Source: Mesaphorura yosii (Eukaryota > Arthropoda > Collembola > Poduromorpha > Tullbergiidae). From it: DNA of 64,000 nt. Of the stretch, positions 1 through 64,000 are shown in pieces. The notes beneath the pieces were generated by a model that was not told the origin of the DNA, made no database searches, and saw nothing but the letters and a program-made list of their open reading frames with translations. Both the position numbers and the translations under genes were made by a program. The stretch lies in the NCBI GenBank assembly GCA_009869945.1, contig WIXG01000275.1, positions 43,988-107,987 on the forward strand. The letters run 5' to 3'. Numbering within the stretch: position 1 is the first letter of the stretch; every line of letters starts with the position of its first letter.

Positions 1-2614
1 GTCGTCGTCACAGCCATGCTTTCGTTGTACAGAGATTTTTATGGATGGAAGCACAAAAGTGGGAATGGGACAAGAAAACGGAGGTCAAGCCGGGCACCAG
101 CAATCAATCTCACATTTCTTAAACAAATGAAGTTTCTACTCAGCATAATCATTCCCAAGTTGTGGTGTCCGCAAGTGGGATTGCTCGGACTGCACACCTC
201 ATCGCTTGTCGCGAAGACGTTCCTCTCGATTCACGTGGCGAAACTAGAAGGCAAAATTGTGAGAGAAATTGTAAAAAGGTAAGCAATCAATTTTATTGTA
301 GTGAAACAAGTGGTTTTAGGTAACTTGCCCGAAAAACCATTTGCTCCACATGGACATTTGTTGCCGACGATACACTGAGTTACTTAAGACCAATTGCCTG
401 ATGCTTGTGTTCTAACAAATTAATCGATTAACTTTTTCTTATTTCAATTATTTGTAATAAAACTGACTCACCATTGCAAATGTCCAGTGGAGCAAATGGT
501 TTTTCGGGCAAGTAATTCGAGCAAATGGCAGGAGAGCAAGTTACCGACCACGAAGCAGGTGCATTGCCCATGCATCAGGTTGGTTTTTATTACAGGGATG
601 GATTGGCCTTCATTTCATTGCTCGCTCAATGGATTCTAGTCGCAATCCCAGCCTGCTTCCTAAACTCGTCAATCAAGTTCCTGGAGTCGCGACTCGCTCT
701 CAGTCTCCGTTCACGTTTAGTCGACCATGCGTACCAATCGTACTTCAAGAATCAGGTGTACTACCGCGTTGGGAACTTGGACACGAGAATCCAAAACCCT
801 GATCACAGTCTCACTGAAGACATTTCGTCTTTTGCGAGATCTCTCGCTCGCCTTTACTCGCATATCACGAAGCCAGCGCTGGACGCAGCGTTGGTTTCGT
901 ATGCTCTGGTCACGCGTGCCAAGACAGTTGGCTCCAACTTGTACCTGGGTCCGACGATCGCCTTGAGTGTCATCTATTTCACTGGTCAAATACTCAAAAA
1001 CTGTTCGCCTCGCTTTGGAAAGCTGATTTCGGTCGAAGCTGAACTCAAAGCAAAACTCAGACATGGTCACTCACGGATTGTGATGAACAGCGAAGAGATT
1101 GCATTTTACGGCGGTGACCAAATCGAGAAACGTGGATTGGAAGAAGCGTACAGAAAAGAAATCACACAAAGCAAGAGAATTTATTTTGCAAGGTTGTGGT
1201 ACGTCTTCATCGAGCAATTCTTCATGAAGTACGTCTGGGCTGGAAGCGGAATGGTGCTTGTCGCTATTCCTATCTTGACTGGTAACCATCTCGTGTCGGA
1301 ATTATGTGTTGCGATTATTTATATGGTTCATGGTATGACTTCGATTTCCAGCACGAGGATTAAACAAAGCCGACTCCGGTGAGGCCAATCGAACAGAATA
1401 TTACATGACCACGAAGAATTTGCTGCTGGCTGGGGGAGATGCAGTGGAGAAACTCATGACGAGCTACAAAGAAGTTGGAGAGCTTGCAGGCTACGCTTCA
1501 CGCGTGGCAAACGTTTTTAAAGTCTTCCAACAAGTTGGCAATGGAATGTACGTTCGTGGCAGTGACGAGGGTGACGTCGAACCGGACAAATACATGGAGC
1601 CGCAATTGCAGTTACCAAATGGGAAGTGCGAACCATCCCTCGCACGGAGCGTGTGGACAGAGAGTGCCGTTCCCTCTCACAAGGCGTTGACAAGTTCTGG
1701 CGACTGTAGTCAAGTCACAACGATTGAGCTCAATAACGTCACAATCCTCACACCATGCAACGATGTACTTGTAGAAGATTTTAGTCTGCACATACAGCCC
1801 GACATGCACTTACTGATTACCGGGCCTAATGGGTGTGGAAAATCTTCACTATTTCGAGTGCTCTCGGGTTTGTGGCCCATTTCCAGTGGAACTTTGATCA
1901 GGCCTCCAATTTCCAAGCTGTTCTACATTCCTCAAAGGTAATTTAAACAGAACTTGTGTATTGTGTCAGACCACTAGAAGCGGAAATGCCAAATAGCACT
2001 TTATTATTCGTCCCAGGCCGTACATGTCACTTGGAAACCTCCGAGAACAAATAATTTATCCAGATACATATGAGGTCATGATAGGCAAAGGGTTTACTGA
2101 CCAGTACTTGAGCCTGATCTTGGAAAACGTGCGACTGACATCGATCTTAACGAGAGAAGGTGGCTGGGAAGCGACAAAGGATTGGCAAGACGTACTTTCT
2201 GGAGGTGAAAAACAGAGAATTGGGCTAGCAAGACTTCTCTATCATAAGTAAGTTCTTTTCGTTGTTGCGAGCAGCCTTGTTCGGAACCAATCGTTTCCTT
2301 AATTTGATACTTGATTGTTACTTTTGCATTGCAGGCCTCTTTTCGCCCTGCTAGATGAATGCACCAGTGCAGTGAGTATGGACGTCGAGGACAGCATATA
2401 TTCATTGTAAGTCCATATGAGAACATTCCTGATTTGTGCATAGTGGTGTAACTAATTTATCGTCACTTCTAGAATTCGTGCCAAAGGAATCAGTTTACTG
2501 ACCATATCGCATCGCCCATCACTCTTCAAGCACCATACGCACATTTTAAAGTTTCATGGGGACGGGAATTGGGCATTTGGTGAAATGAACTTGGCAGCTG
2601 AAATTCCTAAATAA
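1..2614 (+). CDS. ABCD: Peroxisomal ABC half-transporter, ABCD1/2 (ALD) type, 5' truncated
   Basis: Half-transporter that would import very-long-chain acyl-CoAs into peroxisomes as a dimer. The gene runs off the left edge. Exons are <1-278, 596-1281, 1352-1937, 2017-2247, 2335-2406 and 2473-2614, and all phases join in frame. The membrane domain is of the ALD kind: an [17 protein letters not shown] segment, then RNPDQ-like [10 protein letters not shown] and the EAA-like [10 protein letters not shown] motif. The nucleotide-binding domain has Walker [10 protein letters not shown], the signature LSGGEKQR, Walker [13 protein letters not shown] and the switch His in ISHRPS. The region around [21 protein letters not shown] resembles ABCD1/ABCD2 more than ABCD3. 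The ATG at 525 lies in an intron and is not a start. An AATAAA at 2683-2688 follows the stop by about 70 bp. The first intron carries an inverted-repeat element. The N-terminal targeting region is outside the window. Confidence 0.93.
324..512. mobile_element. Tourist-like MITE (PIF/Harbinger-type) in ABCD intron
   Basis: A 189-bp element with 36-37 bp terminal inverted repeats. The left arm (324-360) begins CTTGCCCGAAAAACC and the right arm (477-512) is its reverse complement, with a single 1-bp indel. It is flanked on both sides by TAA (321-323 and 513-515), the 3-bp target duplication typical of PIF/Harbinger elements. It has no coding capacity. It accounts for most of the 317-bp intron 279-595; without it the intron would be about 125 bp, like its neighbours. 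Confidence 0.7.
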
Positions 2615-3109
2615 TAAGTTACCAGTTCTTAATGGATATGATTCTTATACTTGACAAAAAACTGACAGCGGACAACGAACAAAATAAAACGTAATTAAAT
2701 CGTATGTGAGATGTTCCTAATTTTATGTACAAGGCACAGACAGTAAACACAAGCACGTAGTCTTGGAAGGCAAACGAGAAAAGAAGAATCACAATCTGCG
2801 ATGAGAGTTGAACACAAAAGGGTTTGTAACAAAGAATTCAAACGACCATCAAGCCAGCGGGAAAACTCTCAAAAATTTCTGTTTTGCGTCTCGCCAAGTT
2901 GATGTTCAAGCGTCAGAATCCATCAGATTTTCGTGCGGAAAGAAAGTAGAAAAAGGTTTGCAAATTATAGAAGAAATTCAACGAACTCCGTGCATACCGA
3001 GGTTGCTAATTAAAACTGTTGTTTTGAAATGAGTATTTCCATTTCACTGTACTCCAAAATCTAGATCAATAGGCTAGATTAAAATTTTGACTATACACGC
3101 TTTGGCAAA
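2615..3109. other. Intergenic, ABCD to POT1-like gene
   Basis: Contains the ABCD 3' UTR with AATAAA at 2683-2688. An open frame at 2808-3032 shows no recognisable domain and no splice partner. The rest is presumably the promoter and 5' UTR of the next gene; I see no other feature. Confidence 0.5.
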
Positions 3110-6100
3110 ATGCTGCTACGATCTAGAACACCGTCACCTACTAAGAAAACGATTCCAAGAAAAGTGCGCGCATCCACGCGCTCCCCGGCCAAAGCCAACG
3201 GAAACCTTGAACCGGTTTGTGGGTGGAGCGCATGGATCCTTTGGAATTCCGAGTTAAGAAAATGGGTAACAGAAAAGACAGCAGAAATTGGACGCAATCG
3301 AAGAAATGGAGCCACATTGAAGAATGAAGTTGTCAAAGCCTGTTTTGATACAGTATCAAGGTTGGGGAAACTAATACCGCACGATGCTCGATCGGCACAC
3401 TTACTGAATGAGGACCCGCGTTCCTTTATTGTTGTAAGTACGCCATGATGCTAAATCTAAGTTATTGCTTTCAGGAGATTGGCTATAGTAAACCAGATTA
3501 TGGGCTACATTATTAGGTACAAATTGTGGAAGAACCTATTGACTGCAGAGACGAGAAGGATAACATCGTCACCAGAACACCGGTTCAAACTCTATTCACT
3601 TGGGACGATGCAAATGGGGTGGAAACTAGCAGTAACGCCAAGATTTTAAACGTGTATTCGGAGTTGGGCGAGTTATCTCATCTTCTGTTTCGTGTTGGAG
3701 ACATCATCTTGCTGAAGGATTCCGCAACAGTTGGAGATGAACATATTTTAATAAATAATAGCTCACAGGAAAGCAGATGCCAAATTCTGTACCTAATGAA
3801 TCAGGTTAGTCGCTAGGAGAATTTTTCAACACCATTGCCCCTCCAGGTCCACCAAGTCGAAGCTGGGGCGACTTGTGGTGTTTAGTATTAGTAATTAAGT
3901 TCTACCATATTTAGGAGTTGGACGAGCCAGCAGACTTCCGTATACCTTTTGGAACTCAAGAATGGAGTTCTTACTTGCGTGGTTGGGTCAAGTATTTCTA
4001 TGTTACGCCTTTAATTGAGAGGGGCTCACAGCGGTGTACACTATTACGAATCGTCCCGCAGCCACAACTTCGTCAAAGTTTATCAGAAAAGGCACAGCTT
4101 TCGGCGTCGACATCATCAGACGTCAACAAGCAAGTCATTAGTGATCTTGCCGAAACTAGAGCAGCTAGAAAACGCAATACATCGTCCTCCTTGCTAGTCC
4201 ACGATGCTAAGAACCGTGAATCGTTTGTTGCGCCAAATGAAAATGATGCTCCAGGAAACCGCGAAGAGGTTCTTCCGAAGAGACGTAGAATAGAAACAGA
4301 CACTGCAGCTGGTCCGATCGTCGGAAGCGAAGAAATGCAACGAAGTAGTTGTAGTCAAGAAAGTCGAAGCCAAATTGTAAGGGGAAATACTTTGAAGGAA
4401 TTGAAAGATCAATACCGAGCCAGCTTAGCAAGGAAGGCAAAAACCAACATTAACACATCCGTAACGGCCAGTGACAGTGAAGCCGGCTCTCATGCCAATG
4501 CTTTAGACGACAATGCTTTCATCGACTCCGACGGCGATGATGATAACATCACCCTACCTAATGACCCTGATTACGAAGTTGAAGATGGCCAAGAAGACTT
4601 TAACCACTTTGACGAAAATACAAGATCAAGACAAGCGTTTACTAACAGACGGTACTCAAACAGAGTCGACGTTCCCCTCGAAGGCGGCTTTATACGTGAA
4701 AGACTGAACGAGAGCTTCGAAGAACAGATTAATGTGGCCAGCACCCCAAGAAAATTGTGGGCCCAACGAGAAGATTGGCATTCTGGTATGAGACCAAAAC
4801 TTTCTAAAGTAAAGCGGTACGAATACAGAAACTTAGCGGATTTAGAGAACGAGCTCCTCCAAGAAGTAGTGGAAAGAACCGTCAGAAAGCAGCAAAATGT
4901 CTACGGAGTAGTGACTACTGTGAAAGTAAATTTAACAAACTCCCTTTACTTCTACATTACTTTGCCTTAAACTTTACATGTTTATATTTTACAGCACTTG
5001 GAGAAAGGAAACTTCCATACCTTTCTTCTTCGAATCATGGATGATTCGGGAAAGCAGAACGTACTGGTTCGACTCTGTACCACAGACCATGACCCAAAAG
5101 TTGGCCCCAAACCTCACCCAAACGACATAATTCGGATTCATCGCGCATGCGTTCAGTTTGAAGGAGCTGAAATGGTAATTAGTACCGCACCACATCATAA
5201 TTATACTCTATTCAGCTACGAAGACACTTTAATTGCCGAGATCGAGATTGCTACGTCAGCAACTACGATTCACTACACGGGTGAGTTCTTGAGTGTTGAC
5301 TTGACTTCTGAGAATCGACAGACAGCCCCACCAAATGGAGAACTCAACTCGGGTTTTTGATTTCAGACGCTGACAAGAAACGAATAATTGATCTAAGAGG
5401 ATTCATCAAGAGGACAATGGAGGAATCTGGTTTTGAACATTCAATTCAAATAGAGGAGGCTAGCCAGAGTCAAGACGACGACGGACAGTCACACGTAGTT
5501 ACCCATGTTCAAGTTCGCAACCATGAAGTCAATGAAGGTGTTTTAAGTGACGATGATGCTTTACGCGGTCAACAACATGAACCCAGAGGACAGATAGGAA
5601 TGGAGGCTCAAGATCAAGAGAGCGGCAGAAATGAAGAGCCAGTTGAGCCTGAAGATTTGCACAGCTCTGGTGAAGTTATTTCCAATCTGAGTGCAATAAT
5701 TGAATCTGAGATAAGGTGATCCACCGTTAAAATAATTATAAGCTACTCGATGGAATTCATATTAACATTATCTGAACTTCTTTGCGTTTGCAGGACACAA
5801 AGTGAAGGCTTTGGAGGCGAAATAAACTATAATGTGAGATACCCTCTACACAGAAGTATCATCTACGAGACTATGAATCCAGATGGTTGCTGTTTGCTGG
5901 AACAATTAACAAAGGATCAGCCAGAATTCAACATGAAGTTTTGGGTATGAAGCTGACATAAATCAACTTCATAATGCAACGGTGGGTTCAATTTATTACA
6001 GTTTAATTTCACACCTTTGCGCTTTAGATGCTGAAGAGTGACTATAATTCGGAGGATGACATTTACATTGCCCGAGTAGTAGATGGAACTAAATCACAAT

Positions 6101-7108
6101 TTCATCGATTTGTTAAGCTCTCTTCTGAAAATGAAGAGGAAGTGGAAATCAAGCCATACGCTTTGTACGAAAGAACAACGACGCCGGACGCCGCTTGTGT
6201 TTATGCCCCTGTTGTGGACGTAGAAATCAAAAATGTATGTAAGAAATAATGAATATATGAATTCATGGAGTATACTCATTAAAATATGTTTTTCTGTCTT
6301 CTGCCAGCTGTCAAAGAATGAACCTCTGGCGGAAAGCCTTCTGACCGTGGTTATGGCCGGACGTGTTCGCTACGTTATGAAGCACGTCACATTAGTTGAC
6401 CAACCCGGCCCATTTACGAGGAAGTTCAGGAATGTAAAATTAGTGGTTGACGCTTTGAAGACTGAACTGATGAGGTAATGTTTAACTGGCTAAATGTTTT
6501 GGAGCGAATTATTTTCAAGAACTGTATCAATCTAAATTTATAATTGCAGATATGAATCATGTGACAAGTTTACTGACATGGAAATCGGTAGCACCAGAAA
6601 CCAGGCTAAAGCTTCGACTTCCAAAAGTGTCTCATTGCCTCCAGTTGCGGAGCAGCGCAAACGCGACTCCGCTCTTCCTTCGGACGATGACAACACGCGA
6701 AGAACACGATCAAGATCACGCTCACAGCCTAAAACTTCCTCTCAAGACTCGTCAGACAAAACATTAGCCAACAAGCCGACTTCATCGGCTGCGTCAAGCA
6801 GTGACGATGACAGCCAATCGTCTTATTACACAGCTGGCCCTTCAAATTCGCAAAATGAAAGTGGTGGTGTTCAGACACGTGACGAAACAGCTGCTCTGTA
6901 TAATATGGAAGTAGTTGAAGAGGTGGATGAGGACGATCGCTTTCGCATGAGGGCACAAGCAGGAGAGGTAGAAACAATTGCAGGAAGAATTGAAAACATT
7001 CCCGTAGCTAACAATCATGCTGGCCGCCCACCAAAGTCATCCGAAGGGATCTTGAGAAGATCTATGCGTTTATTCAAGCAATGGACTTCTGGGGGCGAAC
7101 ACAAATAG
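3110..7108 (+). CDS. POT1-like telomere-end OB-fold protein, N-terminally extended
   Basis: Predicted single-stranded telomeric DNA-binding protein of 1113 aa, in the nucleus. Nine exons: 3110-3433, 3517-3804, 3915-4925, 4995-5280, 5367-5715, 5794-5944, 6028-6234, 6308-6474 and 6550-7108, all phases closing. Residues about 530-660 look like the first POT1 OB fold (Telo_bind): NVYGVVTTVK, then PNDIIRIHRACVQFE, then a helix with DKKRIIDLRGFIK. These correspond in order to NVYGVV, NGDIVRFHR and the closing helix of POT1. Residues about 755-930 could be OB2 (IYIARVVDGTKSQF). Residues about 100-235 hold another OB-like stretch (FRVGDIILLKD, then EWSSYLRGWVKYF). Acidic and Ser-rich linkers lie at about 390-470 and 940-1030. 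AATAAA is at 7253-7258. The gene model is firm; the POT1 assignment rests on motif resemblance only and I could not run a profile search. Confidence 0.62.
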
Positions 7109-7638
7109 GTATAGCTCCATTCTGATGATAATGATAATATTGTATATATTTGCCTTAGAAAAAGACTCTTCTAGCTAAACATGCGCTCAAATAATTACCT
7201 ATTGTATTCTTCTCATTTAGCATAGCGTATTTCCAGAGCCTCGCTTCATGGAAATAAAAATGAAATGAAAAATTCATGATATTTTGTTACAGTATTTTCC
7301 TAAAAATTGAATAAAATTTGAGAAAAACACTTGCTCCATGTGTGTGTGCTTGTGCTGATGAGTTTCGGTCTGTTCTGTCATTTCATTCGAAATTAAATCA
7401 CAATTAACAACGAATCGGGTAGAAATCTCTTTCCAATCGCACCATGTCATAATGAAGATGAGACGATGCAGAGCTCCATGATTGAGTTGTGGGAGCGTTC
7501 AAACACAGGTTACAAACAAAAACTTCTACAGTTCAATTAATTATTGATTTTCAACTTCGGAAAAACTGAAAAGGTTACCTTTAATGCTGTGAAGCTTAAA
7601 GTGTTGTCCTACGCGAGGTGAGTCGCAGTTAACTAACA

Positions 7639-8083
7639 ATGTGGTTCGAAATATTGCCCGCTGCGGGGGCTATCTTCACTTGCATGACCCTTGGAATGTG
7701 GGGGTCTGGTGCGGTATGTAAGCTGTTTCTGGGAAAAGTAAGTTCCTTTTCAAGGTTTTGGTTCCTTTCGTAATTCCTTAATACAATTTCAGTTGCGTTT
7801 TGAGTTTATATTACACAATACATGCTGGTGAAGTTATAATTAATTCATTATCTGACCCGTGATTTGCAGTGGTACATGCGTGATCTGAGGAACAACACAA
7901 CGTACCAAGACTATCTAAGAGATGACAGGATTTCTGGCGACCCGTACAAGATTGTGGTAAGTTTCTTCAATTAATTTCGAGAAATAAATAATGCTTATGC
8001 TTTTCACAAAAAACGAATGGTCATTTATTCTGCTCTTACAGGGCTTGGAAGCACTTCCAGATGCAAATGAAACCAGCAAATAA
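7639..8083 (+). CDS. NDUFA1: NADH dehydrogenase (ubiquinone) 1 alpha subcomplex subunit 1 (MWFE)
   Basis: Small one-helix accessory subunit of mitochondrial complex I, needed for assembly of the membrane arm. Exons 7639-7737, 7870-7956 and 8042-8083 encode 75 aa. The protein starts with the diagnostic MWFEILP. A hydrophobic segment follows (about residues 8-30), then the conserved RDDRISG motif near residue 52, matching the RDRRISG of animal NDUFA1. Length is close to the usual 70 aa. An AATAAA at 8199-8204 ends the transcript, only about 35 bp from the AATAAA signals of the convergent protease gene on the other strand. The short exons hide this gene from simple ORF searches. Confidence 0.92.
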
Positions 8084-8646
8084 GCAATAAGTGTAATTGG
8101 AATTTGCATTGCCCGTCAGTGAAATCGAAATCGAAGTCAATCCAGTCATTCGCTTATATGTAGATATCCGCTCATTTCTCTTTACAAACAGTTAGTTGAA
8201 TAAAGACGTTGTGAATCAAAATGAACAATTCAATTTTATTTATTCAAGGCACAACAAAGTACATTCTAAGGGCTAGACTAACACACACAATTAGACATAA
8301 ATTAGCCTGAGACACGACTTTGTTACATAAGTAACTACAAGAACACTGAATTCATGAACTTGGCATGAATTAGACAGGGTATGGCAAGGCTGATGGGGCA
8401 GTTCTGAACAGCGGCGAAGGTAGGCTTACTTTACTAAAGGTAATCAGACTTCATTAAAGCTTGCCTTAGTAAAGGTATTCCGCAAACATTTCAAGCATAC
8501 ATGACAGTTCTTAAGAAGGAAGCCTTGAGGGATTGAGTACATTTAGCTAGGTTGGTAATTAAGTTCACAACATTTACAGTTTGGCACAATTGGACAAGGT
8601 AAGACAAGGGCGAGAGCGAAGTCAAAATTGGGTTGACCACAAATTC
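8084..8646. other. Convergent 3' region of NDUFA1 and the serine protease
   Basis: No gene seen. The plus-strand AATAAA (8199-8204) and reverse-strand AATAAA signals (as TTTATT at about 8235-8244) lie within 45 bp, so the two transcripts probably end back to back or overlap slightly. The protease 3' UTR would then be about 400 bp. Confidence 0.6.
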
Positions 8647-11600
8647 TTAGATCAAATGCTCTCGAGACAAAGTCCTGACGATCCAGTCACCATACCGTCC
8701 AACTCTTGTGAATACTGCGTAGTGCGAGCTTGAGCATTTTCGCTCAGGCCCCTCGGAACCCTCCTCCGGTATCCCGTACGAGACCAGCCCTTGAATGTAC
8801 CATCTTGTAACTCCTTGCACGGTGGCACGAAAATAAATCCCACCGCCAGAGTCACCATTGCAAACACTGCAAAAGCAAATGATAGATAGATTAATAATCA
8901 TTCGCTGCCGGGCTGTCGTACTTGTCATGAAAGTAATGACTTACTTCGTGCCATTCCGGTACCCTGCGCAGAATGTTGTGGATCTCGTTTGTGACCCGAA
9001 GAAGTCTGGGTGCGAATCTGTGCATTCACTGGCGGAGACAACGGGTAACTCTGTCATGCGCAAGCTGCTTGCCAAAGTGCCGTTCTCAGTTAAGCCCCAT
9101 CCGACGACTGTTCCTTTGTTGCCCTGCGCCAACTGATACCTGGAAGAATCATGTATTGAAGTTATTACGCTTTACATATCAAATCGTAGAGAAATCTCAT
9201 GAAATGCTTACTCTTCTAAGAACGAATTGGACGTTTGTGGGTAGCAGGCGGGTCTGACGTAGTAACTCAACACGGCTGGCTTGTCCATTGCTAATATCGC
9301 GATATCAGAGTCAAGCGCTAAATGGTTGAAGGACTCCTCGACGAAGATTTGTGAAATCAGACGCTTTTGGATAAATGGATCCGCATCTGGCAAGTCTGGA
9401 AGAAGAAAATTAAACATGAGGTTCTGTGCGTCATGAGCGTCTATCTAATTCGATATGTCGACATTTTTATATTCTGGCGAACCTCTATTTTGCTTTCCAA
9501 GATACACCGCAAGCGTGGACGCATTTCGGAGGTAGCCACCAGCAATCGTCACACAATGAGCTGATGTCAAAATTGTTTGTTCCGTGATTAGAGAACCGCC
9601 ACAAATATATTTCAGCTCGCCTGCTCAAACGAAATAAATAAGTTGACAGTTAGAAGTGTCCAATGGAGTGGCCTTATCCAAAACTAATTTACTTCCAATC
9701 CAAATGTAGAGCCCCACATGCCATGGCCACTGGCCTCTCATACTAGCCTGACCATTCAAGATGTATGGTGTCTTTGCTCCCTCTGAGACTCCACAATCTG
9801 GTACACACGTAAACTGGTTCTGGACCCCAGGCGACCACTGCCCGTCCTTGTCACACTTCTCGTAGTGCGTGGGCAGATCTCCGGCCGGACGATAATACGG
9901 CGAGCACGTGAACCTCGCTTCAACACCAACTTTTTGAGGCTCGTGACAAGATTTGATCTCTAGGTTCTTTGGATCAATGCATTCAATGTGCACGCCACGC
10001 GTAGGCGTAAGCGGGGTACAACGAGCTTGGAAATCACGAGGAATCAGACCACCAAGCCCATAGCGAACATCAAGAACTGAAAATGGTAGGTTGCAAGCAA
10101 TTAGAAACTTTGCAGACCAAGTCATTTCGATGCAGACTATTCCTAAGTCTTACTTGGTTCACAAGTGGGCGGCGGACTCGTCCAACTTCCGGACCTGGTG
10201 CAAGCTACGGAAATTGGTCCATTCAGCAAATAGCCAGCGCTGCATTCAAAAATCACTTGCGCTCCGTAAGGCACTGTGGTTGTATTCCTTTGACAGTATT
10301 CTGCATCCGGATTCGATCGGCATGACGTAATTGTCGCGATTGCATTTCTCGGGACTTTCGGAAGAGTGCAATTGCGAATCGAATTCAACTTCTCGAAACT
10401 GCGTTGAATATTGTCGAGACCCACGATGGCAGGCTTTCCTTGTCGGTGTGGAGGAAGAACCGTTGGCGCATCCACATCACCTTGAGACGAGGTCGCAGTG
10501 CTCGGAAGTGTGAAATGTGTTGCATTTTCGGGATCCTCCGAAATGTCAGGCTGAGTGAAAAGCTGTGAATTGCTGCTGCTCGTGCTTGTACGGCTTTGTT
10601 CTTCTGCTGCGTCAATAATCTCGTATCGCGGTGAGTTCGTCGTCGCTCTGTTTTCTGACTGTGATGCTGAAATTGGTGCAAGCGTGGGTCTTCGAGTCAG
10701 AGACAACATCGATTTGATTGGCTGATAACTCTCGAACACAAACTGATCTCCGTCATCGCGTCCATTGCGTACTGATTCGCTAAGCTCTTGCGCCCTGTCC
10801 CACATCACCTGCATACGTGCCCGGGTTATCAAACAGAGTTCGGGAACTTCGTCCGAACCATCTGCGCAATTCTTCCAGTTGTCACAACTGGAAAGAATTT
10901 CAAATTCTTCAGTATGGTTTTCATGATCATTCAACAATGCGACCAAGCAATGAGCTTACATTTTCCGTTCCGAAATACATCCTCCATATTTGCACATGAA
11001 CTGATTCGGCCCACATCTTCGTTTACGACAAACGTCCGTAGTCTCATCGGATCCTGCGCCCAATGTTTTTATGAACGAATTAGTACGGGTGGGAATTTAT
11101 GAGATGAATTTTCCACAACATACCGTCTGGACAGTGAATTCTTCCATCACAGAGCTTAAAGTCGGGAATACAGGCTCCGTATTTACAGCGAAATTGACCT
11201 GGGAGGCAACTAGAATGAAAAACAATAAATTGTTGACAAGCCTCCTCAACAGCTTGAGGTGTCTTTCCAAGAAACCGCAAAGATTCTATTCCATTAATTA
11301 CCTGTTCCCACCGCAAATGTGTTCTGACTCATCACTTCCATCGAGGCTATAAATTACGAGAAGATTCGCTTGGTTAAGTCTTACTGTTATGAGGTTATGC
11401 AAATGAAGCGGTCGAGACTAATTTATTGCAATTGCTCACCAATTGATGGCTCCATCGCATACTCGGGAAATTGGAATACACCCTCCGTACTGGCATTGGA
11501 AGACGCCCACTTTCTTAACTACGCTCGCGCTGCAATTAAGAATGAGAACATGGAGTATGCCATTAAAATACGTACATCGAGGCTAGGCACTCGTGTTACG

Positions 11601-14600
11601 AGCGAAAAGATTAAAGTGCAAGCATAATCAAGCAGAAGAAGCGTACAATGATGGTCAACAATGCGCAAGAAAATGGAGGAGAAGCTGAAGCACGCTTGGT
11701 CGCTTTACTTTATTACGCATTACTCGGACGGAAGTGAAGCATGGAAAAGATTTTCTCACAAAAACTGGATCACACAACCAGCAATTTGGCATGAGGCTGA
11801 GGCAGAGGCTGAAAACGAATTGGAGGCCAAGAAGCTCCTCGCACGAGTTTACAAATGCCATTGAAGAAGTTGCTAGGGCAGGTAAGTAGTTTCTGCCTTT
11901 GAAGCTGGAGAGTCGCATTTTCGATTCTAGTTTGAGGCGATGCCGGCTGGAGTCGGTGTCGAAGTCAAGGTTATCGCTATGAATTATTCTTATGCAAATA
12001 ATGTTTCAATGTCTCAATTGTCTGTGCCAGTGAGAATGCCAATAGATGGGCATTCGCTTTAACTGCTTCGCTGCGCTGATACGATCAACAATTTTTTACT
12101 GCTTTGGTGGATGTGATTTAGGATTACCTCAACAAACCGCGTACAGTAAAGTACCGTCATTTTTTCACGTTTATCCCATTTGAACTGTCAGCCCCATAAA
12201 GTTAATGACGTATTTATGAATTATTCCACCGTAGCATAATTGCCCTTCGTAATCTTCGTAATTTCGTGCCTACCAAACATCTTTGACTGATTTAACTTTG
12301 GCACTGACTTTCAGTAAAATTCCTGTATCTCATTAGAGGTTCGCGTTTTTTAACGTCAATTAATCGTTTAATTGACGTCAATTGACATATCACGCTCGTG
12401 ATGCCTGAGTATTTCACCTTCGGTTGAGATTTAGGCATGGATTGTCTCAGCTTAAAATCGTTAAATTTGATCGTAAATTACTTCATCAGTTCTTTAGAGG
12501 AAATTCGAGCTGATTTGGTCTGCTTGTCACAATTGGCAGAAACTTGCTTGAATGTCACTAATCAAGTCAGATGAGTTGTCCTGCTATAAGTGAGTCATCA
12601 CGAGAAGGAACATAAACAACAACAAGCGACCCGTCAATTAAAGAAGCAGTGACTTGTTCGAGGTACACAATAATAAGGGGGTTTTGTGGCTAGGATCATG
12701 TAATTACTGCAAGCCGGAACTGACTCGAAGACTGGTTGTCCAGCAGTGCAACTGCAGCACAAAGCCAATGCCAAGGCCAAGTCAAGGGAGAGCGACGAAT
12801 GTATGCAAGTGAAATGAATTTAATGCTTTACCGTTCGCGTCAAGTGTTTGGAACAGGTCAACTGGAAATTCCTCAAAAATACGAGCATGAAAAGCCAAGG
12901 AGTAACTCTTTCAACTAAGCGAACTAATGGCGAGTGCGAGTAGGTGTCAGTACTTTGACTTCAATTCTTTGCTCTCCTATCTTAGACCACGCATAAGGCG
13001 CACAACCGCTTTTGTTGCACGCACGACCTGCGATGGCGATTTTTTCACACGAGCGTGATTCAAGTCGTTTTTTTAGACGTGTATCGTGCGTCATTGCTCC
13101 GAGAATTCAAGATTCAAGTCAAGCTTGCCAGACAGGACCACAAGCAAAAAGACAAACTTGCTTCATTCTAACGACTTACCCACAAAGTGAACGGCGATAT
13201 TTTGGCGAGCAAATCAAATCGTTTTCATCGAGTCCATCATCGCAGTCACGAACACCTGGATAGTTAGACAAAAGTCATTAGACCAGATTGCAGATAACAC
13301 AGGTCACCAAGTCACTATTTAGCAAAGCAATTGACATCACCCTGAGGGTGGAATCGCTTGGTGTCCCTGGAAAACTTACTGTCACAAACTTGTACTTTCG
13401 GTATGCAATGCCCGCTGGACTGACATCGAAGTTCTCCAGCCTGGCAAGTGCCGAGCGAATAAACGAGTTCTGTGAGAAGAAACATGAGTTAGAAAAGCAA
13501 GCAAATGAAATTCAGCTAATTCATGCTAATTCATCGTTTCGCTGAATTGCTCGTAATTGCTTGACAACTTTTTGTCTGGACAGATTGCATCAGAGATTCA
13601 GAATTAGAATTAAATTACAATTAGCCAGATCATAAGCCTATACGACATGAGGGGACAGTTTTCAAATAATAAAGACGATGAGGCACGCTGATATAACAGA
13701 TTGACAGTCCATTTTAGTTGGTAATGCTTAATCATTCCAGATATTTCTGGATTTAATATTTAATTAGCCGCATTGCGCACGTTATTATTTATAGTAGAGA
13801 TGCTTAATCAGGAATTGTCTGATTAGGCAGGTAATTGCATAATCTTCCTGTTCAATCACTGAAGCATCCATCGAAAGAAGCAGTCTCAGAGTTGAATTAT
13901 TATTGTGTCAATAAAGAGCATTTACATTTCAATAAACCTTAATTAATCATATGAAATTAGACTGTGTGAATCTGCAGCTTGACTTCGTGACGCGTGAACG
14001 AAGCCTATCGGATTAAACGCAAAAGATCGCGTGCACCATTAAGGCCTGAATTCCTCACCATCGCTGTTTCTCGTCACGGCTCATGGCCTTCAGTAACTCA
14101 AGACGGATTTCGCAAAAATATCCTACGAATTTGGCCGGGCAGATGCATAAATTTATAAACACCACGGTCACTCGAGCTGAAACTGGCTGGCTCGTGTCAT
14201 CCTCGGGTGGTTTACAAACACGACGTGTAAGAAACACGTAATTAAAATGCAATAGTCCTGTCCACACATCACGCCATGGGTGGGCGCGGGACAGCCTTGT
14301 CAGTGTCAGGCACAGAGATTCAACAAGATTAAGTGCATGACTGGAAGAAGGTGCGCCTGACTCTTGAAAACACTAACGCCTAACGCCATATTTGATTACA
14401 GGTTTACAGTTTTTACTCGTACTGGCCATTTGCACAGCACAATACGAAATGACTCAAATCTGAACTTCTATTCATTTGGAATATTTTCGACGGCCGTTTG
14501 CGAAAGTGCCGTTTAAAATTTTCGAATTTTGACAAGAAGACAAGAGGTTTAGAAGTGTCCACATCGCATTGTTCATCATCGTTAAATATTTTAAGCACTG

Positions 14601-14879
14601 AAAACTAGACAATTTCATCAAGAATGGAAAGGTTGAATGGACTTTTTAATGCATTTAAGATTCGAGCAGGAAGCACGTTGGCATTAGCAAGTTGTTCCTT
14701 TGTTTCTGCTATCGTCAATTCTAATCGTGATGTATCTTTGAATGACATCATTTTAATTTTGCCATCTGGTCACATAATGGCAAATTGCATTACGCAGTAG
14801 CAGTCTTACCGTATTTTAATGCCAGCAGCAGTGTAATCCAAAGCAACGCTGGACTTGGGTTCTTGATGAGATCGAACAT
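8647..14879 (-). CDS. Modular serine protease, ModSP / clotting factor C-like
   Basis: Secreted initiator-type protease of arthropod immune cascades (Toll or prophenoloxidase pathway in insects, clotting in horseshoe crabs). Thirteen exons: 14810-14879, 13380-13469, 13180-13255, 11440-11529, 11302-11346, 11124-11209, 10960-11053, 10154-10887, 9693-10076, 9483-9620, 9212-9395, 8945-9139 and 8647-8866. They sum to 801 aa with every phase matching. Order: signal peptide (MFDLIKNPSPALLWITLLLA), four LDLa modules each ending in DGSDE/DGLDE-type loops, a Ser/Thr-rich linker, a sushi module (CTLPKVPRNA to PPTC), a second sushi/Wonton-like module, then the trypsin domain after ILNGQASMRGQWPWHVGLY. 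The catalytic triad is present: His in LTSAHC, Asp in LDSDIAIL, Ser in NGDSGGG. S1-pocket position 189 appears to be Asn, so specificity is not simply trypsin-like. Substrate and cascade are inferred from family. Confidence 0.9.
11530..13179. other. Large intron 3 of the modular protease gene
   Basis: 1.65 kb without a supported exon. Short open frames on both strands (for example 11661-11864) have no domain similarity that I can see and no consistent splice sites. AT-rich and apparently unstructured. Confidence 0.55.
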
Positions 14880-15868
14880 TTTTGTGATTGCGGTAAGTAA
14901 ATTGCTGAAGCTGTTTCGAATAAAAGTGAAAAGATGATGACCGTCAAGAGTCTTGAGGCGAGAAGCGACGGGCAAAGTTTGGACGGACTGAAAGGAAGTG
15001 AGACGATGAGAAGATGCGGATCAATTAACGATGTCTATTGTAACGTGTTGTTTTCCTGCCTCGTTGGTTTTGAGGGACACGCGTCACAAAAAATGCACAA
15101 ACCACTAATTGCACTTGATTTACGTACAGGAATTACTGCTTCTCAGCTGCGACGACTTCCCATTTTGTTCCTGAACCGTTCACGGAAGTCTCCAGGCACT
15201 GATTTCAGATTTGTCCAAAACTGGATTCAGTGAATTCGCTTTGGCTTTAATACAAAATGGAATTCGAATGAACTGCTTGAATTGTGTGAAAATAGTCTGG
15301 GTCTTATGTGAAGATGAAGATGAGTTTACGGTCTGTGGAATCCTACGTTTCTGCAGCTGGACAGTCGCCACATGCAGAATGAAGAAATTCAACTGAGCGT
15401 CGAGATTTCAGTGGAGCTTGATTATATACGTATGTAATTTACTTGCGACTTGCAGCGAGTAAGAAATTGCAGGTAAGAAGCAGCAATTTTTTGCTGGTGT
15501 CCTTTTAGATTAGTCGACTTGAGTAATAATGATGATAGCTGTCTGACTCGTCTGACAGAGGAGACGTGTGAACCAAGCATCAGGTAGTCAAGACCCAAGA
15601 CATGCATTATGATTTGCGAATTAAGTGATTAGAGTATGCGAAGTACTGTGAGCATTATGATTCCAGAAAACACTCCAACCAGCATGAGTGCAATTGTTAT
15701 TATCACAATTATTGAGACCTGTGAGTGAGAAGTTTGGACAAGCCAAGCCAAGTTCAGGTTCAACAATCAACAGAGTGCAAGAGTAGTGAAAAATATTGGG
15801 TCCATAAATATGATGAAAAAAGGCATTAAAAAGTGATGAGAGTGATGGCCATCAAGGTCTTCTTCAGT

Positions 15869-16629
15869 TTACGACAGAATCTTGAAGACGAGCTTTTCAT
15901 TTTCGTTGGTCTTGGGGATGCCGAACTTTGCTTCGCTCAGACTGAGACGTGACAGGTTACTCGAGTGGTTGATACTTTTGGCCCAGCATTTTTTAATTTT
16001 TGGCAAATGCTGCGATTTTGTGACTTCGTCATCTTCAGAAGCTTCAAGATTGACGTAATTATGTAAGATGAAGCATCTAGCAAATAGAGTCATAACATTC
16101 TTGTCCCACGTGGCGGGACAAGGGTCATAAATATAGTTTATTGATGTTCTTGCGCTGATAATTATCTGAGCAACACTTTTTGCACTCATTTAAATCGCCA
16201 GATTTTGCACGTAAATATTTAATGACCAACATAGCTGCCAAAATATTCCGTTCAAGGGATTTTTACCCAGGAACTTATGGAAACTATCGGCCCGGGCAAG
16301 GACTCACTGCTCACATTTACAACTACAATTACAATTCACACCAGAGTTGTAAACTTTTTGCATTGTAAATCTGGAACTATGTTTTCAATTTGATGTCATG
16401 GATCGTGAGACTGGCCCGAGTTGATGTTATGATGCCATTTTATGGTGAATCGTATGACACAGGCTTGTTGCAACTGACTGCCCGGTTGCTCAAATTCTAG
16501 ACTCCTTTTCTTCAGCAGCGTCCAGAAAACTTCTCACAACTCTCGACTCACGCATCTGTGCAGTGATACTTCTTGTAAATTGCAAAGAACACAGAACAGC
16601 AGTAAGCCCGCAATCAGCTTCGGCTTCAT
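15869..16629 (-). CDS. Putative small secreted protein, unrecognised
   Basis: Two-exon model, 124 aa: exon 1 16552-16629 and exon 2 15869-16165. Exon 1 encodes a convincing signal peptide (MKPKLIAGLLLFCVLCNLQ) and ends at a consensus GTGAGT donor in phase 0. Exon 2 opens in the same phase after a CAG acceptor with a weak pyrimidine tract, and runs 98 codons to a stop. The mature part would be about 100 aa with four cysteines (HRC, DPCP, ARC, KKC). I do not recognise a family. It lies between the first exon of the protease and the end of PP4C. It could instead be a chance combination of open frames, so the model needs transcript support. Confidence 0.33.
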
Positions 16630-17423
16630 TTTATTTGGCGCTACAGTAATTAAGTTAATGTCTGGGTACAATGAGAAAATTTTAAACCTGCGACTGTGAT
16701 TTACGCAATTCTGAATCTCAACCATACAATTTTATTAAGGAAAAGTGTAAAATAAAGACAAAGTCATTGCTATAAAATACTTTAAGACAACCAGCAAAAC
16801 GACTTAGCTTGGTGTACACGAAACTGAATAAAAATAAAATAAAAACGTGAGTCTTGAAGTATATGACGTTCGCCCTTTCCTTTATCGCTTTTTAGCAGTC
16901 AAGTATCAAGTAGTTTTAGTTTAATGGTGGAATAAGTGGAATTTCATGCATACCTGCAGCATTAATTACGGGAAGGGTCAATGTGATATTCAATGACCGC
17001 AGTCCTGTAGATTTGAACGCTTGGATTTGCTGACGACATTGACAGTTTTTCTTCGCACATAAATAATCCACCTCCACCTGGTAAATGATCTTCATTTTGA
17101 TAAGACATGACCGTTTATTTACAATACCATTCATTCTGATTAATTTTCATATAAAACGAACCGTATTAAATACATTACAATACACGAGCAACTGCAAACT
17201 GTACTTAACTACACGAAGGAGCAGCCCAATAGCACGACCAAACTCAATTCCAAAGCTTTTCAAGACGAAGTTCAGCCTTCGCCTCCTTAGATAGAATAGC
17301 CTAGCCGTAACCGTATCTTAAGATTAATGGACATTTCTACGTGCTTATTAGCTTATTATTGTTGCTGATCGATTGTGGTATTATTCTAACTCGAACATTT
17401 GGAAATATTTACTTTTGTAATGC

Positions 17424-19875
17424 TCACAGGAAGTAGTCTGGAGTAGGTTTCTTTGCTGGTAGGCCACGAGTCTCCTGTGGAGCCGCTTCAAATATTATAA
17501 ATTCACGTTGGAGATTTTCATCCAGCTCAAGAATCGCAGCAACGTTTCCGCATCTGCAAAAAATAAGGACTTCAGTTAAGATTAACGCGGGCTCATTGTA
17601 CTTCTTCACTTTTGAGTTCATGATTTCAAATAGAAATGGGGTACTTCTGATTCAAATAAAAAAGCGAAATAAACAAAGTAAAAGCATTTCCACAATACGC
17701 AAACTTGAATCGAAGCGCTTCTTCAGAATATCATCGTCGAGATTGCAATGCAGTGGTTCGCAAAGGAAATGAGATATTTCCAGATTTATCTGGTTTACTT
17801 TGAGGTTGTGGACTAAGTTTTCATCTTACCACCTGAACGTCTGAGCTGGATAAAAAAATTATTATCTTAGAGTATGAAAAATGCGACATGAGGCACGATC
17901 CTAGACTAAAAGCTCTTCGCAAGTTTATAGTAAAGTGAAAGAGTCTCGGCTGAAAACCAGACTGTCGACTATGTGTATGAAACTGAAACGCTAAAACAAT
18001 CACATAATAGAAGTCTTTGCTGTAAGAAAAATAAATCGAAAGCTGTTACATCAGCTGAAATGACTTGCTGACGTATTTAGCAGCAATAATTGCCGGCTGC
18101 AATTTTTTAAATATCCGATATTTTGACCTATCGACTACCAGTTCGCGTGTGCACCATAAAACGATGGTATTTACATAAGAGAGCAAAGCGCAAAAAACCT
18201 GCGTAACAAGTTTTTGACTTGAGATTGGCCTGAGCAATTTAAGGCAAAAAATGTTCGCTGGAAATAAGACACTGGACTTTGCCCGACATGATGAATTATT
18301 AAACTTACCGGTAACAATAGTTTGGCGCTGACCACACTGTTAGGACAGTTTCATTAAAATGCCATTTGTATCCTTCCATGACGAGCTGGTGAGCACGACA
18401 GATCATGTCTACATCGTTTGACGCATTGAATTGGGATACGACATCTGAGCCAAACAAGTATCCAGCGCCGCGTGGACTAACACCCCACCCGGTCGTGTCT
18501 AAATTCAGATAAAAATTGCATAATTAATGCCTTGAAATCTTCGATTCTTCGAAGTCAACAAGGAAAATTGATCACTTTTGTCAAGCCTCAAAGCAAAATT
18601 CAATTTAAATAATTAAAGAAATACTACGCAATTGTCGTGAAGTAATTGGTCCTTATCACACGTGTTTAAACATCTGAAACCAGCTAGTTAAGTCTGGAAA
18701 TGTAGACTGATTGATGGCAAAGTTGCGCAGTGCAGCAAGATTTCTTATACACAGATGTTTGCCGGTTGTGCACAAGGAGGCTGAATACTTATATATTGCT
18801 TGCTACAGCCAATGGACTAAATACCGATCTGTTGACTGGCATATGGCCTAACTAATGTTATCGTATTCATCTCATATTTTAATAAAAATGGTCAAAGCTT
18901 CCAATCACCTCAAGAAAGTCAATTAAAATCCAAGAAAAAATCAAATGCCGGCTCTAGTTCTACAGTTAAAGTTACAAACTGGAAACTCCACGAAATAGAA
19001 GTACTTCTATATGTAGTTGTAATTGTAACTTAATCTCACCTTCTGGGTCTGACCACAGTAGATCACACATTGGCCCGTCGTGTGGCACTTCCTGTTTCCG
19101 GTCAATCGCACGAATCTGGTCCAATGTCTGAATGCTCGGTGAAAGCCCTCCATGCACACAGAATATCTACGAGCCCATACAATCACGAAGTCAATACGCC
19201 TCCTGTAATAAGTTCCCAGAATATTTCTTTCTTACCTTTCCATCTATTATGGCGGATAATGACAAGTAATCAAATATCTCAGTACAATATCGCCACACAG
19301 TAATAGACCCATACTTTCGAAGGCATTCATCGTAGAAACCATAAACTTGAGTTATTTGTCTTGATTCATGGTTTCCTCGAATTAGTGTGATGCGATCAGG
19401 ATATCGAACCTGCAAATTCAAAGTTCACCGTTTAATAAGAAATAGGCTCTCTGAATGGGACTGAAAGATTACGTCTCAATCTTACTTTTAGTGCTAGAAG
19501 CAGCAGAAAGGTCTCAACAGAATAGAACCCACGATCCACAAAATCGCCTAGGAATAAATAATTGGTCTCTGGTACATCACCACCAACTTTGAACAATTCT
19601 TTTAGATCATAGAACTGGCCATGAATATCACCACAAACCTATTCAAACAAAGTAATTGATATAGAACCAATTTCACAGACAACGTTAGCTAAATGTTGAA
19701 GGCTGGACTTATAACTTACAGTTACAGGGGAATCGACTCGTTGGACATTCGACTCTTCTACCAAGATTTCCCTTGCCTTCGCGCACAATGCCTTGACTTC
19801 AGATTCTTTGATAATTTCGCATCTTTTTAGTTGATCGATTTGACGATCCAAATCACCCATCGTGGTTGGAGGCAT
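17424..19875 (-). CDS. PPP4C: Serine/threonine protein phosphatase 4 catalytic subunit
   Basis: PPP-family phosphatase of the PP2A branch, acting with PP4R2/R3 in DNA-damage signalling, centrosome maturation and splicing-factor control. Six exons: 19720-19875, 19486-19638, 19236-19409, 19040-19166, 18309-18498 and 17424-17553. The total is 309 aa (about 307 in vertebrates) with all phases closing. Metal-binding and catalytic motifs are intact: [21 protein letters not shown], and the His residues in VHGGLSP and [11 protein letters not shown]. The C terminus, with [25 protein letters not shown] and a final DYFL, is diagnostic of PP4 rather than PP2A or PP6. The first Met gives [12 protein letters not shown]; the second, five residues on, is also possible. 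The last intron is 755 bp. Confidence 0.97.
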
Positions 19876-20131
19876 TGTTGACTTCTAAAAGTTTCGTCTT
19901 TGAAGAAATGTCTTATCTTGAATTACTTCCAACACTTCCAGGTATCCAGCCAAAACCAGTCACACCAAGGAAGTCGACGATTATACAATGAATGACAATG
20001 AAGTTACAAGTCACGCCAACCAGGACTCCAGCTCCACCCCAACAATGGCAACGGCAAGGCTCCTCTGACCGCTGACTCCTCTCCTCACTTCGGTTCCAAA
20101 AGATCTCCGAAGTTCTGATGTAATGAGTCAC

Positions 20132-22099
20132 TATATCACTAATATGAAACCATTAAGACCTCAACTGGCTTGGTATTGGTAGAATAATTTGACTTAAATT
20201 AAATGAACTTGTTATACGAGCAACGTGAACATGCACTAACAGTTTTGTAACTTAAAATAATTCCACTTGATCATCCAGAATCAGTGAAAGTAATTCGCAA
20301 TTCGCTGTCACTTTTATCTGCGGTCTTCGTACGCCAATTGCAAACACGAAAAGACTTGAACTCAAGCGGTGCTTTGAAGTTTCGCCCGCTCAATGCAAAG
20401 TGAACGTAAAAGGCAGTTGGTTGCGTGAGGCGCAGATGGAGCAAAGGCAATCGGGTTCGGTCTGTAACACGCGTAGAAAGCAATTTCCAGTCTCGTCGCA
20501 AACGTTTTGCAAAATTCGTGAGCTTCGTTTTCATTTCCTGTGTTCTACTTTTGTGTTTGTTACTGATGCCTTCGGCCGGGGATGATTTCGCGGACTATGA
20601 TTATGACGGATAAAGAGCGCAAGGCGCAATAATCGAATTTGTATAACTTATTGGGTTCTTTCTATTATTATTTGTGTCATTGAACAAATTGTTGAATTGT
20701 AATTCAACACAATTCCAATTTGTGCAATAATAAGCGAAAGGAGTTAAAAGCTAGTGCAGATGCAATCAATTCAATTACGACGCCAGAATTCGTTAAAATA
20801 GTCATAAAGTGCATCTGGTCCCGTCAGCAAGAAAAATACTTACGCAAGGCATAAAATTATGAATTAAAGGTATCAAGACATCCGGCCCAATAAATTTCTA
20901 AATCGTACGTAAGAGGCAGCTACGCCAGTAAATCCAACTGCAGAACGCCATCGCTTGTGGCTTGTGCAAATAACGTATCAAGTTTCTCGGTACTACTCAT
21001 ACTCGTATACGAAGAGAAGACGGGGGCTCCAGGACACTGTTAACTATTCGCTTACATATAGCATGATAGCTTAGCTTGGTCAGTTTCTTGAGAATCGTCG
21101 TCCGTGCTCAAGCATATTATCAAATATTGGACTCATACAGCTTTGATAATATTAGCACGTTTGCTAAAATTAAACAGAATCAGTTCTGCTCCGTGCTGAC
21201 GTTACCGAGTCTGGATTAACTCCTTGACTCATCCCGTGCAATGTTCATTTCGCAATAAACAGAGCTCAATTCGCGTTCGTGTGAGGTTCACTTGGTACAT
21301 GTACCCGGTACCGACTTCGAGTACGCGAGTCAATGTTTGTATTCGAAGCTATTCCTGAAAAAGGCGGCGGCTTACAACTCGAGCTCTCAAGCTGTTATGC
21401 TTTATGTACTAAATGCCGATTGTAGTGAAGTGCGTACAGTACACAAACCGAATTGGTCTTGAATTCAATAGTTTAATTTCATTGTTTTCTAGTTATAGGC
21501 ATTGCTGTTGCAAGCCGCCTTAAGTTAAATGTGAAGTTCGTTATCTTTACTGGAACTGAAATTCGCATTTCTGAAGCCAACGAGCGGAAGTTTGGAGCTG
21601 AAGCTGAATGGCATGGAGAGTGAACTCCAGCCTGAGCTCCTTTTAAAAGTTCAAGGACGTTGGTGAACTCAAATTGACAATTTCGAAAATCGAGTCTATT
21701 GAGTACCCTAAACAGACTTTCAACAGGAGTAGTCATTTGATTGGACTGGCCACTCGTAATCCTCCGACTTCGCCATTACTCCACTGGTCACCGTCATCGT
21801 CAATAAATAGTCAAGCAATTGTTGGAATTGGAATTGGAGAAGTCGTTCGCATCGTGGATTCGAAAGGTAAAATTTTAAAATCCCAACGAATGAATAAAGC
21901 ATACGCTTTCCGCATTTGCGTGACACTATGAGTTAAAAATTCCGGAGTAGAATTCGAGCAAGAGATCGGGATATAATGTTATGCAACTTTTTTAATTTTA
22001 GGCAGTCCTAGCGCTGTGCTCCTCACTTCTGTTGAAGTTAATAATTTCTTCGAGATCGGGACCGCATCGCACTTTTGTGTTTAATTTCTACTGTACATA
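20132..22099. other. Intergenic region between PP4C and flotillin-2 (divergent)
   Basis: The two genes diverge here, so this roughly 2-kb stretch should hold both promoters. Open frames at 20271-20613 overlap on both strands without domain or splice support. Nothing else is recognised. Confidence 0.5.
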
Positions 22100-37214
<15,115 letters not shown>

Positions 37215-38483
37215 TTTGCTTGTCAACGAACAGAAACAAAGCATTCTGCGATTCTACCATGCTATGATCGTGTCCGCTCGGGCGCGTCTCAACGTACTAC
37301 ACATTTAACTTTCACACAGCCATTTCAACTGCCTACACCAGTTTATGAATTACTACTTTTACTGTTAGTATTTATAAAATAAGTTAAATGAATCGATATT
37401 CGCCAGGAAAAAGAATCTGTGCCCTCGTTTTAATCCATGCCATACGTAATTTATGCCATTTGTATTTTACAGTTAGTTCCGATCTTGTTTGGCTTTAAGT
37501 ACGTGAATTTGTAGCGTAAGAACCGTTTCGAGCTTTATTTGTACCCCTGAAATACTTATTTGTAACTTGGAAGAAGTACTATTTAGGAATTTTAAACCTG
37601 ATAATAGTAAGTATTGATGCTAGGATAATTTACCTTTGCATACACGTGCCTACAAACAAGTAAGCCTCACTTTGAATACATTAAGACTTTGATTTATAGC
37701 CATAAAGTGTACCGAAGGCCATAACCGTAACCCGTGGCTGTCGCGAAGAGATGAAAAGAAGCTAGCGTAGTTCGCTTAATAATTTGTTTACCTCAATTTC
37801 CTATGCACTCAATAACTTACTGATTACCAATTATGCAAACCTTTCCAATTTCAAGCCGATATTTGCCTTGGACTCTTGTACGTGTACAATACTGACGTGG
37901 TACTTGTAAACATACGTTAACGTACGTAATTATTATTAGCGCGTGTATGGATAAAACTTTATTCCATCCATATTTTCAAGAATGCAAGCAAGTGACCGAT
38001 CAACTAACCTACAATGTAATTTAAATGTACATTACCATAACAAATTATGCTACACAGATGCTGACGCTGATAATGAGTTCATGGTACTCTTACGTAAGTT
38101 TATTATAGACGAGATCATGTGACATGGATTCTAATCCAATTCAGTGCCAGTTTTTGAAGATTCCTATTTTGAGTTGAGAGGCTGCATTTGATATTTCTCC
38201 GGAAGAAATCCTTACGAATTGACGTAATTTCTTTATGACCTGGCGTTTGGTTGTTTTTAAATTAGTTTTTGATGGTTCGTCCCAGTGACTTGACTATGGT
38301 TCTTCATTCATTGTCGTGTTGTTCTTTTGTTCAAATGCTTTGTATGAAATGAGTTTACGATATTGATTGTTCAATAAAGGCCATTGCTATTCACGATATT
38401 ACAAAACCAAGTCGAATAAGTTTGCGGATTTTTATTATGCTAAACTAGGTGAGTGTATGGAAAGTTAAACCGCGCCATTGACT
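37215..38483. other. Intergenic, flotillin-2 3' region
   Basis: AT-rich, no supported gene. An AATAAA at about 38373 on the plus strand could end a long flotillin-2 3' UTR. A TTTATT at about 38429 is the likely polyadenylation signal of the reverse-strand alanine-rich gene. Confidence 0.5.
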
Positions 38484-39110
38484 TTATTGTCCTGTTGGAG
38501 CCGCAGCAGCTGCTCCTTCTGCTTCTGGTCCTGCCGCCGCTGGTGCTCCTGCTGCTACTGATGTTACGGCGTCGGTTGCTGGTTTTGCCGCTTCTGCTCC
38601 TGGTGCTACTGATGTTACGGCGTCGGTTGCTGGTTTTGCCGCTTCTGCTCCTGCCATTGCTGATGTTACGGTGTCTGTTGGTGGTTTTGCCGCATCTGCT
38701 ATTGAGTTTGCCGCTTCCAGTGCGGTTTCAGGTGCTTGCCCCGGCGATGCATATGCAGCTGGTTTTTCCGTTTCCACTATGCCTCCAGCGTCCTGTCCTG
38801 CTCCTCCAGTTGCAGGAGTGATTGCATCATCCGATTCAATTGTAATCTCCTCCGTGGTCGTGGATGAACCGCCGCCAAAGAATTTAGAAAACAAATTCTT
38901 GAAGAAAGTCGGATCCAGAAATTTTCGAAGCTGTTCAGGAGTGATTGGAGAGCTAGGGTTCTGAAAAAAATAACGCTTGTGGAGGTTACAGTTTGACTAT
39001 GTTGGAATGTGCCTCCTAATTACTAGCAAACTTACATCTGGCTCTGGTATTCCTGAGACCGAAACGATAATCACACACACGGCTGCTATCAACACCAAAA
39101 ACACTTTCAT
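38484..39110 (-). CDS. Alanine-rich secreted repeat protein 1, function unknown
   Basis: Two exons, 39036-39110 and 38484-38960, give 183 aa in frame. Exon 1 is a clean signal peptide (MKVFLVLIAAVCVIIVSVSG) ending at a GTAAGT donor. The mature N-terminal part is ordinary (SSPITPEQLRKFLDPTFFKN, then FFGGG). A Thr/Glu-rich acidic segment follows, and then an Ala/Thr/Pro-rich tail containing three copies of a 17-residue unit, EAAKPATDAVTSVAPGA. No cysteines in the mature part and no catalytic motif. The low complexity resembles structural or mucin/glue-like secreted proteins of arthropods, but that is inference. It sits next to a second gene with the same two-exon, signal-peptide plus Ala-rich layout. 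Confidence 0.8.
38554..38706. repeat. 51-bp coding tandem repeat, three units
   Basis: Units at 38554-38604 and 38605-38655 are nearly identical over 51 bp (plus-strand reading GCTACTGATGTTACGGCGTC and onward). The third unit, 38656-38706, is diverged. The period is a multiple of three and encodes the 17-aa units of the alanine-rich protein, so copy number can vary without a frameshift. Confidence 0.85.
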
Positions 39111-39812
39111 ATTCAATGGTTGTTTTGCGACAGCCACTCCAAACTTGGTTCAACAGAGATGAAGTTCCCTTGCAAAAACAGGACTGAGTCAGGGCCACTC
39201 TGTCGAGCATGGCTTTATAGGCTTCGTTCATGCACTAGGCAAGAGGTGAGTTGGTGAATTTCCTCGGCAGATTGTGGGGAGCGATTTCTTAACCCTCTAG
39301 AAACTAGCTCGATGAAGGTTGTACCGATTCCACCTCTTCCCCTCTTAATTGGCCAGTCAGCATTCAGCAGAAATTGAAGGCTATCACGGCTCCATCAAAG
39401 TTCGATTGGCGATTGTTGAAACTGTGCCGTGCGGCAGTGGTAGTCGAGACGATAAGAAGTGGCAAAGTCGGCTTCCGAAGCTGAACCCATTTCAATGGTG
39501 GTTGTTTACGCTCCTGCTGCTGAACTTTGCCACGTGTGATGAGTATGACGCCCTGTTTTTACTTCTACCACAGCATCTCGAAGGCCAATTGCTGTTTTTC
39601 GTTTATGATAAACAAGCCTGTTGATGTCAAGCTAACATCTTTGATCATCAGATGATGATCGTATGGACTATGCGACAACTTGAGTTGGAAGGTACGGATG
39701 GGCCAACTTGATTCTCGCAGGTCGAAAATGAGAAATGACCGGAGTCTTGTCTAATGTGTAATGAACCATGTTTGACAATTTCATAGAACCTTCACTTATG
39801 ACCTCAATAATT

Positions 39813-40115
39813 TGAAATCAGTTTGGATTCCTTTTTCATTTTCAAAAGAGATTGAAAGCCGATGTTTATTTTTCTAATTTGACATTTTCGCGTAAAGTCT
39901 GTGTAAGTTATTTCGTCTTCTTCGTATTCAAAACTTAGAAAGTATTTTGTGGATGCGGGAGGTATTGATGAGTTAGCACCGGCATCTGCAGGAGCCGGGG
40001 CTGGGGCTGGCGCTGTCTCAGGTGTCCCACCACCTACGCCGCATCAAGGGAAGAAGCCGCAAGGGCAGCTAGAACTGCTGCCGCGGCCAAAATTAATGTC
40101 GAGGGTGATGTGATA
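39813..40115 (-). pseudogene. Decayed third alanine-rich secreted protein copy
   Basis: Reading the minus strand from about 40115, one frame encodes a signal-like LILAAAAVLAALAASSLDAA but has no in-frame ATG and stops at TAG. A different frame immediately downstream encodes TPETAPAPAPAPADAGANSS and continues about 65 codons to a stop at 39813. The two parts look like the signal peptide and Ala/Pro-rich body of a gene of the neighbouring type, broken by loss of the start and a frame change. It could instead be exons of an unseen gene. Confidence 0.35.
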
Positions 40116-40263
40116 CTGAATTGCTCTGATTTCCATGGGTTTTTCAAGAAAAGAAAAGAAATAGAAACGTGAAATCCCAAATGCAGGAAGATGCAACTGT
40201 TTTATTCTACTCACTACAACAATATGTGCTTTAGATGTTTAAGGAACCGAATCGTATCAAAAC

Positions 40264-40821
40264 CTAATCACCAAGCAACTGATTCACCAGGAGCTTCAGA
40301 AGCAGGTACAGGCGCTTCCACATTCGGATGAATTTTCCAATGGGCCCCAAGGGCTTCTTGGCTGTCTCGCATTCTGCAGTAGTTGCCTCGTCGTCGGATG
40401 AACTGTCGGCATCCGCCTCGGTTGCTGCCACTGCAGGGGCGGCGGATGCTGCGTTATCTGTCCCTATCTCAGGTGCTGCCTCTGCATTTTCTGCCGCCCT
40501 ATCCGCGCCAGTAGCCATACTATTAGTCAGTTGTGAAATTGCGGCAGCCACTTGTGGGGTCAGGGCCGCCGCCGCGGCGGAGCGAGAGTTATCCTGAGAG
40601 CTCACGTCCATCGCTCCATCACCTCCATTGTAAGCTCTATAACTTCTGCGGTAGCTTCTGCGGAGTGGCCTGTCGTCCTCGTCATATTGGGCCTGCAAAT
40701 TAACACACATTTTAAATCAACCACGGTCTTTAGAAATAAGGTACATATGTAGTCATACCGTAGCCAGATGAACCACAGCAGTCACCACGATCAAAACGCC
40801 GAAAGTCGTCAACAGCTTCAT
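40264..40821 (-). CDS. Alanine-rich secreted protein 2, function unknown
   Basis: Two exons, 40759-40821 and 40264-40692, encode 163 aa in phase. Exon 1 gives the signal peptide MKLLTTFGVLIVVTAVVHLA. The mature protein starts with a charged Tyr/Arg-rich segment (QYDEDDRPLRRSYRRSYRAY). An Ala-rich middle follows (AAAAALTPQVAAAISQLTNS, then Glu/Ala stretches and SSSDDEATTAE), and it ends in a basic amphipathic, hydrophobic tail (GKFIRMWKRLYLLLKLLVNQ). An AATAAA on the minus strand (40201-40206 as TTTATT) lies about 60 bp past the stop. The tail resembles a membrane-active or self-assembly helix, but no family is recognised. Same gene layout and strand as the alanine-rich gene at 38.5 kb. Confidence 0.78.
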
Positions 40822-42221
40822 CTTGTCGAATCTTGCCAATGCAGATTGGATGCGATTTGCAGTTCCGTTTGAAGGGAAAAGTGAGAATGAAACATCGAGA
40901 TCGAACGCCCTTTTATTACGTTTTCTGCCAGCACTCAACGTCGAGTCCTTTTTAGTACTCGCCGGCATAGGAGGTCAAGTTGTTTACAGGTGCCAAAAGT
41001 TCCTCGTGCATTTGTCTCATTGTCAAATTGCCGAAAACCGCAGACAGCAAAGAACAAACGTCACCGTCACCTGAGAACAAGAGGTTCGACTGGGATTTTG
41101 TGCAAGATGCGAAATGCAGTCGATTAACGTCAATAATTCACGAATAAATGAATCACACATGAGTTTGAAGTGAATTTAGCGAGCTGGAGCAGGAAACACG
41201 TTCTCTCTGACCTTCGTCAAAGACGGAATAATTCGGAGATTAACACGAATCGTGAATAATAAATCCGATTTATTTACACTTCTTACAAAACGTGACAAGG
41301 AACAACAACGAAAGAAACTAAATGCACCGGTTAAATAATTTAAGTCACACTTCATAGACACAACGCGCAACACAACACAAAATTAAAGTTAATCCTGGCA
41401 ATCGGTTTACGTGCTTATCGTGGAGAGTCTTTTGGATACGATGAAACTACTTAAGACTATTACTACTAGGCTAAGATTACGAATAGATGAGTTGGTTGTT
41501 AGTAATGTTTGAGAGATGCATCCATTCCGATTTACATTAGGATTATTAGCGCGACCACCTGCAAGCAAAAATCGGAGTTTAACATTCACATTTGCATTTA
41601 CAAGGAGAGAGGGTCATTAATTGTTAAATTTCGATTCACATGCCGTACTAAACTACCGCAAATTCAGATCACTGCATTGTTTTGCACTATCAGTCAATTA
41701 ATAGGTTCTTGGGTTTGGTTTTTTTTAAAGCAAAGGCTACTGATTTTGGCGTAGTTACACTAAACTTAAATTAATTCCCAGGCAAAATGCTAAATGCAGA
41801 CATGAACAAATATGAGGTTAAAGCTGAATTAAAGCATTATTAAGTGCAACTAATCTATTTCCCTTTCTATTTCTTCAACCATGCCCCATGCTGAATGCTG
41901 AGGGTTTTTCGATGCAAGATGATACTCCACAGATCAAGCTTCCGAACGTTCATTTTGAATATATTCTGCAAGACACAGATTAGTAGACACATAAATAATA
42001 ATTCCAACAAAATTATGAGCGAAACATAATTATTAATTGGAAGGCCAACCCAAAATGAGTCCCAATTAGTAATTTAGCAATGCAAAAGGATACCACAAAC
42101 TACAAGCATGCAACATGCAAACATTCCCAAGACAGAGCCCGGCCAAAGCCCATTAAGAGGTACAGCTCGGTGGTCACTAGAATTATATGCTTTGAATCTA
42201 CAGCCTTGTACAAAATGAGAA
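40822..42221. other. Intergenic, alanine-rich gene 2 to MMP 3' end
   Basis: Holds the promoter of the alanine-rich gene and probably the MMP 3' UTR. A possible MMP C-terminal exon in this region could not be established. Open frames at 41.4-41.75 kb lack support. Confidence 0.45.
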
Positions 42222-45200
42222 TTAACCAATCCAAGAATCAAACACTTTCCACCAGCCCCTACTTGCTGGAAAGCGTCTATCGTGACGATTCGTTGCAGTA
42301 GTAGTAGTAGAAGGAATGCTACTCGTCCTAGACGTAGTTGTCGGGAATAAGTTACCTGATTCAGCAGACACATCATCCATGTAGTCTGCTACGGAGTTGG
42401 AGTTACCAACATTTACGTTTACATTATTATTGTTATTGTTTCGCATCGCAGATGTGCCCAGGGCATCACAGCCGTACCACCAATTCTCCGTGAGGCGTGG
42501 GAAAGGAGGGTCAGTCTGGTCAACCTGCAAGTAGAAAAATAGATTTGCAAAATGTGTAATGCGCATCAATCGAAGTGCCCGGAATCCGGGGCGCGGTCTG
42601 ACGGGAAAACAACTTTAAGATCTTCTCCGAAATCCGGTGGAGTTTTGTGCGGAAACGCTTCCAAGTAAAGTTACAACGCTTCCAAATTTTTCGTACTAAA
42701 CCTACCTTTGTCTACACCTATTCACCAGTGAGTCGGCATTGTCAAGAGCGTGTCTAAGGCTCCGGCTACGCCCTTAGAGTAGGCAACTAATTACTACGTA
42801 CTATCAATGGCTACGCCGGTCTCACGAACCGGGTCCGCCTACGGCGGCCCGTTTCGTGTGAACGCATCGTACGCTCGCTTCGCGCGGAACTGAACCTAGC
42901 CTGGCTAAATTAGTCAAACAGTTAAAGGTAAACGTCAACCTATTCACACCCAGCTCACAATCAACAGGATTGAAATCATTGCTTGCAGAAAACTGAGTAT
43001 CAGAATATTGGGAGCGCTGTAACTTTACTTGGTTGCGTTTCCGCACAAAAACTCCACCGGATTCAGACTCAGCATGGTCGAGTTAGTTTGGAATCGCTGG
43101 TTTCAGATATTTTCGGAGAAGACCTTAAAGTAAAGTCTAGCTGATCCGACTTACAGCGAAGGCTCTGTCGTTAAATCGCCAATATTTGTTGTCCTTGAAG
43201 AAGTACGTGAATCCGTTGTTGTAACGGAGCGCACCATCCAAATTGTTTGGAATTCCCTCCCAGTTTGAGATTGGTTTGGGATACCCGGGAGTGACCGGTG
43301 GACGACGAGAGGGGTCAAACCTCCAGTACTTGTCGCCCTTGAAGAAGTAGATTTTGCCGTTTCCTCCCCACACGAACGCAGCTGCAAGATAAGAACATGA
43401 GTAATGACGATTATTGGTTGAAACGAACATGATTACGCCTGTAATGTGTGTCTGCTTCACATACCGTCGAGATTAGGTGGAATTCCTTCGAACCCATCAT
43501 TGATATCTTTTGGATAGCCCGGGTCCATTGCCATATTCGTGAATCGCCAGTATTGAGATCCCTACGCATAGAAGAGACGAGACGCGCACCTAGTTAGCAC
43601 ATCTGTATGCTTTTAAAGAAATGTTGCGAACTTGCCGACTCCGAGCTTCTCAAAGTGATTTACCTTGAAAAAATAAGTTCTGTCGTTTGTCCAGGTGAAT
43701 GCTGCGTCCAGATTTGACGGGAGTCCATCGAAGTTCGATATTTTGCGTGGGTATCCGTCTTCAATGCCCGTATCGCTCAGCTTGTAGAATTCGTCACCTG
43801 TCGAAGACCCCAAATTATTCAGCACTGATATTTCTTTTCAAGGGTACTAGCTGACTCTACCAGCGATTTATCGCTGGCCTTAGAATTATCCCTGCAACAA
43901 CAAGAACTAGGACTACAGAACTCCGACAACTTGAAATTTGAATTAACTCCCAACTACAAGTTTCTAGGAACGGAGAGGCACGCTAAGGGTTTTAAGCTTT
44001 ATGTGTGGCTTGCCTCTTCGTTCAGTTTCAAGTTGAGAGTTCTTGTTGTTGCAGGGATAATTCTAAGGCCAGCGATAAGTCGCTGGTAGAGTCAGCTAGT
44101 ATGAAATTGAAGGAAGCAAGATATGAAGAGTGCAAGTTCTCTCGGCGAGGGGAAGTGTGAACCGGACAACGTGACTCAATTTCACGGAAATTATAAGAGT
44201 GAGATGAGACGGGAGGAATAGAAGAATTTCTCAGGAAACAATGCTCTGGGAACAATTTGCCGAGAACAATTCTCTGGAAACAATTTGTACGAAAACGGTC
44301 CTCTTTGTATTTTACGGCTAATTTGCAGTGAAAACATAGCTTGGAATTAAGATTGGTATTTTCAACAAATACTCTGCAACTAGTACCTTTGAATACATAC
44401 GTGGCTCCATCGGCCATGACTGTAATAGCATCCAGTCTTGGGTCGGAACACAGCTTGACCTTCGCCGGCTTTGGTGGCGCCGGAGTTACTCTGGAGCCTC
44501 CTCCATTGTTGCTGGAAGTGGGTCTTCGCGTTGTTGTGGTTCTTCGAGTTGTGGTGGTGGGCAATCTCTGTAGCTCTTTCTTCCCGTACAATGACTGCAA
44601 AAAAATCCAATTGAGAACTGTTCTACCAAGGTCAGAGTGTTGTTAATTTAGGTGATCATACTTGGATTGCAAGAACGTCATCTTCATGCAACTTGAAGGA
44701 CGGTTGGTAGCCCCTATAAAAGGGAGCCATGAGCGCTCCAGACACATCAGAATGTGAGAGACCCAGTGAATGTCCAAACTCGTGAGCAGCCACTTGAAAC
44801 AGATTTGTTCCGCGGAATGAACCAATACTCCACCTCTCTTCATCGTCGAAATGAGCATCGCCGCCGTAGACAGGGAAGTAGGCGTGCGCCAGTGTTCCAC
44901 CTTCTCCGTCGAACGCGTCTCCATCTCCGTGCTCCTTCCGCTCGAACCGGATCTCGATATTAGTTTTCGAGACGCCGGGCCCAGCTGGACGGAATGTGAG
45001 GTTGGTGTAGCGAGACCAGACGCTGAACGCGTCCTGCATTTCTTTGTCAACCTCGCCACGGTCCAGCAGGCTGGGGTACTTGGTCACTTTGTATGTCAGG
45101 TCTCTGACCCTCCATCGCGATCCTGCAGGGCAAGCGAACTAAAAATGAGAACATTCAGGCGTGCAAAAGACGGCAATGCAGTGTGTAATGAGTGATGAAC

Positions 45201-48200
45201 AGTAATCGATGGATCATTCATTTAATATTCAAGGTTACACGAAGTTGTTCCTCTGTAACTGCAATCAATATGATATGATTGGCCCTTTTAAATATTTCAG
45301 CCCAGACTTTGCACACGGGCAGGAAATTCGTCAGCACGGCCCATATTTAATGAATTGTCACTCATTTTTTCATTTTCCCTGCATGGAAAATTCGAAGGAC
45401 TTGCTTAAAGCCAGCATGAGAAGGAGTCACCGGGTATAGAAAACTCAGACTCACACAAGTATGTGTATCATATGACATGTGTTTACGGCACATAATTCCA
45501 GACAATTCCATGAATTCAGGTAAAACAAGACCGCAAGACATAGAACATGAATATTTGAATAGGCGAGAAGCTATTTCCCCGAAATTGAGTTGAACTTCAA
45601 AGGAAATTATCAGACTAGCTCAACAAAGGACATGGGAGTGAGTGTGTTGTGCCTTGGCGAGTGAAGGATGGCACTTTCCTGACGTGACGCTCGACGGTGT
45701 GTTCAGTAAACCTTGACTTTATTGCATTCAACCTTTGCGTGTCACTGTCACTCATATCTCCTCCGGTTTAGTTATGGTTTATGGATTATGGATTTTCTCA
45801 TTTTCCAGAAATTCACCGTGCACCACTCCTTCTCATTACCTTGGAGTGCGAATCGCTTCCTTCGCTTGGCGTCGTGTCCCACGCGGTCCCGCACTCCGCA
45901 TCTTGGCATGCTCATGAGTTTTACAGTCTCTTCGTCGAGTTCTCCAGTCTGATTAATGCCAGCGAATAGCTGAAAGTCTTTAATAGCACCGGACATGTCG
46001 AGCAGGGCGGCTGAGCCGGCCTTCATGGAGGTTTTGTCCAGCCAGCCGTATTGTGACAGGTACATCTGAAAATTGGGAGAGCAAACAAGAAATTAATTCA
46101 TTTCGCCATGCGACACACGCACGCTAATGACACTTCAATTCCAAGGCAAAGACAATGTTGGCGATGAAAATTAATAATTCGCATGTGACCGCTGGAAATT
46201 GATAGCACACAATTCAGGTCTAGGCTGCCAGGCTGCAAGCTCGTGGCGAAATTGGAATTACGCCATTAAGAGTACGTTCTGTGGTTCTGTCAACTCATTG
46301 AATATTTATGCGTGTGTGAATTAGGATTTGTCGTGCGTTGACTATGAACGCCGTCTCACCTGATTTGCTCTGCTTTGTTTCACTTTTCGCACCTATCACG
46401 ACAAAATGAGAATGAGAACGAGTCGTTATCGATCCCGCACCAGTTCCAGTACCCCACATACGCATTGAGCCTGCGTTATTGCAGTGGTTAATGGAAAAGC
46501 ACTTGCTCCACATCAAGCACAGGTGACAGGAGAACTTAAAAAGCGCTCTGTAACCGAAAGTAGGCTATTAATCTCGGCCCATGTGCAATCATGTGAATGT
46601 GCTGTGTACTGTGTACACTGCTCTCGCAAAATTGGGCCGGGTAATTTCTGTTTGCTTATGATACGGTTCGGTATGGGAAGGCGGTTTTGGTTTGTTATTG
46701 CACGGATTGAATGAACTTGGCTTGGCCGGTCTTGGTCAAGTAGCAACGCAGAATGTAAGTATGGCATGTCAACATTCGCAACACGGAAAATTGTGTATTG
46801 TATCGTGCCGTGTGTGTAGTACATAATGCATGTTTAGACTTTTAAACAAGACTTTCTCTTAGCGTGGCGAAAGGATCCAGAAACTAGTTCAAGGCCGTAT
46901 TTGAACTCTACTTACAAAACTTAATTGCGCTGAGGGTCAATGCTTAGCGCTTGAAACGTTTGCTGAGCACGAAAGGGACTTTAGCCCAATTCGGCTAGGA
47001 CGCCTTGGTCAAGTTTAAATTTCTCAACTCTGGAGTGGCCATAAAAGGATGAAATGAAATTGGAGCATCACGATTTATGGTTAAAATGGCCATGTTGTCC
47101 TTCATGCTGGCGTTCCAGTATTGCAGGCACTAATTAAATGAGTTAAAATCTATTTGCGGAAGGCAAAACAACGCAACGACAGAAGTCTCTGAAGGTTCAT
47201 TTCTGTGTTTCCAAATATTTAAGAAGTGGAAATTATCGACAGCTGCAAGTAAAATTCCGTTGAAAAGTTTGCCATTTTACTCAAATACGGAACACAAAAC
47301 TGAAAGTTCGGTCTGCCATGTTTCGGTGAAGAGCAAAGGAAGGAACGTCTGTTGTATGCTACCGTCGACTATTTACGCATAAGACAATTAGATAATTGCA
47401 ACGAACTATTGCCCTGTGCTATGGTGTGGCGTTGATGCGTTGATGATGCTGATGACTCACTCATTTAAGTTTGTATCTCTAATAACAGAGCAACCAGCAC
47501 TAGCTTGTTCGTCATTCATTACTTTGCCAAAGTAATGCCTTACTGTATTACCTGTCGTTAGCAGTAATGAGCATCAGCCTCAACATCAGCCTCAGGTATT
47601 GTGACTCATCTCGCAACACTGCGGCACCGGCACGGCATGACAGGAGAACCACTCATCTCTTTCTGAATCTGCTTCACACATACGCACTCGCACTCAGACT
47701 TGTTGCGAAGTTACGCTTTCAAAAGAGCAAACAGCGAAAGTCATTCAATGTTCACGCTATTTTTATTGTGCTCTCTTGAACTGCGCTTGAGACACGCGTG
47801 TAGGACGAGATTATGGTAAACTATGGAGATGATTTGCTTTAAATGCCCGGATTCAAGGCCCGTCGGAGGTTCGACAGCCGACTCGCTGGTCAGAAATCAG
47901 AAATCATTCACCTTTGAGTTCGGATGGGATTATTGTTGATCATATGATCAGAACCACAACAATTGCAAATTGGATTGGTACATTTGCTTTGTTGCTTTGT
48001 TGTTATGTTGTGTAGTTCTGATTCGGTATCTCAGTTCATTCATTCGATTTGGTTGTACCTGTGCTCGGTAATTCTCATCATGACTCACACATTGTTTGTA
48101 TAACTGTCACGTATCAACCCTGCTCTTTGTGCCTTGCGAATTGCGATGGGCATGTGCAAATGGTAACATGAGCTTCAAAAATTCACTGGAATTTGAATTT

Positions 48201-49228
48201 AGGAGAGATAAACATTCTCGAGGCTTGACTCTTTGTCCAGGACTGATGGACTGAAAATAAAGGAAGCGCAATCTGAGTCATCTTGTTTGCAGTGCAGGTC
48301 GAGCTGCTTTTGTAATCTAATTCTAATTATGGCAGGCTCTCTGGTCAATTTGAGATTTTATGAATGAATTGAGTGTGGTCGAGAAACTGCAGTGCGTGCG
48401 CGTGCGATGACAAGTCACTAAGTACAATCGCATTTCCTGAGTTATGATTCACACTGCCGATGATTATTAATTGGGAAATTTGGGTTTTGGGTGAAGGTTC
48501 GGCTACAAGCACGGAAGTGGAAATAGAAAGAGCGTTGACTCCCATTATACATTCTAAGCTCGCATTCTCATTTCCCATATGTAAAAGATTACATAGAAAA
48601 GGAAGCCAAAGACGTAAGGCTAAGATGACGAGCTAACACAGATTACAGGCAGGGTAGCCAGTAAGCAGTAATTGGCTTAATTCATGAATCAAAACATTGC
48701 AAACTCTGTTTGGGTAAGTCGATGTGCGAAAACAGCGCAATGAGCAAAAGGTCAGTTATGTCAAATCAATTCAACCAGAGATGATACGAACTACCTCGAC
48801 ATTTAAGTCGAACGAACCTCTGTAATCTGTATCGATCACAAGATGCGATAACGGAATTTAAGCTCTCCCGGCTCCAGCCTCGCTTCGCATTTAAATTAAT
48901 GCAACTTCTCTTTATTCCAGCAATTTTTACGCCGAGCGCCAATAAAAACTTTATGGAAGGTGTAACAAATCCTGGTGTGTAATCAAGCGAGTGTTCTGTG
49001 TTGGTTACTTACCATTGCTCCAGCGTCCGTTTTTATTGGAACTGTATTCACGAGGTTGGAGCCTAGCGTCAGTATCAGGTACCAAAGTGCGAATACTGAA
49101 GACACTGAAGACGCCCATGTCCGTGTTCGGGCACGAGTTGCCGCTGTCTTCTCTTGGCAAGGTGATTGGTCTGGTGAGTATTCGTGATTGCTTTCGCTGT
49201 GATCCATGCTTTCTGCTGGTACTGGCAT
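42222..49228 (-). CDS. Matrix metalloproteinase with hemopexin domain
   Basis: Zinc endopeptidase that remodels extracellular matrix. Eight exons: 49013-49228, 45840-46065, 44662-45122, 44387-44594, 43664-43797, 43465-43561, 43155-43381 and 42222-42524; 623 aa in frame. Residues 39-60 are hydrophobic (FALWYLILTLGSNLV) but follow 38 polar residues. The propeptide carries the cysteine switch MPRCGVRD, then a furin-type site KRRKR. The catalytic zinc site is HEFGHSLGLSHS, with the Met-turn in SGALMAP. A Thr/Arg hinge (TTTTRRTTTTRRP) leads to four hemopexin blades bounded by Cys in VKLCSDP and WWYGC. The tail is Asn/Thr-rich and ends at 42222; it shows no clear TM or GPI segment. The Met at 49228 is the first in-frame ATG; 49207 is the alternative. 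Intron 1 is 2.9 kb. Confidence 0.92.
42605..43140. mobile_element. Inverted-repeat element in MMP intron 7
   Basis: The left arm (about 42611-42690) and right arm (about 43009-43134) are reverse complements over some 70-80 bp. The shared core is CCGGTGGAGTTTT, then GTGCGGAAACGC and AAGTAAAGTTAC. Small mismatches occur, and the right arm has an extra segment of about 45 bp. The interior is unusually GC-rich and rich in short palindromes for this window. No coding potential; no target duplication was identified. It could be a fold-back or a diverged MITE. Confidence 0.55.
43847..44099. mobile_element. MITE with 62-bp terminal inverted repeats in MMP intron 4
   Basis: Begins CTAGCTGACTCTACCAGCGA and ends with its reverse complement. 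The arms match over 62 bp with one mismatch, then diverge by an indel. TA dinucleotides flank both ends (43845-43846 and 44100-44101), as expected for a Tc1/mariner-type target duplication. Each arm contains a small hairpin (CCAGCGA and TCGCTGG). Length 253 bp, non-coding. It lies between MMP exons 4 and 5, and open reading through it is not a real coding region. Confidence 0.7.
46066..49012. other. MMP intron 1
   Basis: 2.9 kb between the signal/anchor exon and the propeptide exon. Several short open frames are present (for example 46484-46824, 47567-47779) without domains or splice partners. Nothing else recognised. Confidence 0.5.
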
Positions 49229-52200
49229 GCCACTGTCACTGTCAACGGCCCGCTGTCGGTGGTTAAGATTCAGGCCCTGATTCCGATGTATGCCGATGTC
49301 AACTGCTTGGACTGGACTCCTCAAGGTTCAAAACTCACTTCTCACGTGCGCCTTGCCTGCTTGTACGGTGCGAACTGTTTGTGATCCACCCACCCTCAAT
49401 AAAAACACTCAGGCAGCTTATCGCTGACTCCGACGGTGACGTGGTGTTGGTGTTGTGCTGATAACAATTTTCGCAAATACCTTCACCCGAGTCCCGTATT
49501 CCGTTCTCGTATCTCGTATCAGCACTGTAATGTAATTTGCTAATAAATGTAATTCGAACTCGAAGGTACGCTGGCACACAACACAACAAAACGAGGGCAG
49601 TGTTCTCAATTTCCCGTGCCACTGATACGCGGTTCTCGAATGCTGGAATTAATCGGACTGACGGACGCGGACTGTTGTGGGCAAATTGAGACTGGGGCTA
49701 GAACAGCAGCGTTAGCGCTTAGCGTGGCCGAAATTACTGCCCTAAGCTCTTGTGTCGTGTCGTGCAATCAACTGAGTCACAAACAGCCGACTGCTGTACG
49801 CTTTTTATCATTGCGAATATTTTGTAAATTGTGTACTGCTTTGGGTGCTGCAGTCGCAGTCGTGCCTCGTTGTTGTTAATAACCGATTTTGTGATTCATT
49901 GCACACCACGCCACGCCAAGCTGGCCAGACAGTACGGGCTAAGAAAAGGAAAATATTAAAGTACTTCACATGCCATACGCAACTTTTGCCATTCGCCTTC
50001 GTCAAGTTTGTGGTACTTGTTTTTTGCATGCCACTTGCAAGCACTAAACACGAAACACTAACCTGTTCAATTTCATCCATATTCATAACGCGCACGGTGT
50101 ACGAGCCGCAATTGAGAATGCCAAAGCCAAAGCCAAAGCCAAGTTCACTGCTGTCTTGCCGTGCTGACGGTAAAATTTCTGGTAGTTGGCACATGCTGCT
50201 GGACAAAGAGCAATTCGCTTGACTTAACGATTACCACTGCGGTGGCAATTGCAGTTACGTAATTAGTCGTGATCGTGATTGTCTGACACGCTAAATGCTG
50301 ATATCACACTGGAGTCAACCTGTGACTTATCCATGGGCCGGTAGCGAGCCGCACATAATCCAGCCACAGACTCACAAAGCGCCTCGCCTGTGTGACACAC
50401 CGGATACTGAAGTTGCGAGGAAATTCGCCAATTATTTGCCAATATAACTCCACAATTTGCGTAAATGGCGTGAACTCGTAAATCACATCCGGATCCTCGT
50501 AAGCATTGAGTAATTTATTTACCGGATCACTGAATGTAAATCGAAAGCTGTCGATGAATCAGTAATATAGTTATGCACATGCGAATTTGATCAGCGTATA
50601 CTCGTTTACGATTACATCGAATTGATCAGGCAAGGCGATGTGATTAATGCGGGAGCACACACAAATGCAAAAATTGTGCTTGACAATCGTTCAATTACGT
50701 AGGATTCGTGTAGCCTGACCAATTACTGATCTTTGCATAATGTTGTTGTTTCAATTCCCTCATGTACACATACAACCCGTTGAAGCACTTGCAATTCATC
50801 TGGCTAATGTCCATTTCTTCGTCGTTTGTTCATTTTGGACCTCATTTAATGCATTTCCTTCAGCTTCCGTAAAATTGCCTTTGTCGAATCATGACAAATG
50901 ACAATGACCCTTGATGTTCCTTTTGTTGCAGCCAATTAGCCAATAAGCACATAGTATCAACATAAAGGACACACTTGCGAATTACGAGCAAGTGTGTCTG
51001 GTTGTTTTGTGCTCTTCACTCTTTGCGGAAACATCGCCCGGAAGAAGTTGTCAGAATGAATCATAATCATGACCAGCAAGGTAAGCGACAAGTTCACACA
51101 ACTATGGAATCCGTCATAATGTTGATTTGTTAAGAAATGGCTGATTGAGGTCAGTATTAATGTGAAAATCCGAGAGCCAACGGTCATCTCAGCCCGTATT
51201 TTATGCAGCTGAAACAACACTCACAAAAATTCCTACTTTCAATTTCGTGGGTGTACTCTTCAATAACTTATAAAGGTTAAACGGTGTAGAAAACGCTTCT
51301 GAGTTCTCAGTTCTTCAAAAGACGGTTTTTTAAGCTCAAGTAGGATTATTTCAGTATTTTTGGCCGACTGCGGCTGGTGGCTCAGTTGTGTAATCCAGCT
51401 TCTTGGAGGTCGGGTTGAGCGGATTGAATTCCGGTTTGGGCGCGAGCTCGACTGAGAGTTAAAACTCTGCATATGGGGTGAGTCTGCAAGGACCCTAGCC
51501 TGTTCTCTTGGCCAGTACATGTAGATAGTCCGTGTCCGGCTAGGGTGCAGCAAGGCTCGGGGGCCCAGCACGCTCACCTCGTGATGGGTGATTACACTGT
51601 ATGTCAGTCCAGGCGGGTGTTTAAGACCTCAACCCAAAATTTTTTGCATTATTTGTAAGGTATATTTTGCTGGCTGCAGCTCCTATACTTTGTGTCAAAC
51701 CATTCATTGATTTTTTAAAGATTAGATTAGATGTTTGAATTGTTGGTGGCAAATATGATTTTCATTTAATTTTCACGAAAACACTAATTTTATAATGATC
51801 ATTTTATGACCAAGTGGTTCACCGGAAGAAAACAAACGCTCAACTATTAATAGTCTGGAACAGCCCGCATTAATAATGCGCTTAGTTCTTCCTGAATTCC
51901 TGTCCGCAAATATTTTGCTCATTTTTGATGGAGTTGTTGATCTCACACCCTCGCCTTCGACAAGAATGCAACCAATCTATCACTGGCCACAAAGTAACCG
52001 CAAGTGACAAGCCCGTCCAGACTTGCTCAGACAGTCAAGCATCCACGTGAATCACGAACTTTTTATTATCGTCTTTTGAATTGATCTGCGTTCCTGGAAT
52101 TGCATTAAAACTTGTTTTGTGCAGGAGAGTGCAAGTGCGATCCGCCCCAGCAGCGGCGTAAGTTGTAGTCGCAGTCGCAGCGTGCACAGATGACAATCTC

Positions 52201-52461
52201 AAATTAGTCAGTGTGCAGAAATACCATACAAAACAAAAGGTAGTTACGGATTGACGAGATGCAGTCGTCGTGATTCGTTTGCTTCCAATTTCACACTCGC
52301 ACGGAAAATACGCCTGAATGACTAACGTTGGAGTTAAAGGTAATGCACGTGGAATGCAAACACATCTTCGCTTGATGCATTATAAATTAAACTCGATTTT
52401 ATTTCCAATAATTCATAACTCTTACTTTTGGCGTAAATGAGAATGAAACTTTGAACTTGTA
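49229..52461. other. Intergenic upstream of MMP
   Basis: 3.2 kb with no supported gene apart from a SINE-like patch at about 51.36-51.64 kb. Open frames in 49.3-50.2 kb overlap on both strands and show no family features. It should contain the MMP promoter. Confidence 0.5.
51355..51640. mobile_element. Candidate tRNA-derived SINE
   Basis: A GC-rich island in AT-rich DNA. It starts with an A-box-like TGGCTCAGTTG at about 51377. About 45 bp on is a B-box-like GGATTGAATTCCG. A unique GC-rich body and an A/T-rich end (CCCAAAATTTTTTGC) follow. Spacing fits a pol III promoter of a tRNA-derived SINE. No target duplication was identified, and a second copy is not visible in this window, so this is tentative. 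Confidence 0.35.
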
Positions 52462-53561
52462 TTAATTAAAATACTGAACACCTCCATTAATGCCATCGAC
52501 AGTAATTTCAATCATTGGAATCTCACCAGCTGAGTCTGGGCTATCTTCCCGACTATCCCGTCCTTCATTGAAGCAGCCGGGCATAAAGTAGTGCGTCGAA
52601 TAGTATTCCAGAATGGTAACAGAGTCGTCTGACTGTGGAGTTGTTATCGCGAACGAGCTTTGGAATACTGTATCGCCAGGATAATGCCGATTTTGAGTCT
52701 TCAGAAAACTGATGTCCAGGCGTGTCCTTGCACAATGCAAGCGTATGGTTTCATCTGGGTCTGTGTATTTCTGTAGGAAGAAAGAAATAATTTGTTTAGT
52801 GAGACTTCACTGGAATTAAACACAACTGACATCATTTGCGTCATGCGATCTGAACCTCATAAGGCTGGTCCAGATATTCATTACGGACGTCTTCGAATCC
52901 ATTCTGCTGATGCCTGGAATCCGTATCTTCGAAATCCTTGATGAAATTTACTCCGGAATCTTCTGTACAGCAGACATTACTGAAAGGCGTTTGCATACAC
53001 ACTGCCGCTTCACTTTCCCCAAAGGAATCCAATAGGCCATGAAGAATACTAGAGATGGAACCGGTTTGGGTACTGGCATCAGTAAATCTTCTCGAGTTAC
53101 TGCGATACTACATAACGAAAAGTAATGCCAGTAAAGATTAGGAACCTTTATAGATTTCCACAAAAACGAGATACTTACCTTAAGAAGCATTAAAAGTAAA
53201 ACCACTGCTAAAACAATTGCCACAAATGCGCCATATATGAAATACACAATCCACTCGGCAAATCCCATCTCCCCATGAAGTTTGTCAACGTTTTGGTGTA
53301 TTTCGTCCTGAAATAAGAACGTCAAAACAATTACAGTCACTCAGACACATTTTCTGATGCTATCTGACTCGTGCGAAGACGACTGACCTTCAACTTGTCC
53401 ATGATTCTTCCAGGACTTAATAGGGCTGATGAATTGCCTTTGTCGTGATTAATATTAGAAGCTTCCCAACATGAAAAGGACACGATTGCGAGCAGCAGAA
53501 CTCCTATACCAATTTGTACCAGGTCTTCCGCGCGATGACGATTACCAATTGCGTCTGCCAT
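52462..53561 (-). CDS. Predicted membrane protein with two hydrophobic segments, unrecognised
   Basis: Four exons, 53388-53561, 53179-53307, 52856-53107 and 52462-52770, give 287 aa with all introns in phase 0. Residues about 15-32 (VQIGIGVLLLAIVSFSCW) and 77-101 (EWIVYFIYGAFVAIVLAVVL onward) are hydrophobic, separated by a polar stretch with a short amphipathic DEIHQNVDKLHGEM. The C-terminal 185 residues are soluble: Ser/Asp-rich, with an FEDTDSRHQQN region and a final part DPDETIRLHCARTRLDISFL that reads like a folded beta-rich domain. The exon 3 donor (GAG|GTTCAG) is weak; if unused, the protein ends at 52841 after 248 or so residues less the last exon. I do not recognise a family. Exon 4 has no start of its own, which favours splicing. 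Confidence 0.68.
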
Positions 53562-54752
53562 ACTTGATCTGAACTTTGTATGCTAATAACGAGCCCTCAC
53601 GCACCAAAATTTGCCGTGAATTTCTAGCTTACAGTACTTTAACACATGTACGAAAATAAACAAAACCACTTGCCATTTGTTCAATCGTCAATCAGTGTCA
53701 ACACAGGTTGAGTTCAACTGATTAAATTAAAGAAAGAAACTTTAAGAATTAACGCAGATCAGAAGCAGAATCGATTCGACCTGATTAAGAACAGACCTAA
53801 ACAAATTAGGAGCAGAGCACAGAAGCGGAAATTGGATAGACTGCCGAAGTTCAAATGATTCTGAGTTCTGGCCTCGCCGTAAGTCCCATTTTCCTATGGC
53901 TCTTTCTTCAAAGTTGCATCAGCTTCTCAAAAATATGCAAATGCACACATGACAAGATGCGACGAAGTGACGCCTGACTGCGGAATTGAGATGAAACATA
54001 AATAGGATCATCGCTTTCACATTCGAATTGGGCTCAGTCTGGATATGTCTAGACTTTAGACGCTTTTTTTATTTTATGCCCGACTGCTGGACAATCCCAC
54101 TCTCATTGCAAACGATTAGACATTTTTTTGAAGTTTTTCTGCGACACCTGAAAGAGCAGCCAGCCATAATGTGAATTCCGACGTACATGCGTGTATGCCC
54201 TCACCTTATCAGCCGCGTCATTTCGATCTCAGTTTGGCCTCTCCAATGCAAAATCATTGTAATACTAAAGATGCAGCTGTGCTAAATATTACGTAATGTG
54301 GCTGTACACTGTCTATTACTTTGCAGTTAGTTTACGTCACATTTCTTGTTTCTGTGTCTCAGACTAGACCACCAGCTTGCAAAGCAATGAATATTTCGAA
54401 TAACAGCTCGTAGAACAAAGTTGTCTGGAATTTGTAGAACTGAAGCCTGTAGCATTACAAATAATAAGGAAATTATAAGAATTATATGACTATTAAATAG
54501 TCCAAGTCTGGAGATGTAATTTAAGTGAAAACACAAGAAGCGAATGCCAAGTCCCAGAAAACATGAATCGCATCTTTCGTTTCATGAGTATGAATCTCAT
54601 TCATGAATGGAGCGAGCAGTAATCAGAGTAAGGAAGCGAGATAACCGAGACTCGTCCACGCAGAGGTCAATGAAATCCAGCACACAGTTTGTTTGTACTG
54701 CTGCACTGCACGCTGACTGGCACTGGCCCTCCGATTCAGTCCAATTCTGGAA
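53562..54752. other. Divergent promoter region, two-TM gene and collagen
   Basis: 1.2 kb between two divergently transcribed genes. No coding feature is supported. It should hold both promoters; no distinctive motif stands out. Confidence 0.5.
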
Positions 54753-57700
54753 ATGGGTTCGTCACTTTTCCTCCTGCTGCTTTTGTACGAATCCTTGTCC
54801 GTGGCGGTGCACGCGTTCGACCTGCTGGGACGGGCCCAGGTGCTTGGAGTGAATGAGGGGCCGTGCGGGGCACTCGAATTCACAGAGAGGGCCAGAGTCC
54901 ATGTCAACACCGCCGAGATCTTCCCAGGTAACTCGCGCCCGCGTGATTGATTCCCTCACAAAAACTTTGTTAACTCACTTTCCCATTCGCAGATTACTTT
55001 CCACTCGACTTTTCAATAATCACCAAGCTGCGCCTGCACTCGAACTCGGCTCTGGTCACAGTGTACAATGATCTTGGGGACGAGGAGCTCTTTATAGTGG
55101 TTGGCGAGGAGGTCACGGTTGGATACCGAAATCAGAGAATCGTGCGATTCAATGGGAACTTTTCGGATGGAGAGTGCGTGCAATGTCTCAAACACTTCTA
55201 CGCCCTACCCTTGCATTGCGTGTGAATTCGAACATAATTTGTATTTTCAGGTGGCACCACCTGGCCATCGCTTTTAAGGGCGAGACGCTGACGGCTCTTG
55301 TCGACTGCGTCGCGATCGGAACCGCACCAATGCCAAACAGGACTCAACTCTCGAATAATGGCGTGCTGGTGGTCGGAAGGCAGCTTGAGAGCGAACTCGG
55401 ATTCAATGGCGACGTGCAACGGATGGTGATTCTGGACGGGGTTGAAGAGGCGTTTGAGGGCGGCTGTGACTACATAATTGTGTGCGACGAGCACGAGCCA
55501 GAGTTACCCGAGTTCAAGAATTCGACAGTGACGATCGAGTTTCCGAACGGAGCGTACGGAGACGTCGGACAGCAGGAACAACACGGATTACATTTGCTTC
55601 GAGGACCACAAGGACCACGTAATAAATTGCTATTAAATTCTCATTCTTCAAATGACATTAAAATAATCATTTTTCAAATCTTAGGTGGATACACCGGACC
55701 ACCTGGCCCACCAGGTTCAACTTGTTTATACCATGAAAACTTTGCCTGACGTGCAGAATATTTTTTTAAAATGGTTCAATTAACAGGAGAGAAAGGAGAC
55801 AGAGGCGAGAGTGGCCGAAACGGGCTCGACGGCATAGTTGGAGTTGCCGGTCCACCTGGGCATGTGTTTATGATTCCATTAACTAGTCAAGGAGAAGGCA
55901 GCGGCTCAAAGGGACCGGACGCCACTGCGGAGGCGCTTAGACAAATGCTTGGGCAGCACATGGTGAGTGAGTGCGATGTCACTTTAGCATTTGGCGTGTT
56001 TGACCAGCGACCACGATTCTGCAATTGCAGATGGCAATGCAAGGACCTCCTGGCCCCACAGGACTCACAGGTTTTCATACTTGCTACTGAATGTTAATTC
56101 TTGCTTTGTTAAGCATGATTTGTTGACATAACCAATCAATCATTGTAGGGCTTCCTGGTCCGGTCGGGCCGAGTGGAGATCAAGGACCAAAGGGAGAAAC
56201 CGGCGAGATGGGCGAACCTGGACCCAGGGGCCACCGTGGAGAGCTCGGACCGAGCGGCCGCGATGGGAGACGCGGGCGGCCTGGAAGAGACGGTGAACGC
56301 GGCTTGAGTGGACCGCCAGGTTAGAAGAATAGCTCTTTTTGTCTGAAGCAACGCCTGAATGCAGCATGCTAATTATAGGAGAAAAAGGAGACCAAGGCCC
56401 CATCGGCATTCCAGGTTCAAACTTAGTACCTACTTTTTCAACCTACTTTGGATTAATGTCACTTTTACCTTGACTTTTACGAATCAATCAAGGTTTGCCT
56501 GGCGAGAAGGGTGACCGGGGAGAGAAAGGAGCGCCAGGTAAAATCAGGCATTGAAAAATACTTCAGTTTACTAATTGTTACTATTTTTAGGAGTCAAAGG
56601 TGCTCCAGGACATGACGGAGCCCAAGGTGAGTATCGCCTGAAAATCAGAAGGGTGAATGCCTGGAAAGCAATCGTTTATCCGAATACCATTAGTTGACGC
56701 GTTGCTTCTTGCGTAGGTGATGATGGAGCTCCTGGTCTCGTTGGCCCAGCTGGAGAAATGGTGAGTGAATTTCGACTGCCATGTATTTCAATGTATATAG
56801 ATTTAAGACGAATCTTTACGCAGGGCCCGAGAGGTTTTCCCGGTCCGCGCGGGTACGTGCTACTGATTGAAAATTCGGGTGTCATCAGTTATTGCTTTTG
56901 AGCCAGTCAGTTTACTTGTAGAGTTGAACATCAATTACAGGTTTCCGGGACTGAGTGGGCCACCTGGAATTCCTGGCAGCGAAGGGCCGCCCGGCCAGAA
57001 AGGTTTGCAACTTATTTATTGAGCTGACCCATTGTCGACAATAAACTCTGAACTAAATTGAATTGTAGGAAGTATTGGAGCGTCCGGATCACCAGGAGCA
57101 CCCGGCCAAACCGGGCCTGTCGGTACGCCACTGCGCTTGGGTGTTCGCTGTTTTAATTCTTGGGCTTTGATGAGCACTTTATCGAATGATTGATTCTTGC
57201 AGGCCCAATTGGCCCAATCGGATTTCCCGGCGCTATTGGCCCCCCAGGGCCGATTGGACCTCAGGGCAAGCCAGGTAACCAATAAAATCAACTGAGCAAA
57301 AAGTTAAAATGTTGGTTAACTTAAAAGGTCTGATTATTAATATTAATCTTGATGCCTACAGGATCTACGGGCTTGCCGGGTGCAGATGGAATGCCAGGCC
57401 ACAATGGAAACCCTGGAGTGGCTGGGGCGAAAGGCGACACGGGACCGAAGGGCCCACAAGTAGTTTGAGAATATTAGTTTGGTCATATGCTTGTGAGAAT
57501 ATCCTCAAATGAGATTGCGAAACGTGAATTGCAGGGCCCCGTTGGATTTCCCGGTCCCCGAGGAGTAAAGGGCGACGAGGGCAAGCGTGGAATCGGTGGC
57601 GAAAAGGGCGACAAGGGAGAACGCGGGTAAGATTTACTTTTGACATTGTGAATTTTAATTTGGTTCATGCGCAAATATATTGCGGTGTTGTACAGGCCAG

Positions 57701-60700
57701 ATGGAGAGAAGGGCGATGTTGGAGGTAAAGGAGATCGTGGATTGGCTGGGCCTACTGGAGAAGTCGGCCAGGAAGGCCCGGAAGGTAGTAAAGGTTTGGA
57801 GGTATGTTGATAAACAATCGACTCATATTTGGTCGCAAACAAAAATTTAAACACATTTATCTTGGAATAAGCTTGTGGCTGGGATATAATGAAAAGTCTT
57901 GTTTAAACTAATGTAGGGCCCTCGTGGAGAAGTCGGTCCCGCAGGTCCGTTGGGCGAGAAAGGCAAAACAGGATTACCTGGATTTCCAGGATATCCAGTG
58001 AGTCAATTTTTCTTTCCTCCAAGCCAATTGGAACTGACCGGTTGTTTGGATTGCGATTGCAGGGACCTCCTGGCGAAAAGGGTGACAAAGGGTCGGAGGG
58101 TCGACCAGGGCTTGTCGGCGAGAAAGGCGAACGAGTAAGTCGCTAGCATTCCAAACCGTGTTAAAGGTTTAGCATTATTGGTTTGAATTGTCAGGGTTTG
58201 AGTGGGCAACCTGGAGAACGGGGCGAATTAGGTCCTCAAGGCTTCCGCGGTCCACGCGGTAAACGTGGCCGCGACGGAAGAACTGGCCCAAAAGGCGACA
58301 GTGGACAGCCAGGACCCCCGGTGAGCTATGTCAAACTTGTCAAACCAACCCTCCGAAACTCACGTTAATCTCTCCAATTTCAGGGTCCTCCGGGCGACAA
58401 AGGCCCGCAAGGTAGGAGACTAACCAGATTAAGGAGAAAGGAAAGCTGAGAACATTTAATTTTATAGGGACGGATGGCCCTCGAGGCTTCATTGGCCCGC
58501 CTGGAAATGTAGGCCCACCTGGGAAAGATGGTGCAATCGGAGTGCATGGTGAAAGAGGGCCTAGGGTAAGTCGCCAGTAATGTTAACTAATTTATAGAAA
58601 TCACACAATATTTTGCTTGGCAGGGAGAACCAGGACAAAAAGGACCAGTGGGATCACCAGGTTATCAAATAAGGAATTTAATGAATCAGTGCGAATCAGT
58701 TTAATGAGTTCTATTCTTGAAGGCGTCGTGGGGCCAATCGGCAACACCGGGGAACTTGGGCCAGTCGGAGCAATCGGTACGAGTTAGCCTTTGGTAGATT
58801 TTATGCTTTATCTCCGCTAGCTCCAACTTAACTTCTTTATAAATATGATTCAGGGGAGCCCGGGCTTCGTGGGCCCGCGGGAGAGAGCGGCCGCCCTGGA
58901 GAGCAGGGGAAAGAGGGCCCACCGGGACCGGCTGGACCCGCTGGCAAAACCGGACCGATTGGACCTCCGGGTTTGCCCGGTTTTCCCGGCCAAACTGGAG
59001 CACAGGGCGTGGCGGTTGGTGATCATCTGAAAATGAAAGCTTACTAAAATGTAACTTATGTACTGAAAACGGTGGATTTATTCAGGGTACTCCAGGCCTG
59101 AAGGGAGAAGCTGGGCCCGCCGGCCCGAGCGGAGCCACAGGTGACAAAGGTCAGCAAGGTGACGCTGGAGGAATCGGCCCTCCTGGCTCAGAAGGAAGAG
59201 GCGGGCCTCCGGGTCCACCTGGCCCGAGGTAAAATCGCATCGGGTAAAGATGAGACTGCGTTTTGTTGTAGAAATGAGAAATCTCCTTGGTCGTAATTAG
59301 CGGAGCGAAAGGAGAACGGGGCGAGACAGGAATTGCTGGCGTCGCGGGGTCTGACGGAGGTGTTGGACCGAGGGGCAATCCGGGGCCACCTGGCATGTGC
59401 ATTTCTATTGTGGCAACATTTCTCCGTTCGTTTCTGAATCTTCTTTAACAATATTCTTCGTTTTTCGCGCCTTTTTCTAGGACCAATTGGACCACCGGGC
59501 GAAGACGGCGATAAAGGAGACCAAGGTACTAAGCAGTGACTAATCTGAATAATTATGCCGCAATTCGACTGAGATTTGATGAAGATGGACGATTTGAATA
59601 TTAGGACCACCGGGCGAGAAAGGAATTAAAGGCGGAAAGGGCGAATCCGGTCCTAGTGGACCCCAGGGACCTCAAGGGCCAAGAGGAGAGCCGGGAGTGG
59701 CTGGTGCGAACGGCGAGAAAGGGCCTCCTGGTTCTTTAGGGCCGAGAGGAACGAAGGGAGAACGTGGACCTTCTGGACTTCCCGGATTGGGTAAATCGAG
59801 AATCTACGAATTCTATGTCAAGTGCGCTCTGCTCACCTTGACTGCTTCTGGCTACAGTTGGAGCACAAGGCCTTCAAGGACTTCCTGGCCCTCCAGGAAT
59901 CAAAGTGAGAGCTGTTTCAATTAACACATTAAATCAACATGCTTTTGCGCTTAGTTTAATTGCCATCGAATGTTCAACCACAGGGAGAGGCAGGTGATCC
60001 AGGCTCTAAAGGACCCTTAGGACCAGCCGGGCCTGCTGGCGAGCAAGGCGCCGCGGGCAGCAAAGGCGGCGAAGGAATTCCCGGGCCAGTCGGACCGGAA
60101 GGCCCACAAGGACCGAAAGGTGAGTGAATTAAACAGAAACAGGTATTTGAATTATTGCACGAAACATCTCCGGATTAAAACAGGGGAAAGTGGAAATCCT
60201 GGCCCACCCGGAACAGTTGGGAAAGACGGCGTGCATGTACGTAAGATGCAACCGCAGTTTTACACATAGTTTCATAAATCCATGCCGATTTTGCTACTTA
60301 CAGGGCGAGCGTGGGCCGTTGGGACCGAAAGGAGAGGATGGGAAGCCAGGAAAACAAGGTCCTCCAGGCATAAGAGGCCAACCAGGAACAGAAGGACCCA
60401 AAGGTAATGAGAGTTACACAAGAACAAAGGCATCTTCAAATAAAGCATCTAATTAAAGCTTCAAATCTTAGGCGCACAGGGTTTGCCTGGATTTCCCGGA
60501 CCGGCAGGTACGATTAAAGAATGAAAGAAACTCATGGTCCTTCGTTTTTTTCTAAAGCTTACGATGAATTTTAGGAGAACCTGGACTTCAGGGCGTCAAG
60601 GGAGAAACAGGTATGGAAGAGAACTGGAAAACAGCTCGATTAATGAAGCAAGAAACTTTTTCGTCTTGTTTGTCGCTTTAGCTTTCTATGTAACTATACT

Positions 60701-63237
60701 ATGCTTCGATTGTCTCTTATTAAGGTCGTGACGGGGACGATGGAAAGATCGGGGAACCAGGGCCTCAGGTACTCGCTAGTTTGTTTAATGAGTGTTTTAT
60801 GTCCTTGAGAATGCTCTCATAAGAGTGCATGGGTTCTTTGCAGGGTCCAGAAGGGCCAGTTGGCAAAATCGGGCCACGAGGCCCTGCAGGAAAACCTGGG
60901 GCTGAAGGACAAGCTGGGGCGCAAGGTTCTGTGGGATTGCCGGGCGAGAAGGGAGAGATGGGAGTTCCCGGGAGCCAAGGTACATCCTAAATGCTAAAGG
61001 CAAAATTTCTGTACGGAAATGTAAATAATTTGTCGCGCTATGACATTCAGGCCACCAGGGACCGATTGGGCCGCAGTAAGGAATAAAATGATTTCATCAA
61101 AGAATCAGAGTTGGAAAGTCATAAAATTAGAGTTGAAAGATATGCATTTTTCGTTTAACAGAGGCTTGCCTGGACCACAAGGACCACCTGGGTTGAGGTA
61201 GAGCTTTCATTATAGTCAATGGATTAGTGACAGGATTTAATCTCTTCGATTTTAATTTACTAGGGGATCGCCTGGACCGGCCGTGAGAAACATACGACAC
61301 TTGCTTTTTTGTTCTGGTGTACTACTTTCAAACGCTTATCTTGCAGGGAGACGTTGGACCGCCTGGGCCGATTGGAAATCAAGGAGCTCCTGGAAAAATT
61401 GGTGAGGCCGGTCCGAGAGGCGAGAAAGGCGATCGTGGCAGACGCGGACCGAAAGGTACTATCATTTTGTTAGCGACGAGGATTGCTTAAAATGTCAATG
61501 ATTGTCTCAGGGCATCCGGGACAAATTGGCACACCTGGGCCTAAGGGTGAATTGGGCGAGAAAGGTGATCGCGGGCAGCCGGGAGCTCGTGGACCACAGG
61601 TAGACTTATTATTGCCGTCCTAATATTTATTTCATAATTCGGGAAATATTCTCACCTGCTCGCTGTATTTTTCACGCAGGGTCCAAAGGGCGAGACGGTA
61701 ACACATTGATTTCACGCTTGCTTCAGCAGCAAAATTCCTGCTAACGTGTTTTGCGAATTTGTCACAGGGAGCAACTGGAGCACTTGGCCCTAAAGGAATC
61801 GATGGACCCATGGGTAATTAGTCGGGCAGTTGAATAATGCTTCGCAAATTAAAAAAAACTGATTTCTTAACCTTTATGCGATACAGGACCTCCTGGAGCC
61901 GATGGGCCTCCAGGTAAGCCTATTCTTGGTTTATTACTTCAATGGAACATTACGGCTCAGATTTAATTTATGTAATGCTCGTAATTACAGGACCGAAAGG
62001 CGTGGAGGGACCAGCGGGACTGAAAGGAGAAGTCGGTTCAGCTGGACTGCCAGGTACAGAATTGTCTGCGCCGCTGTGATTTAGTCAGCAATGTCACAAT
62101 TTTTATAATGCCACAGGCCCAGCAGGACCGCCTGGCGAACTTCCCTTGCTGCCACCGGAGCTGCTATTCGCCACAGGATCTGGAAGCCCAAAGAAGAAGC
62201 GCGAAGTGAAGAAGAGGTATTTAATTTAATTCGCCAGTTTCAATTGACAATGCATTCAATTGGAAAAAACCCCTAAAATCTCGCAGTGTTCCCACGAATA
62301 ATGAAGAACACGATTTGGAAGAAGTGTACGCGGATATTTACAGCATGCGGCTGGAGCTGGAGCGCACGAGGAGACCGCTCGGCACGCCTGAGAATCCAGT
62401 TCGCACGTGTCGAGATCTTTATTACGGACACCCACACTTTAAAGATGGTGAGTCACGATTCGAACTGTCCATCACATCAAAGCTCCATTTTCGCTTAGAA
62501 AGTGATTCCAATCGTTATGGTAGACTGGTACTGGATCGACCCGAATCTTGGAATGCCTGAGGACGCTGTGTACGTCTACTGCAACCTGACGAATGCCGGA
62601 GAGACATGCATTTATCCAGAGACGAAGACGGCAGGTTTGCCAATGATATCGTGGGACAAACCAACGGAGCGTTTGTGGTTTAGCTCCTTCCATCAGGGTT
62701 TCAAGGTATGCGTATGGGACATTGAATACATGTGGATCGAGTGTCTCATATTTCCCCTTCCCACGCTTACTTCATGATACTGCTTCACCTAAAATTAATC
62801 GCAGATCAACTACGGCGCAGTGGGCCCCGTCCAGCTAACATTTCTCCAGCTCCTGCACTCCAAAGCGACGCAACAATTTACGTACTTGTGTTCAAAATCA
62901 GCGGCGTGGTCGAATGGGCAAGCGTACACGGATGCAATCACATTTATGGGATACAATGAACAGGAATTTGGGCACGGGAGCAAAGTGGGGCCGACGGTCA
63001 GCGTACAAGACGGTTGTCGGGTAAGGCTTGCCATCGCCATCATGCCAGCACCCAGTCCCGATATTTTATGCTGTAGTTATGATTTTCGAACAGAAACGGT
63101 CCGATCAAGGCAAATCAGTGTTCCAGTTTAAGACGAAGAAGCCCAGTCAGCTTCCTATCACCGACTTCCTTCCACAAGACTACGGCGGGCCCGGACAGGC
63201 GTTTGGATTTGAGGTGGGGCCCGTGTGTTTCGCGTGA
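54753..63237 (+). CDS. Fibrillar collagen alpha chain, type V/XI-like
   Basis: Secreted fibril-forming procollagen in about 52 short exons. Exons 1-3 (54753-54927, 54993-55173, 55251-55618) give a signal peptide ([20 protein letters not shown]) and a thrombospondin-N/laminin-G-like domain with [10 protein letters not shown] and [11 protein letters not shown] short collagenous stretch and a linker ([20 protein letters not shown]) follow. Then comes an apparently uninterrupted Gly-X-Y helix from [14 protein letters not shown] (about 56.05 kb) to about 62.13 kb. This layout fits clade B (V/XI) chains. The helix ends in [11 protein letters not shown] and basic sites KKKR and VKKR. The COLFI C-propeptide uses exons 62287-62447, 62524-62705, 62805-63020 and 63094-63237: [29 protein letters not shown], and a final GPVCFA. 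Two of the usual eight cysteines (C2 and C3) are absent. AATAAA at 63358-63363. Many exons begin with a split Gly codon. Confidence 0.95.
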
Positions 63238-64000
63238 CTTTTAGTATGTAGCATCTGTGGTCATAATGTACATAACACTGCCATAAAAGTAAAATCTCAA
63301 ATTAAACTAGAATCAAATTTTTATAACTGTAAGCATTTTGTAAGGAAACCATTCAGCAATAAAAATAATTGCCAGCGGTGTGGATATAAGCACTTTCATG
63401 TCGTTACATTTCAGCATTCAGCATCAACACTTTGTTTTTATTTTTCGACTTATTGCTAACACTGAGATCATGAATGTCAATAAAGAGAATTAGAATGCTT
63501 AATAATGTCCGTATTTACACCGTGTCAACGTCAAGATCTTGAATTGATTGTTTTCGACAGAATGTTGTGAGTATGTGAGTATCATCTTTGAGAATGACTA
63601 GACCTAAGTAAGTTAGCTCAAGCTTAAACCATAGTCATTGACAAAAACAGTAGCTCTACATCGTCATTGCAAGAAAACGAGGACCGAATCTTATGCCACC
63701 ATTGATGGTGATCGCAGTGAGTCCAACCTCGTCTCTTTAGCCCGTGTACTACTTAACTTACAATCAGTAGTAGCAGTAGCCTTGTACAATCAGGTACTGA
63801 ATCAGCGAGTGGCTCAGATGAGAGAATAATGGAAGTTTCAGCAGTGAGTAGAATTTTAGAACAGAGTTGGTCTCCTTTTATTAACACAAACGACAGATAC
63901 AAACAAAAGAGCATTAGACTGCCAGTTACATGTGCAGTTCAGTTTTCCGATAAAGGCAAGAAGTTCCCGTGAGAACTGATCTTGCCTTCGCTTCTCGCAA
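63238..64000. other. Collagen 3' flank
   Basis: Contains AATAAA at 63358-63363 and 63479-63484. An open frame at 63638-63829 lacks recognisable features. No further gene supported. Confidence 0.5.

Follow-up and report, generated by a model that had tools for sequence, protein, structure and literature searches.

OB folds ahead of the first DNA-binding domain are a described part of POT1 architecture. According to the account in PMC9119445, which cites Myler et al. 2021, most metazoan POT1s carry such a domain (OB-N), as do most basidiomycete Pot1s, and OB3 contains zinc-binding motifs in metazoans and basidiomycetes. The OB-N of Ustilago Pot1 is described there as participating in Rad51 binding and as lacking DNA binding (PMC9119445). 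The link between the next two domains varies: in human POT1, OB1 and OB2 are separated by a few residues and work as a single unit (PMC8853558), whereas in yeast Pot1 they are joined by a loop of 23-25 residues and are able to act independently (PMC9333443). Among arthropods, a homologue of POT1 has been named in Daphnia (2015; PMC4427308), and a survey that used BLAST with distant queries reported no shelterin genes in six insects, two of them aphids, or in two mites (PMC4296714). POT1 is also reported to be absent from two tardigrades (PMC6797769). With shelterin genes reportedly missing from several insects and mites (PMC4296714), every POT1 from an arthropod is of use in dating the rebuilding of end protection.

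The window analysed here, a stretch of 64,000 nucleotides, contains a POT1-like gene on the plus strand at 3110-7108, with nine exons; its eight introns measure 69-110 bases and are of the GT-AG type throughout. The gene begins with an ATG at 3110 and ends with a TAG stop codon at 7106-7108, exactly the span given by a sequence-only reading of this DNA. The predicted product of 1113 amino acids is encoded in a single continuous frame across the nine exons, which agrees with the one gene proposed in that reading and leads us to reject two separate genes at the locus. This frame is the sole stop-free frame in all nine exons, and the other frames contain 2-28 stops per exon. Codon bias is too weak to tell the reading frames of the gene apart, and the evidence for the model therefore comes from its splice sites and open frames. 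Upstream, the frame of an ABC transporter gene (PF06472, 243.5 bits) ends at 2614, as judged by eye, and downstream the gene for MWFE/NDUFA1 starts at 7639, also by eye, with a Pfam score above the cut-off, so that the POT1-like gene is boxed in. The motifs quoted in the sequence-only reading are all present in the product: VGDIILLKD at residues 168-176, EWSSYLRGWVKYF at 220-232, NVYGVV at 532-537, NDIIRIHR at 584-591, and VVDGT at 820-824. The features of the window are as follows.

3110..3433, plus strand: exon 1, residues 1-108, including the basic N terminus plus a helix-like stretch; GT donor, stops in all other frames
3422..3801, plus strand: putative OB-N, residues ~105-203, with the intron 3434-3516 inside; from the OB1 profile, boundaries by eye
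3517..3804, plus strand: exon 2, residues 109-204, with the bulk of the putative OB-N core; flanked by an AG acceptor and a GT donor, stops in all other frames
3915..4925, plus strand: exon 3, residues 205-541, a 1011-base open frame with the end of the N-terminal globular region, a long polar linker, and the start of OB1
4896..5416, plus strand: OB1, residues 532-653, with introns 4926-4994 and 5281-5366 inside; from Pfam, the human POT1 match, and shuffles
4995..5280, plus strand: exon 4, residues 542-637 (part), which make up the body of OB1; stops in all other frames
5367..5715, plus strand: exon 5, last part of OB1 followed by the acidic linker
5794..5944, plus strand: exon 6, end of the linker and beginning of the OB2-like block
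5885..6474, plus strand: OB2-like region, residues ~784-928, with introns inside; from Smith-Waterman, profile, and block test
6028..6234, plus strand: exon 7, VVDGT-bearing part of the OB2-like block
6308..6474, plus strand: exon 8, final part of the OB2-like block
6550..7108, plus strand: exon 9, residues 929-1113, Ser/Asp/Arg-rich tail and stop, without an OB3 signature
7639-8083, plus strand: small three-exon gene for MWFE/NDUFA1, a complex I subunit; PF15879, 32.8 bits
35901-36392, minus strand: potassium channel exon; Pfam
44656-45138, minus strand: matrixin metalloprotease exon; Pfam
55072-55749, plus strand: laminin-G/collagen-like exon; Pfam

Elsewhere on the minus strand of the window, 8650-11330 probably encodes a serine protease that includes Sushi and LDL-receptor-like segments; its Sushi match at 9625-10149 scores 20.4 bits, slightly below the cut-off of 20.7. 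GMC oxidoreductase-like open stretches occupy 24141-32605 on the same strand, where 31913-32605 scored 152.3 bits with PF00732 and the others were recognized by eye. No Rfam family reached its gathering score in the window.

By sequence homology, residues 532-653 of the POT1-like protein are a POT1-type first OB fold (OB1). As a fragment of residues ~528-647, this region matches Pfam PF02765 (POT1) with 24.3 bits and E 3e-5 over positions 11-136 of the 140-position profile. A shorter OB1 cut scores 24.0 bits, and OB1 joined to the OB2 piece scores 21.7 bits, all below the gathering cut-off of 29 bits. The whole 1113-residue protein matched no Pfam family, and OB1 matched none in NCBIfam. The PF02765 check suggested with the sequence-only reading gives a significant match for the OB1 fragment, at a score below the cut-off, and none for the entire protein. 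In BLASTP, OB1 and human POT1 are identical at 38 of 129 positions (29%), with E 5e-8 for that single comparison, and the alignment spans the first strand to the closing helix. The same pair gives a Smith-Waterman z of 13.0, with none of 1000 shuffles as good, and an hhalign probability of 82 (E 1.1e-5). A profile of human and yeast OB1 scores 7.2 bits on this region, as good in 1 of 2000 shuffles and in none of 99 other ORF pieces; these comparison pieces are the other ORFs of the window, most of which are probably not genes. A PDB sequence search with the whole protein, with E up to 10, returned three distinct sequences, all of them human POT1 at residues 532-653 with E 0.16. Pairwise Smith-Waterman comparison with fission yeast OB1 gave no match (z 0.8, 210/1000 shuffles as good), and human and yeast OB1 matched each other (z 19.5). 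The fragment E value, the BLASTP match, and the shuffles uphold the proposal of a POT1-type OB1 in the C-terminal half of the protein. An exon-by-exon genome search with PF02765 returned no matches and means little, because the gene is present in the assembly and yet went undetected. In viral contigs, no relatives were confirmed by tblastn with residues 1-265 and 532-659 as queries.

Ahead of OB1 lies an extension of ~530 residues, of which 255 are linker. In its N-terminal part, residues ~105-203 are a probable but unproven OB fold. The profile of human and yeast OB1 scored 3.0 bits on residues 95-265, with the match at 131-175, and was equalled in 14 of 2000 shuffles and by 1 of the 99 other ORF pieces, a chance level of ~1%, which makes the extra OB fold of the sequence-only reading probable. 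The matching segment reads VQTLFTWDDANG...VGDIILLK and runs from the second strand through the third strand and a helix to the fourth strand, with the names assigned by eye. Smith-Waterman comparison with yeast OB1 selected the same place (residues 127-174; 3/1000 shuffles), and the best local match to human OB1 fell at residues 227-257 (1/1000 shuffles), so that the registers disagree. Pfam gave nothing above noise for the N-terminal piece. The PDB sequence search with this block returned a sigma factor at E 0.91 and a designed repeat protein at E 0.0006, the latter rejected as repeat inflation since no single stretch passes alone. Structure prediction, another check suggested earlier, was applied to single exons, and the AlphaFold models of exon 2 (pLDDT 49.8) and of exon 4, the body of OB1 (pLDDT 48.4), were both poor; Foldseek returned 304 and 277 matches for the two models up to E 10 and none at E 0.001 or better. 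The poor model of exon 2 is no evidence against OB-N, because exon 4 belongs to the well-supported OB1 and is modelled equally poorly.

The block at residues ~784-928 is a candidate OB2, an assignment with less support than that of the N-terminal OB fold. It contains DDIYIARVVDGTKSQF, which resembles FLLKVWDGTRTPF of human POT1, and its Smith-Waterman match to human OB2 was equalled by 16 of 1000 shuffles. The two-sequence profile of human and yeast OB2 scored 1.6 bits, as good in 67/2000 shuffles and 3/99 ORF pieces. In a post hoc test, for which the block was picked after looking, the human comparison gave 1/120 and the pombe comparison 7/120, with both OB2s placed at 784-828. Smith-Waterman, hhalign, and a three-way MAFFT alignment pick other registers, and MAFFT does not pair VVDGT with human VWDGT. 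Thus, the VVDGT stretch described in the sequence-only reading is there, but the OB2 signal around it is weak, at a chance level of ~2-4%, and its register is unstable. The OB2 block found no match in the PDB sequence search up to E 10, and Pfam gave nothing above noise for the OB2 and tail pieces; matches to EthR_C (E 0.045-0.054) and Vir1p (E 6.7) were rejected as chance. Human and yeast OB2 themselves reach only z 4.8 in Smith-Waterman, and in the PDB sequence search the match between human and yeast POT1 is confined to OB1. A silent OB2 is therefore expected at such a distance. The spacer between OB1 and the OB2-like block is ~130 residues long and acidic, with 28 D/E and 7 K/R in residues 656-784.

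In human POT1, OB3 carries the HJR insert that binds TPP1. This TPP1-binding end of POT1 seems to be gone from the predicted protein, because the tail gives no OB3 signal, there is no CxxC motif, and little room is left before 7639. Residues 930-1113 are rich in Ser, Asp, and Arg and are 5-10% hydrophobic in 40-residue windows starting at 941-1001. The OB3 profile gave no signal in this tail or in the block at 750-935, and on the OB2-like block it scored -2.5 bits, with 1210 of 1438 scored shuffles as good or better. None of the 12 cysteines in the 1113 residues forms a CxxC zinc motif. Between 7109 and 7639, no plus-strand open stretch exceeds 47 codons, and the human OB3 region found no match in the genome search. 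We therefore do not file the protein as a complete four-OB POT1. Genome search also returned no TPP1, in a type of search that cannot show absence. If OB3 is missing, TPP1 would be held in some other way or not at all. The apparent lack of OB3 and the wide separation of OB1 and OB2, neither remarked on in the sequence-only reading, seem to be the real departures from a textbook POT1.

The assembly, which comprises 93,006,257 bases in 1127 contigs, contains 40 occurrences of five-fold TTAGG (overlaps counted) on 12 contigs, and the reversed control occurs nowhere. One array of 17 repeats reaches the last base of contig C1051, and the other arrays are internal. The RNA-binding domain of TERT was also found (PF12009, 58.2 bits, above the cut-off). 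With TTAGG arrays and TERT in the genome, a POT1 has a substrate. The tardigrade-type repeat GATGGGTTTT does not occur in the assembly; its absence and the presence of TTAGG are a better fit to an arthropod than to a Hypsibius-type tardigrade. A search of the assembly for COX1 came back empty. Among the best candidates scored, the POT1-like protein had no second copy. On contig C900, short TTAGG arrays (L005-L008; 3302, 4779, 8888) are spaced ~0.4-4 kb apart, which suggests that the telomere repeats there form part of some larger repeat or of end-targeted elements. The TERT domain (L017:1-1962) lies within a long open frame in which ~500 residues precede it; this N-terminal stretch is unusually long, and not all of it need be TERT.

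With the gene structure, OB1 homology, TTAGG arrays, and TERT established, we infer, at a probability of about 0.77, that the gene encodes the POT1 of a TTAGG- and TERT-bearing animal of arthropod type, with OB1 and the OB2-like domain binding the overhang. In this process, the G-rich single strand at the telomere end would be bound by OB1, with help from the OB2-like domain, and so be hidden from the DNA-damage response. By analogy with its fungal counterpart, the predicted OB-N could be a protein-binding module, and the disordered linkers and tail could carry additional contacts. Independent action of OB1 and OB2 is a natural reading of the acidic spacer at 656-784, given the yeast loop as compared with the human linker. 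A bolder version of this reading, possible but tentative, is that the protein has kept the DNA-binding half and the ancestral OB-N and discarded OB3, its TPP1 dock, with recruitment by OB-N and the disordered tail. OB1 and OB2 would then be two beads on an acidic string, each gripping TTAGG overhangs independently. If so, POT1 would have shed its tie to TPP1 in an animal that retains telomerase and TTAGG repeats, giving a shelterin-independent or rewired POT1 that may be intermediate between canonical shelterin and the caps without POT1 that are reported for insects.

Other readings differ in how they treat the domains after OB1. Nematode single-OB POT1-like proteins hold DNA with one OB fold. 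The protein here could likewise be a relative of POT1 that has OB-N and holds DNA with OB1 alone, residues 784-928 being either what is left of OB3 or a beta domain of unrelated origin. The weak OB2 support and unstable register leave room for such an arrangement, a spacer of ~130 residues would break up the tight human OB1-OB2 unit, and the His-Gly motif of yeast OB2 (PMC9333443), HGG in human POT1, reads DQPG here by eye. However, of the three OB profiles tried, that of OB2 gives the block its highest score (1.6 bits, as compared with -2.5 bits for OB3), and its Smith-Waterman match to human OB2 is equalled by 16/1000 shuffles as opposed to 386/1000 for the human OB3 region, and we regard this arrangement as unlikely. 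An OB3 that is present but missed through an assembly fault or unusual splicing appears somewhat less probable again: the genome is a draft in 1127 contigs and the gene model derives from DNA sequence alone, but the ABC transporter gene closes the upstream side at 2614, and downstream the longest plus-strand open stretch before MWFE/NDUFA1 is 47 codons.

A further reading makes the protein a non-telomeric member of another OB-fold group (RPA-like, CTC1-like, or meiotic single-strand binding) that resembles POT1 in OB1. OB folds converge, and the missing OB3 and lack of a detectable TPP1 would suit such a protein. In contrast, the single-domain matches in Pfam and the PDB name POT1, the OB1 alignment runs from the first strand to the closing helix, and none of the other single-strand binding families in Pfam scored with the whole protein or its fragments, which makes this origin very improbable.

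The published record changes what is new about this protein. The sequence-only reading presented the added OB fold as a new variant of end protection, but OB-N is already reported for most metazoan POT1s (PMC9119445), and human POT1 (634 amino acids, no OB-N), its yardstick, is the exceptional form. Its premise that the insects studied largely lack POT1 agrees with the BLAST survey of several insects (PMC4296714), whereas an arthropod POT1 is not unprecedented, and a 'first arthropod POT1' is ruled out, given the named Daphnia homologue (PMC4427308). Loss of OB3, if confirmed, is what would set the protein apart as a new variant.

Compared with human POT1, the protein shares an OB1 that is 29% identical over 129 columns, but the human protein lacks OB-N, has a short OB1-OB2 linker, and contains OB3. 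Schizosaccharomyces pombe Pot1 also lacks OB-N and has OB3, and its OB1 is unmatched pairwise; it resembles the present protein, where OB2 is putative, in that OB1 and OB2 lie apart, joined in the yeast protein by a flexible loop that lets them bind as independent modules (PMC9333443). In Ustilago maydis and other basidiomycete Pot1s, OB-N lies far ahead of OB1, by ~200-350 residues (PMC9119445), as does the putative OB-N in the ~530-residue extension here, but those proteins keep OB3 and belong to a fungal lineage. The Daphnia homologue is likewise an arthropod POT1 that occurs alongside TTAGG telomeres and TERT (PMC4427308). Metazoan POT1s with OB-N differ from the present protein in its long acidic spacer and its lack of a recognizable OB3 or zinc cysteines, and share with it a probable OB fold before OB1, a homologous OB1, and an OB2-like domain after it. 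The order of OB-N, long linker, OB1, and OB2 agrees with the arrangement described in PMC9119445, and the putative OB-N here would be an arthropod-type case of an ancestral layout that is already known.
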